Shown in pieces: positions 1 to 49,915 of a stretch of DNA of 49,915 nucleotides. How positions within the stretch are numbered: the stretch's first letter is position 1; every line of letters starts with the position of its first letter. A program made the translations under genes and the position numbers. The DNA is from an uncultured Caryophanales bacterium (GTDB lineage Bacteria > Bacillota_I > Bacilli_A > RF39 > UBA660). Below the pieces are notes generated by a model. That model had not been told where the DNA came from and made no database searches. It saw nothing but the letters and a program-made list of their open reading frames with translations. The stretch is taken from the NCBI GenBank assembly GCA_946534345.1, contig CAMNCL010000007.1, positions 1-49,915 on the forward strand, in the 5' to 3' direction.

Positions 1-50
1 ACTCCTGGTCCATTAGCTATATCCATTTTTCTTATCTTATGATATCTCAT
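1..50 (-). CDS. nrdG: NrdG, anaerobic RNR activase (N-terminus only)
   Basis: Only the first 16 codons lie in the window; the gene runs off the left edge. They read MRYHKIRKMDIANGPG, the typical opening of the radical-SAM activase that installs the glycyl radical on NrdD. The start codon shares one base with the nrdD stop (TAATG at 52-48), so translation is probably coupled. The Fe-S cysteine motif lies outside the window. Identification rests on the N-terminal match plus position directly after nrdD. Confidence 0.85.
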   Translation of the reverse strand, partial: MRYHKIRKMDIANGPG

Positions 51-2239
51 TATAGATCCTTATTATCTAAGTGAATAACTCTCTCTTTTATTTCTTGAGT
101 TCTTCCTTTATTCCAGAAATTAGCCCCAATATAACCACAAGTTCTTCTTGCGACATTCAATTTAGCATGATCTCTATTACCACAATTTGGACAATACCAT
201 TCCAAATCATCATCAATTAATATTTCTCCATCATATCCACATTCTTGGCAATAATCACTCTTAGTATTAAGTTCAGCATACATGATATTATCATAGATAA
301 ACTTAATTACTTCCATTACTGAATCTAAATTGCCTTGAAGATTAGCTGTTTCAATATAAGAAATAGCTCCTCCTGGACTTAGTCTTTGGAATTCACTTTC
401 TAATTTTAATTTAGTAAAAGCATCTATCTCTTCAAAGACAGGTACATGATAACTATTAGTAATATAATCTCTATCAGTAATACCTTTAATAACTCCAAAT
501 CTATCTTTTAAACATTTAGCAAACTTATAAGTAGTAGATTCAATAGGTGTTCCATATACTGAATAATCAATATCTTCTTCAGCTTTCCATCTCTTACAAG
601 CATCATTCATATATTGCATTACTTCTAAACCAAATTCTTTTCCAACACCATTATCAGTATGAGAATGATCTGTCATATACTTAACACATTCATAAAGGCC
701 TGCATATCCAAGTGATAAAGTAGAATATCCATGATGTAATAATTCATGAATAGATTCACCCTTCTCTAATCTAGCAAGAGCTCCATGTTGCCATAGAATA
801 GGTGCTACATCACTAGTAGCTTTAGATAATCTCTTATGTCTAATTTGTAATGCTCTATGACATAATTCTAATCTTTCATCCATTATCTTCCAGAACATTT
901 CAAAGTCCTTATCACTAGATAAAGCAACATCAACTAAGTTTAGAGTAACTACTCCTTGATTAAATCTACCATAGTATTTACCTTTACCAGGTTCATAATT
1001 CTTAGCCTTGGCAATATTACCTAAATGAATAGTTCTATCAGGTGTTAAGAAAGATCTACATCCCATACATGGATAACAATCTCCTTCACCATTTTCATTT
1101 TTCTTTAATTCTTTCATTACTTTTTCAGATATATAATCTGGTACCATTCTTTTAGCAGTACATTTCGCAGCTAATTTAGTTAAATAATAATACTTACCCT
1201 TAGGATTAATATTATCTTCTTCTAAAACATATAATAATTTAGGAAAAGCAGGAGTTATATAAACACCTTTTTCATTCTTCATACCTTCAATTCTTTGATT
1301 TAAGAATTCTTCAATGATCATAGCTAACTCTTCTTTATATTCATCAGTTTCACCTAAATACATATTTACACTTAAGAAAGGTGCTTGACCATTAGTATTA
1401 GTTAAAGAATTAATTTGATATTGGAATGTTTGTACTCCATCAGTTATTTCTTTTCTTAAATCTTCATCAACAAATTTTTCAATTTGTTCTTTAGTTAATT
1501 TTCTCTTTTTATATTTCTTTTCATAAGCTTCTTTACTTAGTCTAACAAATGGTGCTAAATGAGTAAGAGTAATAGTAGCTCCTCCATATTGTGAAGAAGT
1601 AACTGCAGTAATTAATTGAGTCGCAATAGTCATAGCTGTTAAAAATCTATGAGGTTTCTCAATCATAACTCCATTCATATTAGTTCCATTTTGTAACATA
1701 TCATCTAGATTTATCAAATCACAATTATGTAATACATTTTGAGCAAAATAATCTGCATCATGGAAATGAATTATTCCATCGTCATGAGCTTGTACTATAT
1801 CTTCTGGTAGTAAGAATCTTCTTGTAATATCAGTACTAGTAATACCTGCTAGATAGTCTCTTTGTGTTGTGACTACTCTAGCATTCTTATTAGAATTTTC
1901 TGTATTCCAATATTCATTTTCTCCATCAATCAACTCTTTAATAGATTGATCAGTAGTATTACTACGTCTTACTAATTCTCTAGTATAACGATATGTAATA
2001 TACTTCTTTGCTAGTTCATACTTACCAATTGACATAAGTTTCATTTCGATAATATCTTGAATATCTTCGACCAATATTCTTTTCTTACCTAATCTCTCAA
2101 TGTACTTAATTATGTTTTTGATTTGAACAGAAGATGCTTTATCTTCTTCTTCAACTTCTAAATTCGCCTTTTCAATAGCCTCCTCAATCTTAGCTGGACA
2201 CCAATCGACCATATGCCCATCTCTTTTTATTACTTTCAT
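50..2239 (-). CDS. nrdD: Anaerobic ribonucleoside-triphosphate reductase
   Basis: This class III ribonucleotide reductase (729 residues, usual length) makes deoxyribonucleotides from NTPs without oxygen. The N-terminal ~90 residues form an ATP-cone (opening KVIKRDGHMVDW), the allosteric ATP/dATP domain. The middle is the glycyl-radical barrel. Near the C-terminus two CxxC pairs (YCQECG and WYCPNCG) form the zinc site. The radical motif RTCGYIG lies about residues 699-705, with the radical glycine in CGY. A GGGAG ribosome-binding site precedes ATG 2239. The gene is followed by nrdG with a one-base overlap and is divergent from a Crp/Fnr regulator across a shared palindrome. Its presence indicates strictly or facultatively anaerobic life. 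Confidence 0.97.
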   Translation of the reverse strand: MKVIKRDGHMVDWCPAKIEEAIEKANLEVEEEDKASSVQIKNIIKYIERLGKKRILVEDIQDIIEMKLMSIGKYELAKKYITYRYTRELVRRSNTTDQSIKELIDGENEYWNTENSNKNARVVTTQRDYLAGITSTDITRRFLLPEDIVQAHDDGIIHFHDADYFAQNVLHNCDLINLDDMLQNGTNMNGVMIEKPHRFLTAMTIATQLITAVTSSQYGGATITLTHLAPFVRLSKEAYEKKYKKRKLTKEQIEKFVDEDLRKEITDGVQTFQYQINSLTNTNGQAPFLSVNMYLGETDEYKEELAMIIEEFLNQRIEGMKNEKGVYITPAFPKLLYVLEEDNINPKGKYYYLTKLAAKCTAKRMVPDYISEKVMKELKKNENGEGDCYPCMGCRSFLTPDRTIHLGNIAKAKNYEPGKGKYYGRFNQGVVTLNLVDVALSSDKDFEMFWKIMDERLELCHRALQIRHKRLSKATSDVAPILWQHGALARLEKGESIHELLHHGYSTLSLGYAGLYECVKYMTDHSHTDNGVGKEFGLEVMQYMNDACKRWKAEEDIDYSVYGTPIESTTYKFAKCLKDRFGVIKGITDRDYITNSYHVPVFEEIDAFTKLKLESEFQRLSPGGAISYIETANLQGNLDSVMEVIKFIYDNIMYAELNTKSDYCQECGYDGEILIDDDLEWYCPNCGNRDHAKLNVARRTCGYIGANFWNKGRTQEIKERVIHLDNKDL

Positions 2240-2288
2240 AATCTAATTTCTCCCTATCTTTATTAAATTACAAATTAATTATATATTA

Positions 2289-2318
2289 AATATAAAATAA
2301 CTATTGTTGCATTTGCAA
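2289..2318 (-). promoter_or_regulatory. Putative nrdDG promoter
   Basis: On the minus strand, TTGCAA (2318-2313), an 18-bp spacer and TATATT (2294-2289) form a plausible sigma-A promoter. The -35 box lies inside the palindrome at 2305-2320, so a bound regulator would cover it. This was read by eye. Confidence 0.45.
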
Positions 2319-2320
2319 CA
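2305..2320. promoter_or_regulatory. Palindromic operator between nrdD and crp-like gene
   Basis: TGTTGCATTTGCAACA is a perfect dyad with 7-bp arms and a 2-bp centre. Its half-sites resemble the TTGnn-N-nnCAA class bound by Crp/Fnr-family dimers. It lies midway between the divergent nrdD and regulator genes and overlaps the -35 box of both putative promoters. The likely ligand is the adjacent regulator, acting on itself and on nrdDG; that is inference. Confidence 0.6.
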
Positions 2321-2341
2321 TTTTACATAATTTGATAGAAT
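2313..2341 (+). promoter_or_regulatory. Putative promoter of the Crp/Fnr-like gene
   Basis: TTGCAA (2313-2318), a 17-bp spacer and TAGAAT (2336-2341) precede the GTG start at 2361. The -35 box overlaps the right half of the palindrome, which would suit autorepression. Confidence 0.45.
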
Positions 2342-2360
2342 TATTTTAAGGTGATGTAAA

Positions 2361-2990
2361 GTGACTAATTTATTTGCTAATTTAAGTGATAAAGAAATAA
2401 AGAAATTAATGCAAGTTCTAAAGGCTAATACTTTTACTTATCGTAAAGATGTAAACATTTTATCCAATGTAAATAAAGATGATTTTATTGCTATTATTGA
2501 TAGTGGTAACATTCAATTAATATATAGTGATTATAATGGTAATAAGACAATTATTGAGGATTTAAGTACTGGAGAAATATTTGGTAGTCTAACCTATTCT
2601 CTTAATAATGATGAATTGTCATGTATAACAAAAGAAGAAACTCAAATTACTTATATTGAATATAATCAAATTACTAATGATGAAATAATTAAGAATGACT
2701 TCTATATTATCTTTGTAAAGAATCTAATTAAACTATTAAGTGATCAATTAAATAGAAGTAATCAAAGAATAGAATTATTAACTCAAAGAACTACTAGAGA
2801 TAAATTACTAGGTTATTTTAGAAATCAAGTTGGTTCTAAAAGTAATAAAAGCTTTACAATGCCAATAACTTATACTGAGCTTGCTTCATACTTATCAGTG
2901 GATAGAAGTTCTATGACTAGAGAGATTACTTATTTAAAAGAAGATGGTCTAATTAAAACAAATGGTAGAAAAATAACTTTATTGTATTAA
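2361..2990 (+). CDS. Crp/Fnr-family transcriptional regulator
   Basis: This 209-residue protein has the Crp/Fnr layout: an N-terminal cyclic-nucleotide-type beta-barrel (about 15-115, with DLSTGEIFGSL where Crp has its GE-xx-G loop), a long dimer helix (about 120-150) and a C-terminal winged helix. The recognition helix region reads TELASYLSVDRSSMTREI. Only one cysteine is visible (SCITKEE), so the four-cysteine cluster of oxygen-sensing Fnr is absent; the ligand is unknown. The start is GTG with AAGGTGATG upstream. Its position divergent from nrdDG, with a palindrome between, suggests it controls anaerobic nucleotide reduction, as Fnr/NrdR-type regulators do elsewhere. Confidence 0.85.
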   Translation: MTNLFANLSDKEIKKLMQVLKANTFTYRKDVNILSNVNKDDFIAIIDSGNIQLIYSDYNGNKTIIEDLSTGEIFGSLTYSLNNDELSCITKEETQITYIEYNQITNDEIIKNDFYIIFVKNLIKLLSDQLNRSNQRIELLTQRTTRDKLLGYFRNQVGSKSNKSFTMPITYTELASYLSVDRSSMTREITYLKEDGLIKTNGRKITLLY

Positions 2991-3010
2991 TAAGCATTTT
3001 GTGATATAAT
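2982..3010 (+). promoter_or_regulatory. Promoter of the 3044 gene
   Basis: TTGTAT (2982-2987), 17 bp, then TATAAT (3005-3010) preceded by TGA, an extended -10. The -35 box lies inside the end of the regulator gene. A RBS-like AGGGGG follows before ATG 3044. Confidence 0.6.
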
Positions 3011-3043
3011 CTATACATCTTTTTAACCAGGGGGTTATTTTTT

Positions 3044-4417
3044 ATGGATATCTACAAAGAAAAATCCAGAGAGTTTTTTGAACTTGCGGACTATTTGTTT
3101 TCTACAATTCCAAAAACTCCTATTTATTCTAATAAAGCAGATTTATTATGTACAGGTATTAAAGACTACAACAATATAAGAACAATCAATTCTTCTATGT
3201 ATGGTCTAATATGCGAATACTATTTAAAAGGAATATTACTTCCACTGCTTAATATTGTCTATCCAGTTGGAAAAGAATATGAAGAACTTATTCCAATACT
3301 AAATTCACTTAGTGAAGAAGATAAATACAATTTACTTATCGGAAATAGCAAAGAAATAATTAACAACCTTAGTATGAAATACGGAATAAAGAAATCTTTA
3401 TTATCTTTTTTAAAAGAAAATAATATTACTACTGGGCAACACAATATTAGTAAAATAATCAACCAAATAAGAAGTAACTCTTCAAGAATAATAGAGGAGA
3501 TAAACGAACGTCTTAAAATTTTAAACGAAAAAACAGTTTTAAGTTCTGAAGAAGAAGAAGAAAAAATTTATTTATTAGATAGGTTAAATAAATTAGATAA
3601 AATAGAAGCGATGCCTCTACTTTTCTCTAAATATATTAAGGAATATATTAGAGACAACAATGAGGATGGTAAGCTAGAAAACCCAAGTTTTGATGAAATC
3701 CTTCGTATCTTTGAAAAAACTAATATAAACAATGTTTTTCCAGAAGCAAGATACGGTCATTTAAATGAAAATTATACTGTTAATTCTAAATTGTTACTTG
3801 GTATTATGAATTCATTACATAGAATAAGCAAACTTTATGACCCTTGCATTTTTATTTCCAATGACAATTATATAAAAAGAATATATCCCGATATAGCTAC
3901 CAAATTATATATAATGGAAGAAGACAAAATAAAGAGGGTCTATAAATATCAAACACCTTCAAATTTTATAAATGAACTAATTGAAGATTATAAAGACCAA
4001 ATTGGAGATGATGAAAAACGCGCCCTTAAAATTTGCGAAAAAGTTACAATATATTTAGAATTAACTTGTGTACCTGAATACGGAATTGAGTACATAGCAG
4101 ATTCGTTATTGAAACAAGGAAAAAATATAGAAGAGGATTTCTTTCTGTTTGACTTAATTAATTATGCAAATTATCCCGTGTACGTTGAAAATGGAGAAAC
4201 TTTTGCGTATTATGAGAATAGTAAATTAAAAACTTCTCACGAATATCCTGAAATTGTAAAACAAGAAATTGATAAATATGAAAACAATTTTGAATATATT
4301 CCATGTAAAAATAAACTTTTAAATTTATTCTCTAAGGATGTTTCGTCAAATTCATTTAGAATAAATATAAAAGATGTATATGATAATTCATTAGAAAAGC
4401 ATTTAGCAAAAAACTAA
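3044..4417 (+). CDS. Hypothetical 457-residue protein, possibly HEPN-like fold
   Basis: I do not recognise a family with confidence. The protein is soluble, mostly helical, with a Glu-rich coiled-coil stretch near residues 160-190. An early helix reads CEYYLKGILLPLLN and a later segment GQHNISKIINQI; this pair resembles the E-x-x-LK and GH-(N/D)-L signatures of non-catalytic HEPN-fold proteins, but no R-x4-6-H ribonuclease motif is seen. It has its own promoter and a terminator overlapping its stop, so it is a stand-alone unit. It holds more GC-rich codons (GCG, CGC, CCC) than its neighbours, hinting at later acquisition. Function unknown; the HEPN link is weak inference. Confidence 0.6.
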   Translation: MDIYKEKSREFFELADYLFSTIPKTPIYSNKADLLCTGIKDYNNIRTINSSMYGLICEYYLKGILLPLLNIVYPVGKEYEELIPILNSLSEEDKYNLLIGNSKEIINNLSMKYGIKKSLLSFLKENNITTGQHNISKIINQIRSNSSRIIEEINERLKILNEKTVLSSEEEEEKIYLLDRLNKLDKIEAMPLLFSKYIKEYIRDNNEDGKLENPSFDEILRIFEKTNINNVFPEARYGHLNENYTVNSKLLLGIMNSLHRISKLYDPCIFISNDNYIKRIYPDIATKLYIMEEDKIKRVYKYQTPSNFINELIEDYKDQIGDDEKRALKICEKVTIYLELTCVPEYGIEYIADSLLKQGKNIEEDFFLFDLINYANYPVYVENGETFAYYENSKLKTSHEYPEIVKQEIDKYENNFEYIPCKNKLLNLFSKDVSSNSFRINIKDVYDNSLEKHLAKN

Positions 4418-4427
4418 ATGCTTTTTT
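4397..4427. terminator. Terminator after the 3044 gene, possibly bidirectional
   Basis: AAGCATTTAG and CTAAATGCTT are perfect 10-bp arms around CAAAAAA, followed by a T-run on the plus strand. The stop codon of the 3044 gene lies in the right arm. The convergent phosphodiesterase gene ends at 4426, so it may also use this hairpin. Confidence 0.85.
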
Positions 4428-4953
4428 ATACTATATAAATCTTTTCAAGATCTTTATTACTTTCTAAATCTTTAAGAGCAAAAACTCCATCTTCATAACA
4501 AATATAACTTTTTGTACTATCTTGTCTAGGTAGAGAAATACTTCCAGGATTTAGAATAATCTTATTATGATCTCTTTCTAGAACAGGTACATGGGTATGA
4601 CCTGTAATTAAAATATTATATGTAACATCTGGCAAATGATCTCTATTAAAGTAATGTCCATGAGTCATCAATATTGTTTTATTATCCATTGGAACAGTCT
4701 TATATAATTCATCCATCTTAAAATCTAATAATCGTAGATCATCCATATAATCACAGTTGCCTCTTACTGCGATTATTTTATCTTTATAACTATTCAATAA
4801 ATCAACTAATTTTTCTGGATTATAACCTTCTCTATTTGGTCCTGATAAGATATCTCCTACAAGAAATAAATAATCAAAAGATGGATCATTTTTTAGAACC
4901 TTTTCCATATTATTATAATTACCATGTATATCTGAAACTATTAATATTTTCAT
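4426..4953 (-). CDS. YfcE/MJ0936-type metallophosphoesterase
   Basis: This 175-residue protein is a single calcineurin-like phosphoesterase domain of the usual YfcE length. All metal-binding blocks are visible in order: SDIHGN near residue 7, VGD near 37, GNCD near 66, HGH near 97, GHTHVP near 118 and NPGS near 135. Members hydrolyse phosphodiesters with Mn or similar ions; the natural substrate is usually unknown. Its ATG follows the tex stop after one base and its ribosome-binding site GAGAGG lies inside the end of tex, so the two are translationally linked. Confidence 0.9.
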   Translation of the reverse strand: MKILIVSDIHGNYNNMEKVLKNDPSFDYLFLVGDILSGPNREGYNPEKLVDLLNSYKDKIIAVRGNCDYMDDLRLLDFKMDELYKTVPMDNKTILMTHGHYFNRDHLPDVTYNILITGHTHVPVLERDHNKIILNPGSISLPRQDSTKSYICYEDGVFALKDLESNKDLEKIYIV

Positions 4954-4954
4954 A

Positions 4955-7111
4955 TTACCTCTCTATTAAACTCAAACTTACTTTATTTTTTTCTAATGAA
5001 ATATCATCTACCCAACAATCTACTATATCCCCAACGCTAAATAAGTCACTTGGATGTTTAACATAGGCATTAGTTAATTTAGATATATGTGCAAGCCCAT
5101 CTTCATGAAGCCCAATATCAATAAACAATCCAAAGTCTACTACATTACGAACAGTACCTTGTAATTTATCTCCTATATGTAAATCTTTAATATCTAAAAT
5201 ATCACTTTTTAAGATAGGTTGTGGATATTCATCTCTTGGATCCAAATTGGGTTTCTTTAAACTACTAATTACATCTTCTAATGTATAAACATCTGTATTT
5301 AACTCTTTAGACATTTCATTAATATTTATTTTATCTAGCTTATCTATTAATTCTTTAGTACCTATCATACTAATATTACTGTTTAATTTCTTTAATAGAT
5401 TTAATGCAATATCATAACTTTCTGGGTGAATTGCGGTAGAGTCTAAAACATTATCTCCTTCAGTAATACGTAAGAAACCAATTGCTTGTTCATAAGCTTT
5501 ATCTGATAACAGTTTTTTCTTTTTTATTTCTTCACGAGAAGATATTCTACCTATCTTTTCACGATATTCGATTAGTTTTTTGATTGCCGCTTTAGTTATC
5601 CCCGAAACATAACTTAATAATGAAGGACTAGCAGTATTTACATTAACCCCTACACTATTAACACACTTCTCTACTACGAAATCAAGTGATTCTGATAACT
5701 TCTTACCAGCAATATCATGTTGGTATAAACCTACCCCAATACCTTCTGGTGGAATTTTAACAAGTTCTGCTAAAGGATCTTGAAGTCTTCTACCAATACT
5801 TACTGCGCTTCTCTTTTCAACTGCTAAATCAGGAAATTCTTCAATAGCAATCTTTGATGCTGAGTAAATTGATGCTCCAGCTTCACTTACTATTACATAT
5901 TTACAGTCTAGATTATATTCTTTAATCATTTCAGCACATAACTTTTCTGATTCACGAGAAGCCGTACCATTTCCAATCGCAATAATATCTACTTTATATT
6001 TCTTAACTAAGTTCGCAACTATTTCCTTAGTCATCTTAATATTCTTCTCTTCTTGTCCCTTTAAGAATGGTTTAACTACAATACTATCTAAATATTTACC
6101 AGTCTTATCAATAATTGCTAACTTGCATCCGTTGACGTAACCAGGGTCAAAAGCAAGAACTACTTTCTCTTTCATCGGAGGAGTTAATAGTAATGCTTCT
6201 AAGTTTTTACCGAAGTTATCTATTGCTGATACTTCTGCTTTTTCAGTTAAATCACTACGTACTTCTCTTTCTACTGAAGGAACAATTAATCTTTTATAAG
6301 AGTCTTCTATTGCTTCTTTAATATACTTAGTTACAAAACTCTTGTCATTCTTAATTAATTTATTATTTAAATAAGCAATTATCTCATCTTTATTAACATC
6401 TATACTTACACTTAAAACCTTCTCATTTTCTCCTCTATTTAGAGCTAGAATACGATGAGGTTTAATATGTTTAACTGCTTCATTATATTCATAATACATT
6501 TCATATGTCTTATTCTCATCTTTAGCATCTTTTTTCACTTTAGAAATAATTACTCCATTTTTATAGAAATAACTTCTTATATATTTTCTGTATGATGCAT
6601 TATCACTTATCCATTCAGCTATTATATATTTAGCGCCAGTAACCGCATCATCTACACTCTTAACATTCTCATTAAGAAACTTCTTAGCCATATCTTCAAT
6701 ACTACCTGTAGTTGGGAAAGACATCATCATTTTAGCTAGAGGCTCTAATCCTGCTTTAATAGCTTCTGTTGCTTTAGTCTTTTTCTTCTCCTTATATGGT
6801 CTATACAAGTCTTCTACTTCTACTAATTTAGTACACTTTAAAATACTATCTTTTAATTCATCAGTAAGAAGTCCTTTCTCATCAATTAGTCTAATTACAT
6901 CTTCTTTTCTCTTTAATAAACTTTCTTGATAAGCATAGACATCTCCTATTTTCTTAATAGATTCTTCATCTAAACCACCAGTAGCTTCTTTTCTATATCT
7001 AGCAATAAAAGGAATAGTATTATCTTCACTAAGTAGTGTTAAAACTGCATTTACTTGTCTTTCACTTACTCCTAATTCACTTACTATATCTTTAATTATC
7101 ATTTCATTCAT
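4955..7111 (-). CDS. tex: Tex-family transcription accessory / S1 RNA-binding protein
   Basis: This Tex homologue (718 residues from the chosen start) has an N-terminal helical region with the signature IPFIARYRKEATGGLDE, a YqgF/RNase H-like domain (about 320-440, starting VVLAFDPGY), helix-hairpin-helix segments (about 490-560) and a C-terminal S1 domain (about 640-710, starting GDKLQGTVRNVVDFG). Tex associates with RNA and the transcription machinery. An upstream in-frame ATG at 7129 exists, but AGGATGGTG sits between the two, and the extended -10 at 7135-7143 would start transcription near 7129, so ATG 7111 is preferred. The gene is co-transcribed with the phosphodiesterase downstream. Confidence 0.93.
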   Translation of the reverse strand: MNEMIIKDIVSELGVSERQVNAVLTLLSEDNTIPFIARYRKEATGGLDEESIKKIGDVYAYQESLLKRKEDVIRLIDEKGLLTDELKDSILKCTKLVEVEDLYRPYKEKKKTKATEAIKAGLEPLAKMMMSFPTTGSIEDMAKKFLNENVKSVDDAVTGAKYIIAEWISDNASYRKYIRSYFYKNGVIISKVKKDAKDENKTYEMYYEYNEAVKHIKPHRILALNRGENEKVLSVSIDVNKDEIIAYLNNKLIKNDKSFVTKYIKEAIEDSYKRLIVPSVEREVRSDLTEKAEVSAIDNFGKNLEALLLTPPMKEKVVLAFDPGYVNGCKLAIIDKTGKYLDSIVVKPFLKGQEEKNIKMTKEIVANLVKKYKVDIIAIGNGTASRESEKLCAEMIKEYNLDCKYVIVSEAGASIYSASKIAIEEFPDLAVEKRSAVSIGRRLQDPLAELVKIPPEGIGVGLYQHDIAGKKLSESLDFVVEKCVNSVGVNVNTASPSLLSYVSGITKAAIKKLIEYREKIGRISSREEIKKKKLLSDKAYEQAIGFLRITEGDNVLDSTAIHPESYDIALNLLKKLNSNISMIGTKELIDKLDKININEMSKELNTDVYTLEDVISSLKKPNLDPRDEYPQPILKSDILDIKDLHIGDKLQGTVRNVVDFGLFIDIGLHEDGLAHISKLTNAYVKHPSDLFSVGDIVDCWVDDISLEKNKVSLSLIER

Positions 7112-7134
7112 AATTTCACCATCCTGCATTAATA

Positions 7135-7143
7135 ATTATATCA
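7135..7143 (-). promoter_or_regulatory. Extended -10 promoter of tex
   Basis: TGATATAAT is read on the minus strand (7143-7135), an extended -10 lying just after the terminator of the pilin-like operon. No good -35 is seen. Confidence 0.5.
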
Positions 7144-7152
7144 AAATAATAA

Positions 7153-7176
7153 AAAGGATACAATTAAGTATCCTTT
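7153..7176 (-). terminator. Terminator of the pilin-like operon
   Basis: AAAGGATAC and GTATCCTTT are perfect 9-bp arms around a 6-base loop, 5 bases beyond the stop of the 7182 gene. On the minus strand a T/A-rich tail follows; on the plus strand a G and six Ts follow. Confidence 0.75.
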
Positions 7177-7181
7177 GTTTT

Positions 7182-10100
7182 TTAATAATAAACTGTACGT
7201 GATTTTTGCTGACAAGTTTTAGAGTTTTTATAATGTGGGCAATGGTTTTTAGTACTCCAATTCTTTGAGTATCCACTCCATTTAGCACAACCACATTTAC
7301 TACAACTACGTTTTCTACTTGAACAATAAGAACTTTCTGTACAACAGCACATGCTAGCATCTGTATTTACATGATTTCCACAAAAACTTGGAGCTACCGG
7401 ATGCTTGTTACCTTTTCTATAACATGTTGATGCCGTTTTAACACTATATGAACAACTCGTACTCCATGATGCACAAGGTGCTTTTTTACAACTATCACAA
7501 GTCTTGCAAGTCCTCTTTTTATATTCTTTTCGACTATTGACCTCTACTTTACAAGTCATTTCATGTTCAAGCTTATCATTTGCTTTCTTCTTTTGGGTCT
7601 TCTTAATACCCGTTTGTGTTTTAGGACAAGTTTTTACTCCAACTCCTGCAAGTTTACCATATAAATCATCACATGTATATTTTATTGTAACTCCACCTTC
7701 TGTATATCGTTTACTCTTTTTACCTTCACAGTTAGGTACTCTTCCATCAACAAAGACATCCTTTGTTTCTGATGGACAAGTATTTGTATTACCAGCAATA
7801 TCAGCAATACCATATTGAGGGAATTTATAAGTCTGATATACTTTATCTTTGGTACTTACAGTAGCATCTTTCTTAGCAAATTTAAAACTTTTGGTAGAAG
7901 AACTAGTACATCCACTAGATACTTTACCGGTTGCGCTATCTTTTGGATCTGTACATGATCTTTTTATTGTTTTAGTCTTCTTCCACGTTTTAGAATCTCC
8001 TGTTGTAACACATTTTGGACTAGTATGATCAATTCTAATTGTTTGATTTGCAGGACAAGAATTATTAACATTACCAGCCTTATCTTTTATTGATCCACCT
8101 TTACCATTCCCTTCAGCTCCTGCTTGATTAGTATCGATATCAACTAAATAATTATAATGTGAAATACTACTATAATCACAACCACTTCCATAATCAACAT
8201 TTGCCTCAGTACAAACTTGTGTAACAGTAGCAGTTTCATTCTTTCCTAACCATCCAGAGCTTAAAGTTGCGCCTTGTGAATATGTCGTTTTCGCAGAACA
8301 AGCCGGTGGTTTAGTATCAATTTTTATAGTATCAGGGCCAGTATAATCCGAACAGTTTCCTGCTTTATCACAACTTTTATACCTAAATAAATGTCTACCC
8401 TCATCTTTGATTTCATAACCAGCTAAATTTTTAATTTCATTACCAGGATTAGCCTTAGTAGTCGAACCTGTAGCAGCAGGTGCTAAAGTTGCTTCAGTAG
8501 TTGCTTCGGTATTATTCTTACCATTTTGCTTTCTGTAAAAATACTTAAAGCTATCCCAACCTGATATATCTCCACCAACTGCACCACTAACAAATGACTT
8601 AATTGTTTCGGTTGACCAATTACTTACAGCGGTACCAGGGGTATAATTACTTCCACTAGTTGCTTTCTTATATGACACCGTAGGTTTTGCTGGTGCAGTT
8701 CTATCTAGATTAGCAGAAATAATCAAAGTAACTTTGTTATCAGCAGCATCTCTAAGTGTTAACTCTCCACTTCTCATGCCTTCATCTTTAAATCCTACTA
8801 ATATTTTCTCAGTTAATTTGCCACAATTAGCAGTGCCAGATGTACTTGTTATTTTTTTAACATATTCATTTCTATTTGAATAATTAGTATAAGCTGCTCC
8901 ATTAGTTGTAGTTAATCCCGGTGGGTTTGTCTTCCAACTCCAAGTATCCATATGAAGATTATCTGACATTTCAATTTCAAAAACTACTCCATGCGGATAT
9001 TTTTCATTATTCATCCAAGTATTAACAAGATTATTAAATTGATCTACTTTGATTACACCATTTGCTCCAACAGTTTTATCATCAATTGTAATTGACCCTT
9101 GTTTATACATATTGGCACCAGATTTACCACCATTGCTATTTGCTGCATAAGCTCCAGTTAACTTAATAGTTGGAGTTATTTTATCTACATTTACTCTTAC
9201 TCGGCAAAGGTTTGTACTTCCATCCTCCAAAATATCTACTGGAGTAGCCTGACACAAATCAACCGGATTTACAACAGAATTTATTAAATTAACATTTCCA
9301 GCATTATCACTAATTTGAATATAAGCCCATTCAGCAGCTTCTTGTTCATCATTTGGCCATGTTCTTGTGAATGTTGGTCTTATACATCCACTACCATTAC
9401 CATCTTCACAAGTAGCTGTAATAACTCTAGCTAGCGAACTAGTCTTATTGATCCATTCTCCTTCTTTTGCTTGATTACTTATATTAGTACAAGTAGGAGG
9501 AATAGGATCTTTATAACCTTGACTTGCTCCACTGCTTGCACTGCAACCATATTCATTAATTGCTTCAACTTTTATTTTAAAATTAGTTAATCCTGTTATA
9601 TCAACATAATCAGTTATTGGTCTAGTAATAGTAATTTCTGTTTTATTATTACCATTTAATGACCCTGAATTATATACTTCATGTTCACCATGTTCAGAAT
9701 CAGAAGCATATATCGAATAATTATATCCAGAAATAGCTAATTTCTTAGAAGAATCTACTCCACCTGTTATTCTTACATAAACTTTTGCTCTCTTTATATT
9801 AGATAATATTTCAGCATTATTTAGTTCTTTTAAAGTATCATCAGTAAAGTAGGCCTTAAATGTTGGTTTATGATTAGTTGTACATCTACCCTTACAATCC
9901 ATATCAACTTCATAACTATATTCTGTTTTAGTCTTTTTATAAACATTTACACACCCACCTTTGTCTTCCTTCAAATATCTTTTGTCTTTTAAAGTATGGG
10001 CATTTATTACTTTTCTTTCACCTATAGTTTTTGGTAGTTGAGCTTTATTATCTTGCATATAGCTTTCTGCCGATATTAATAAAGACTTTTCGTATTGATT

Positions 10101-10223
10101 ATCTTCTTGTTTCTTGGCCCTAGTAATTAATCTTGATGAAGCAGTGATTGCGATAACACTTAGTACACCTAAAATAACAATAGCTGCAAGTAACTCAATC
10201 ATTGTAAAACCATTTTTTTTCAT
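7182..10223 (-). CDS. Giant pilin-like surface protein with Cys-rich C-terminus
   Basis: The 1013-residue product opens with a class III (prepilin) signal, KKNGFTMIELLAAIVILG, with the expected cleavage G|F and Glu at +5, then a hydrophobic helix. Ordinary pilins have about 150 residues. The rest is a chain of extracellular modules with paired cysteines and repeated D-(K/N)-AGN motifs (DNAGNV, DKAGNC, DKAGNV, DIAGNT), like bacterial Ig-like repeats. The last ~100 residues hold at least 16 cysteines, including a CCC run, and many Lys/Ser. It is last in a three-gene operon after 10755 and 10246. It probably lies outside the membrane, inserted through or displayed by a pilin-type apparatus; no prepilin peptidase or assembly ATPase is in the window. 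Confidence 0.75.
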   Translation of the reverse strand: MKKNGFTMIELLAAIVILGVLSVIAITASSRLITRAKKQEDNQYEKSLLISAESYMQDNKAQLPKTIGERKVINAHTLKDKRYLKEDKGGCVNVYKKTKTEYSYEVDMDCKGRCTTNHKPTFKAYFTDDTLKELNNAEILSNIKRAKVYVRITGGVDSSKKLAISGYNYSIYASDSEHGEHEVYNSGSLNGNNKTEITITRPITDYVDITGLTNFKIKVEAINEYGCSASSGASQGYKDPIPPTCTNISNQAKEGEWINKTSSLARVITATCEDGNGSGCIRPTFTRTWPNDEQEAAEWAYIQISDNAGNVNLINSVVNPVDLCQATPVDILEDGSTNLCRVRVNVDKITPTIKLTGAYAANSNGGKSGANMYKQGSITIDDKTVGANGVIKVDQFNNLVNTWMNNEKYPHGVVFEIEMSDNLHMDTWSWKTNPPGLTTTNGAAYTNYSNRNEYVKKITSTSGTANCGKLTEKILVGFKDEGMRSGELTLRDAADNKVTLIISANLDRTAPAKPTVSYKKATSGSNYTPGTAVSNWSTETIKSFVSGAVGGDISGWDSFKYFYRKQNGKNNTEATTEATLAPAATGSTTKANPGNEIKNLAGYEIKDEGRHLFRYKSCDKAGNCSDYTGPDTIKIDTKPPACSAKTTYSQGATLSSGWLGKNETATVTQVCTEANVDYGSGCDYSSISHYNYLVDIDTNQAGAEGNGKGGSIKDKAGNVNNSCPANQTIRIDHTSPKCVTTGDSKTWKKTKTIKRSCTDPKDSATGKVSSGCTSSSTKSFKFAKKDATVSTKDKVYQTYKFPQYGIADIAGNTNTCPSETKDVFVDGRVPNCEGKKSKRYTEGGVTIKYTCDDLYGKLAGVGVKTCPKTQTGIKKTQKKKANDKLEHEMTCKVEVNSRKEYKKRTCKTCDSCKKAPCASWSTSCSYSVKTASTCYRKGNKHPVAPSFCGNHVNTDASMCCCTESSYCSSRKRSCSKCGCAKWSGYSKNWSTKNHCPHYKNSKTCQQKSRTVYY

Positions 10224-10245
10224 GTTATACCTCCTATGATAGTTA

Positions 10246-10743
10246 TTATTTATTATCTTTTATTGCTTTTATTTCTTGTCTTGATAATTTACTAAGTGTA
10301 AAATCCTCAACACTACTAAAATCGGCCCCTTTATATCTAATGGTAACTAATTCTTCCTTTTGTGGTTCTAATTCACTATATGAAAGTACTAAACTTTTAC
10401 CATCAACTAGTAATTTTAAATACCCACTTTTTACTTCAGAAGTTTTATTAATAATCATACATTCTACTCTTCCTACTTTGTCATTATTATAAAAAGTAGT
10501 ATTAGTTAGACATATATCATTTAGACAATGTTCTGCTTTCATATTATCATTAGTAATTATCTTTGTCCCAGGCATTTCTACTACCTTTTCACTGATAATA
10601 TAATTATTCTTAACTGTATCTTCTTCTAGATTGTTTTCATCATAAGTTATTACCGATAAAATCACTGTAATAATAAATATAACAACCATTATGATTAATA
10701 ATATCATTATCTTGTCTATTTTCTTTTCATTATTATCTTTCAT
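10246..10743 (-). CDS. Small bitopic membrane protein between pilin-like genes
   Basis: This 165-residue protein has a short Lys-rich cytoplasmic start, one transmembrane helix (about 11-30, IMILLIIMVVIFIITVILS) and an extracytoplasmic domain of about 130 residues predicted to be beta-rich. Three cysteines are visible (EHCLNDICLT and VECMI). No family is recognised. It starts 11 bases after the upstream 1397-residue gene and ends 22 bases before the 1013-residue gene, so it is almost certainly in the same transcript. It may be an assembly partner or anchor for the two large pilin-like proteins; that is inference from context. Confidence 0.7.
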   Translation of the reverse strand: MKDNNEKKIDKIMILLIIMVVIFIITVILSVITYDENNLEEDTVKNNYIISEKVVEMPGTKIITNDNMKAEHCLNDICLTNTTFYNNDKVGRVECMIINKTSEVKSGYLKLLVDGKSLVLSYSELEPQKEELVTIRYKGADFSSVEDFTLSKLSRQEIKAIKDNK

Positions 10744-10754
10744 CTAATCACTCC

Positions 10755-13700
10755 TTAATCCATTACTCTAACATATGGAATGTTGGAGTTCTCATTGTAT
10801 AAATATTGATCTGGATGCATATTATATTCACCTGGGAAAACATATTCATTAGTTGGTTCTAGAACAATTCTATCACTAAGGGAATCATATGAAGTTGTAT
10901 ATACTATATAGTATTCTTTAGTTTTTTCGACAAGTGTTTCTCCTGTTTCTTCATCTATATAGTTAAATGTCTCATATTTTTCTCTAGGGAAAGTATGCTT
11001 AGTTAATCCAATAGCTTTAGTCAAATATTTATTATCCGAACTACTGTTAGCATTATAGAAACAGTCTTTGAACGAACAATTAGCTGTATAATCTTCGACC
11101 TGTTCATTACCAGAGTCATCTCTTCCAATGCAGCTCTTACTTGGATTAAATTTATCTTTATAGAATAAACGCTTTTTATAATAAGCAAGGATTCCTGTAG
11201 TATCTTCTACAACTCCAGATAAATCTTCTTCTCCTGTCTCCTCACCCGGGTCCTCTTCCTCTTCATCTTCTTCATCAGAAGTTTTTGGAGCACCATAGTA
11301 ACATTGTCCACCTTTAGATCCACATCTTTTACCAGATATGGCAATATTATTAGGTTTAGTATTATCTAATGTGTATTCTGTTTTTTCAACAACACTTTCT
11401 GGACTTCGACACTCAACATATGGAGATGCAATAAATTCCATTCCTTCAGACTTATTGCCATGTGAATCTTCAACGAAAGCATAATAAACATCTTTGGTTA
11501 TTTTAGTATCACTTATATAATATAAATGCTCTGGCTCAACAAAATATACTAATCCTGACTTTTGATCAGTTCCATCAAACCCACTTCCATCTTGTTTACC
11601 AATAAAAGTACAAGTATTAACATCATCCACTTTTGTAACACATATTTTATAAGTATCATAGGCATCTCTTGCGATAATAGCTACTTTAATATAATTACCT
11701 GTAACTGTATTCCAAGGCCCTGTAACATAACCATTTAATGACATTGGTAATGTTGAATCTTCTTCAACTGCTTCTCCCATACCATTTTGATACGTAGCAT
11801 TTATATCATAAATAGTAGGAGCTTCATCGTTATGTATTTTATATGTAATAGCTTTTGATGTACTTGTAAGACCCAAACTGTTTCTTACAATAGAATAAAT
11901 TGTATATTCTTGACCATTATAGGATGGCGCATTAAAGTGAATTGGAAATTCTTCAGCATATGGTTTATATCCAGTACAAGTATAATTATCATTACTGTTA
12001 GCCCTCTTATAGCAAATATTAACTTCTAAGTTCACTGAATCTTCATATTCATCAACTGCCAACACTTTATATATAGCATCAACTGAATTATAATTCTTTC
12101 CTTCTGCTTCATCTCCCCTAAACTCTACATTTACATCAGATTGTATATTAGGATATAGTTCATCTCCTTCAGAAGCTTCACTTTCGGTAGCTTCTTTATC
12201 AAGTAACTGAGGAGGGTTTGCATTATACAAAGTATATTTCTTACTAACATGAGTAACTAATCCACCTGAGTCAAGAACAAATATATGAAGAGTTTTTGTT
12301 TCTCCTAAGTAAGGGTTCTGTTTTCCTTTGTTGAAAGTATATGTTTGATCTCCACTTAAATAATCTTTATATAATATATAATTCTTACTATTAGTATCTC
12401 TACAGTCAGATTCGTTTTCAGAAATACATATTTTCATATCACCCGAAACAAATTCACTTTCTTCATCATCGCCATCATCAGATATTTTATCAACGTCATC
12501 TAAAACTTCAAAAATAAGATTTACTTCAGCATTTTTATTTGAAATAATATTTCCTTCTGCATCTCTTTTAATAAATGGACATTTATAATTTGTTTCACAG
12601 TCAGATGCTGGAACAATATTAAAATCATTATCCTTTGTAGTTTGAGCACCTGATTCTCCGTCACCAACATCAACATAATAAATTTCAGGAGGTTTATTAG
12701 TATAGACTTCATACTCTACAGTTTTAGTTGCGGCTAGAGAATATTTATCATATACTTTGAAAATAATTTTTCTTTTTCCACCATCATACTCTCCGGCAAT
12801 TCTATATGGTATACCTTCAACGTTGTCATAATTTTCCAAACTTTTAATTTTTACATTTTCGTTATATCCTTCAGTCTCAATAGAATATTTCATCTCATTC
12901 ATATCTTCCATATCATCACTAGCATCCAAATAAATTCTTACATTCAAACTACTAGTCGCAGTGAATGATTCAAGATTAGATACTAAATCAAACTTATCTA
13001 TTGAAGGAGCTTTGTTTTTATAAACCTTATAAGTTTTATGATTTTCACTGTCTACTCCACTTGAAATACTATAGTTAGACTCACCATATGAGTCTTTTGC
13101 TATAACATAAAGGTTTCTAGTATTACCATCATATGTACCAGAAAAAGTATATTCATATCCTTCTTTATAGTTAGAATACTTTTTAAAGTTTGCCGAATTA
13201 TTACAATCAGCTTTGTTTTCTGACACACATACAAGAATTTTATCATCTACATCTTTGTAATCAATATCATCAAAAACATCAAAGTTCACTGTAGCATTAA
13301 GTTTACCTCCTGCTGTTTCAACTGGACATTTTTCAACATTCTTACAACCATAACCGTTACTAGTAATTGAAATATTTTTAACTCTTGGTGCTTTGTTTTT
13401 ATATACATTATATGTAATTGGAGTATAAGCAGTTTCATGATTGCATTCATCTATTAACGATACTGTTATATTTCTAGGTTTACCATCATATTCTCCACTT
13501 AATTTAAACATTATTCCTTCCTGGTTATATGGATATATTTCATTAGTAGATCCTTCGCGAATTCTAACTCTTAAATTAGAATCACTAGTCACATCATCAC
13601 TACCATTAACAACTACTCTAACATTTAAGCTATTAAAACTAGTCTCAGTAGATTGAATATCAACTGGTTTTTTAGAAGCAAATTTAGGAGCAGCATCTGT

Positions 13701-14948
13701 ATGTAGCTTATATGGCAAAGTTATTTCAGATGTAGCACCCAAACTATCTTTAGCAAATACTTTTAGTGAATATTCTTGGCCATTCAAAGCACACTTATTC
13801 TGATTAAATGTATGGTAAATATCCGATTTAATTAGCTCAGAATACTTTTCATATTTATCACATGTCTTAGCAGTATCAGTTACCTTTTCAGAATAACATA
13901 CTTGAATTTTATCATTAGTATCAATATCATCTGAAATAGCTAAATTTAGTAAAGCTGTTCCCATATTAACACTATCAACAGGTCTTCTTAATAGTTTTGT
14001 CTCTTCACCAAAAACAGGTGGTTCATTGGTATGAAGTTTATAGTCTAACTTCACCTTACCAGTATTTCCATCAGGATCTTTAACCACAATGTATAGTGTT
14101 ACATTAGGTTTTTTATAATAATCATATCCCATCTTATCAAATTCAAATTTCTTAATAAAGGTATTCTTATCTCCATATTTTTCTTTTATAGCAGCTGATT
14201 CATCATATTTTTTATCGGAAATATAAACTGATAAATCACTTAGAGCTGTATCTTTATCCTCAACAGTTAAACTAAGAGTTGTATCTAATGAATTAAATGG
14301 TTTTCCAGAAGTTGATCTCAATACAGCATTAATAATTTCTGGGCTAGCTAAACCTCCAATTGAAGCATCATCATCCATTGCTACATCATGATAAATATGC
14401 TCGATAGCACTAACATATTCAGGTTCAGCTTTTGAACCTAATTGATTATTAATATAATTAGTTTGTAAATTGTTTTTAACCCTTACTAACTCATTATTAC
14501 CTATATTTTTAACATACTTAGTTGAATTATAACTTTGAAGTGATTCACTTCTAATTAAAGGTATACCTATATAGCTACCATTTTTTAATTTTTCTACTAT
14601 TGCTACAGAATATTCTAGGTTCCCATTATCATTATTTTTTACCACAACATAAGAAGCATCTCTAACGTATTCACCTTCATTAGGAGAGGTTCTAAAATCA
14701 TTACCTGATAGATAAGCCATACTGACTATAATACAGTCTCCTTGATCTGGTTTTTCGATTGTACTATTTGCAGATTTTAATGTATATTCCACTTTTGAGA
14801 CTAGTTTTTTGGCATCATTAACATACATTTTTTGTTTATTCCTACTTACAGTACTAGTAAGTAGAGGAATTCCTAATCCAAACAGTATTCCTAGTATAAC
14901 GATTGTAGCCAATAATTCAATTAATGTAAATCCAATATTTTTTTTCAT
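10755..14948 (-). CDS. Giant pilin-like protein with seven extracellular repeats
   Basis: The 1397-residue product begins with a prepilin signal, KKNIGFTLIELLATIVILG (G|F cleavage, Glu at +5), then a hydrophobic helix. A pilin-like region of about 200 residues follows. After it come about seven modules of roughly 100-150 residues, each opening with a PP/AP boundary (NEPPVF, DAAPKF, NKAPRV, NKAPSI, NKPPEI, ANPPQL, DEAPTI). Most contain a conserved YTFSGxYDGxxR-type strand, often with CVSE and paired Cys, and a closing Y-x-(V/L)-Y/H strand. This resembles cadherin- or Ig-like stalks. An acidic Glu/Asp run (EEDEEEEDPGEETGEED) precedes a Cys-containing C-terminal part. It is the first gene of the operon; AAGGAG precedes the ATG. 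Confidence 0.78.
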   Translation of the reverse strand: MKKNIGFTLIELLATIVILGILFGLGIPLLTSTVSRNKQKMYVNDAKKLVSKVEYTLKSANSTIEKPDQGDCIIVSMAYLSGNDFRTSPNEGEYVRDASYVVVKNNDNGNLEYSVAIVEKLKNGSYIGIPLIRSESLQSYNSTKYVKNIGNNELVRVKNNLQTNYINNQLGSKAEPEYVSAIEHIYHDVAMDDDASIGGLASPEIINAVLRSTSGKPFNSLDTTLSLTVEDKDTALSDLSVYISDKKYDESAAIKEKYGDKNTFIKKFEFDKMGYDYYKKPNVTLYIVVKDPDGNTGKVKLDYKLHTNEPPVFGEETKLLRRPVDSVNMGTALLNLAISDDIDTNDKIQVCYSEKVTDTAKTCDKYEKYSELIKSDIYHTFNQNKCALNGQEYSLKVFAKDSLGATSEITLPYKLHTDAAPKFASKKPVDIQSTETSFNSLNVRVVVNGSDDVTSDSNLRVRIREGSTNEIYPYNQEGIMFKLSGEYDGKPRNITVSLIDECNHETAYTPITYNVYKNKAPRVKNISITSNGYGCKNVEKCPVETAGGKLNATVNFDVFDDIDYKDVDDKILVCVSENKADCNNSANFKKYSNYKEGYEYTFSGTYDGNTRNLYVIAKDSYGESNYSISSGVDSENHKTYKVYKNKAPSIDKFDLVSNLESFTATSSLNVRIYLDASDDMEDMNEMKYSIETEGYNENVKIKSLENYDNVEGIPYRIAGEYDGGKRKIIFKVYDKYSLAATKTVEYEVYTNKPPEIYYVDVGDGESGAQTTKDNDFNIVPASDCETNYKCPFIKRDAEGNIISNKNAEVNLIFEVLDDVDKISDDGDDEESEFVSGDMKICISENESDCRDTNSKNYILYKDYLSGDQTYTFNKGKQNPYLGETKTLHIFVLDSGGLVTHVSKKYTLYNANPPQLLDKEATESEASEGDELYPNIQSDVNVEFRGDEAEGKNYNSVDAIYKVLAVDEYEDSVNLEVNICYKRANSNDNYTCTGYKPYAEEFPIHFNAPSYNGQEYTIYSIVRNSLGLTSTSKAITYKIHNDEAPTIYDINATYQNGMGEAVEEDSTLPMSLNGYVTGPWNTVTGNYIKVAIIARDAYDTYKICVTKVDDVNTCTFIGKQDGSGFDGTDQKSGLVYFVEPEHLYYISDTKITKDVYYAFVEDSHGNKSEGMEFIASPYVECRSPESVVEKTEYTLDNTKPNNIAISGKRCGSKGGQCYYGAPKTSDEEDEEEEDPGEETGEEDLSGVVEDTTGILAYYKKRLFYKDKFNPSKSCIGRDDSGNEQVEDYTANCSFKDCFYNANSSSDNKYLTKAIGLTKHTFPREKYETFNYIDEETGETLVEKTKEYYIVYTTSYDSLSDRIVLEPTNEYVFPGEYNMHPDQYLYNENSNIPYVRVMD

Positions 14949-14973
14949 GACGATAGCTCCTTATTATGACATA

Positions 14974-15002
14974 ATTGTATCACGTAAATCTTTTATTTAC
15001 AA
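14974..15002 (-). promoter_or_regulatory. Promoter of the giant pilin-like operon
   Basis: On the minus strand TTGTAA (15002-14997), a 17-bp spacer and TACAAT (14979-14974) preceded by TGA form a good sigma-A promoter with extended -10. It lies directly after the terminator of the 3D-domain gene. Confidence 0.6.
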
Positions 15003-15003
15003 C

Positions 15004-15028
15004 AAAAAAAGGAGGATTTAACCTCCTT
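15004..15028 (-). terminator. Terminator of the 3D-domain gene
   Basis: On the minus strand AAGGAGG-TTAAAT-CCTCCTT is followed by a T-run (15008-15004). The stop codon of the 15027 gene overlaps the left arm. Confidence 0.85.
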
Positions 15029-15671
15029 AATAACCATATCTTAAAATTTCAAAAGTTAAGTTATAATGTGTTCCAAATCTCGATGCTTCTGCTTCATTTG
15101 TACAAAGTAAATCAAACATAAATCTTCTACCTATTCCAATGTTACCTCCACGGTCCATTACAATAGCATTAAAGTCATTTCCAACGCCCTTAATTCTAAC
15201 TATAGTTCCAAAAGGATATTTTTTGTCTCCTGCAACTATTCTAACGTTACCATATTTACTATCAGCATAAGTAATACTTTTAGTCGCATCAAAACCAGTT
15301 GCTAAATGACCACTACAACCATGACAATCAGGTCCATAAGCAGACATTGTACCAGTTTGTGTTTCTAATACATCACTTATTACCTTTGCTTCAACAATGT
15401 TTTCAGTGAATTTATCTTCTACTTTAGTAACTGATTCTTTAATTGTTTGTTCTGAAGTATCTTCAGTTTCCTCTTCTACCTTAGAATCTTCTTTATCTTC
15501 TTTATCATCTTTAACTTCTTCTTTTCTAAGAGTAATTTGTCTTAATTCACTTGTTTTAACTACTTTAGTATTATGCTTAGTAGAAATATTCTTATATTTA
15601 GGTTGAATACTAAGAGAAGCAACAATCGCGATAACTAAAACTATATTAATAATTATATATAATCGTTTCAT
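15027..15671 (-). CDS. Membrane-anchored 3D-domain cell-wall protein
   Basis: This 214-residue protein has an N-terminal signal/anchor helix (about 4-22), a Lys/Glu/Thr-rich linker (about 30-95) and a C-terminal 3D domain (about 105-212), a double-psi beta-barrel related to MltA and YabE/YuiC wall hydrolases. The conserved core AIVMDRGGNIGIGRRFMFDLL carries the Asp residues that name the domain; MSAYGPDCHGCSGHLATG marks its start. The family cleaves peptidoglycan glycan strands (lytic transglycosylase-like). It is expected outside the membrane. It precedes, and is separated by a terminator from, the pilin-like operon. Confidence 0.85.
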   Translation of the reverse strand: MKRLYIIINIVLVIAIVASLSIQPKYKNISTKHNTKVVKTSELRQITLRKEEVKDDKEDKEDSKVEEETEDTSEQTIKESVTKVEDKFTENIVEAKVISDVLETQTGTMSAYGPDCHGCSGHLATGFDATKSITYADSKYGNVRIVAGDKKYPFGTIVRIKGVGNDFNAIVMDRGGNIGIGRRFMFDLLCTNEAEASRFGTHYNLTFEILRYGY

Positions 15672-15723
15672 AATAAAACTCCTCGTATAATGATTTTATC
15701 ATTAATATGAAGAGTTTACAACA

Positions 15724-16608
15724 TTAATTATTTTGTCTTTTACATGTATAACCAGAAGCATTCATATTCTTTTCAATTGAATCCATATCTTGACCATTAG
15801 TATATTGTGGATTAGTACCACCTGCTTCTGTATAAGCTGAATCTAATCCTTCAGTATCTAAACTAGCATAATCAAAGTCTTGATTTTCTACTAATTTACC
15901 TTCAGAGTAATCACAAGTTACATTTACTCCAGTTACACTACTAGTGAATTCTTTAAGCATTTTACAACGATTAGCTAAATCATCCATAGTTTCTGCATCT
16001 AATGAAGGATCACCTTTTGTAGTAGTAGTATAATTTAACTTCTCTAATTTATTATTACTAAATCCAAATATTAGTTTATAATCTTTATCTAAATTAGCAG
16101 TATTTGTAGAGAATTCACAAACTAATTTACCAGTAGTTATTTTTTGAGCTACTTCTTCTTGGTTCTTACCTAATAGTTTATCAACAAGTGTAGTTACTTC
16201 TGGTAAGAATATAACAAATAGTATCAAGAAAATGAAGAACATTATTAAAGCTACTGTCTTTCCTTTACTTGGTGGAGTATATTGTACTTCCACTTTCTTT
16301 AAGTTTTCATTAACAAGTCCATTAGGATCCTCAGCCTTTGTAGGTGCAATATTACCTATAACGCCAGGATTTGTTGTTCTATCCACGAAATTAGGATCAA
16401 CTGGTTTTTCTTCTATTTGAATTGGACCATTTTCTGTTGGATTAGAAACACTTGGAGTAAGTGGTGCTTGGCTAGTTGGACTTGGTGCTGTATTAGTATT
16501 AGTATTAACCGCAGTTGGATCAACTATTGGTAATTCTTGAGTTCCATTTGTAGGTTGATTTGCAACCCCTGGAGTAACATTATTATTTAATTCACTATTA
16601 TTATCCAC
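15724..16608 (-). CDS. Bitopic membrane protein with disordered N-terminus
   Basis: The 294-residue product starts with about 120 residues rich in Asn, Pro, Thr and Val, probably disordered and cytoplasmic. One transmembrane helix follows (ALIMFFIFLILFVIFL, about 127-145), then an extracytoplasmic domain of about 140 residues with four cysteines (LVCEF, NRCKM, VTCDY, YTCKR), which could form two disulfides. No family is assigned; the domain is loosely similar in feel to YehR/DUF1307 lipoproteins. The start is GTG with AGGAG eight bases upstream. An extended -10 (16633-16641) lies directly before it. Confidence 0.7.
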   Translation of the reverse strand: MDNNSELNNNVTPGVANQPTNGTQELPIVDPTAVNTNTNTAPSPTSQAPLTPSVSNPTENGPIQIEEKPVDPNFVDRTTNPGVIGNIAPTKAEDPNGLVNENLKKVEVQYTPPSKGKTVALIMFFIFLILFVIFLPEVTTLVDKLLGKNQEEVAQKITTGKLVCEFSTNTANLDKDYKLIFGFSNNKLEKLNYTTTTKGDPSLDAETMDDLANRCKMLKEFTSSVTGVNVTCDYSEGKLVENQDFDYASLDTEGLDSAYTEAGGTNPQYTNGQDMDSIEKNMNASGYTCKRQNN

Positions 16609-16632
16609 ACAATCAACTCCTATTCTTTTTAA

Positions 16633-16641
16633 ATTATATCA
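16633..16641 (-). promoter_or_regulatory. Extended -10 promoter before the 16608 gene
   Basis: TGATATAAT is read on the minus strand. No convincing -35 is seen. It separates this gene from the rpe operon upstream. Confidence 0.45.
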
Positions 16642-16648
16642 CACTTAT

Positions 16649-17275
16649 TTATCTTAAACTAGATATTTTTTCTTGAAAATTATCACTTTTAATTATATAA
16701 CTACCAGATACTAAAACATCGGCATTACTACATTTATCTTTAGTAATATTATCTATTCCACCATCTACACTAACTAAAGCTTTAATATTATAAGAATTCA
16801 ATAGTTCTCTTAACTCTTTTAATTTATTTTCAGTATTTGGAATAAACTCTTGTCCACCTTTACCTGGATAAACACTCATAACTAATATATAATCTAAATA
16901 TGGTAAATATGGTATAAGAGTATTTACTTTAGTATCAGGAGATATTGCTAAACCACATTTAATTGAATAACTTTTTATAAGTTCTAAATCTTTGATAATA
17001 TCTTCTTCTATTTCTACATGAATAGTAATAAACTCTGTATTTAATTCTGCATATAAAGGTATGTATTTAGAAGGATCTTCTACCATTAAATGAACATCTA
17101 ATCTCTTAGAAGTATATTCATAAATATGTCTCATTTCTCTAAATGGCATAGTCTTATTCTCTACAAATTTACCATCCATAATATCCACATGAATATAATC
17201 AACATCAGTATCATTTAATGTAGATAAATCCTTAGGAATATTTTTACTACTTAGAAATGATGCACTAACTTTCAT
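16649..17275 (-). CDS. rpe: Ribulose-phosphate 3-epimerase
   Basis: This 208-residue TIM-barrel enzyme interconverts ribulose 5-phosphate and xylulose 5-phosphate in the pentose phosphate pathway. Family blocks are visible: SASFLSS near the N-terminus, HVDIMDGKFV with catalytic Asp and metal-binding His, DVHLMV, MSVYPGKGGQEF and VSVDGGI. A TTG at 17284 would extend the frame by three codons, but ATG 17275 has AGGAG nine bases upstream and is preferred. The start lies inside the end of rsgA, so translation is coupled. rsgA-rpe adjacency is typical of Bacillota. Confidence 0.95.
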   Translation of the reverse strand: MKVSASFLSSKNIPKDLSTLNDTDVDYIHVDIMDGKFVENKTMPFREMRHIYEYTSKRLDVHLMVEDPSKYIPLYAELNTEFITIHVEIEEDIIKDLELIKSYSIKCGLAISPDTKVNTLIPYLPYLDYILVMSVYPGKGGQEFIPNTENKLKELRELLNSYNIKALVSVDGGIDNITKDKCSNADVLVSGSYIIKSDNFQEKISSLR

Positions 17276-18104
17276 TCTTATCAACTCCTATAAAATTTAA
17301 ATAATTTAAATATCTACTCTCTAATATATTATTCTCTAAAACTTCCTTTTTTACAACACACTCTTTTTCATTAGTATGAGTACAATCTTTAAATGGACAT
17401 GGATAGTTCTTAAACTCTATAAAAGCATTTCTTATTTGTTCCTTACTATAATTAGTAAATTCTAATGAGGAAAATCCTGGAGTATCCATTACTTTTCCTC
17501 CCATGAATTCAAATAATTCTACTACTCTAGTAGTATGTCTTCCTCTACCTAAAGCATGAGATATTTCACCTGTATCTAAGTTCCAATCAGGATTTAATCT
17601 ATTAAGTAAAGTGCTTTTTCCTGCTCCTGTTTGTCCTGTAAATACACTAGTCTTATCTTTTAATAGCTTTTTCAATTTATCCAACTCAGTATTATAAACT
17701 ACTATATAACCTAAACTCTCATAGTACTTTAAAATATCTTCATACTTTTGAAATTCATTATCATCTACTAAATCTCTCTTAGTAATACAAATAATAGGTT
17801 TAACTTTATTTATTTCCATAAGCACAATGAATTTATCCAATAAATTAAGTGAAAAGTCTGGTTCTTTTAAACTAGTAATTAGAAATGCTTGATCTATATT
17901 ACTAACTTTTGGTCTATTAAAGGCATTTTTTCTTTCAAGTATTTTTTCAATCAATTTTTTCTCTTTACTGAAAAGAACATAATCTCCTACTACGGGAGTA
18001 ATATGTTCTTTTCTAAATATACCACGACATTTACAAGGATAAATCTCATTTTCATAACTTACGAAATATAAATCACTACTTATTTTAACAATTTGTCCTT
18101 TCAT
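17265..18104 (-). CDS. rsgA: Ribosome small-subunit GTPase RsgA
   Basis: RsgA (279 residues, usual length 290-300) is a late 30S assembly GTPase. Domains in order: N-terminal OB fold (1-65), circularly permuted GTPase with G4 (ITKRDLV) before the P-loop (FTGQTGAGKSTLLN) and G3 (DTPGF), and a C-terminal zinc knuckle (CPFKDCTHTNEKEC). The permuted G4-G1-G3 order is diagnostic. Starts 8 bases after prkC with AGGGGG upstream, and overlaps rpe. Confidence 0.97.
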   Translation of the reverse strand: MKGQIVKISSDLYFVSYENEIYPCKCRGIFRKEHITPVVGDYVLFSKEKKLIEKILERKNAFNRPKVSNIDQAFLITSLKEPDFSLNLLDKFIVLMEINKVKPIICITKRDLVDDNEFQKYEDILKYYESLGYIVVYNTELDKLKKLLKDKTSVFTGQTGAGKSTLLNRLNPDWNLDTGEISHALGRGRHTTRVVELFEFMGGKVMDTPGFSSLEFTNYSKEQIRNAFIEFKNYPCPFKDCTHTNEKECVVKKEVLENNILESRYLNYLNFIGVDKNES

Positions 18105-18112
18105 AAATCCCC

Positions 18113-19930
18113 CTATTCGGTAGTTGTTGTACCGGAATCTGTTTTATCTTCTGTTTCGTCTCCTTCATCAGTAGATGGAGTTGGCGTTGGAGTTGGTTTT
18201 GGTTTTTCCTTTGGTTTAACCGCAACTGTTACTCTAAGTGTAGTTCCACTAACAATAGTAGTTCCTGCTGTTCTAGATTGACTAATAATAGTTCCTGGAG
18301 TATAACCACTAGTTTCTTGTTCTACCTTCTCTAGAATTAAACCATATTTATCACAGAAAGTTTCAACATCGGATAAACTCCATCCTTCTCCAGCCATATC
18401 TGGGAATTCATCTACTATATTAGGAATATATAATACTAATGGATCTCCTTTTTTAACCTTAGTTCCTTTTGGAGAAGATTGACCAATAATTTCATTTTCA
18501 TCATTATATTCTTTTGTCTTATCTTCAGGTTCTTTTTTCTCTATTGTAACTACTAGACCATATTTAGTTTCTAATCTAGTTTTAATCTCAATAGCATTCT
18601 TTCCCTTATAATCTTCTAAAGCAATAGTTTCTTCTCCTTTAGATTTATAAATAGTTACTTTTGTTCCTTTTTTAACACTACTTCCCTTTCTAGGATCTGT
18701 TTTAACTACTCTATTTTTTCTAATACTAGTAGAGAAAGTAGTTTTAATTTCTTTTACTTGGAATCCTGCTTTCTTTAACTTAGTCTCACATACACTAACT
18801 TTTAATTTAGTACAATCTGGTACAGTAGCTGCTTTTTTATGTGAGAAAGCAGGTACTATAAAGAATAGAATTATTAAAAGTAGTGCACTTGCTCCAAAGA
18901 TACTTGAAAGAATAATAATAAGTTTTTTATTTCTCTTGTTTTCTCTTTCTTCTGCATCATCAAGTATCTTTTCTGCAACTTCTGGATCAGTATCACCTAA
19001 TCCATCAGTTGTCTCTAATCTAGCAGTTTCTTCTAATCTTTTTAATTTCTTCCCATCACTTTCAGTTTCAGGATATTTATATTGATATACTGGTTCATTC
19101 ATTCTATCATCATCAAGTGCAGTTAATAAATCTTCATGCATACTACGTGCACTATCATATCTATTTTTTGGATTTTTAGCAGTAGCACGTCTTACAATAT
19201 TCTCAATACTTTGAGGTATCGCATCATTTTCTTCCCTTAAACTTGGAAGTGGATCTCTCATATGCTTAAGAGCTATTTCTACTGCATTATCTCCCTTAAA
19301 TGGTAATGAACCACTTAGTAATTCATAAAAAATAATACCCATTGAATAAATATCACTTTTAATAGTACAACCTTTACCACTAGCTTGTTCTGGTGGTAAG
19401 TAATGAACACTTCCCATTACACTATTAGTTTGTGTAAGCTGAGTAGAATTAAGTGCCATAGCTATACCAAAATCAGTAATTTTAATTTGTCCATCATCTT
19501 TAATCATAATATTTTGCGGTTTTAAATCTCTATGAATAATATATGAATCATGGGCATGAGCCATTCCATCAGTTAATTGACTCATTATATCTATAGCTTC
19601 ACTTAAAGTAAGTGTACCTCTCTTTTTTAATAATTGTTTTAGTGTCTTACCTTCTACATATTCCATTACGATGTAATAGATTCCATCATCTTCACCTACA
19701 TCATACATTTCAACAATATTAGGATGTGCCAAACTTGATGCTGACAAAGCTTCTCTTTGGAAACGTCTTACAAATTTTTCATCATTTGATAGATCTCCTC
19801 GAAGTACTTTGATTGCTACATTTCGGTCTAGAATTGTATCATATCCTAGGTAAACATTAGCCATACCACCTTCGCCAATTGATCTTATTATTTCATAACG
19901 ATCATTAATTTTTTGCCCCTTTGTTATCAC
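18113..19930 (-). CDS. prkC: PASTA-domain Ser/Thr protein kinase PrkC
   Basis: This 605-residue membrane kinase senses wall fragments through PASTA domains and phosphorylates cell-wall, division and translation targets. The kinase domain (about 12-270) shows the Gly loop IGEGGMANVYLG, VAIKVLRGD (catalytic Lys), HRDLKPQN and DFGIA. A transmembrane helix lies about 335-360. Three PASTA domains follow (about 368-430, 431-505, 506-575), then a Pro/Thr/Glu-rich tail. The start is GTG overlapping the TGA stop of prpC, so the kinase and its phosphatase are translated together. Confidence 0.97.
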   Translation of the reverse strand: MITKGQKINDRYEIIRSIGEGGMANVYLGYDTILDRNVAIKVLRGDLSNDEKFVRRFQREALSASSLAHPNIVEMYDVGEDDGIYYIVMEYVEGKTLKQLLKKRGTLTLSEAIDIMSQLTDGMAHAHDSYIIHRDLKPQNIMIKDDGQIKITDFGIAMALNSTQLTQTNSVMGSVHYLPPEQASGKGCTIKSDIYSMGIIFYELLSGSLPFKGDNAVEIALKHMRDPLPSLREENDAIPQSIENIVRRATAKNPKNRYDSARSMHEDLLTALDDDRMNEPVYQYKYPETESDGKKLKRLEETARLETTDGLGDTDPEVAEKILDDAEERENKRNKKLIIILSSIFGASALLLIILFFIVPAFSHKKAATVPDCTKLKVSVCETKLKKAGFQVKEIKTTFSTSIRKNRVVKTDPRKGSSVKKGTKVTIYKSKGEETIALEDYKGKNAIEIKTRLETKYGLVVTIEKKEPEDKTKEYNDENEIIGQSSPKGTKVKKGDPLVLYIPNIVDEFPDMAGEGWSLSDVETFCDKYGLILEKVEQETSGYTPGTIISQSRTAGTTIVSGTTLRVTVAVKPKEKPKPTPTPTPSTDEGDETEDKTDSGTTTTE

Positions 19931-20673
19931 TTATCTTCACCTTCTTCGCTACGAACTAAATAAGCAACCGAAATATTGTCAGTTCCACCCCTATTATTTG
20001 CTTTACTAACTAGACGATTAACCTTTTCTTCAACAGTTCCTTCACCTAGTAATACCTTTTCAATATGTTCTCTATCTAACATCCCAGTAAGTCCATCACT
20101 AGCTAGTAATACCTCTGTAACATCCATATCACAATCAAAAATATCGATATCCACTTCAGAAGTAGTACCTAAAGCTTTCATTAAAACATTCTTCTTAGGA
20201 TGAACACTAGCTTCTTCTTTAGTTAATTCACCCGCACTAACTAATAGATTCACTAATGTATGATCATAAGTAACCTTATGTAAATTGTTATCTTTCATAA
20301 CAAATCCACTTGAATCTCCTACATTACCAAACAGCAAAAAATCTTTAGTTAATATTGCTGTAACTAAAGTAGTTCCCATTCCTTTACTTTCAGGATGATC
20401 TTTCTCATGTTGAAATATTAAAGTATTAATCTCATCAACAGAATCACGAATCCAATTAACGGCATCAACCTTACTCATATTACGAAAAGTTTCTTTAAAA
20501 TGTTTTCCTAAATAACTAATAGCAATTGATGAAGCAACTTCTCCAGCAGAATGACCACCCATTCCATCAGCAATAGCCATTAGTACACTACCCTCATCAT
20601 TCTTAACTATAATTACACTATCTTCATTATGATCTCTGACCATACCAGCATCAGTTAAATAAAATGATTTCAT
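19927..20673 (-). CDS. prpC: PP2C-family Ser/Thr phosphatase PrpC/Stp
   Basis: The 248-residue enzyme is a metal-dependent PP2C phosphatase that reverses PrkC phosphorylation. Motifs in order: GMVRDHNEDS, ADGMGGHSAGE (metal-binding Asp and Gly), GTTLV, GDSSGF, LLASDGLTGM and GGTDNIS with the metal-binding Asp. Length matches B. subtilis PrpC. It overlaps rlmN upstream by ATGA and prkC downstream by GTGA. Confidence 0.96.
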   Translation of the reverse strand: MKSFYLTDAGMVRDHNEDSVIIVKNDEGSVLMAIADGMGGHSAGEVASSIAISYLGKHFKETFRNMSKVDAVNWIRDSVDEINTLIFQHEKDHPESKGMGTTLVTAILTKDFLLFGNVGDSSGFVMKDNNLHKVTYDHTLVNLLVSAGELTKEEASVHPKKNVLMKALGTTSEVDIDIFDCDMDVTEVLLASDGLTGMLDREHIEKVLLGEGTVEEKVNRLVSKANNRGGTDNISVAYLVRSEEGEDK

Positions 20674-21692
20674 AGTTCCTCCTTTTTACTTCTAAGTTGT
20701 CCACAGGCAGCACTTATATTACTGCCAAATTCTCTTCTGATTGTAACTCCGATACTATTCTTCTTAAGTATATCATAAAAGCGCATAATTTGAACAGTAT
20801 TTGTTCTCTTAAATTCAATATTATTAGTTTCATTATAAGGAATAAGATTAATATAACAATTAAGTCCTTTAACTAATTTAACTAATTCTAAAGCATCACT
20901 CTCACTATCATTAACATCTTTAAGCATAATATATTCAAAAGTAAGTCTTCTATTAGTCTTTTCAGAGTATACTTTTAAGGCCTTCATTAATTCTTTCAGA
21001 GGATATGCTTTATTAATAGGCATAAGTTTGTTTCTTAATTCATCATTAGGAGCATGAAGACTAATTGCAAGATTAACTTGCATATCTAATTCACTAAACT
21101 CTAATATCTTAGGAACTATACCACAAGTAGAAACAGTAATATGACGAGCTCCTATACTTATACCTTTAGGATCATTAATAATTCTAAAGAATTTAATTAA
21201 GTTATCATAATTATCAAAAGGTTCTCCAATACCCATAACTACTACGTGACTAATTCTACTGCCTAATTCTTCTTCAATTAATAATATCTGTAAGACCATC
21301 TCTGATACTTCTAAGTTTCTTACTTTTTTTCTACGACCAGATTCACAGAACTTACATCCCATATTACATCCAACCTGACTAGAAATACATATACTAGTAC
21401 CATAATCATGAAACATTAAAACAGCCTCTATATGTTCTCCATCTTCAAGTTCAAATAAATATTTATTAACATCTTTATCTTTTTCAACATTAACTATTTT
21501 AATATTATTTAGAATATAATTATTCTTAATCTCTTCTAATACATCTTTCTTAATGTTAGTAACTTCATCAAAAGATTTAATTCTTTTAACATATAACCAA
21601 TCAAATAATTGATCAGCATGAAATTTCTTAGAATCAATACTTAAAAAATAATTTTCTAAATCTTCTCTAGTTAAATTATAAATACTAGTCAT
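20670..21692 (-). CDS. rlmN: 23S rRNA A2503 / tRNA A37 C2-methyltransferase RlmN
   Basis: RlmN (340 residues) is a radical-SAM enzyme that methylates C2 of A2503 in 23S rRNA and A37 of some tRNAs. The cluster motif is CNMGCKFC. MGIGEPFDNYDN and the catalytic C-terminal Cys (ISAACGQL, near residue 332) are present. It heads the rlmN-prpC-prkC-rsgA-rpe block and has its own extended -10 upstream. GGAAGTGAT precedes the ATG. Confidence 0.97.
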   Translation of the reverse strand: MTSIYNLTREDLENYFLSIDSKKFHADQLFDWLYVKRIKSFDEVTNIKKDVLEEIKNNYILNNIKIVNVEKDKDVNKYLFELEDGEHIEAVLMFHDYGTSICISSQVGCNMGCKFCESGRRKKVRNLEVSEMVLQILLIEEELGSRISHVVVMGIGEPFDNYDNLIKFFRIINDPKGISIGARHITVSTCGIVPKILEFSELDMQVNLAISLHAPNDELRNKLMPINKAYPLKELMKALKVYSEKTNRRLTFEYIMLKDVNDSESDALELVKLVKGLNCYINLIPYNETNNIEFKRTNTVQIMRFYDILKKNSIGVTIRREFGSNISAACGQLRSKKEEL

Positions 21693-21714
21693 ATTATCAC
21701 TTCCAAGTAACTAT

Positions 21715-21723
21715 ATTATAACA
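21715..21723 (-). promoter_or_regulatory. Extended -10 promoter of rlmN operon
   Basis: TGTTATAAT is read on the minus strand (21723-21715), immediately after the T-run of the hairpin at 21730-21752. No clear -35. Confidence 0.5.
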
Positions 21724-21724
21724 C

Positions 21725-21752
21725 AAAAAAGATAGTTATTAATTAACTATCT
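21725..21752 (-). terminator. Terminator after the 924-residue gene
   Basis: AGATAGTTA and TAACTATCT are 9-bp arms around five bases, followed on the minus strand by a T-run. The TAG stop of the 21747 gene lies in the stem. The same stem recurs at 24548 and 27831. Confidence 0.85.
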
Positions 21753-24521
21753 ACTTCTACTTTTGTTTTCTTCACTATATTTTTTATATAAATCCTCTTC
21801 AATTTCATGTGTGATTTTTAGTAAATACTCAATATCAACAATCGCATTAAAATTATTATTAGTCGAATTGCCTCTTTTGTCATATAAATATACCTTGTCT
21901 TTTACAACATTTCCATCGTCATCTTTAACAATTTTAAATCTATAATGAAGATTTGAATTACGTAATTTATCTAAAAGATTGCTTTTTAAATTCACTGGTC
22001 TTCCATCTTCATTAAACCAAAATTGATTTATATAAGATTCGCTATCAAATTCAAAGCTATTATGATATTTAACAGTATCCAACAAACTAGAATCTATAAA
22101 ATCTAATGAATCAAAATTTACCTTATCAGCATCACCATTTTGCTTTTGATATTTTCTAAAGACACTATTACAATAAACTAACATTGCGATTAACTTAGGA
22201 TTATTTAATCCAAATATAGTCTTAGAAACATTAGCATTATAAGTCTTAAACATTTCATCAACCAAAGAAATATCACAACTAAAAAACTCAATTGGTAATT
22301 GTTCTAGTTTCTTATAATCATTATTACATAAATATAAAATGTACTTAAGATTTTCAAAGTTTATTACACAATTATCGGGATGATTATAAAACATATTATT
22401 ATATATTTTATAAGGCAGTTTATTCATATCGATATCATATAATTTACATTTTTTAAACGTTTCAATTATTTTTGATGTGTTTACATTAAGTATACAGAGA
22501 TTTGCCACATCAATACCTAGCTCATTTAACAAAAGTATTTTACCTTCTAAAGAATCTTTATATGAGGAATTATAATTTGCAAGATTAACAACATCTATTC
22601 CCATTTTTGCAAGTCTTATAGTAGTTTCTGGATATTCAAATAAATGATACGAATTATAATCTTCTAACTCACTTAAATTGATTAAGCTACATATTTCAAT
22701 CGTTTTTTTAGGATCAGTATATGCATAATATTTTCCTTTTCTATCAATTTCTGCTATATCAATACCATGTTTAAATAATTCTATTGCTTCTTCGGGGTGA
22801 CTAAAAGCATATGAAATATTAGGAGAAGTTATATCAATTCCAGCTTTATACAGTTTTATTACATTATCAACATAGTTAAAAGCATGATGATTAATATCCA
22901 TAATTGTAATTCCTTTTTTTTCCAATTCACTTTTTAAAGCATTATTCAATCTAATTATATTATCAGCTTCTTCGAACTCATCTTCTTCAAGTGCATATAT
23001 GTTGATACCATTATCTAGTAATTTTATTGTTTCTGAAGGAAAATTAAAAGCATCAAAATTCAAATCATCTATCTTTATCCTTTTATCGAGCAACTCAGTT
23101 GTAGCGTCTATATTATGGTAAGCATCAAACATCAAGTCTTCACAATAGCCAGTCTTTTGATATAAGTCCCAGGCCTCTTGATAATCGCTAAATGCATAAT
23201 CAAATTTTGTAATATCAAAGCCCTTATCTTTTAAAAATATAACTCCTTCAGGGTGATAGAACGCTCCATCCATTAAGCCCTCTATTTTTATACCTGTATT
23301 AAGTAATTTTCTTGTCTCTTCTTCATATACTAGGGCTTCGTTATTCAAATTATTAAAGTCGATCCCCAATTTACACAATTCCATTGAAAAATCAAAATGA
23401 TCAATTGTAGTATTAAAGATATTATTAGGCTCAACACCTGTATCTATTAATTCTATAACTTTGTCTATATAATCAGGTTTATTATTGCACCAACTTAAAC
23501 ACCTAATTCTATTGATGGTTTTTAAATCAAGTCCACGCTTTAAGAATTCTCTTCCTGCAGCTTCATTAGATAAAACATTACTGAATTCAGATAGTCTAAC
23601 ATAATTATAATCTGTTTTCTCTAAAATATATTCTAACCAATCAGGACTTACATTATAAAAAACACTATCAGCTTGACGAATGTCACTCCCTAATTTATTA
23701 ATAATCGGTAATGCTATCGAATTTACTCTTTCAATAATAATTTTATCTTCATCGTTAGCAACTATCCTACCTTTATTGAAGCCATCTAAATAATCAACTG
23801 GTATAGAAAGTTTAAAATCTTCACTGTCAATATCAATTATAGAACCTTCTTTTGCAATACCATGGCCAATATTATTACGCAGTTTATGAACAATATTTAT
23901 AGATTGCTTTAGTATTTTTGTTGCTTCCATTTTTTCTATTTCATCATTAGAATTTTCTAATTTAACCCAATCTATTTTATAAAAGGTATCTATTACATTT
24001 TTGTAATTAGCATCAAAGCACCTAGTTGCTAAATTCTCAAGATTCCTAAAATCACCAAATGACGGTAATCTATTCATAGTTCCAGTATAATTTACATTTT
24101 TTTGCAACCATTCAAATATTTCTTTTTTCTTTACAGCAAGTTTATTATTTATATTTGCATGATCTGCTCCAGGTAGTGTATGTTCAGCAGCACAGTTACT
24201 ATATTCATTATAAAGTTTCTTCAATTCATCTAACATTGTTCTTTTAGCAGATTCATAATCTTTTCTTAAACAGTCATTTTCTTTTATATATTCACCTAAA
24301 AAAACAACATTCCAAATATCATTAATATTTTTTAAATTGAACAATAATTTATTATTTTCTTTTCGTATGATTAATTCTTTTTTCTTAATAAAATTAGATA
24401 TTATTTCTCTATAATATTCATTATTATTAAGGAATGATTCTCTACCATATAATATGTCACCTGCTTCTTCCATACTAGGTGCATCAACTACTTTTTTTAC
24501 CACATCATATAATTCAGACAT
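21747..24521 (-). CDS. Double RNxxxH (HEPN-like) solenoid protein, paralogue A
   Basis: No named family is recognised. The 924-residue soluble protein has a helical N-terminal domain ending in KLRNNIGHG (R215-H220) followed by a beta segment and helix. The middle (about 300-700) carries about twelve repeats close to 24 residues, each with a hydrophobic pattern like FPSETIKLLDNGINI and often ending AF. A C-terminal domain contains LDKLRNSNLH (about R854-H859), a beta hairpin (KVYLYDK) and a helix. R-N-x3-H is the catalytic motif of HEPN ribonucleases, so two HEPN-like domains flank a helical solenoid. RNase activity is inference. It is paralogous along its length to the next gene upstream and lies between fmt and rlmN. 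GGAGGTGATAG precedes the ATG. Confidence 0.7.
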   Translation of the reverse strand: MSELYDVVKKVVDAPSMEEAGDILYGRESFLNNNEYYREIISNFIKKKELIIRKENNKLLFNLKNINDIWNVVFLGEYIKENDCLRKDYESAKRTMLDELKKLYNEYSNCAAEHTLPGADHANINNKLAVKKKEIFEWLQKNVNYTGTMNRLPSFGDFRNLENLATRCFDANYKNVIDTFYKIDWVKLENSNDEIEKMEATKILKQSINIVHKLRNNIGHGIAKEGSIIDIDSEDFKLSIPVDYLDGFNKGRIVANDEDKIIIERVNSIALPIINKLGSDIRQADSVFYNVSPDWLEYILEKTDYNYVRLSEFSNVLSNEAAGREFLKRGLDLKTINRIRCLSWCNNKPDYIDKVIELIDTGVEPNNIFNTTIDHFDFSMELCKLGIDFNNLNNEALVYEEETRKLLNTGIKIEGLMDGAFYHPEGVIFLKDKGFDITKFDYAFSDYQEAWDLYQKTGYCEDLMFDAYHNIDATTELLDKRIKIDDLNFDAFNFPSETIKLLDNGINIYALEEDEFEEADNIIRLNNALKSELEKKGITIMDINHHAFNYVDNVIKLYKAGIDITSPNISYAFSHPEEAIELFKHGIDIAEIDRKGKYYAYTDPKKTIEICSLINLSELEDYNSYHLFEYPETTIRLAKMGIDVVNLANYNSSYKDSLEGKILLLNELGIDVANLCILNVNTSKIIETFKKCKLYDIDMNKLPYKIYNNMFYNHPDNCVINFENLKYILYLCNNDYKKLEQLPIEFFSCDISLVDEMFKTYNANVSKTIFGLNNPKLIAMLVYCNSVFRKYQKQNGDADKVNFDSLDFIDSSLLDTVKYHNSFEFDSESYINQFWFNEDGRPVNLKSNLLDKLRNSNLHYRFKIVKDDDGNVVKDKVYLYDKRGNSTNNNFNAIVDIEYLLKITHEIEEDLYKKYSEENKSRSR

Positions 24522-24547
24522 TCTATCACCTCCTATATAGTATCAAT

Positions 24548-24568
24548 GATAGTTATTAATTAACTATC
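24548..24568 (-). terminator. Hairpin between the two HEPN-like paralogues
   Basis: GATAGTTA-TTAAT-TAACTATC repeats the stem found at 21730 and 27831. The T-run after it on the minus strand is poor, so it may only partly terminate and may pass transcripts into the 21747 gene. Confidence 0.6.
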
Positions 24569-24572
24569 TTTC

Positions 24573-27500
24573 TTATTTAGATTGTGTAGTTTCTTCCTCT
24601 ACAGCACTACTAGATTCTTTATTAACATCATCCATCATTTCTTGGATACCATAGTTTAATGATGTTTCTACTAATCTAGCAAATTCTAATAAATAATTAA
24701 TATCTAAAATAATATTAAAATTAGTATCTTGTGACATATTTTCATTCTTATCATATAAATGGATTTTATTTGGTACAACATTACCTTGATTATCATACAC
24801 AGGTTCAATTCTAAAATGAATAGCTGCGTTTCTAATCTTATCTAAAATATTTGCTTTGACATTAATATACCTACCATTATTAATATCACCAGCTACTCTA
24901 ATTTCACCATTATTATGTAAAACAAATTGTTCAATATACTTTTCTTTGTCCATGTTTATATCAGTAATATTATTTTTATAATCCATTGTATCGTTATAAG
25001 CATTTTGAATAAATTTAATAGGATTAAAATCAATTTTATCAAAATCTTCATCTTGATAGTTTTTAAAAACATTATTGCAATAAATTAAAAGGCCTATTAC
25101 TTTAGAATCATTAATATGAAAAATACTTTTAGCTACATTCAAATTATAAATCTTACATAAGTCTTCTATTTTTGATAAATCACAAGCAAAAAATTCTTGA
25201 GGGAACTCTCCTAATCTACTATAATCATTATCCACTAAGTTTAGTAAATATTTGATATTATCAATATGCAAATCTATCTTATAATAATTAATAACATCTG
25301 TTGGTAATTTGAATAAATCTATATTCTCATCCTTAAACAAATTATAAATGCGAATACACTCTTCTGCATCAAGGAAATATATTTTATTCAAATCTTCTAC
25401 TTTTAAACCTTCTTCTAATAATCTAGTGCTTTTTTCGTAATCTTCTAGCGCTAATTCTTTCATTTTATTTACTTCATCAAACGGCAACCCAATAGATAAA
25501 AAATATAAAAATTCTTTAGGATGTCTAATAGCTTTATTTGATAACTTAACTAATTCTTTAACTGACAAATTGCTCTTCAAAAAAATCCTCATCTCTTCCT
25601 GAAGAAAAAATGCTTCTTCTGATAATCTTTTAATATCATCAAATTTAAAGCCTTTTTTGATTAAGTCGATTACTAATCCTGTAGGTTCAAATACATATTC
25701 AGGTAGTTTCTCAATATCTTCTAATGAATAATGATTATCTAATAAGTCAAATACTATTTTAGGATTTACAATTGCTCTAACTGGTAAATTACTAATTTCT
25801 TCGACAGAAAATTTCTTTAATAATTCTTTTACTTGTTTTGTATTTGACACTTCTTCTTTTGGTAGATATCCTACGTAATCGTCACCACTTAAATAATAAT
25901 CAAAGTCTTTTTCAAAAAAAGCATCTTCTGGTAATTGGAGTATTTCATCCATAGACCTTCCTTTTTCTAGTAGTTCTTCAACTAATTTAGTATTTAAAAA
26001 TGCTCCATCAGGTAAACTGGCAATTTCATCAATCGACATTTTTTTCTTTACCACATAATCTCTTACTATAGAATCTTCCAGCTTATAAACTGGTAACTTC
26101 GTTATTTCGTCTATAGTTATCCCTTTTTTTAACAATTCTTCATATCTATAATAGTCGTCAAAAACACCATCTGGAAGTTGAGACACGCTTTGAATTGCTT
26201 CATCAAGCAAACGCATACATTCATCATAATTGTTAAATACTTTAGGTGGCAACTGTCTTATTTGATTTATTAACAATATATTTAAATTACCATAATATTT
26301 TAACTTTTTTATATCAATATCTTTTAATTCTTCTGGAGGTAATTCTTGTATTTTAGAAAGACTTATTTGTTTGTTTAAATCTATTTTTTCTAATTCTCTA
26401 TTTAAAAAAGTAAATAGTACCCAAGGTTTTTCAAATGCTTTATCATTCAGTTTTGAGGCGTCTGATATTGTTAAACCCCCACGCAACATGCGAATAAATC
26501 CATCGGGATTTTCAATTGCTCCTGGAGGTAATTCTTTTATAGTTTGTATAGATAGTCCTAAATTATATAATTTGATTCCATTTTGTGTACAACAATTCTT
26601 ATCCGAAATAATTTGTACTAGAATATTTCTAGGTAACCCTTTAGATATAATATCTTTATACCAATTTGAAAAGAAGAAATCTCGGTTTGCTATTAAATTT
26701 AAATCAGCAACTGTTAAACCAGCTTTTAAAAACTCAGAAGTTTTATCAGGAAAACGGAAGGCTTCGTACGGCATTTCTTTAAGTTCCTCAAAACTTATGC
26801 CACATTTATCGAGAAAAAACCTCGATTCAGCGCTGTTCTCAATTATATCTTTATTTAACTTATAGAGTTCATTATAATTATTATTAACTTGTTCTAAAAG
26901 ATAATTTAACCACTCTGGTCTTACATGATGAAAGAAACTCTGTAACTCTATCATATTATAATTCAAAGACTTTAAGATTGGAGAAGCAACGCTATTAGTT
27001 TTTTCAACGATGTTCTTATCTTCTTCTCTAGGTATTATTTTACCTTTACTATAACCATCAATATATTCAATAGGAATTGATACTTTAAAATTTTTACTAT
27101 CAACACTAAGTGTTTTAGCTTCAGAAATCATACCATGTCCAATAGCATTTCTAAATTTATGAATAATAGTAATAGCCTGTTTTAAAGAATTGACTGCATC
27201 TAAATTATTAATTTGATTAGAAGATGTACCTAAATCTACCCAATCAATTTTATAGAAAGTTTCTATAACTCCTCTATATTTTTTGTCTAATAATTCTTCT
27301 ATGAAAGATTCTAGTTTACTAAAATATGCTAATGATTTTGGAAAAGACTTTTCACTTTCATCATAACCAAGTTCTTGTGCTAAAAAATCTTTTATTTCTT
27401 GCAGTTTTTTTTGACGCAATTTATTTATTTCTTCATGATCAGCACCAGGTACTCTATTTAAAGCTATAATACTAGAATATTGATTGTATAATTCATGTAC

Positions 27501-27803
27501 TTTGTCAATAATATCTTTTTTTACTGTTTCGTATTCTTTGTTTAAAGTATCATGCTCTTTTATATATTCTCCTAAAAATATTGTATTCCAAATATCCACA
27601 GCAGAATCTAAATCAAATATTAACTTACCATGAGCATTCTTTATAGTTAATTCTTTTTTTTGAATAAATGTAGAAACTAAATTTTGATAATACTCTTTAC
27701 TATTACTAATGATAATGCCATTCTCACCATATAGTAATTCATCTGCCTCTTCCATACTAGAGGCATCTACTACTCTTTTTACTACATCGTATAATTCAGA
27801 CAT
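24573..27803 (-). CDS. Double RNxxxH (HEPN-like) solenoid protein, paralogue B
   Basis: This 1076-residue paralogue of the 21747 product shares its N-terminus (MSELYDVVK-VVDA-SMEEA), an RNAIGHG motif (R218-H223), and a C-terminal LDKIRNAAIH motif (about R991-H996) with a following beta hairpin (KIHLYDK). The middle (about 330-880) has about thirteen repeats with a period of 27 residues, typified by a PK/PE start, LL-KG, a D/E-(D/E)-I and LPxxAF end. Paralogue A uses about 24. Both HEPN-like motifs keep Arg, Asn and His, which argues for retained activity. The C-terminal tail is acidic (EEETTQSK). AGGTGATAA precedes the ATG. Ribonuclease function and a defence role are inference. Confidence 0.7.
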   Translation of the reverse strand: MSELYDVVKRVVDASSMEEADELLYGENGIIISNSKEYYQNLVSTFIQKKELTIKNAHGKLIFDLDSAVDIWNTIFLGEYIKEHDTLNKEYETVKKDIIDKVHELYNQYSSIIALNRVPGADHEEINKLRQKKLQEIKDFLAQELGYDESEKSFPKSLAYFSKLESFIEELLDKKYRGVIETFYKIDWVDLGTSSNQINNLDAVNSLKQAITIIHKFRNAIGHGMISEAKTLSVDSKNFKVSIPIEYIDGYSKGKIIPREEDKNIVEKTNSVASPILKSLNYNMIELQSFFHHVRPEWLNYLLEQVNNNYNELYKLNKDIIENSAESRFFLDKCGISFEELKEMPYEAFRFPDKTSEFLKAGLTVADLNLIANRDFFFSNWYKDIISKGLPRNILVQIISDKNCCTQNGIKLYNLGLSIQTIKELPPGAIENPDGFIRMLRGGLTISDASKLNDKAFEKPWVLFTFLNRELEKIDLNKQISLSKIQELPPEELKDIDIKKLKYYGNLNILLINQIRQLPPKVFNNYDECMRLLDEAIQSVSQLPDGVFDDYYRYEELLKKGITIDEITKLPVYKLEDSIVRDYVVKKKMSIDEIASLPDGAFLNTKLVEELLEKGRSMDEILQLPEDAFFEKDFDYYLSGDDYVGYLPKEEVSNTKQVKELLKKFSVEEISNLPVRAIVNPKIVFDLLDNHYSLEDIEKLPEYVFEPTGLVIDLIKKGFKFDDIKRLSEEAFFLQEEMRIFLKSNLSVKELVKLSNKAIRHPKEFLYFLSIGLPFDEVNKMKELALEDYEKSTRLLEEGLKVEDLNKIYFLDAEECIRIYNLFKDENIDLFKLPTDVINYYKIDLHIDNIKYLLNLVDNDYSRLGEFPQEFFACDLSKIEDLCKIYNLNVAKSIFHINDSKVIGLLIYCNNVFKNYQDEDFDKIDFNPIKFIQNAYNDTMDYKNNITDINMDKEKYIEQFVLHNNGEIRVAGDINNGRYINVKANILDKIRNAAIHFRIEPVYDNQGNVVPNKIHLYDKNENMSQDTNFNIILDINYLLEFARLVETSLNYGIQEMMDDVNKESSSAVEEETTQSK

Positions 27804-27830
27804 TTTATCACCTACTTCTATACCACAAAA

Positions 27831-27851
27831 GATAGTTATTTTTTAACTATC
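27831..27851 (-). terminator. Terminator after the 228-residue gene
   Basis: GATAGTTA-TTTTT-TAACTATC is followed by TTTT on the minus strand. The stop of the 27836 gene lies in the stem. It is the third copy of this stem and bounds the HEPN-like gene pair on its upstream side. Confidence 0.75.
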
Positions 27852-28522
27852 TCTTCTATTTCTCCAAATTTATCATATGAAAGATTTATTTCTAATTTAT
27901 CTTTACAATTACTATCATATTCACAATAACTATCTAAGTGATATGTTATTTCATTAACTATACTATCTTCATCACTATTAATAATTATATTATTAGGAAC
28001 TTCATCTATATCAGTTTCTTTATTATTAATTAGACTATTAATAGTATTACTAGATATTAAGAAACTATATTTAGTAATACCACTTCTATAATCTGTTTTA
28101 TAGTCTAACATGGCATTTTCAATTAATAATGAAGTATTATTAAAATTAATAAAATCAGAATAAATATATGGATTATCTACTTCTTTATTATCTAAATAAT
28201 ACTTATTTCCATCATAGTAATAAGTTTTATTATTTAAAGTAAATAATTCATTATTACCATCTCTGTCTCCTTCATAAACATATTTAATATTATCTTTTGT
28301 AATAGTATATATAAAATGATAATTACCACCAACTATAGGAGCAGTATTAAAGAATGCTTCTTCTCCTACTTCATAATCTTTCTCAACATAACCAGTTTTT
28401 TTAGAGAAAGAAAGCACAATAAATAGAATTAAAAAAACAATAAAGTAAAAAGCGAAGAAAAGAATTCCTTTTCCTCTAGGAGTTTTACGTAATTCTTTAA
28501 TTAATTCTATAAACTGTTTCAT
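27836..28522 (-). CDS. Bitopic membrane protein after fmt
   Basis: The 228-residue protein has a basic N-terminus (about 1-18, PRGKG), one transmembrane helix (about 20-40, FFAFYFIVFLILFIVL) and an extracytoplasmic domain of about 185 residues rich in Tyr/Asn/Asp with two Cys near the end (SYCEYDSNCK). No family is recognised. It overlaps fmt by ATGA, so it is translated with it. The domain looks like a beta-rich lipoprotein-like fold, but nothing catalytic is visible. Confidence 0.7.
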   Translation of the reverse strand: MKQFIELIKELRKTPRGKGILFFAFYFIVFLILFIVLSFSKKTGYVEKDYEVGEEAFFNTAPIVGGNYHFIYTITKDNIKYVYEGDRDGNNELFTLNNKTYYYDGNKYYLDNKEVDNPYIYSDFINFNNTSLLIENAMLDYKTDYRSGITKYSFLISSNTINSLINNKETDIDEVPNNIIINSDEDSIVNEITYHLDSYCEYDSNCKDKLEINLSYDKFGEIEEIVKK

Positions 28523-29445
28523 TCAAACACCTTACCTATTAATTTATCTTTACCTATACCATTAACATAACTAAAGGCATCCATCATCTTTTTACCAAAT
28601 GGTTTTACTTTAGTAAGTATAACAGATCCATCATTAGTCTTAACTATAATACCTTGTTTTGTAATATCTACTATTTCTCCACATGTACCTTTATACTCTT
28701 TATCATTAATAATAGATTCATATATTTTCATTTCTTGATTAAAAATATATGCATTAGCTCCTGGTACTGGAGATAATCCTCTAATTAGATTAAATATCTC
28801 TCTACTACTCTTATTAAAATCAATATGTTCTTCTTCTCTTTTTATATTATAAGCAAATGTTACTTCATCTTCATTTTGTTTAGTTCTTGTATTAGTACCT
28901 TCAATTATACTAGGTAGAGTATCAAGTAATAATTCTTTACCTAATAAACTTAATTTATCATGTAAGCTTTCTAAGTTATCATTATCAGATATTTCTATTT
29001 CTTTTTGACTAATAATATCTCCATTATCCATCTTAGTATCCATATACATAATAGTAATACCTGTAGTTTTATAACCATCTATAATTGCTTTATGTATAGG
29101 TGCTCCTCCTCTTAGTTTAGGAAGAAGTGAAGCGTGAACATTAATACAACCAAGTCTTGGACAATCTAAAATAACTTTTGGAATAATTTGTCCATAAGCA
29201 CAAGTTACTATTAAATCTGGTTTTAAATCTATAATTCTTTCATAATCTTCTCGTATTTTAACTGGTTGAAAAACTTCAATATTATTTCTTAAAGCAACTT
29301 CCTTAATAGGAGTATTTCTTAATTCTTGTTTTCTACCAACTCTTTTATCTGGTTGACTAACAACTAAAACAACCTCGTAATTATCAATTAAACCTTCAAG
29401 TACTGGAACAGCAAAATCAGGTGTTCCCATAAATATAACTTTCAT
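28519..29445 (-). CDS. fmt: Methionyl-tRNA formyltransferase
   Basis: Fmt (308 residues, usual length) formylates initiator Met-tRNA with 10-formyl-THF. The N-terminal Rossmann domain starts KVIFMGTPDFAVPVL; the formyl-transfer block reads NVHASLLPKLRGGAPIHKAI, with the catalytic Asn-x-His; the C-terminal OB-type domain binds tRNA (about 205-308). It starts directly after the stop of the 29446 gene. In related genomes it sits between priA/def and rsmB/rlmN; here no def or rsmB is seen nearby. Confidence 0.96.
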   Translation of the reverse strand: MKVIFMGTPDFAVPVLEGLIDNYEVVLVVSQPDKRVGRKQELRNTPIKEVALRNNIEVFQPVKIREDYERIIDLKPDLIVTCAYGQIIPKVILDCPRLGCINVHASLLPKLRGGAPIHKAIIDGYKTTGITIMYMDTKMDNGDIISQKEIEISDNDNLESLHDKLSLLGKELLLDTLPSIIEGTNTRTKQNEDEVTFAYNIKREEEHIDFNKSSREIFNLIRGLSPVPGANAYIFNQEMKIYESIINDKEYKGTCGEIVDITKQGIIVKTNDGSVILTKVKPFGKKMMDAFSYVNGIGKDKLIGKVFE

Positions 29446-30621
29446 CTATATCCCTCTTATAACCATAAATATTGTCACAATAACCCCTAATGTTATTAAT
29501 AATGATCCAGCTATTAAAAGAATAGAAACACTACCATAAGTATCCATAAATTCTTTATTTTCTTGTTCTAAACGGTATTTATCAAATTGTTCCTCATACT
29601 CTTTATCAAAATCATCATCAGTCTTTTCATAATAAGTATCTAAAGTAATAATTTCTAACTTATCACTTGGAATAGTATTAGAACACTCAATCTTATTCTT
29701 CTTAGAGCTAAGTAATCTATCAACTACATCATATAAGTCTTCATCACTATTAATATATTCACTTAAAGAAATCTTATCTTTTGATATTTCATCTCTTTTA
29801 ACTAATAATAAACTAATCTTCTTATCTTCTCTATGTAATAAATCCCATTCATCTTTTACTAAGTCTAAAATAAACTTCTTATCATCTTCTTTAAACAAAT
29901 TATTATCCATAAACCTTTTCAAACGACTAATCGTAAGATTATAGTCATCTATCAAATAACCATCTTGTTTCTGTAATCTACCAAAATAATCTTCACTCTT
30001 TAGAAACTTAGAAAAGAAATTAGGACCATATGTAGAGTAATAACAAGCCATTAAGAAATTATCAGTAAAAGTAACTTCTTTTTTAGTAAAATCTTTATCG
30101 ATTATATTAATTACATTGTATTTTGCAAATATCTTATTTAGTTTAGAGAATTTATCATAATAGTTTTGATATTCTTCTGGATTAAATCCTTTTTCTAATA
30201 TTTCTTTAGTATAACTTGTATTAAATCCATGAATATAATAACCATCCACTATATATTTATCATATACATATTCAATAATTTCTCTTCTAGAATCAATATC
30301 TTGTTCATCTTTTATATCTAACTTTATAGTTAATAGTTTACATAATAACTTATTTATCCCTACTTCTATATCATCAAAGTTATCTATTCTTTTATATAAT
30401 CTATCTAATTGAATCATATATTCATCAAACATATAGACATCTTCAAATAATAATTGAAATTTATATAGAGATTCATAGAAAATATAAAGTGCTAGTTCTT
30501 TGCCTACAGTTATTTTTCGATCTGCAATCTTCTTGAATTCTTTATCAAAATAACGATCATTATTTTTTAATATTTTAATAAAACTATTTACGTCTTCTCT
30601 TTTTAATAGTTCTTCAAGCAC
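29446..30621 (-). CDS. Tail-anchored protein, possible ADP-ribosyltransferase-like core
   Basis: The 391-residue product is soluble and Lys/Asp-rich except for a C-terminal transmembrane helix (about 367-387, SILLIAGSLLITLGVIVTIFMV), so it looks tail-anchored, facing the cytoplasm. Near residues 143-160 it reads YYIHGFNTSYTKEILEKGF; H-G/T followed by a helix ending IL-x-GF resembles the opening of DarT/PARP-type ADP-ribosyltransferases. A later FTDNFLMACYYSTYGPNF could match the next core strand and helix, but a catalytic Glu is not assignable. This is weak similarity by eye. It abuts fmt without a gap. Confidence 0.55.
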   Translation of the reverse strand: MLEELLKREDVNSFIKILKNNDRYFDKEFKKIADRKITVGKELALYIFYESLYKFQLLFEDVYMFDEYMIQLDRLYKRIDNFDDIEVGINKLLCKLLTIKLDIKDEQDIDSRREIIEYVYDKYIVDGYYIHGFNTSYTKEILEKGFNPEEYQNYYDKFSKLNKIFAKYNVINIIDKDFTKKEVTFTDNFLMACYYSTYGPNFFSKFLKSEDYFGRLQKQDGYLIDDYNLTISRLKRFMDNNLFKEDDKKFILDLVKDEWDLLHREDKKISLLLVKRDEISKDKISLSEYINSDEDLYDVVDRLLSSKKNKIECSNTIPSDKLEIITLDTYYEKTDDDFDKEYEEQFDKYRLEQENKEFMDTYGSVSILLIAGSLLITLGVIVTIFMVIRGI

Positions 30622-30652
30622 TTTATCACCTCCTATAAATATATTCTTTTTT

Positions 30653-30850
30653 TTATGGTCTAAAATAAGCTACTGCGTAATATATTACTCCTAAGATTAC
30701 TATTGCGGCTAAACATAGTAATAATACTCTTACAAATATATTATTTTTATCCCAATAACCATCTAAATTAGTAGAAGAATCTTTCATTAATTGTTCATAT
30801 TCTTCTCTCTTTTTTTTGTTTACATCTAATTCATTATTATTATCGTTCAT
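30653..30850 (-). CDS. Small single-pass membrane protein
   Basis: The 65-residue product has an acidic/Lys-rich cytoplasmic half and one transmembrane helix (about 40-60, VLLLCLAAIVILGVIYYAVAYF) ending almost at the C-terminus. A GTG two codons upstream is possible, but AGAGGTG five bases before ATG 30850 decides the start. No family is known to me. It sits between priA and the 29446 gene in the same direction. Confidence 0.7.
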   Translation of the reverse strand: MNDNNNELDVNKKKREEYEQLMKDSSTNLDGYWDKNNIFVRVLLLCLAAIVILGVIYYAVAYFRP

Positions 30851-30885
30851 AAACACACCTCTATCTTATATAAGAATACCATAAA

Positions 30886-33048
30886 TTAAAGAGTTTGACT
30901 AGGATTAAAGTCAATATCAACCTTAACTTTACTATTAGTTTTATAGTGTTCTAATATCTTATTAAGTATTGGATATAGTGAATCATCTTTTTTATATTTT
31001 AATAAGATATTAAATCTATATATATTATTCATTTTAAATATACTAGAATTACTTGGACCTAGAATAATTGTTGAAGATAAATTTCTTTCTAAACTTCTTT
31101 TTATTTTATTAGCCTCTACTAATAAATAATTAGTATCTTTTCCACTAATTCTAATATTACATAAATAGTAGAATGGCGGATATTTCAACTTTCTTCTAAT
31201 TTGCATTTCTTCATTATAAAATTCTAAATAATCATGTTTTTTTACTAGTTTGATTGCATAATGATCTGGATTAAAAGTTTGAATAATTACTTTTCCTTCT
31301 TTTTCACTTCTACCACTTCTACCTGCGACTTGATCAAGTAATGAGAATGTATTTTCACTACTTCTAAAGTCTGGAATATTTAGTGAAGTATCAGCATTAA
31401 TTACGCCAACTAATGTTACATTAGGAAAATCTAATCCTTTAGAAACCATTTGTGTGCCTAGTAAAATATCATAGTTATGATTTTTAAAATCTTCAATAAT
31501 CTTTTCATGCATACCTTTTTTACTAGTAGTGTCAAAATCCATTCTAACTATTTTATTATTTGGAAACAACTTATTTAATTCTTCTTCTATTTTTTGAGTA
31601 CCTACTCCTAGATTACTGAGAGCTTTCTCTCCACATTCAGGACATTTATCAAATACTTTTTCTCCATGTCCACAATAATGGCATCTCATTGTATTACTAC
31701 TCTTATGATATGTAAGAGTAATATCACAATTAGGACATTTAAATGTAAAACCACAGTTCTTACAACTAACAAAAGATGCATAACCACGTCGATTAAGAAG
31801 TAGTATTACTTGTTCATTCCTATTCATACAGTTACTAATTGAAGTAATTAAATCAGGTGAAAAATAACCCTTACTCTTTCCAAGACATTTATTCATATCT
31901 ACTATTTCTACTTTAGGTAATTCTCTTCCATTAATACGATTAGGTAATTCTAGTAGTTTAAATACTCCTTTTTTAGCTCTTGCCATAGCTTCTAGTGATG
32001 GAGTAGCACTTCCCATAACAACAGGACAATGATGTGTTTTACCACGGATTAAAGCTACTTCTTTAGCACTATATCTAGGACTAGGATCACTTTGTTTATA
32101 CGAATCACTATGTTCCTCATCAATTATAATTACACCGATATTTTCAAGTGGTGCAAAAATAGCACTTCTGGCACCAATAACTATTTTAGCTTCACCACGA
32201 TATATTCTACGCCATTCATCATATTTTTCTCCTTCACTCAAGGCTGAATGAATAGCTGCAATATTATTACCAAATCTTTCACTGAAGCGTTTAACCATTT
32301 GTGGAGTTAAACTAATCTCAGGGACTAGGACAATACTAGTCTTATTCTGTTTTAAATAATAATCAATTATCTCCATATATACTTCTGTCTTACCAGAACC
32401 TGTTACTCCATACAATAAATATGCATCATCATTTCCATTAATAACAGCATTAACACAAGCTTTTTGATCAGGAGTTAGCTCCTTAACAGTAATTTCTTCA
32501 TTACTATAATCAACTCGGTAATGTTCTTTTTTTACTTCTAGCAAAGCTCCTTTTTTTATTAAAGTGTTCAAACTACTCAATGAAATATCAATTAAATCTT
32601 TACGAAGAACTTCGCCTTTTTCTTTTACTAAATTAATTATTTCTAACTGTTTATTATTAAACTTACCACTAGTATTACCTAACATATAATAAGTATCATA
32701 TTTAATATTAATAGTACTATTCTTTTTAGCCTTAAGTGCCTTAGGTAGCATTGTTTGGTAACAAGACATTAAAGTAGCTAGTGTCTTATCTTTAATGGTT
32801 TTACCAAGTTCTAATAATTCACTATTTAATACAACATCTTTATCTACTATATCTATTATTTCTTTTAAATCAGATAATTCACTAGACTCTTTTATTTCCA
32901 TAACAAAACCTTCAATAGTCATTCTACCAAAAGGAACCGATACTCTGATTCCTACTTTAATATCATTTTCTAAATTCTTAGGTACTTTATAGTCAAATAT
33001 CTTATCAACATTACGATTAGTAATCTCAACTAAAACACCTACTATCAA
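30886..33048 (-). CDS. priA: Primosomal protein N' (replication restart helicase)
   Basis: PriA (720 residues) reloads the replisome at stalled forks. An N-terminal 3'-end-binding domain (about 1-180) is followed by a superfamily 2 helicase with Walker A GVTGSGKTEVY, DEEH box IIIDEEHSDSYKQ and motif VI (AGRSGRSEK). A zinc insertion with CKNCGFTFKCPNC and CHYCGHGE...CPEC binds two zinc ions. The start is TTG, preceded by a strong GGAGGTGATAC; no ATG in frame serves better. It opens the block with the small 30653 gene, 29446 and fmt. Confidence 0.96.
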   Translation of the reverse strand: MIVGVLVEITNRNVDKIFDYKVPKNLENDIKVGIRVSVPFGRMTIEGFVMEIKESSELSDLKEIIDIVDKDVVLNSELLELGKTIKDKTLATLMSCYQTMLPKALKAKKNSTINIKYDTYYMLGNTSGKFNNKQLEIINLVKEKGEVLRKDLIDISLSSLNTLIKKGALLEVKKEHYRVDYSNEEITVKELTPDQKACVNAVINGNDDAYLLYGVTGSGKTEVYMEIIDYYLKQNKTSIVLVPEISLTPQMVKRFSERFGNNIAAIHSALSEGEKYDEWRRIYRGEAKIVIGARSAIFAPLENIGVIIIDEEHSDSYKQSDPSPRYSAKEVALIRGKTHHCPVVMGSATPSLEAMARAKKGVFKLLELPNRINGRELPKVEIVDMNKCLGKSKGYFSPDLITSISNCMNRNEQVILLLNRRGYASFVSCKNCGFTFKCPNCDITLTYHKSSNTMRCHYCGHGEKVFDKCPECGEKALSNLGVGTQKIEEELNKLFPNNKIVRMDFDTTSKKGMHEKIIEDFKNHNYDILLGTQMVSKGLDFPNVTLVGVINADTSLNIPDFRSSENTFSLLDQVAGRSGRSEKEGKVIIQTFNPDHYAIKLVKKHDYLEFYNEEMQIRRKLKYPPFYYLCNIRISGKDTNYLLVEANKIKRSLERNLSSTIILGPSNSSIFKMNNIYRFNILLKYKKDDSLYPILNKILEHYKTNSKVKVDIDFNPSQTL

Positions 33049-33083
33049 AGTATCACCTCCACTATTTATATTATACCAAACAA

Positions 33084-33112
33084 AAAGAAATATTATTAAT
33101 TAATATTTCTTT
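33084..33112 (-). terminator. Terminator after surface protein 1
   Basis: AAAGAAATATTA and TAATATTTCTTT are 12-bp perfect arms around TTAAT. The stop codon of the 33111 gene touches the stem. A T-run follows weakly on the minus strand. It lies directly after the variable-region-like tract. Confidence 0.75.
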
Positions 33113-34397
33113 ATCCAATTCGGAAAGCTGGCGAGACTCCGCGAGTATCATCAGCATGGTAGTTGATCCAATAACCAGCGATGGCCACACGGTAGAAAGC
33201 GAAAATAGTAGAGGAAAGGGCCGAGCGCAACCACCAATCAGAATTGGAACTATTTCTTTGCTTAATTGCTCCTGAGTAATTACTTGTTGTTACATTTTGT
33301 GAACTATAATAATCTAATTGTCTGGTATTATTATATGCTGTGTCATAGCCTGTATCACCTTCATATACTTCATGAGCTGATAGTAAGTATAGCTTATCCG
33401 TTGAGGTGAAGTTTGTCTCTCCACTTGTTGATCCATGTCCTGATACTACTGTTGTATTGATTATTCCGCTCTTTAATTCAGATGGCAATGCATTATATAT
33501 ATCACTATTGACATATGTCCTCATCTCACTTGCTGGCCATCCTCCTATATTTCCATTTCCTGGTGTTGTTACGCCTGAAGTATATGGATTCATTATATGT
33601 GTTGTAATGATATCTGAAAACTCTAAAACAAAGCCACATGCACTTTGGGAGAATCCTTCCTGAGAACATTCTGCTGGTGTACTCATATTGGCTATTCTTA
33701 GCGTATGCGTTCCTAAACTTCCCATATCAACTGTTTTTGTATCACCAACATTGTAGTTTTCAGTTTTACCTCTTTTTACAGCAGAAACTATTGTTGACCA
33801 ACTATCAGTAGAAAATGAAATTGGATTAACCACTGGAATTGCATCTTCATCTGCTTGTTTATATGTAACAGAAAAGCTTAAGTTTAGTGTTTGTTCAGCT
33901 CCAGGTAGATCACTAACACTTATATCTTTTTTATATTCTATTCTTACTTTATATGTTTCTGTAGTGCCGGCTTTTAATTCTTGATTTGCTTGTAATTCTG
34001 CTCCATCACTATAAGTTACACTATAATTTAAATAATTAGGCAAAGTTGTTATTTCTACATTGTTTAATTTAGATGATATTGTATCTATCATTCCATCTAT
34101 TGTTCCAGAATTTACTGCGTCTACTGTAAATTCATAATAATCTCCTGGTTTAGATAGAGTTATATTATAATTAACTGTTGTTTTATTTGTATCTATTGTT
34201 GCGGGTGTTGTGACATTTGTACCAGTCACACTACCTGTAGTCACTTGTACATTATTCCAATGGATATCCCATTTCGCATTATTTATTCCAGTTGTACCAG
34301 TAATATTTAAATTACTTTGTAATATGGCATATCCTACACTAATAAACAGTATTAGTAACAATAAAAGATATTTTGTCCTTCTCATTGTTCTTTTCAT
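33111..34397 (-). CDS. Surface protein with DGR-like variable lectin-type C-terminus (1)
   Basis: The 428-residue product has a basic N-terminus and signal/anchor helix (YLLLLLILFISVGYAIL), a beta-rich region (about 30-190, opening SNLNITGTTGINN), and a C-terminal domain (about 205-428) ending WWLRSAL...GVSPAFRIG, typical of C-type-lectin-fold domains of the DUF6273 kind. The last about 120 coding bases are near 52% GC (counted) against a very AT-rich gene, and are related to the same tract of the 40371 gene. This is the pattern of a diversity-generating retroelement target. A GTG at 34406 lies in the ribosome-binding site AGGTGAAG; ATG 34397 is the better start. Confidence 0.75.
   Translation of the reverse strand: MKRTMRRTKYLLLLLILFISVGYAILQSNLNITGTTGINNAKWDIHWNNVQVTTGSVTGTNVTTPATIDTNKTTVNYNITLSKPGDYYEFTVDAVNSGTIDGMIDTISSKLNNVEITTLPNYLNYSVTYSDGAELQANQELKAGTTETYKVRIEYKKDISVSDLPGAEQTLNLSFSVTYKQADEDAIPVVNPISFSTDSWSTIVSAVKRGKTENYNVGDTKTVDMGSLGTHTLRIANMSTPAECSQEGFSQSACGFVLEFSDIITTHIMNPYTSGVTTPGNGNIGGWPASEMRTYVNSDIYNALPSELKSGIINTTVVSGHGSTSGETNFTSTDKLYLLSAHEVYEGDTGYDTAYNNTRQLDYYSSQNVTTSNYSGAIKQRNSSNSDWWLRSALSSTIFAFYRVAIAGYWINYHADDTRGVSPAFRIG
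33117..33236 (-). repeat. DGR-like variable region 1
   Basis: 40 codons from TGGTGG to the shared 3' end TCGCCAGCTTTCCGAATTGG. About 62 of 120 bases are G or C. It aligns without gaps to 40377-40496 with 30 base differences, changing 17 of 40 residues; both ends are conserved. The differences sit in codons that mostly end in C or T, as expected for NNY codons. A cognate template repeat is not in the window. Confidence 0.55.
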
Positions 34398-34414
34398 ACT
34401 CTTCACCTAGCATA

Positions 34415-34443
34415 ATAATACCATATTATTTTTTTTTATACAA
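34415..34443 (-). promoter_or_regulatory. Promoter of surface protein 1
   Basis: TTGTAT (34443-34438), 17 bp and TATTAT (34420-34415) on the minus strand. Confidence 0.5.
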
Positions 34444-34476
34444 CATTGCAATAATACTTATAATTATACACAAATA

Positions 34477-34499
34477 AAAAGGGATTAAATATCCCTTTT
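34477..34499 (-). terminator. Terminator after the rseP-linked small gene
   Basis: AAAAGGGAT-TAAAT-ATCCCTTTT is a perfect 9-bp stem with an AT-rich tail. The stop codon of the 34485 gene lies within it. It closes the rpsP-to-rseP region. Confidence 0.8.
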
Positions 34500-34628
34500 A
34501 TCATCTAACATTTCTTCCATCTCATCAGATGGAATAGCAACATGCCTATATTTAGGTCTTGTATATAACAATACTGTTATACTAGCAGTAAATAATATTA
34601 CTATAATAAATAAAATTACTGTTATCAT
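34485..34628 (-). CDS. 47-residue small membrane protein coupled to rseP
   Basis: The product starts with a hydrophobic helix (MITVILFIIVILFTASITVL) and ends in a charged tail (PSDEMEEMLDDKRDI). ATG lies three bases after the rseP stop, with GGGTGA as ribosome-binding site formed by the end of rseP including its TGA. It is in frame with rseP, but RseP homologues end where this TGA lies. The stop falls inside a terminator. It is likely a real small protein; function unknown. Confidence 0.65.
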   Translation of the reverse strand: MITVILFIIVILFTASITVLLYTRPKYRHVAIPSDEMEEMLDDKRDI

Positions 34629-34631
34629 AAA

Positions 34632-35687
34632 TCACCCAAATAATCTTAGAATATCATTAAATGTAATTACTACCATTAATAGCATTAACAGTACTAAGAA
34701 TACTGCATGTATCTTATTTTCTAATTCTGGATTTACAGGAGATCCTTTAATCTTCTCAATAATAATAAATAAGATATGTCCTCCATCAAATGCTGGAATT
34801 GGTAATAAATTAATTACACCTACATTGATACTTAAGAAAGCCATTAAATATATTAAATTAGCTATTCCTGCTTTACTTTGTTCTCCTACAATTGAATAAA
34901 TACCTACTGGTCCAGCTAATTGATTTAATCTAATTCCACCAGTAAATAAATATCCTAAAGTAACAAACATTTGCTTAAAGATAGAACAAGTCTTTTTATA
35001 AGTATATACAAAAGCTTGTCCTAACCCCTTAGTCTTCTTTTGTTGTATACCAATACCATAGCGATATGTATCTTGACCTTTTACTTTTATCTTTTTTGGT
35101 TTAACTTTATAAACTACTTCTTCTCCATTTTCTTTTTCTACTTTAATTGCATTATTCTTTTTTTGATTAGCTACTGCTAGATATAAAGATATATCATCAC
35201 TAGTACTTATCTTATGATTATTAATTTCTAGGATTGTATCTCCTTTTGACATACCAACTTTTTCCGCAACAGAATTAGCTTCTATTTCAGTAACAGTTGG
35301 ATTCATAGTAGATCCACCCCATATTAAAGCAATTAAAAATATTAATATGACTGCAAGTATAAAGTTATTCATTGGACCAAATACCATTATTAAGAATCTT
35401 TGCCAAGCAGTTTTTGATTGTAATCTTCTCTTCTTTGGTACTTTTTTTAATTCATCATCATCTAGATCTTCTCCAGCCATTGAACAAAATCCACCAATTG
35501 GGATAGCTCTTAAATTATATTCAGTTTCACCTTTTTTAAATCCCCATATCTTTGGACCCATTCCAATAGCAAATTCAAACACATAAACTCCTGCTATTTT
35601 AGCAAAGATAAAATGCCCAAATTCATGAACAAATACTATTATTCCTAAAATAACAATAAATAATAACAAGTTAATTATAAATGACAT
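34632..35687 (-). CDS. rseP: Site-2 intramembrane metalloprotease RseP/RasP
   Basis: This 351-residue zinc protease cleaves transmembrane segments such as anti-sigma factors and signal-peptide remnants. HEFGHFIFAK near residue 21 carries the HExxH site; the second site is NLLPIPAFDGGH near 297; a PDZ domain (about 130-200, GDTILEINNHKI) sits between. Multiple membrane helices are visible. It is shorter than the B. subtilis protein, mostly in the PDZ-containing middle. It follows cdsA closely with AGGAGGGTG upstream. Confidence 0.95.
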   Translation of the reverse strand: MSFIINLLLFIVILGIIVFVHEFGHFIFAKIAGVYVFEFAIGMGPKIWGFKKGETEYNLRAIPIGGFCSMAGEDLDDDELKKVPKKRRLQSKTAWQRFLIMVFGPMNNFILAVILIFLIALIWGGSTMNPTVTEIEANSVAEKVGMSKGDTILEINNHKISTSDDISLYLAVANQKKNNAIKVEKENGEEVVYKVKPKKIKVKGQDTYRYGIGIQQKKTKGLGQAFVYTYKKTCSIFKQMFVTLGYLFTGGIRLNQLAGPVGIYSIVGEQSKAGIANLIYLMAFLSINVGVINLLPIPAFDGGHILFIIIEKIKGSPVNPELENKIHAVFLVLLMLLMVVITFNDILRLFG

Positions 35688-35696
35688 AACACCCTC

Positions 35697-36497
35697 CTAA
35701 AGTATTCCAACAAGTATAATAAATGCTAGTGTTACAAATATTAAACTATCAAATCTATCTAATATTCCACCATGTCCAGGAATAAGATCAGAGAAATCTT
35801 TTATTTCATAGTATCTCTTTATTGAAGAAAATACTAAATCACCTAATTGTCCTATTAAACATAATAAAGCTGTTATAACAACTAATAATACTAATGATAT
35901 ATTAGAATTAATAACTGTTATATAGAAAGCACTAGCCGCAAAAGTTCCAAAGAATACTCCACCTACTAAACCTTCTATTGTCTTTTTAGGACTAATTTTA
36001 GGACATAATTTATTTTTACCAATTAAACTACCTGTTACTAAGGCAAAAGTATCAGTAATAGTACTAATTAATAATAAATATAAAATATAAGTAATATCAT
36101 AATTTCTAGTAACTATTATTAAATTAAAACTTAAACCTAAGAATAGTACAGAACCAATTAAAAACAAAGCATCATCAAAGTTATATCTTTTACTATTATT
36201 AATAAATACCATTGGTGATAAGAATATAAATATTAAGAATGTCATTACTCGATAATCAAAATTATATTGAAAGTCTATTGATCCTACATTATACAAGCAA
36301 AAAGCTACTGTTACTAAATAAGCTATTACTTTTAATAATTTAGGAAATTTCTTTTGTTGTTCTCTTACCTTTAATAATTCATATACACTACATACACTTA
36401 ATACTGTCATTAAAATAGCAAATGGTAGTTTACCAATAATTAAAAATGGTACAAATACAGCAATTACTATAATTGCTCCTAAAATTCTTGTTTTCAT
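35697..36497 (-). CDS. cdsA: Phosphatidate cytidylyltransferase
   Basis: CdsA (266 residues) makes CDP-diacylglycerol, the precursor of acidic phospholipids. It is polytopic, with the C-terminal family signature SPKKTIEGLVGG and DFSDLIPGHGGILDRFDS, which carries the catalytic metal-binding Asp residues. It overlaps uppS by ATGA and precedes rseP, the usual order in Bacillota. Confidence 0.96.
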   Translation of the reverse strand: MKTRILGAIIVIAVFVPFLIIGKLPFAILMTVLSVCSVYELLKVREQQKKFPKLLKVIAYLVTVAFCLYNVGSIDFQYNFDYRVMTFLIFIFLSPMVFINNSKRYNFDDALFLIGSVLFLGLSFNLIIVTRNYDITYILYLLLISTITDTFALVTGSLIGKNKLCPKISPKKTIEGLVGGVFFGTFAASAFYITVINSNISLVLLVVITALLCLIGQLGDLVFSSIKRYYEIKDFSDLIPGHGGILDRFDSLIFVTLAFIILVGIL

Positions 36498-37204
36498 TTT
36501 ATTCCTCCAAACCTTCTATTTCTATTATTAAACTCTATAAGTGCTTTATCAAATTCTTCATTATTAAAATCTGGAAAATATACTTTTGGAAAATAGAACT
36601 CTGCATAACTAGCTTGATACATCATAAAATTACTTAGTCTTAATTCACCACTAGTTCTAATTACAAAATCTAATGGAGGTAGATCTTGATATAAGTTTTT
36701 ACTAATTAATTCTTCATTTATATCATCTAGTTCTATCTTTCCTTGTTTATATAATTCACATATTTTCTTTGTAGTATCAACTATTTCTGCATGAGAACCA
36801 TAATTAAGACAAATATTTAATACCAATTTAGTATTATCTTTAGTTTCATCAACTAATTTGTCCATTGCTTCTAATACTTTTTTAGGTAATGGATCTCTTC
36901 TTCCAGAAAAGACTATTCTTACTTTTTTCTTTTTTAAAAAACTAAACTCTTTATTAAAAGTAGTAATAAATAAATTCATTAAAAAGTCTACTTCTTTTAT
37001 ATCTCTTTTAAAATTCTCTGTAGAGAAAGCATATAATGATGCATATTTAACACCTACATCAACCATATGAACACATAGATCTTTTAAAGTAGATACTGCA
37101 GTTTTATGTCCAAAGGTTCTACTTTTACCTCTTTCAACTGCCCATCTACCATTTCCATCCATGATAATTCCAACATGATTAGGTACAATCATTTCATTTC
37201 CCAT
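36494..37204 (-). CDS. uppS: Undecaprenyl diphosphate synthase
   Basis: UppS (236 residues) adds isoprene units to make the C55 carrier lipid for wall synthesis. The catalytic Asp is in GIIMDGNGRWA; the N-terminal block continues GHK, and the C-terminal RTSGELRLSNFM and YAEFYFPKVYFPDF complete the cis-prenyltransferase motifs. An upstream frame extension to 37240 exists, but AGAGGTAAGATT directly precedes ATG 37204. It overlaps cdsA by four bases and follows a terminator-like hairpin after khpA. Confidence 0.96.
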   Translation of the reverse strand: MGNEMIVPNHVGIIMDGNGRWAVERGKSRTFGHKTAVSTLKDLCVHMVDVGVKYASLYAFSTENFKRDIKEVDFLMNLFITTFNKEFSFLKKKKVRIVFSGRRDPLPKKVLEAMDKLVDETKDNTKLVLNICLNYGSHAEIVDTTKKICELYKQGKIELDDINEELISKNLYQDLPPLDFVIRTSGELRLSNFMMYQASYAEFYFPKVYFPDFNNEEFDKALIEFNNRNRRFGGIK

Positions 37205-37237
37205 AATCTTACCTCTCTTAAAATTATATAACAAAGG

Positions 37238-37267
37238 CAAAAAAAAAGAAAGTCTTTATAACTCTCT
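37238..37267 (-). terminator. Terminator or attenuator between khpA and uppS
   Basis: On the minus strand AGAGAGT-TATAAAG-ACTTTCT (one G-U pair) is followed by a run of nine or more Ts. The khpA stop overlaps the left arm. Confidence 0.7.
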
Positions 37268-37514
37268 AGAATTTATCAATGTCAATCTTTATATACTTAT
37301 TATCATGTAATGCACTACTAGCTTGAACTAAAGTACGTATAGCATTAGCAGTTCTTCCTTCTCTACCAATAACTCTACCCATATCAGATTCATCTACCAT
37401 CACTTGAATAAGAATAACATTTTCTTCTTCTGTTGGAAATTCTTTAACACTAACAGCATCAGTATTAATTACTAAAGACTTAACTATTTCTTCTGTTAAT
37501 TCTACAACGTTCAT
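37266..37514 (-). CDS. khpA: KH-domain RNA-binding protein KhpA
   Basis: This 82-residue protein is a single type II KH domain with the GxxG-type loop GREGRTANAIRTLV. KhpA, with KhpB/EloR, binds RNA and links to cell elongation in related Gram-positives. It starts three bases after rpsP ends, the standard rpsP-khpA pair. Confidence 0.93.
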   Translation of the reverse strand: MNVVELTEEIVKSLVINTDAVSVKEFPTEEENVILIQVMVDESDMGRVIGREGRTANAIRTLVQASSALHDNKYIKIDIDKF

Positions 37515-37516
37515 AA

Positions 37517-37786
37517 TTAATTACCTTTCTTTTTAGAATCAGCAAATTTCTTCATGATTCCTTCTTTGCTTAAAAGATTTCTTACAGTATCAGTTGGAAT
37601 AGCTCCTGTATTTAACCATTTTAATGCAACTTCTTCATTAATTTTTACTTGTTCTTCAAGTGGTGAATATGTACCGATTAATTCTAGATATTGTCCATCT
37701 CTAGGACGACGTGAATCAGTAGCTACTATTCTATAAGTAGGTCTCTTTTTAGCACCCATTCTTGTTAATCTTAATTTAACTGCCAT
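37517..37786 (-). CDS. rpsP: Small-subunit ribosomal protein bS16
   Basis: The 89-residue product opens [21 protein letters not shown], the standard S16 sequence, and contains [17 protein letters not shown] strong consensus promoter (TTGACA-17-TATAAT) lies upstream, in keeping with high expression. Confidence 0.98.
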
Positions 37787-37815
37787 AATATCCCTCCATT
37801 TCTAATAACATAGAT

Positions 37816-37844
37816 ATTATAATAAATATTATTATTAATGTCAA
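37816..37844 (-). promoter_or_regulatory. Consensus promoter of rpsP operon
   Basis: Minus-strand TTGACA (37844-37839), 17 bp, TATAAT (37821-37816): perfect sigma-A consensus. The -35 is part of the palindrome at 37837-37862. Confidence 0.8.
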
Positions 37845-37862
37845 CATTTTTTTGTTGACATT
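37837..37862. repeat. Inverted repeat joining two divergent promoters
   Basis: AATGTCAACA and TGTTGACATT are perfect 10-bp arms around six Ts. Each arm holds a TTGACA -35 box pointing outward, one for rpsP and one for the 37927 gene. Confidence 0.75.
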
Positions 37863-37884
37863 ATAATTATAATTTAAATATAAT
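37855..37884 (+). promoter_or_regulatory. Promoter of the 37927 gene
   Basis: TTGACA (37855-37860), 18 bp, TATAAT (37879-37884). A second, extended -10 (TGCTATAAT, 37899-37907) lies closer to the gene. Confidence 0.65.
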
Positions 37885-37926
37885 TTAAAATCTTTTTATG
37901 CTATAATAAATATAGAATGGAGGGGT

Positions 37927-38553
37927 ATGATGGCATCATCAATTATTCATCTCGCAATTGCGAAAAAAGTATTAGAACATGTAAAAGTAGAAGACCAAAA
38001 AGATTACTTCTTAGGCGCAATCGCACCAGATATAGCTAAACAAATAGGATTAAATAGAGATATATCTCATTTCTCTATGAATTCTAAATTAGATGTTCCT
38101 AATACAAATCTATTTATTAAGAGATATCCATATTTTAAATATAATTCTTTTGATTTAGGTTATTTTACCCATCTATATGCTGATAAAGTTTGGTTTAGTG
38201 ACTTTCTACCTAATAGAATTCAAAACTGTTCAATTAAATTATTAGATGGAACTATTATAAAAACTGATCCAAAAGAAATAACTGAAATGATTTATGCTGA
38301 CTATACTAATTTAAATATTAGAGTTGTAGAAGAATATGATTTAGATTTATCTTTATTCTATGAAGACTTTAAAATACCAAAAACTAATATGACAGAAATA
38401 CCTATAGATAAATTAGATATCTTAATTAATAAAATGGGAATATTACTTGAAAACTCTAAAAAAGAAAAAACTTATACTATTGATATGATAGATATTAATA
38501 AATATATAGATGAAACTTCTAAAGAGATTATTCAAATATTAAAAAAATACTAG
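37927..38553 (+). CDS. Zinc-dependent phospholipase C-like protein
   Basis: This 208-residue protein has the metal-ligand pattern of the zinc-dependent phospholipase C / S1-P1 nuclease-like family: an early His (IIHLA, His8), LGAIAPDIAK, DISHFS (His48) and LGYFTHLYADKVW (His82, Asp86). No signal peptide is visible, so it is probably cytoplasmic; family members of this short type have no proven substrate. GGAGGGGT precedes two adjacent ATGs; either may be used. It is the only plus-strand gene in this stretch and shares its domain with the N-terminal half of the 48406 product. Confidence 0.75.
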   Translation: MMASSIIHLAIAKKVLEHVKVEDQKDYFLGAIAPDIAKQIGLNRDISHFSMNSKLDVPNTNLFIKRYPYFKYNSFDLGYFTHLYADKVWFSDFLPNRIQNCSIKLLDGTIIKTDPKEITEMIYADYTNLNIRVVEEYDLDLSLFYEDFKIPKTNMTEIPIDKLDILINKMGILLENSKKEKTYTIDMIDINKYIDETSKEIIQILKKY

Positions 38554-38568
38554 ATTACTAGTATTTTT
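38543..38568. terminator. Bidirectional terminator between convergent genes
   Basis: AAAAATACTAG-ATTA-CTAGTATTTTT is a perfect 11-bp stem. The stop codons of both convergent genes (38551-38553 and 38560-38558) lie in it. Confidence 0.88.
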
Positions 38569-38890
38569 TATTTAATAACTCATCAAAATAAATATTCAAA
38601 CTATCTTTAACATAATCTATCATATTATTAACTTCTTCAAGTTTTTGTAAATAAATATTATATATAGGTATATCATTTAATTCTCTATTAGATTCATCTA
38701 ATTCTTTTTTTATATTAGAATCATAATTACTTCTAATATATTTTTTTTGAAATTCTTTTACTTTATTAATTAAGTTTACTAATTCTTCATTAGAATCCAT
38801 TTGTTCTTTTATTTTTAAACATTCTTTATACTCAGGTGACTCTTTAATACAAGTAATAACTTCATCTAAACTTTTATATAGCTTTTCCAT
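38558..38890 (-). CDS. ricA: YlbF/YmcA-family protein, RicA-like
   Basis: This 110-residue helical protein belongs to the Com_YlbF (DUF964) family: short N-terminal segment, ESPEYKECLKIKEQMDSNEE and a following VKEFQKKYIR helix are typical. In B. subtilis YmcA (RicA) with RicF and RicT matures mRNAs through RNase Y and is encoded next to miaB, as here. It overlaps the end of miaB by 17 bases. Cysteines for an Fe-S cluster are few (ITCIKE, KECLKI). The RicA name rests on gene order as much as on sequence. Confidence 0.75.
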   Translation of the reverse strand: MEKLYKSLDEVITCIKESPEYKECLKIKEQMDSNEELVNLINKVKEFQKKYIRSNYDSNIKKELDESNRELNDIPIYNIYLQKLEEVNNMIDYVKDSLNIYFDELLNKKY

Positions 38891-40286
38891 CTAGACTCCA
38901 TGTTTTAGCAGATTCTATTTCTACATCTACTATATCTCCTAAGTTTAATTCATCTTTACTAGTAAAATTAATTAACTTGTTAGTTTCACTATATCCATAA
39001 TACATATTCTTCTTATCACTAATACCTTCTACTAATACTTTTAGAGTTTTTCCCTCTAATTTTTTATTATTTTCTAAGAAATATTTATTTACTACTTCAT
39101 TTAAACGATATAGTCTTTCTTCTTTTTCTTTTAAAGTAGTATTATCTTTTAATTTACAAGCAGGTGTTCCTTTTCTTTCACTAAAGATAAAAGTAAAGGC
39201 ATTATCATATTTACATTCTTCTACAAGACTCATAGTTTCTTGAAAGTCTTCTTCAGTCTCACCTGGGAATCCTACAATTATATCTGTTGAGATTGCGACT
39301 CCTGGAACTGTTTCTTTAATCTTTTTAAATAATTCTAAATAACTTTCTCTAGTATATCTTCTACCCATTAATTTTAATACTTTAGAAGATCCACTTTGTA
39401 CTGGTAAATGAATACTAGGCATAATATTAGGATATTTACCAATTACTTCTATCATATGATCATTAAAGTCCCATGGATGACTAGTCATAAATCTAATTCT
39501 TGGTATATCTTTCTTAGCTATTTCTTCTAACAAATCACCTAAGTTATAGTCATCATATAAGTCTTTACCATAAGCATTAACATTTTGTCCTAAAAGAGTT
39601 ACTTCTTTATAACCATCTTTTATTAAATCATCTACTTCTTGTAGAATATCTTCTTTTTTACGACTTCTTTCACGTCCTCTAGTATATGGAACTATACAAT
39701 AAGTACAGAATTTATCACAACCATAGATTATATTAACATAAGCTTTATAACTATTGGCTCTTACTACAGGTAATCCTTCATATAGATCGCCTTCTCTAGA
39801 ATATACTTCTATTTGTTGTTTATTCTCTTCTATTGCTTTATCTATTATTTCAGGCAATTCGTATAAGTTATGAGTACCAAGTACAAAATTAACAAACTTA
39901 TAGTCTTTCATAATCTCTTCTACTACACTAACCTCTTGTGCCATACAACCACAAACACCTATAATTAGATCTCTTTTTTCTGCCTTTAAATGTTTTAGTC
40001 TACCCAACATACCAAATGCTTTATTATGAGCGTTCTCACGTATACTACAAGTATTTAAAAGTACTAAGTCAGCCTCAAGGTAATCATCTACTTTTGTAAA
40101 ACCAATGCTTTCAAGAAGTGCCCCTATATTTTCACTATCATGTTCATTCATTTGGCAACCATAAGTCTTAATAAAATATGTTTTCCCTTTATATTTATCT
40201 TTAATACTCTTATCTAATTTATAATCAAATCTTTTTAAATCTCTTTTATCACGAGTTTTAGCTTCTAAAAAATCTGGTAAATGCAC
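38874..40286 (-). CDS. miaB: tRNA-2-methylthio-N6-dimethylallyladenosine synthase
   Basis: MiaB adds the methylthio group to i6A37 of tRNAs. It has the N-terminal UPF0004 domain with three cluster cysteines (KTYGCQMNEHDSE, LLNTCSIRENA, VCGCMAQE), the radical-SAM motif CDKFCTYCIVPYTRGRERS, and a C-terminal TRAM domain (about 400-470). The frame opens at 40307, but the putative -10 at 40317-40312 would start transcription near there, and GGGAG sits eight bases before GTG 40286, which I take as the start (470 residues). It overlaps ricA. Confidence 0.94.
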   Translation of the reverse strand: MHLPDFLEAKTRDKRDLKRFDYKLDKSIKDKYKGKTYFIKTYGCQMNEHDSENIGALLESIGFTKVDDYLEADLVLLNTCSIRENAHNKAFGMLGRLKHLKAEKRDLIIGVCGCMAQEVSVVEEIMKDYKFVNFVLGTHNLYELPEIIDKAIEENKQQIEVYSREGDLYEGLPVVRANSYKAYVNIIYGCDKFCTYCIVPYTRGRERSRKKEDILQEVDDLIKDGYKEVTLLGQNVNAYGKDLYDDYNLGDLLEEIAKKDIPRIRFMTSHPWDFNDHMIEVIGKYPNIMPSIHLPVQSGSSKVLKLMGRRYTRESYLELFKKIKETVPGVAISTDIIVGFPGETEEDFQETMSLVEECKYDNAFTFIFSERKGTPACKLKDNTTLKEKEERLYRLNEVVNKYFLENNKKLEGKTLKVLVEGISDKKNMYYGYSETNKLINFTSKDELNLGDIVDVEIESAKTWSLDGKAI

Positions 40287-40311
40287 ACATACCACTCCCA
40301 TCAACATAGAT

Positions 40312-40340
40312 ATAATATCAAAATAATTAAAAATAGTAAA
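40312..40340 (-). promoter_or_regulatory. Putative promoter of miaB
   Basis: Minus-strand TTTACT (40340-40335), 17 bp, TATTAT (40317-40312). It favours the GTG start at 40286. Confidence 0.45.
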
Positions 40341-40342
40341 TT

Positions 40343-40368
40343 AAAAAAGCAGATTACTCTGCTTTTTT
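40343..40368 (-). terminator. Terminator after surface protein 2
   Basis: AAAAAAGCAG-ATTACT-CTGCTTTTTT is a perfect 10-bp stem with T-runs in both directions, three bases past the stop at 40371. Confidence 0.88.
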
Positions 40369-40370
40369 GA

Positions 40371-41693
40371 TTACCCAATTCGGAAAGCTGGCGATACTTC
40401 ACGAGTATAATCGGCATAGTTGCTGTTAGGGTTAGCAGCAGGGCCCACAAAATAGAAACCGGACGTAGAAGTGGAAAGAGCCGAACGCAACCACCAAACA
40501 GCATTTGAGCTATTATTTTGTTTGATTGCTCCTGAGTAACTTGATGTTGTTACTTCTTGAGATGCATAATAGTCCATTTGTCTTGTTTGAGATGACGCTG
40601 TATCATATGTTCCTGTATAGTTCCATACTTCTCTTCTTGATAATAAATATAGTTTATCTATTGTTGTATAATTCGTTGTATCCACACTTCCATGCCCTGA
40701 CACGACACGAGTATCTATTATGGCATTTCTTAGTACTTCTGGAAGAGAACTATAAATTCCAGTTGTTGAATAATCTATACTTTCATTTGCATAGGTTGTA
40801 CTATTTAAGAAGGCTCTCATATCGGAATATTCCCATCCACCTTTATTTCCTGTTCCATTTACGGTTGATCCATCTAAATTCGCATCTCCACTTGTATATG
40901 GATTCATTCTATGCGTCGTGATAATATCGGCAAACTCTAGCACAAATCCACATGCTGTTTGACTAAATCCTTCAGTACTACATTCTTCTGGTGTTGATTT
41001 GTTGGCTATTCTTAGTGTATGTGTTCCAAATGTTCCCATATCTACTGTTTTTGTATCTCCAACATTATAGTTACTTATATTTCCTGATCTTACATTATTT
41101 ATTATTGTTTCCCACGAATGACCATTAAATGAATGGTCAACTGCAACTGCATCATCTGTTGCCTGTCTATATGTTACTGTAAATTGAAGACTTAATGTTT
41201 GATTAGTTGCCGGTAACTGATTCAATTCTATATCTGTTCTGTATTCTATTCTTACTTTATACTTTTCTGTTGTATTATGTAATAATTGATGATTTGGTTC
41301 TAGTGCTACTCCATCAGAATATGTTACTGTATATTTTAAATAGTCTGGTAATGTTGTGATGGTTGCGCCGTTAAGTTTAGAATCTATTGTATCTATCATT
41401 GCATCTATTGTTCCACCATTAACGGCATCTACAGTAAATTCATAATAATCTCCTGGAGTATTTAATATTATTGAATAACTTACTGTAGTCTTACCTGTAT
41501 CTATTGTTGGTGTTGTTGCTTCTACTGAACCATTTGATACTTGTACATTATTCCAATGTACACCCCAGTTTGCACTATTTATATTAGCAGTTCCATTAAT
41601 ATTTAATTCTGTATTTAAATATGAGTATCCTATACCTAAGCCCAGTACTAATAGAATAAGTATTATTTTAATATTATCCTTATCTATTCTCAT
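40371..41693 (-). CDS. Surface protein with DGR-like variable lectin-type C-terminus (2)
   Basis: This 440-residue paralogue of the 33111 product has the same order: N-terminal membrane anchor (ILILLVLGLGIGYSYLN), beta-rich region opening ELNINGTANINSANWGVHWNNVQV, and a C-terminal lectin-type domain ending WWLRSAL...EVSPAFRIG. Conserved blocks between the two include NVGDTKTVDMG-GTHTLRIAN and GFVLEF-DIITTH-MNPYTSG. The final 120 coding bases are about 49% GC and match the related tract of gene 1. The start is ATG 41693 with AGGTGAA; GTG 41702 lies within that site. Likely a displayed binding protein; ligand unknown. Confidence 0.75.
   Translation of the reverse strand: MRIDKDNIKIILILLVLGLGIGYSYLNTELNINGTANINSANWGVHWNNVQVSNGSVEATTPTIDTGKTTVSYSIILNTPGDYYEFTVDAVNGGTIDAMIDTIDSKLNGATITTLPDYLKYTVTYSDGVALEPNHQLLHNTTEKYKVRIEYRTDIELNQLPATNQTLSLQFTVTYRQATDDAVAVDHSFNGHSWETIINNVRSGNISNYNVGDTKTVDMGTFGTHTLRIANKSTPEECSTEGFSQTACGFVLEFADIITTHRMNPYTSGDANLDGSTVNGTGNKGGWEYSDMRAFLNSTTYANESIDYSTTGIYSSLPEVLRNAIIDTRVVSGHGSVDTTNYTTIDKLYLLSRREVWNYTGTYDTASSQTRQMDYYASQEVTTSSYSGAIKQNNSSNAVWWLRSALSTSTSGFYFVGPAANPNSNYADYTREVSPAFRIG
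40377..40496 (-). repeat. DGR-like variable region 2
   Basis: 40 codons aligned gaplessly with 33117-33236, starting TGGTGG and ending TCGCCAGCTTTCCGAATTGG. It holds 59 G or C of 120. Residues differ mainly at codons 12-36 of the tract. Confidence 0.55.
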
Positions 41694-41759
41694 AATATTC
41701 ACCTAGTATAAGTTTACTATTATCAATATGTATTTAGTATAAACATGTTATTTACAAAT

Positions 41760-41780
41760 AAAAAAGAGGATTACTCCTCT
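41760..41780 (-). terminator. Terminator after the ankyrin gene
   Basis: Minus-strand AGAGGA-GTAA-TCCTCT followed by a T-run. The stop codon overlaps the stem. Confidence 0.8.
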
Positions 41781-42456
41781 ATATTGTATTATTAATAAGA
41801 TTATCTAAAATAACAGTTCTATTATTTAGAATAGTATTTTTAATAGCTTCCATATTATTTCTAATAAATCTAATTAAATCTCTTAATTCTTTATCTAAAT
41901 CTTTCTTTTCTAAATTATCTACTATTATTTCTAGATTACTTATCTTTGAATATTTACCATATAATTTATTAGTAACTGTTACATTAAATAAGTTTTTAAA
42001 TGATAACATACTAATACTATTAAATCTTTTATCTTCTAATATTTTAAAGGCTAAACATAAATGGTTATTACGAAGAGCTAAATCTAGGGCTGTATCACCA
42101 TTATTATTCTTTATATTAGGAATATAATTACTCTTCTTTTTTAAATGTTCTGCTACTTTTACCGCCATAACTGAGTTGTCACATGCTAAGATATGAGCAA
42201 AAGTATTACCTTCTATATTTTGATTATTAACATTCCAATTTTTCTTTTTCATTAAGTTCATCACAACATTATATTGTTTTACTTTTAGTAATCTTGTCAT
42301 TACATCATTACCAACACTATCTAATAAATTAATACTTACTATATTATTCATTATTAGATCTTCTACATCACTATATCTACCTTGTTTAATATAAGTAAAT
42401 ATCAGGGATGGATCTTCCTTACAAGAATCAAATAAACGTTGTCTTTCACCAAACAT
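41779..42456 (-). CDS. Ankyrin-repeat protein
   Basis: The 225-residue soluble protein contains about three or four ankyrin repeats (about 25-145): SINLLDSVGNDVMTRLLK, NVNNQNIEGNTFAHILAC and PNIKNNNGDTALDLALRNNH carry the GxTxLxxA-type turn. The C-terminal ~80 residues are helical and unassigned. Ankyrin proteins bind other proteins; no enzyme domain is present. GAGGTG precedes ATG 42456; a GTG three codons upstream falls in that site. Its partner is unknown. Confidence 0.8.
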   Translation of the reverse strand: MFGERQRLFDSCKEDPSLIFTYIKQGRYSDVEDLIMNNIVSINLLDSVGNDVMTRLLKVKQYNVVMNLMKKKNWNVNNQNIEGNTFAHILACDNSVMAVKVAEHLKKKSNYIPNIKNNNGDTALDLALRNNHLCLAFKILEDKRFNSISMLSFKNLFNVTVTNKLYGKYSKISNLEIIVDNLEKKDLDKELRDLIRFIRNNMEAIKNTILNNRTVILDNLINNTI

Positions 42457-42511
42457 TAAAAACACCTCATTTTCTTCCGTGACAGTTTTCTATTCTAACA
42501 AAGGAGGTATT

Positions 42512-42559
42512 TTGAGTCAAACCAAGTATTATTTATTAGATATAAAAAATTTTTATTAG
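42512..42559 (+). pseudogene. 15-codon remnant resembling a Y-family polymerase N-terminus
   Basis: A strong AAGGAGG (42501-42507) precedes TTG, then SQTKYYLLDIKNFY and TAG. KYYLLDIKNFY looks like the (C)IDLKSFYASVE opening of Y-family DNA polymerases (DinB/UmuC), but the frame stops at once. It may be a decayed gene start or a short leader peptide. Evidence is only 15 residues. Confidence 0.3.
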
Positions 42560-42591
42560 TAAATTTTTGTTGATATTAAAGGAAATAAAAA

Positions 42592-42622
42592 GAACAAAGT
42601 AAATTAATTATGTACTTTGTTC
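42592..42622 (-). terminator. Terminator of the 42691 gene
   Basis: Minus-strand GAACAAAGTA and TACTTTGTTC (10-bp arms, 11-base loop) followed by TTTTT. It lies about 70 bases after the stop at 42691; nothing else was recognised in that spacer. Confidence 0.75.
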
Positions 42623-42690
42623 CTTCTTATCATTGTGCTTTTCTTTGATTATTTCAATACTTTTAAGACTTTTATAAGTATTTTTTATAG

Positions 42691-44124
42691 TTAATCAGTA
42701 AATGTATTAAAGTAGTATTTACTATGCTTAGAAATCTCTTTTTTTACCTTCTTATAACCTCTTTCTTCTATTAGAGTTTTCTTATTACTAAACAAATTAG
42801 TACCTAAACCTAATCTATCTCCTTTAATATTTACTCCTAGACTAGCTAGTGTAGAAGGAAAATAATCCATTGTAGAAAACTCTCTATTAGAAGTATTATT
42901 AGTAGTTACTACTGAATTAATAAATAAATTATAAATACGTCTATTAGCACTCCTTGGATAAGCATTATCTTGCATACTCACATGATCTCCTACTAATACA
43001 ATAGTAGTATTATCATAGAATGGTTGTTTTTCTATCCATTCAATAAATTCATCTATTTCTCTAGCACTACAATATACTGAATTATAATACGTATTTTTAT
43101 ACTTTTTAGGACAATTCTTTTCTAAATAACCATCAGTGAAATGGGTATTAGTAGTAAGCATTGTAAAATTAAATGGTTTGTCTTCACTTGCTAAAGTAGT
43201 TATTTCTTCTTTAGCATATTTAAATAATTTAGAATCTTCAAAGCCCCACCAAACATAATAATCTTCACTTATTTTTTTCTTATCTATTGCAGTATTATAA
43301 TCATATATTTGGTAGTTACCATGCTTTTTAAAGTATTCTCCACGGTAACCAAAACTACTATCTGAGCCTATCATAAACATTTGATTATAACCATTATCAT
43401 GTAAAATATCACCTATTGTAGTAGCATTCTTTATCAATGTAGATTTATGTGTTTCAAGACCTTTAAATTTTAAAGGAATTCCTGCTGTTTGAGAAATCAT
43501 TGCTCCTGTTGTCCAAGTAGTACCAGGTATAGTTAAAGCCCCTCCAAACTTATTAGTATCAGAGAAATTAATATTATTCTTTGTAATATCAGTTATTGGT
43601 TCCAATAAATTAGAATTAGTCTCTCCTCCTAATTCTTTAGAAAAATAAGTACTTTCTAAGGACTCAACATAAATATATATTAAATTTCTTTTATTCTCTG
43701 GAAATTTTATATCTACATCTTTTGGATTAACATAATTATCTTTAATAAAAGAAGATTCTTTAAAATAGTTATTAACATAATTTACAAAATCTATTTTATA
43801 AAGGCAGGTATAAACTATTACTATTGATATTACTAATAAGAATATTTTTAAATACCTAGGTTTAATCTTATTAAGTAGATATTTGTAACTTAATAAAACA
43901 ATTATATAAACTAGTATTGAAACTATAAATCCAAGTAATAGACCTTTAGTAAGATAACTTGTAATAATAGAAGTTTCAGCACTTTTTATTGGTGAAGTTA
44001 ATTGAAATAATGTTTCATCAAAACTTAAAAATGCAAACTTATTAACAGCCCATCTAGTAGATGTAATAGCTAAGCTAAGAAAAAACACCAATAAATATAA
44101 GCCTATATATTTCCCCTTCTTCAT
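42691..44124 (-). CDS. LTA synthase / MdoB-family phosphoglycerol transferase
   Basis: The 477-residue protein has three or four N-terminal membrane helices (to about 115) and an extracellular sulfatase-fold domain. The nucleophile block reads TIPGTTWTTGAMISQTAGIPL, as in MdoB/OpgB and LtaS, with a catalytic Thr; NLIYIYVESLESTYF provides the first metal-binding Glu, MIGSDSSFGYRGEYFKKHG and VLVGDHVSMQ other ligands. Such enzymes transfer glycerol phosphate from phosphatidylglycerol to lipoteichoic acid or glycans. The MdoB-like TTWT motif makes the acceptor uncertain. The start is probably ATG 44124; GTG 44133 is possible. Confidence 0.88.
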   Translation of the reverse strand: MKKGKYIGLYLLVFFLSLAITSTRWAVNKFAFLSFDETLFQLTSPIKSAETSIITSYLTKGLLLGFIVSILVYIIVLLSYKYLLNKIKPRYLKIFLLVISIVIVYTCLYKIDFVNYVNNYFKESSFIKDNYVNPKDVDIKFPENKRNLIYIYVESLESTYFSKELGGETNSNLLEPITDITKNNINFSDTNKFGGALTIPGTTWTTGAMISQTAGIPLKFKGLETHKSTLIKNATTIGDILHDNGYNQMFMIGSDSSFGYRGEYFKKHGNYQIYDYNTAIDKKKISEDYYVWWGFEDSKLFKYAKEEITTLASEDKPFNFTMLTTNTHFTDGYLEKNCPKKYKNTYYNSVYCSAREIDEFIEWIEKQPFYDNTTIVLVGDHVSMQDNAYPRSANRRIYNLFINSVVTTNNTSNREFSTMDYFPSTLASLGVNIKGDRLGLGTNLFSNKKTLIEERGYKKVKKEISKHSKYYFNTFTD

Positions 44125-44166
44125 TGCAATCACCGTTCTTATTATAACATATTAGTTTACACAAAA

Positions 44167-44188
44167 AAAGAGCACTACAGTGCCCTTT
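44167..44188 (-). terminator. Terminator of the ydjGHI-like operon
   Basis: Minus-strand AAAGGGCACT-GT-AGTGCTCTTT (one G-U pair) followed by a T-run, just after the stop at 44194. Confidence 0.8.
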
Positions 44189-44193
44189 GTTGC

Positions 44194-45318
44194 TTATTTT
44201 AACTTATTTCCACACTTAGAACAGAATGCATCATCACCTACTGGATTACCACATTTAGGACAGAATCCTCCAGCCTGATTATTTTGTCCTTCTGGTGCAG
44301 CTCCTGCAGCTCCGTTCATTTGATTAACATCAGTACCGCCATTGAATGCTCCAGCTACAGCACCTTGCATCATGCCTCCGCTAGCCATTCCTACCATACC
44401 AACACCCATCATACCATTCATAGAACCATTAGGGTTGTTTGCGGCATCAACAACAGCATCTCCAAAGCTTCCAACAAGTTTTCCTTGTTGCATGTAAGCA
44501 TTTGAAGAAAGTTCGTATTGATCAATTTTCTTATTAGATTCATCATCTAGAGTAACACTTTCAATTACGAATCCAACTAGACTAATTCCACGATCACGAA
44601 TTGGTTGATCGAATACTTTTTCATCCATTGCCTTTTTAATTTCATCAGTAGCACTTGGTAATTCAAGTACTGGTGTTTTGTGTTCAGCAGTTCCTAATTC
44701 ATTTAAGACATTTTGGAATGCTCCTACTACTTCACTTCTCATTTGTTCTAAGATTTCATCTTTTCTATACTCTTCAGCAGTACCAGCAATCTTACTCATA
44801 AATGTAGCTGGATCACTAATTTTAAAAGTATATTTACCAAAACATTTAACTTGAACTCTTAATGGAGTCATTTCTTTAGTCATTTGATTTGGAATTGGAT
44901 GTGACCAATCTTGGAATGGAACTGGTGCAGGTGTTCCAAACTTATTATCTATAATTTCTTTAGCATTAATATAGAAAACAGCTTGTTCTTTAGCAACTCC
45001 ACCATTATAAGTAAAACGAGTCCACATTTCTTTGAAAACTTCACCAAATTGTCCAGCAAAGAAAGATGGTGATTGAGATTGATCAAAAGTATAAATACCT
45101 TCTTCAGCAGTTGCGTCTAAAATTTTACCATTTTCAAAGATAATAGCTATTTGTCCAGGTGCAACCTGAATAGCACTATCCTTTGAAATAATACCATTAG
45201 GAGTAGATACTTTTCTCATTAAAATATCATTTCCTAAATCTTCACATCTAATATACTCTTTCCATTGATCGTGAAGAGTACTAGCTGTAGCTTGTACAGC
45301 AGCTTTAATTAAACCCAT
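44194..45318 (-). CDS. SPFH-domain protein with zinc ribbon, YdjI-like
   Basis: This 374-residue protein has an SPFH/virion-core-type domain (about 40-285), a Gly/Ala/Met/Asn-rich linker and a C-terminal double zinc ribbon (FCPKCGNPVGDDAFCSKCGN). B. subtilis YdjI has the same build and, with YdjG and YdjH, recruits the PspA paralogue YdjF to membranes under stress. It is last of three genes in the order ydjG-ydjH-ydjI. AAGGAGAG precedes the ATG. Cytoplasmic, membrane-associated. Confidence 0.88.
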   Translation of the reverse strand: MGLIKAAVQATASTLHDQWKEYIRCEDLGNDILMRKVSTPNGIISKDSAIQVAPGQIAIIFENGKILDATAEEGIYTFDQSQSPSFFAGQFGEVFKEMWTRFTYNGGVAKEQAVFYINAKEIIDNKFGTPAPVPFQDWSHPIPNQMTKEMTPLRVQVKCFGKYTFKISDPATFMSKIAGTAEEYRKDEILEQMRSEVVGAFQNVLNELGTAEHKTPVLELPSATDEIKKAMDEKVFDQPIRDRGISLVGFVIESVTLDDESNKKIDQYELSSNAYMQQGKLVGSFGDAVVDAANNPNGSMNGMMGVGMVGMASGGMMQGAVAGAFNGGTDVNQMNGAAGAAPEGQNNQAGGFCPKCGNPVGDDAFCSKCGNKLK

Positions 45319-45368
45319 ATAATCTCTCCTTCTATCTATAATTAATTATAATATAATAATATATTTTT

Positions 45369-46178
45369 TTAAAGATTTATTTTTTCATTAGACACAGATT
45401 GAACAGCTTCATCACTATTAAGCTTAACCATCATTGTACTTTCATTTATATTCTCATCATAATTAAATAATCCCTTTGTTTTAGGAGTTAATTTATAAAC
45501 AAATAGAATAATAGCCACTACAGTTAAACCTATTCCTAATATAATTAATTCTATCCATGGTATTCTCTTTACTATTTCACCTTTTTTATTTAGATAATAA
45601 CTACTATCACTCAATTTATAAAATCTTTCCATAGTATTTATATATTTATTTGTTCCTTCAAAGTATCTTTTTTCTTTTAAATCTGGATAAATATATTTAA
45701 ATATTCCATTAATTCTATCATCTGTATATATTTTAAGCACTCTACTATCACGACCACCACAAGGATCTATATATAATTTAGGTTTTTCTTCTCCTACATA
45801 TATTAGAAATGTAAGTGCATCATTTTTAAACATATTATAGTTATGAAAATTAATTGTATAATCTTGTGTACTAAATCCTTTAAGATCTTTTGTAGTTACA
45901 ATTATTAATTCAATATTACTATTATCTATATAATTATCTATTGCTTCATATAATTCTTTTTCTTCTTTATCTGTATAAATATCTGCAAAATCATATAGTT
46001 TTTCTTCACTATTAACCGCAGGAGTTTTCAAAATACTTTCTGTATTTTCAGGAGTAACTTCTACTCTATCAGGTACTAATAAATTATCTTTAGTTCTAGT
46101 TAAAGTCTTATCACTCGCAAAACAATTAATAGGAAAAATAACTAATAATAATATTATTGTAATAAACTTATATTTCAT
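45369..46178 (-). CDS. TPM-domain membrane protein, YdjH-like
   Basis: The 269-residue product has a signal peptide (about 1-21, ending CFASD), an extracytoplasmic TPM (DUF477) domain (about 60-195, opening KLYDFADIYTDKEEKEL and IELIIVTTKDLKGFS), one transmembrane helix (about 209-228) and a short cytoplasmic tail. In the YdjGHI system this partner sits across the membrane from the SPFH protein. It follows the zinc-ribbon gene by nine bases. Confidence 0.82.
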   Translation of the reverse strand: MKYKFITIILLLVIFPINCFASDKTLTRTKDNLLVPDRVEVTPENTESILKTPAVNSEEKLYDFADIYTDKEEKELYEAIDNYIDNSNIELIIVTTKDLKGFSTQDYTINFHNYNMFKNDALTFLIYVGEEKPKLYIDPCGGRDSRVLKIYTDDRINGIFKYIYPDLKEKRYFEGTNKYINTMERFYKLSDSSYYLNKKGEIVKRIPWIELIILGIGLTVVAIILFVYKLTPKTKGLFNYDENINESTMMVKLNSDEAVQSVSNEKINL

Positions 46179-46187
46179 ATTAACCTC

Positions 46188-47078
46188 CTATATAATTATA
46201 GAAATTAAATATCCTAGTAAGAATACTATTCCAAATACTAATAAACCAAATATAATAGTCTCAATAATACCTATTGGATATTTATAATATACTTTTCCAT
46301 CAACACCATTATATAAATAATGATATTCTTTATTACGATATTTCATATTCATTAAATATATAGGTATTAAAACTGGTTGTACTAAATCTATCTTAGTATT
46401 TAAATTATTATTAGTAACCTTATGTTTCTTATGATTAATATCTTTAGATACTATATCAATTGAATTCTTACCAAGTACAGTTTGTATCTTTTTAATTATT
46501 TCTTCATCAGTACAATCTGATAATATAATTGTTTCATCTTCTAGAATTGACATTCTAAACTCTTGAAGAGTATCTAAACTACATTTAAATGTATTAAAAA
46601 ACTCTCTCTTAGATATCTTTTTATTTATATTAATTAAGCACTTAGTATAATCAAAACTAGTATCATATGAAACATTATATTCTTGAACTACTTTTTTATT
46701 TTTATCAGTAGCTAGATATTCAATATTACCACTTATACTCGCATCAACAATATAAGTTAGATAATATATTTTTTTCATATTATTTAAATATTTCTTTGAT
46801 TTTAAAGAAAAAGGAATTAATGGATTAAATCTAGTATGTTTACGATAATCTTCTTTTGCTTCTTCTATCTTTTTATTAAAAGGTATAACACTACAATTAT
46901 TTATATTAGCATTTAATTCTGTAACATTATTACTTCCACAGTAACCACATATATTATTGTTTTCAGTTTTACTTAAAAAATTAGTACCACAGTCATTACA
47001 ATGGTAACCATATAGACCTAGAGATTGTGAAACACTTTCAGTATTATCTTCAACTAATTCATTAACTAAGTTATCCAT
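46188..47078 (-). CDS. Zinc-ribbon membrane protein, YdjG-like
   Basis: This 296-residue protein has an N-terminal zinc ribbon (YHCNDCGTNF...ICGYCGSNNV, about 25-55), a central alpha/beta region and a C-terminal transmembrane segment (about 270-294). The block LVQPVLIPIYLMNMKYRNKEYHY is typical of TFIIB-zinc-finger-like YdjG proteins. It is the first gene of the operon, with an extended -10 upstream (47109-47101). The trio gives the assignment its strength. Confidence 0.8.
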   Translation of the reverse strand: MDNLVNELVEDNTESVSQSLGLYGYHCNDCGTNFLSKTENNNICGYCGSNNVTELNANINNCSVIPFNKKIEEAKEDYRKHTRFNPLIPFSLKSKKYLNNMKKIYYLTYIVDASISGNIEYLATDKNKKVVQEYNVSYDTSFDYTKCLININKKISKREFFNTFKCSLDTLQEFRMSILEDETIILSDCTDEEIIKKIQTVLGKNSIDIVSKDINHKKHKVTNNNLNTKIDLVQPVLIPIYLMNMKYRNKEYHYLYNGVDGKVYYKYPIGIIETIIFGLLVFGIVFLLGYLISIII

Positions 47079-47100
47079 ATCTATACCTCCATCCTTTATA

Positions 47101-47109
47101 ATTATATCA
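47101..47109 (-). promoter_or_regulatory. Extended -10 promoter of the ydjGHI-like operon
   Basis: Minus-strand TGATATAAT; no clear -35. Confidence 0.5.
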
Positions 47110-47138
47110 AAATCTATTAAATAATTAAATAGTCTATA

Positions 47139-47147
47139 TGTTATAAT
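47139..47147 (+). promoter_or_regulatory. Extended -10 promoter of the 47173 gene
   Basis: TGTTATAAT on the plus strand, 25 bases before the ATG, with AGGTGAT between. Confidence 0.5.
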
Positions 47148-47172
47148 AATATTAGAATTAGGTGATATATAT

Positions 47173-48246
47173 ATGAATAATGAAGAGAGAATAAATAAGA
47201 TATTAAATGTATTTAAATCAAGTATAGAAAAACATCCAGATTTTGATTTAACAGGTAAACAAGGAATTAATACTATTTATAACTATCTATTAAAACTAGG
47301 AGTAAGCACTACTGACAAAGATATTAACTTACTACAAACAATATCTACTAGTAATCCTAATAATAGTATTATGGGTAATCTATATTATACGTTTACTAAT
47401 AATTCTAAAGTAAATGTTATTCCAGTTAAAGACTTTGTACATTTTGTATCTACAGATGTTGATACTACTAAATTATCTAATCACATAAAAATATATATTC
47501 CACTTGACTCAAAACATATTGAAGAAGGCACAAAACAAATACTAGATTTTATGATTAATAATAAGATTGCATTTGAATCAAAAATAGCTCAAGAAATTAG
47601 ATTTGATGATTTTGTAGTTAGATTAGTTATGCCAGAAGATGCCAAAAAACTATTGGGTTTTATAAATAGTAATCAATATATTCAAGATGGGTTAATAAAA
47701 GCAAATCCATTTGCGATTAATACTGATAATATTGCGGTAATATCTGATGGAGATGCTTCTTTTAATCATGTTGTATCTAGAATAATTGCTCACTATATAG
47801 CTAAAAGAAAAGAAGAAAATAAATTAGATAATATTTCTTTTAAAGATCTATGTAATTATCTAAGTAATGAATATGAAAACTATTTTAATCATTCAAACAA
47901 TAGTGATTTAGCCACTATAAAAGAAAGAGAAGAATGCAAGAAGAAAGATATTCAAGAAATAATTATCTTATTACTATACAAAGATAAACTTACATTTGAT
48001 ACTTACTTAAAAATCTATGAAAAGTTCTCTGATATTCCTAAAGATATAGATAAAACTCTAAAAGAAAAATATCTTAATAGTAATTCAGAAGATATATACA
48101 AAGAATTATCAAGTATTTTAAATAATAAACCTACTGAAGAGACCAATCATGTTCTAAGATTCATGATACAAAGAATTCTTAATGAAAAAGGAATAAATCT
48201 AGAACAATATTTAGAAGAGTTAAATATAAATAATAAAAAGATGTAA
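47173..48246 (+). CDS. HopA1-like protein of unknown function
   Basis: The 357-residue soluble protein has a segment (about 100-200) that resembles the HopA1/DUF5624-like family: KIYIPLDSKHIEEGTKQILDF, SKIAQEIRFDDFVVRLVMPEDAKKLLGFI and KANPFAINTDNIAVISDG. In HopA1 proteins these correspond to the kinase-like core that handles nucleotides or lanthipeptide substrates; here activity is unknown. The N-terminal ~90 and C-terminal ~140 residues are helical and unassigned. No signal peptide. It is monocistronic with its own extended -10 and terminator. Similarity was judged by eye only. Confidence 0.6.
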   Translation: MNNEERINKILNVFKSSIEKHPDFDLTGKQGINTIYNYLLKLGVSTTDKDINLLQTISTSNPNNSIMGNLYYTFTNNSKVNVIPVKDFVHFVSTDVDTTKLSNHIKIYIPLDSKHIEEGTKQILDFMINNKIAFESKIAQEIRFDDFVVRLVMPEDAKKLLGFINSNQYIQDGLIKANPFAINTDNIAVISDGDASFNHVVSRIIAHYIAKRKEENKLDNISFKDLCNYLSNEYENYFNHSNNSDLATIKEREECKKKDIQEIIILLLYKDKLTFDTYLKIYEKFSDIPKDIDKTLKEKYLNSNSEDIYKELSSILNNKPTEETNHVLRFMIQRILNEKGINLEQYLEELNINNKKM

Positions 48247-48262
48247 CTAAGTTACATCTTTT
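48236..48262 (+). terminator. Terminator of the 47173 gene
   Basis: AAAAGATGTAAC-TAA-GTTACATCTTTT: long perfect stem with a T-tail. The TAA stop (48244-48246) is in the stem. Confidence 0.88.
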
Positions 48263-48281
48263 CCTTTTAAATTGGCGTTTC

Positions 48282-48315
48282 TTACCCATAAATTTTAATA
48301 ACTTACTCATAAATT
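48282..48315. repeat. Direct repeat TTACyCATAAATT, two copies
   Basis: TTACCCATAAATT (48282-48294) and TTACTCATAAATT (48303-48315) recur with a period of 21 bases (two helical turns). They lie inside an inverted repeat TTTCTTAC/GTAAGAAA (48278-48285 and 48316-48323). Possible protein-binding sites beside the cassette boundary. No gene is seen in 48263-48405. Confidence 0.55.
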
Positions 48316-48356
48316 GTAAGAAAGTTATTTCTAATTTTCTGACATAGCAGTTTAAG

Positions 48357-48405
48357 CGTATCTAAAATTATCGATTTAAAGTATCGCAATATCTTAATCT
48401 TACGA
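48357..48405. repeat. 49-bp repeat A, flanking the 48406 gene
   Basis: This copy matches 49761-49809 at 43 of 49 positions. It starts CGTATCTAAA and contains a dyad ATCGCAATAT-CTTA-ATCTTACGAT (48383-48406) whose arms agree at 8 of 10 positions. It abuts the stop codon of the 48406 gene. Confidence 0.75.
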
Positions 48406-49644
48406 TTATTTTTGCTTTAAATTTTGTTTATTTATAATTTCATTAATCAATGAAGGTATTTCATCCCAATTATCTGTCTGATACCCAGCATAACTTCCAT
48501 CTTTTCCAAATAGAATTGGAATTACTCCAACTAACTCAGCTTCTTTAATATAACGCAAGTCGTTATCAATTAATATGTCATATTTATGTTCTTCTAAAAA
48601 TTCTTTTTTTGAATGAAAGCCTAAATTCATGTAATTATATTGAATACCATTCAATTCGAAATATTCCACAAGTTTTTTCTTTAATGATGCATATTTATCT
48701 AATGGTCTAGCAGATAATAAATCAACTTGAAAATTATTTTCTAATAACAGTTGTAGTGAATTTTGAACACCAGGCTTTACTTTTCCAAATGCCATTTTTT
48801 CTCTATACAATTTCCAAAATAATGCTAGTTCAGGATCACCCCATACATATTGTTTATTTGGATTAACATCAGGATTATTTTTCAAAAATTCTTGCCAATA
48901 AAATTCTTCTAATTCCTTGGTGCAAAGTAAAGTATCATCTATATCAACTGCAATCTTAATTTTATTATCATTTTCTACTTTAATAGTCTCAAGTCTTTTC
49001 AATTCCTCTTTTACAAATTCCACTGTTTCTCTAATTTGTGATACTATTTGATTGATGTCATATATTTCTGATTCTTCAATTAATTCCCCAGGCATAATAT
49101 CTGTATTAATGTAATTCAGTGTCCCATTTGATCCAAATAAACCATTTAAGTTTAATTCATCAATATTACACTCAAAATTACTCAAATCTTCTCGATTAAT
49201 AGGAAATGCATCTAACTTATAAAGTTTTGCAATTTGTTTTTGCATTTTTAAAGAATCAAAATATCCCCACCAGTTTTCATTATCGTGAAAACTACCATTT
49301 TTAAGTTTAAATCCCTTAACTCCATTTTCAGTTATTTCATATTTTGGGTCAATATTTGTTTTCCAATATTGATCTACAATTAGGTGAACTAAATATCCAA
49401 AATAAAATGGTTTATCTAATTTATTATAATATTTTAAATAAAACTCTTGGTAATCATTTGCTTGACCATCTTTTACTCTAAAATCCCAAAAATGAGTTAA
49501 ATATTTATCCTTTACACCACTTTCAGGTTCTACATTTCTCCAACAATCAGGTGAAACAGTACCAATTCTTAATAATAAGTCATCATATTTTTTATCAGCA
49601 TTTAATTCTTTAACTATTGCTTCATGTATTCTAGCTGAAGGCAT
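48406..49644 (-). CDS. Phospholipase C-like / HAD phosphatase fusion protein
   Basis: The 412-residue protein joins two domains. Residues 1-170 carry the zinc-dependent phospholipase C-like pattern: RIHEAI (His7), SPDCWR, THFWD (His51), GYLVHLIVDQYW (His87, Asp91). A linker helix follows (about 195-225). Residues 228-405 are a HAD phosphatase of the 5'-nucleotidase (NT5C-like) type: AVDIDDTLL (nucleophile Asp234), LLSARP (motif II Ser311) and DILIDND (motif IV acidic residues). No signal peptide. The likely reaction is phosphate-ester hydrolysis; substrate unknown. It lies between 49-bp repeats and is probably mobile or recently inserted. Confidence 0.78.
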   Translation of the reverse strand: MPSARIHEAIVKELNADKKYDDLLLRIGTVSPDCWRNVEPESGVKDKYLTHFWDFRVKDGQANDYQEFYLKYYNKLDKPFYFGYLVHLIVDQYWKTNIDPKYEITENGVKGFKLKNGSFHDNENWWGYFDSLKMQKQIAKLYKLDAFPINREDLSNFECNIDELNLNGLFGSNGTLNYINTDIMPGELIEESEIYDINQIVSQIRETVEFVKEELKRLETIKVENDNKIKIAVDIDDTLLCTKELEEFYWQEFLKNNPDVNPNKQYVWGDPELALFWKLYREKMAFGKVKPGVQNSLQLLLENNFQVDLLSARPLDKYASLKKKLVEYFELNGIQYNYMNLGFHSKKEFLEEHKYDILIDNDLRYIKEAELVGVIPILFGKDGSYAGYQTDNWDEIPSLINEIINKQNLKQK

Positions 49645-49697
49645 ACTATCACATCCCTACATATTCATTATATCATGTTTTTTTCATTTTTAATTAC

Positions 49698-49721
49698 ATC
49701 GTAAGATAACAATATTACGAT
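49698..49721. repeat. 24-bp dyad related to the repeat core
   Basis: ATCGTAAGAT-AACA-ATATTACGAT has arms matching at 9 of 10 positions and the same arm sequence as the dyads inside repeats A and B, but with arms swapped (inverted). It lies just upstream of the 48406 gene start. Confidence 0.6.
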
Positions 49722-49749
49722 TAAATAAGTTTCGAAATTACAAAAAAAA

Positions 49750-49771
49750 CGTATCTAAAACGTATCTAAAC
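49750..49771. repeat. Tandem CGTATCTAAA repeat
   Basis: CGTATCTAAAA and CGTATCTAAAC are adjacent 11-base copies; the second begins repeat B. A single copy begins repeat A at 48357. Confidence 0.6.
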
Positions 49772-49809
49772 TTATTAATTTAATGTATCGTAATATCTTA
49801 ATCTTCCGA
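49761..49809. repeat. 49-bp repeat B
   Basis: Direct copy of repeat A with six mismatches. Its dyad core is ATCGTAATAT-CTTA-ATCTTCCGAG (49787-49810). It lies five bases beyond the stop of the gene at the right edge, as repeat A does for the 48406 gene. Confidence 0.75.
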
Positions 49810-49814
49810 GCCTT

Positions 49815-49915
49815 TTATTTATCAAATTTAAATAATTCAAGAACAATTGAAACTATAAATAGAGTAATACCACTATATAAAAATGTATATCTAATTATAT
49901 TCCAATGTCTATCAT
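49815..49915 (-). CDS. C-terminal end of a membrane protein (partial)
   Basis: An open frame enters from the right edge and ends with TAA at 49817-49815. The 32 visible residues include a hydrophobic segment (YTFLYSGITLFIVSIVLELF) and end KFDK, so it looks like a last transmembrane helix. It is too short to name. Its stop is followed directly by repeat B. Confidence 0.5.
   Translation of the reverse strand, partial: DRHWNIIRYTFLYSGITLFIVSIVLELFKFDK

Follow-up and report, generated by a model that had tools for sequence, protein, structure and literature searches.

An uncultured, gut-type Caryophanales bacterium has two neighbouring genes for large solenoid proteins, each of which carries an RNx3H motif near either end. 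We propose that each of these proteins is a stand-alone sensor-RNase, encoded by an inserted mobile gene and probably active in phage defence, and give this reading a probability of roughly 45%. Both genes lie on the minus strand of the window, by which we mean the whole stretch of 49,915 nucleotides that was analysed. Gene 1 (24573..27803) encodes 1076 aa (P0002) and gene 2 (21747..24521) encodes 924 aa (P0001); the two open reading frames listed in an earlier note on this DNA were confirmed. The proteins share 45-47% identity at both ends and 20% in the middle.

RNx3H motifs at both protein ends

Rx4-6H is the catalytic motif of HEPN ribonucleases. As the earlier note had described, both paralogues carry RNx3H near their ends, and each protein contains exactly two such motifs and none elsewhere in its sequence. 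In gene 1 these are R218-N-A-I-G-H223 (27135..27152, minus strand) and R991-N-A-A-I-H996 (24816..24833, minus strand), in gene 2 R215-N-N-I-G-H220 (23862..23879, minus strand) and R854-N-S-N-L-H859 (21945..21962, minus strand). Composition-preserving shuffles produced 0.03-0.05 RNx3H motifs per protein, and at least two in 0.04-0.06% of cases. Conservation is the stronger test. Arg, Asn and His of both motifs were invariant in all six homologues from five species (12/12 motifs kept), at an overall identity to the 924-aa protein of 33-41%. The homologue search named as a check in the earlier note therefore found Arg and His in every homologue, and its observation that four motifs persist in strongly diverged paralogues, with a middle of about 20% identity, was borne out. 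Moreover, Rx4-6H with a polar residue after the Arg, which is the HEPN criterion, was found in the N-terminal as well as the C-terminal domain of all six proteins. The beta stretch and helix previously noted behind each motif appeared in the models as a hairpin and a helix, although the N-terminal one was of low confidence.

The C-terminal HEPN domain

The C-terminal domain covers 24576..25265 in gene 1 and 21750..22364 in gene 2, both on the minus strand. The curated Pfam cut-off of PF18736 is 26.6 bits, which was exceeded at the C-terminus of the homologues L028 (29.7 bits) and L030 (26.9 bits) and just missed by L027 (24.3 bits). The 1076-aa window protein scored below the cut-off (E 0.0006 with the whole protein) and the 924-aa protein had no PF18736 match of its own. 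Membership thus applies to the family of homologues, whereas the window proteins by themselves do not reach it. The C-terminal domain of the 924-aa protein was assigned to HEPN because of its homology to the 1076-aa protein, L030 and L028, with 45-51% identity to the first two. Besides, its RNSNLH aligns directly with RNSVAH, the motif of the PF18736 namesake, the pEK499 HEPN nuclease. Going by profiles and alignment, the C-terminal domain is a HEPN domain. Matches of this domain to a patatin-like protein and a histidyl-tRNA synthetase were judged to be chance.

A putative HEPN domain at the N-terminus

The N-terminal domain (26895..27803 in gene 1 and 23622..24521 in gene 2, both on the minus strand) is probably a HEPN domain, too. 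This assignment is based on the conserved motif, on an order of helix, RNx3H, hairpin and helix which resembles that of the C-terminal domain, and on a weak profile similarity, with one of six members matching PF18736 weakly at E 0.027. Another explanation confines the HEPN RNase to the C-terminal domain and takes the N-terminal one for a different helical domain consisting of a coiled-coil hairpin and a small motif region. It would then oligomerise or inhibit, and its RNx3H would serve something else. We consider this doubtful. In its favour, the N-terminal domain had, beyond this weak match, none in any family library searched. An AlphaFold model of one homologue's domain (pLDDT 54.9, pTM 0.42, below 50 in the motif region) is ruled by a long helical hairpin of residues 66-152, unlike the compact HEPN fold, and at this low confidence the hairpin also dominates structural comparison. 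However, HK-x-RN-x3-H is invariant in 6/6 proteins, with a domain identity of 38-47% outside the close pair, and a hairpin and a helix are predicted behind it, as is the case at the C-terminus. The profile score between the N-terminal and the C-terminal domain was 28.5 against a maximum of 24.0 in 300 column shuffles, but this similarity vanished once the motif columns were masked, and a comparison over whole domains detected none.

Foldseek and VIA-align listed no HEPN chain for the low-quality models, which is uninformative at such model quality. Similarly, the full-length AlphaFold model of the 924-aa protein (pLDDT 62, pTM 0.31) does not allow domain placement or a dimer groove to be read. 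The earlier note had suggested that two HEPN domains clamp the repeat domain. The C-terminal HEPN domain stands, whereas the N-terminal one is only suggested and the clamp is not shown, as the structure models are too weak to reveal a HEPN dimer groove.

Insertion site and neighbouring genes

Across most of the genus, fmt is followed by a gene for a membrane protein of about 228 aa and then by rlmN. The genomes G027 and G014 represent the empty site, where the gap before rlmN measures about 60 bases without an insert. In the window 6 kb with both solenoid genes splits this otherwise conserved order. The palindrome GATAGTT-N7-AACTATC is confined to this locus in the 1.29-Mb genome, where it occurs three times: one copy separates the 228-aa gene from gene 1 (27831..27851), a second lies between gene 1 and gene 2 (24548..24568), and a third between gene 2 and rlmN, overlapping the end of gene 2 (21731..21751). 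In G027 and G014, the empty site has one palindrome of this kind. In L030 a single solenoid gene lies on the opposite flank of the membrane protein gene and is preceded by a palindrome whose arms are identical and whose loop is longer. The palindrome resembles the terminator of the 228-aa gene, and so the simplest interpretation is that a terminator was copied when the insertion or a duplication took place; a function as recombination site is possible. The first 91 nt of the two window copies are 86% identical. Nevertheless, a recent tandem duplication was rejected because the copies are over both ends about as distant from each other as from L030, which belongs to another genus. Trees of the window copies and the homologues did not resolve.

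The 228-aa protein itself (27836-28522) has no family match. Of the 39 genomes of the genus 35 contain it, and its gene adjoins fmt in all loci examined; it is a conserved unnamed membrane protein of the lineage. The interval between its gene and rlmN holds differing genes by species (loci L040, L043, L044, L045, L057 and L061), among them those for a deaminase-like protein and prepilin-like large proteins, and therefore may be an insertion hotspot. Two further window proteins were noticed. A 391-aa protein (29446-30621) encoded between priA and fmt matched no family and has a membrane segment at its C-terminus, and a similar-looking gene occupies the same place in L030 (7907-8974). A 1397-aa protein (10755-14948) combines a type IV prepilin-like N-terminus (GFTLIELL) with a very long extracellular-looking part.

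Distribution and probable gene transfer

The homologues are 924-1140 aa long and rare. The family was found in 3/39 genomes of the genus, in 3/386 of the GTDB-family sample and, in the class sample, in the window's own genome only (1/395). A scan of 84,980 species genomes, which uses short peptide patterns that distant relatives can escape, yielded four loci, all from uncultured Bacilli, of which two came from the gut of sheep and goats. No homologue was detected in the phage, plasmid and viral-contig collections.

The kinship of the solenoid genes is at odds with that of rlmN. The rlmN of G027 is 91% identical to that of the window and 63% identical to that of G556, whereas its solenoid gene shares 70-84% by region with G556 and about 20-46% by region with the window. 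This incongruence points to gene transfer among related gut Bacilli, with the proviso that the genomes are metagenome-assembled and a misbinned contig would mimic such a signal. The L027 homologue is flanked by perfect 21-base direct repeats, TTGCCCCTCTAACTTGATTGT, at 1522-1542 and 4738-4758 of its locus, 3.2 kb apart. This repeat was absent from viral contigs and from the other fetched loci except those of the same genome. No recombinase gene was found in the inserts of the window, L030 and L027 or between the L027 repeats.

It is conceivable that the proteins are RNases with a role outside defence, for instance the toxin of a toxin-antitoxin system, a regulator of stress or translation, or a factor in RNA processing linked to fmt, rlmN and the kinase gene. 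The window and L030 copies indeed lie within this translation and signalling operon, and many HEPN proteins serve toxin-antitoxin systems or RNA processing (PMC3710099). However, we think this explanation unlikely, as the operon lacks solenoid genes in most of the genus, the remaining homologues sit at other genomic places without a conserved partner gene, and the genes are patchily distributed and show signs of transfer. Known defence systems were not found beside the window genes or most of their relatives; the neighbours of L028 matched PADLOC WYL, DUF1848 and a candidate PDC-M42C model, a weak sign of defence. The window proteins themselves had no match to the PADLOC-DB defence-system models at E up to 1. 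As the genes stand alone among housekeeping genes, defence-island searches can overlook them.

An acidic and variable solenoid

Between the motif domains lies a solenoid, at 25266..26894 in gene 1 and, according to repeat profile and model, at 22365..23621 in gene 2 (both on the minus strand). Its repeats comprise about 24-27 residues, with a period of 24 (27-28 in places) and the strongest period in gene 1 at 27. A repeat profile, trained on the same six proteins on which it was run, recorded 34 sites after one round and 50 finally, where shuffling expects 0.1. In L030 the 24-residue repeats are in near-perfect register with the consensus G-I-D-I-Y-x-L-P-x-x-A-F-x-x-P-E-x-T-I-K-L-L-K-x, and in L027 and L028 they are degenerate. 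In the model of the 924-aa protein each repeat is predicted to form two helices, one short and one longer (pLDDT 84-90 around residues 321-410). The helical repeat domain which had been proposed between the motifs is in agreement with these 24-residue repeats and their predicted helix-helix units. The repeat unit had no Pfam match, and when solved structures were searched with profiles, nothing beyond leucine-rich repeats and chance matches turned up. A leucine-rich repeat identity does not fit the all-helical prediction for these repeats and was discarded, and a helicase and a sigma-like factor were judged to be chance matches.

The solenoid carries a net charge of -16 to -34 and is acidic in all six proteins, which favours a protein over RNA as its ligand. 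That it recognises RNA or DNA in the manner of mTERF or TAL and thereby guides cleavage is therefore highly improbable, as the mTERF and TAL chains that recur among the weak structural matches reach Z scores (3.9-4.5) which are commonplace for repeat folds.

In the closest pair, L027 and L028, dN/dS was 0.12 in the N-terminal domain, 0.26 in the solenoid and 0.10 in the C-terminal domain, and identity was 82%, 70% and 84%, respectively. This pair is under purifying selection. Such a pattern would be expected if a variable module for binding lay between effector ends under constraint, and the faster evolution of the solenoid is consistent with a sensing role of the repeat domain. It may also come from relaxed constraint; no positive selection was demonstrated.

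Proposed mechanism

Metal-independent RNase activity is a trait of the HEPN superfamily, and the RNx3H motif suggests that the proteins described here cleave RNA. From the rarity of the genes, their movement and the fast-evolving middle we infer a role in defence. The variable acidic solenoid would bind a target, most probably a protein, for example a part of a phage. This would bring the HEPN domains into an active dimer, either within one chain or between chains, whereupon the RNx3H sites would cut RNA and growth of the infected cell would stop. Such genes may move among related gut Bacilli as small inserts, and the window would contain a pair of old, diverged copies next to each other, whose targets plausibly differ.

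Comparison with known systems

The presence of two motif-bearing ends in one long chain resembles Cas13 (PMC12165695). In a tentative version of our model both end domains would be HEPN domains that pair within one chain as in Cas13, giving a guide-free RNase gated by a solenoid that grips a protein. Just as tentatively, the proteins might be seen as a Cas13 equivalent that responds to a protein trigger, has exchangeable specificity and resides on a small mobile insert. In contrast to Cas13, the motifs lie at the outermost ends of a tandem-repeat solenoid and there is no evidence of a guide RNA. No CRISPR array was found in the window or in L027-L029, and the matches in L030 fall within a protein-repeat gene; a CRISPR link was rejected on this lack of an array in the loci read. 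In a structural survey, twelve unstudied clusters with intramolecular HEPN pairs were described, two of which became Cas13an (PMC12165695).

HEPN domains fused or linked to TPR/Sel1/HEAT-type repeats have been reported for LA2681, AbiU2 and AbiJ (PMC3710099). These share a HEPN domain and a helical repeat module with the window proteins, which differ in having a 24-residue repeat without Pfam match and the motif at both ends. In the openly licensed literature searched, no report was found of a repeat solenoid flanked on both sides by HEPN-type motifs. The order of motif, repeat and motif, for which the earlier note knew of no named family, was likewise absent from the family libraries searched. 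If our reading is true, it would represent a new single-protein immune-sensor architecture for HEPN, in which a fast repeat module lies between two RNase-type ends, and an addition from uncultured gut Bacilli, a lineage whose defence is little known.

The pEK499_p136-like HEPN nucleases (PF18736) share the C-terminal helix, RNx3H, hairpin and last helix. However, they are small proteins of about 166 aa, whereas here the domain ends a protein of 924-1140 aa with a solenoid and a second motif domain. RNase activity can be missing from a HEPN domain whose motif is intact, which has been described for AbiA (PMC11077055). An analogue with the RNx3H motif is Tha of staphylococcal prophages, a single-gene HEPN RNase (RNSIMH) that is activated by a phage tail protein (PMC11087260). 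Similar to the window proteins, Tha is encoded by a single gene and has a C-terminal HEPN domain with RNx3H and an N-terminal part without an assigned domain (PMC11087260). It differs in its length of 301 aa, its one HEPN domain and the lack of a reported repeat solenoid, and the likeness drawn here is one of motif and description. By this analogy, the best-supported view is that the window proteins would work like Tha, with a larger and changeable sensor.

Follow-up and report, generated by a model that had tools for sequence, protein, structure and literature searches.

Results

The window, the whole stretch of 49,915 nucleotides analysed here, carries two genes with the features of targets of a diversity-generating retroelement (DGR), both on the minus strand. 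DGR-type target gene 1 (33111..34406), recognized from its ORF and translation, a Pfam DUF6273 match (E 1e-17) and an AlphaFold model, encodes a 431-aa surface protein, and DGR-type target gene 2 (40371..41702), recognized from its ORF and a Pfam match, encodes a 443-aa DUF6273 paralogue. In both proteins DUF6273 lies at the C-terminus. The last 120 coding bases of target gene 1 (33117-33236, minus strand), delimited by GC content and alignment, form a candidate variable region (VR), with a counterpart in target gene 2 (40377-40496, minus strand) that shows more non-adenine differences. An initial annotation had remarked on a GC-rich end in this otherwise AT-rich gene, and the values bear this out, with 51.7% GC in 33117-33236 vs 32.5% in the remainder of target gene 1; the corresponding values for target gene 2 are 49.2% in 40377-40496 vs 32.3%. 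Its alignment of the two tracts was reproduced as well, gapless with 30 base and 17 residue differences, and the 3´ end that they have in common is TCGCCAGCTTTCCGAAT. From 5´ to 3´, target gene 1 carries a conserved VR 5´ end (33219..33236; TGGTGGTTGCGCTCGGCC, WWLRSA), the variable core (33141..33218), where changed codons are NNY and correspond to AAY codons in the templates of relatives, and a conserved, IMH-like 3´ end (33115..33140; GGAGTCTCGCCAGCTTTCCGAATTGG), all on the minus strand.

Just 3´ of the VR, an A+T-rich hairpin (33085..33112, minus strand) overlaps the stop codon of target gene 1. We considered this hairpin as a DGR recognition element, given that stems of at least 7 bp were found 3´ of 20 of 46 VR genes vs 4 of 27 control genes. 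Such stems are absent at cassette-adjacent targets, however, and we therefore rejected this role and read the hairpin as probably a transcription terminator. Another conserved hairpin, CTCCGAACGNAAGTGAGGAC, with a GNRA-type loop, was seen mostly 35-150 bases past the VR in cassette-adjacent targets and remnants (L122, L123, L125, L127, L060, L065, L069, L098 and L161); it is not present after the VRs of the window.

A DGR VR usually lies in a C-terminal ligand-binding domain with a C-type lectin fold. The AlphaFold model of target 1 (mean pLDDT 90) has a putative membrane helix at the N-terminus (residues 2-32), a beta-sandwich domain and DUF6273, with the VR in the last strands. The DUF6273 domain (residues 195-431) matched the Thomasclavelia ramosa IgA peptidase 9qa6 (residues 32-283; Z 17.8, 181 aligned, rmsd 2.6) and also phage DUF6273 proteins. 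Among the structure matches listed for the full-length model there was no classical C-type lectin, Mtd or TvpA, but since that list was filled by matches to the beta-sandwich domain, this is no argument against a C-type lectin fold. Published work assigns DUF6273 to this fold and locates the VR at the surface (PMC10743442), and the domain is known from DGR targets (PMC10743442, PMC11792537). As modelled, target 1 would be a membrane-anchored, outward-facing protein with a hypervariable binding tip.

The genome assembly to which the window belongs (G000; 1.29 Mb, 96.2% complete) encodes six full-length paralogues of the target gene. The end motif TCGCCAGCTTTCCGAAT occurs at four places in it (C7:33118, C7:40378, C8:15924 and C9:20742), all of them ends of DUF6273-type genes. 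In the genus, the motif was found in 15 of 39 genomes, vs none for a control read backwards, a recurrence well beyond chance, and the genus matches that we inspected were ends of WWLRSA...GVSPAFRI proteins. Two diverged target paralogues were noted, one at G000:C13 15926-17143 (L024), which has one in-frame TAG and may be a pseudogene, and one at C1:51631 without the typical end.

Comparison of paralogues inside the window genome revealed how the VRs differ. Over their last 31 codons, the VRs of target gene 1 and of the gene at C9:20742 have 11 differences at the first codon position, 11 at the second and none at the third. All 13 of the 13 changed VR codons are NNY with an identical C or T as third base, vs 3 of 10 in a flank of 100 codons (p 5e-4), and 19 of the 100 flank codons differ. 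Third bases that are unchanged over 31 VR codons next to diverged flanks argue that a common template wrote both VRs well after the genes had diverged, and, judged from the sequences, a single AAY template would explain the changed codons of both. Third-base C/T differences had previously been taken not to fit a single template. This is correct for the two genes of the window, whose VRs have third-position differences in 10 of 31 codons, but it does not apply to the pair with C9:20742, and the puzzle was resolved by comparing this better pair. The fallback offered at the time, a second template or later drift, matches the look of the target gene 2 copy, which has 18 non-adenine differences of 57-59. 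With 15-18 such differences, the VRs of target gene 2 and of the C8 copy are older, or were made from other templates.

A template with AAY codons was inferred from the VRs of the genus and then searched for. This search led to contig C13 of genome G013, where an A-rich copy of the tract lies together with an accessory ORF and a reverse transcriptase (RT), and the G013 RT in turn led to eight close relatives within the bacterial family. Complete cassettes, in the order target, accessory gene, template (TR) and RT, were found at G097:C40, G412:C67 and G316:C47; the RT frames of G412 and G316 appear truncated C-terminally, leaving G097 as the cleanest cassette. Partial cassettes lie at contig ends in G186, G218 and G013. 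One relative, G097, also has targets in trans, on contigs C23 and C71.

The RTs of these cassettes carry GxEIAQ together with YMDD or FMDD. The usual DGR RT motif is (I/V/L)GxxxSQ. AQ is listed as a rare variant of it (PMC3521204). In a tree, the AQ-type RTs and the family's SQ-type DGR RTs formed one clade (support 100/99, to be read with care given long branches), separated from the group II and retron-like RTs that occur in the genus (support 96/95). A profile of the DGR RTs of the family had the solved DGR RT 8ub7 as its top match (E 1.5e-62). A single AQ-type RT as query ranked group II RTs above 8ub7, and for this reason the RT motif alone was not taken as proof. The RTs of the relatives' cassettes thus belong to the DGR clade, though their motif is GxEIAQ. 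The RT query was matched in 65 of 386 family genomes at E 1e-15, and other DGR-type cassettes are common in the family. Examples are L044 and L048 (G012, G007), L049 (G021) and L132-L151, whose RTs are of the SQ type and whose A-rich templates differ.

No Pfam family was found for the 180-residue accessory protein of the cassettes. Its model (pLDDT 81) matched phage Avd 4dwl (Z 11.7, 108 of 110 residues, rmsd 2.4) and the S23 protein 2gsc (Z 12.4). Designed helical bundles also reach Z 11.9, and since helical bundles score high in general, we call the accessory protein, on the basis of its predicted structure, Avd-like.

In every AQ-type cassette scanned, and in two of the SQ type, TR and RT are separated by the Rfam RT-2 RNA (RF03077), as at L181 10321-10514 (minus strand), L183 7637-7827 (minus strand), L128 1275-1469 (plus strand) and L047 2366-2575 (minus strand). 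Further loci are L123, L124, L125, L127, L129, L130 and L131. This RNA looks like a structured spacer in the 3´ part of the DGR template RNA, and a literature search found no paper stating this.

Comparing the tract among related assemblies, a check proposed at the outset, showed adenine-linked differences. In TR-VR pairs from the same genome among the relatives, 201 of 400 template adenines were changed vs 42 of 639 other bases (Fisher p 1.7e-59, a pooled value in which sites within one genome are not fully independent). The cleanest pairs were G412 (19/41 adenines vs 0/54 other bases), G097 (20/38 vs 0/57) and G316 (14/34 vs 0/61), which taken singly gave p 7e-8 to 2e-10. Between the G013 template and a G024 VR, 23 of 37 adenines and 0 of 58 other bases were changed. 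With TRs of relatives as the reference, the VR of the window likewise differs at adenines, with 24 of 38 adenines vs 9 of 57 other bases changed relative to the G097 TR (p 2.6e-6); even the best TR for this VR has 9/57 non-adenine mismatches, and among the TRs found there was none without such mismatches. Across 23 VRs of the genus, mean entropy was 1.59 bits at template-A columns, defined as A in at least 4 of 5 TRs, these from other genera, vs 0.46 at never-A columns (p 4e-13). The two kinds of repeat also differ at their 3´ ends. The VRs end in a fixed CCAGCTTTCCG, and the TRs of relatives have the related but different CCAGATTTCTG at the same position, a contrast that, as far as sequence can tell, corresponds to the expected IMH/IMH* difference.

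The initial annotation had pointed to the rest of the genome as the place to look for an RT, an Avd gene and an A-rich copy of the tract, and none of the three was found there. RVT_1, single-protein and profile searches found no RT of any kind in the 96.2% complete assembly, a search with the inferred TR returned just the four VRs, a profile search found no accessory gene, and no cassette remnants lie beside the targets of the window. The parts of a complete DGR (RT, TR and Avd/accessory gene) are thus all missing from the assembly of the window genome. In the genus, with the target end in 15 of 39 genomes, an intact cassette of the AQ type was found in only one.

Remnants were detected in sister genomes. 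G007:C3 has a 34-residue accessory stub 3´ of a VR, G013:C2 has a truncated accessory gene, and in G024:C15 (L098, about 65640-65760) a TR is fused to a VR end without an RT or accessory gene. The sequence of this fusion suggests that it was probably left by recombination between the TR and a second VR, or that it is an assembly chimera. From these remnants we conclude that cassette loss does occur. A viral origin or phage supply was considered and rejected: viral contigs searched with VR and TR patterns, exact and degenerate, and with the RT protein yielded no such system, and the two matches to a short pattern (L120, L121) had no A-rich template.

Discussion

The reading of the tract as a DGR VR, put forward from the window alone, has held up, with adenine-linked differences from relatives' templates, a 3´ end that is fixed and of the homing type, DUF6273 at the C-terminus, and complete cassettes of RT, Avd-like gene and TR next to similar target genes in the family. 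We regard it as very probable that the tract is the VR of a DGR target rewritten by a TR/RT/Avd-like cassette of the kind that the relatives have, and a DGR origin of the VR is close to certain. In the proposed mechanism, the cassette would make a template RNA in which the TR matches the tract except for AAY codons wherever the tract varies. Together with the Avd-like four-helix protein, the RT would then copy the TR, making mistakes at adenines, and the resulting cDNA would take the place of the VR through homing at its fixed 3´ end, the homing steps being modelled on what is expected of a DGR. In this way a membrane-anchored DUF6273 protein would come in many versions that differ at its exposed tip, where it probably binds a ligand. 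Diversification in the window genome, supplied in trans as first proposed, may be going on at present.

The last point has a serious competitor, which leaves DGR origin untouched and which we place somewhat short of an even chance: the cassette has been lost from the lineage, and the VRs are now fixed, drifting gene ends. The lack of a cassette in a 96% complete assembly, the decay at G007:C3, G013:C2 and G024:C15, and the many non-adenine differences in two of the four VRs of the window genome all fit such a relic, and Treponema denticola isolates lacking RT and TR retain DGR targets of this sort (PMC4891356). Against it stand the VRs of target gene 1 and C9, without a third-base difference in 31 codons while 19 of 100 flank codons differ. 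In addition, several relatives (G013, G218, G186, G040, G158) have their cassettes close to, or interrupted by, a contig end, a sign that assemblies tend to break there, so the missing cassette may be an assembly gap. We infer that a cassette served the window genome and is now unassembled, unbinned or recently lost. It is conceivable, though rather unlikely, that cassettes move into and out of the species of the genus and serve its targets in turn, the template of one species writing the VR of another while targets wait without an RT; the fit of the G013 template to a G024 VR and the single intact cassette in the genus would agree with this.

Explanations that dispense with the retroelement fare far worse. 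Shuffling of the tip by gene conversion or recombination among paralogues would account for tract ends common to several of them, and may contribute to the drifted VR copies, but it copies existing tracts and cannot create new bases only at template adenines, which makes it very improbable as the source of the variation. Ordinary positive selection on a ligand-binding tip is the least credible of all, for although the residue changes cluster in one domain end, selection would not preserve the third base in 13 of 13 changed codons or put changes at the adenines of templates from other genera.

Systems of this kind are known: DGR targets with DUF6273 have been described before, as have orphan targets that lack an RT. 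As here, the targets in T. denticola (PMC4891356) are several and remote, and orphan VRs differ from the TRs of relatives mostly at adenines; unlike the DUF6273 proteins with an N-terminal helix described here, from different bacteria, those targets are mostly lipoproteins. The gut-phage DUF6273 targets (tentaclins, PMC10743442; Faecalibacterium prophages, PMC11792537) also carry the VR within DUF6273 (for the prophages, in the C-terminal end of the domain), but they are phage proteins, whereas the genes of the window sit among bacterial housekeeping genes on chromosomal contigs. The DGR of Bordetella phage BPP-1 (Mtd, Avd, bRT, TR) has in common with the present system adenine-specific TR/VR change, an IMH/IMH* 3´ end, a C-terminal VR and, judged from the predicted fold, perhaps the helper protein. 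It differs in that it belongs to a phage, its target adjoins the cassette and its RT has GxxxSQ, in contrast to the GxEIAQ of the relatives' RTs.

Surveys that require an RT on the same contig miss targets such as these, a limit acknowledged in PMC8144416. The Rfam RT-2 RNA, named only for its neighbour, becomes tied to DGR template transcripts. Within the genus, complete cassettes, remnants and orphan targets form a series in which one can study what becomes of targets after cassette loss. For the family, the findings add a host-encoded DGR lineage in small-genome bacteria, with hypervariable surface proteins scattered over the genome.

Follow-up and report, generated by a model that had tools for sequence, protein, structure and literature searches.

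What is the 49-bp sequence that recurs behind the genes at the right-hand end of this DNA, and is it connected with how those genes came to lie there? The window, 49,915 nucleotides long, is the entire contig C7 of the 1.29-Mb MAG G000 (35 contigs) and ends 106 bp past repeat B, so that the sequence further to the right is unreadable. Repeats A (48357–48405) and B (49761–49809) lie in the same orientation and share 43 of 49 bases; when the whole genome is searched with A, B is recovered at E 6.5e-12, beyond chance. Repeat A directly abuts the stop codon of a minus-strand gene, and B lies 5 bases after the stop codon (49815–49817) of a second minus-strand frame, which runs off the contig end. 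The three dyads of the initial annotation (48383–48406, 49787–49810 and 49698–49721) and its CGTATCTAAA units (at 48357, 49750 and 49761) are all present. The best explanation is that A and B carry putative 3' recombination sites of neighbouring gene cassettes.

The 49-bp repeat had been taken for one site. Its sequence is real, but it is composed of a 22-bp core and 27 bp of another element. The core, TCGNAAGATTAAGATATTNCGA on the gene strand, is a gene-end site (“TAAG core”), and a second core type, TCGNAAAATAGTAATATTNCGA (“AGTA core”), is found upstream of the gene; dyad C of the window is a variant of the latter, differing from the consensus chiefly in the center (TGTT for AGTA). Among 176 TAAG and 76 AGTA cores conservation extends over 22 bp with weak flanks, the central bases being the most constant in a set restricted to cores with a TAAG or AGTA center. 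Read on the minus strand, this end of the window opens with a gene end, followed by core B, two TTTAGATACG units, a T-run and core C; then come TATAAT, the gene for the 412-aa protein, core A, a single TTTAGATACG and a secA-like remnant, with the convergent gene 47173–48246 behind them. Two models, for HAD acid phosphatase and for zinc-dependent phospholipase C, match the 412-aa product weakly, below the Pfam cut-offs. Its gene has one other full-length relative among 39 genomes (62%, in G017, which holds no core at ≤1 mismatch) and broken pieces in G018. The frame cut by the contig end shares its final residues with a gene of G010 that precedes a TAAG core (L101).

Table. Features at the right-hand end of the window, in minus-strand order.
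Feature	Position	Strand	Basis
3' end of preceding cassette gene, truncated at the contig edge	49815..49915	-	sequence; ends ...ELFKFDK
TAAG core B, TCGGAAGATTAAGATATTACGA	49788..49809	-	22-bp conservation
Repeat B outside the core, TACATTAAATTAATAAGTTTAGATACG; resembles the end of a secA-3'-end element	49761..49787	-	locus comparison
Additional CGTATCTAAA unit, tandem to the one in repeat B	49750..49759	+	
Dyad C, AGTA (upstream) core variant; gene strand TCGTAATATTGTTATCTTACGA	49699..49720	-	
TATAAT, probable -10 element of the cassette gene	49667..49672	-	by eye
Cassette gene, 412 aa	48406..49644	-	open reading frame
TAAG core A, TCGTAAGATTAAGATATTGCGA; abuts the stop codon	48384..48405	-	
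Outer part of repeat A with CGTATCTAAA	48357..48383	-	locus comparison
secA-tail-like remnant, reads CYVRKLEITFLQFMSKLLKFMGKKRQFKRKRCN	48250..48356	-	87% identity over 112 bp to L298

The core recurs in this genome and well beyond it. With the four central bases left free, the dyad pattern matches exactly at four places in G000, namely A, B, C and one on contig C28, 12 bp from the contig end, and the reversed control pattern at none, even at ≤1 mismatch. Two further core-like places have two mismatches: one on C15, 32 bp from the contig end, with a flank that matches that of core C, and one on C24, 170 bp from the contig start. Within the genus the pattern occurs at ≤1 mismatch in 26 of 39 genomes, with at least 151 strand hits against 7 for the control (near-palindromic places counted twice), and across the order the TAAG form is found in 33 of 385 genomes and 20 of 117 genera, with zero control hits tabulated. 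Among 84,980 species genomes 95 stretches match exactly; the 80 of these records viewed are mostly ruminant gut MAGs labelled Bacilli, Bacillales or Erysipelotrichaceae, and a few are labelled Clostridia, Clostridium, Ruminococcus or Mycoplasma. The exact TAAG pattern is absent from the IMG/VR viral contigs, plasmids and phages gave no match to queries of just 126 and 61 bases, and Rfam none at the gathering score (7 loci) or at E 0.01 (5 loci). All genomes examined are MAGs, and 20 of the 93 cores listed are no more than 500 bp from a contig start, against 2.2 expected from rounded genome sizes, a crowding as variable or repeated loci would show. The system is widespread among uncultured gut Bacilli and apparently undescribed, no account of it having been found in the literature by title or abstract.

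Around the cores the genes have a recurring build: AGTA core, promoter, gene, stop codon, TAAG core and terminator, sometimes in tandem. A same-strand gene ends at 138 of 162 distinct TAAG cores (those at least 150 bases from the upstream and 122 from the downstream locus end), an opposite-strand gene at only 2 and neither at 22. The stop codon falls within 10 bases of 88 TAAG cores, compared with 64 of 5200 random positions, and 11 genes run into the core and take their stop from it. AGTA–gene–TAAG pairs number 53, in one orientation, and 17 intergenic regions hold both cores; the sequences after AGTA cores look like promoters, and a terminator-like hairpin, judged by eye, usually follows the TAAG core. 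The array of L083 has four genes, each with a TAAG core 4–5 bases past its stop (one core with two mismatches), and in L171 five or six genes are accompanied by seven cores. The cargo is largely unrelated: the 138 core-ending proteins fall into 88 clusters, the largest (14 members) being Xre-type regulators. Pfam matches of 80 representatives, taken from the 86 representative cassette proteins of at least 60 aa, are spread over 79 families, with five CAAX proteases, three GNAT proteins and one representative each for most of the 25 families listed, and a PADLOC search of 80 proteins for defence cargo found 12 models with one member each.

Homology between genomes breaks at both core types. Of 759 block ends, 178 lie within 20 bp of a core, compared with 5–30 for cores displaced by 100–800 bp (14 displacements), the count covering ends more than 60 bp from a locus end, in blocks of at least 250 bp and 70%, after removal of 9 duplicate-locus pairs; because the loci were fetched for holding cores the sample is not random, and the displaced cores serve as its control. 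Blocks are found on both sides of both cores, 70 upstream and 66 downstream of TAAG and 23 and 24 of AGTA. A 1,226-bp block shared by L083 and L084 (95% identical) stops at a core, and a TraX cassette, 95% identical between L089 and L102, is bounded by both cores in L089. Behind native ppdK, G013 and G024 run from the terminator directly into a promoter, and G001 and G026 carry an AGTA core; a core follows native ppdK in 2 of the 17 genomes readable there, their right flanks cut, and is lacking in 15. Among the matches listed for all loci, mostly shared terminators, there was no base-exact pre-insertion site with both flanks. Short copies of the ppdK 3' end also occur apart from the gene (L058, L085, L093, L097, L100, L102 and others), a pattern suggestive of a hot spot at which several elements integrate. 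With the same core behind unrelated genes, in tandem arrays and at homology breaks, the cassette-like order of the initial annotation and its suggested link with gene gain and loss are supported; the repeat is neither a scattered sequence free of such a link nor part of an ordinary IS, IS110 standing at a core in only two loci (L085 and L087).

The outer 27 bp of the repeats, with their CGTATCTAAA units, match sequence found around an integrative element that occupies the secA 3' end. At least five loci (L171, L178, L298, L330 and L077) have, next to cores, sequence with 80–86% identity to the interval between B and C, and in L298 and L330 this sequence comes after a copy of the C-terminal tail of SecA. 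On the other side of its TAAG core L298 again leads into a SecA tail; that side is the counterpart of the window sequence after A and continues into the SecA C-terminal motif. These resemblances make it most likely that the window array is embedded in what remains of a secA-3'-end element; the outer 27 bp of each repeat would then be accounted for. We regard the CGTATCTAAA units as candidate integrase arm sites of that element; such a decamer is unseen in five of the seven intact secA elements (L132–L138), which carry two tyrosine recombinases, with MobV in reach in 5 of the 7. The earlier comparison with a tyrosine-recombinase attachment site survives as core sites with separate arm-like repeats, while the 49-bp unit as a single site does not.

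We consider it probable that single-gene cassettes are moved at the TAAG and AGTA cores by a tyrosine recombinase. The enzyme would recombine cores of like center, TAAG with TAAG and AGTA with AGTA, excising or inserting one gene unit at a time. Many arrays have no recombinase beside them, and none was found next to that of the window, as had been observed at the outset; the enzyme can, on this reading, act in trans. The layout of an integrase beside an array makes Y2 the best single candidate, if a tentative one. Y2, a Xer-related tyrosine recombinase of 427 aa, is found on MobV elements, where an excisionase-like protein and the MobV relaxase are encoded alongside it; it lies 0.9–1.7 kb from a core in 8 loci. 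A TAAG core is found ≈ 0.9 kb upstream of Y2 in L132, L187, L285 and L297, and an AGTA core follows MobV in five of seven loci (L133, L134, L178, L263 and L285; not L132 and L137). L285 presents, within 4.2 kb, the order TAAG–orf–Xis-like–Y2–MobV–AGTA–cassette. Integrative elements of this kind, in which the AGTA core and the cassettes downstream often have a fixed position, would supply the recombination through Y2. Its box II reads YDLRG, with tyrosine at the usual first-histidine position of tyrosine recombinases, and Y2 is truncated in L133 and L297. Judged from frame lengths, a recombinase of its size is lacking in 17 of the 26 core-bearing genus genomes, and for the majority of core-bearing genomes examined Y2 would need either to act in trans or to have acted formerly; G034 and G025, of the same genus, have a Y2-sized recombinase and no core. 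PF00589 has three matches in G000 itself, two of Xer size and a broken one.

In the MobV loci a conserved stretch with TAACACACTA, presumably resembling the MobV (pMV158) oriT, precedes the AGTA core. After MobV, ≈ 250 bp are conserved in L133, L134, L178, L263 and L285, apparently non-coding and with hairpins; this stretch has no Rfam match in L178, L263 and L285.

A large serine recombinase of ≈ 412 aa next to rbgA, with the TAAG core as its crossover site, is an unlikely cassette enzyme, and we set it aside. It has resolvase, recombinase and zinc-ribbon domains, and on seven distinct contigs, as well as in L191, 40–73 bp separate it from a TAAG core, but a core is near it in only 6 of the 18 loci that bear it, no match at E 1e-20 is found in 15 of the 26 core-bearing genus genomes, and the window's genome is without a resolvase-domain match. 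Its weak CcrB similarity and its place beside some arrays recall the Ccr/SCC-like cassettes of large serine recombinases, from which most core-bearing genus genomes differ in having no such enzyme. The rbgA locus (L190–L222) holds this recombinase in several genera, with variable genes upstream of it.

Slightly less probable still is that the genes are immobile and the core is a mobile palindromic repeat, or a 3'-end regulatory element, inserted or kept behind stop codons. In many loci the core comes after the stop codon and before the terminator, which would suit such an element, and the TAAG–spacer–AGTA arrangement could represent one with inverted ends; however, homologous genes are shared up to the cores while their flanks differ, the two core types keep to fixed sides of the gene, and Rfam gave no match in the loci searched.

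Movement of dif-like modules by the host XerC/XerD is improbable. Xer-sized tyrosine recombinases are present in every genus genome, and G001, G008, G024 and G028 have just two PF00589 matches of that size each. Like the dif (pdif) modules of Acinetobacter plasmids, our cassettes are genes bracketed by two short sites, alternating and inverted-like (PMC13141974), and would be moved in trans by a recombinase encoded elsewhere. The cores, however, are unlike dif (ACTTCCTATAATTGATATTATGTTAACT, identical in 13 of 13 relatives read, and so the relatives' rather than G000's own), and within the searched data they occur on chromosomes and integrative elements, not on plasmids. In genus genomes (the same 13 relatives) dif sits near the Xer gene.

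An integron with divergent attC sites, the kind of system to which the initial annotation likened the array, we discard as the most improbable reading. A hairpin spacer between two simple sites, arrays of alternating genes and sites (L083 and L171) and integrase-free arrays invite it, but the integron integrase model TIGR02249 (cut-off 265) gives Y1 and Y2 58.3 and 55 bits, the variable arm bases N4/N19, which should pair in a single-stranded attC, are complementary in 13 of 53 pairs from one cassette and 7 of 17 from one intergenic region (≈ 0.34 expected from base counts), and the cassettes seem to carry their own promoters. According to PMC9024848, integrons are extremely rare in Firmicutes.

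The cassettes moved by a tyrosine recombinase, which we continue to prefer, would work like integron gene cassettes without being built like them. The likeness, to CALIN arrays as well, lies in single genes with a recombination site, in tandem, with unrelated cargo and often no integrase nearby; the difference lies in the lack of any IntI-class integrase found, in the non-complementary arms, in a second core type upstream, and in an apparent promoter and terminator for each cassette. Several arrays are housed in integrative mobilizable elements of the MobV kind, which sit at gene 3' ends and contain Int, an Xis-like protein, MobV and secA tails, but those move as a block, whereas the cassettes occur inside and outside them with cores of their own. 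There is a fair chance that the system is a class of its own beside the known ones. The fuller proposal, which we offer only as a possibility, is a third cassette class beside integrons and dif modules, of promoter–gene–terminator units with two dedicated 22-bp cores, moved by Y2, with MobV elements as travelling platforms that trade genes among small-genome gut Bacilli. A separate cassette system in 20 genera of one order would explain single-gene exchange in small-genome uncultured gut bacteria, and it would provide a 22-bp handle for mobile-gene discovery in ruminant microbiomes and recombinases that can be tested.

Two minor observations concern genes beside the cores or the recombinases. 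On contig C35 of G000 (L026, 326–1036 and 1488–2993) a broken tyrosine recombinase adjoins a pilin-like protein, the C-terminus of which, at a guess, looks like a variable domain. The IS110-type transposase genes at cores occupy 6394–7563 of L085, with 7661–7682, and 252–1463 of L087; in L085 the AGTA core is broken beside IS110, which recalls the IS1111-attC insertions of integrons.
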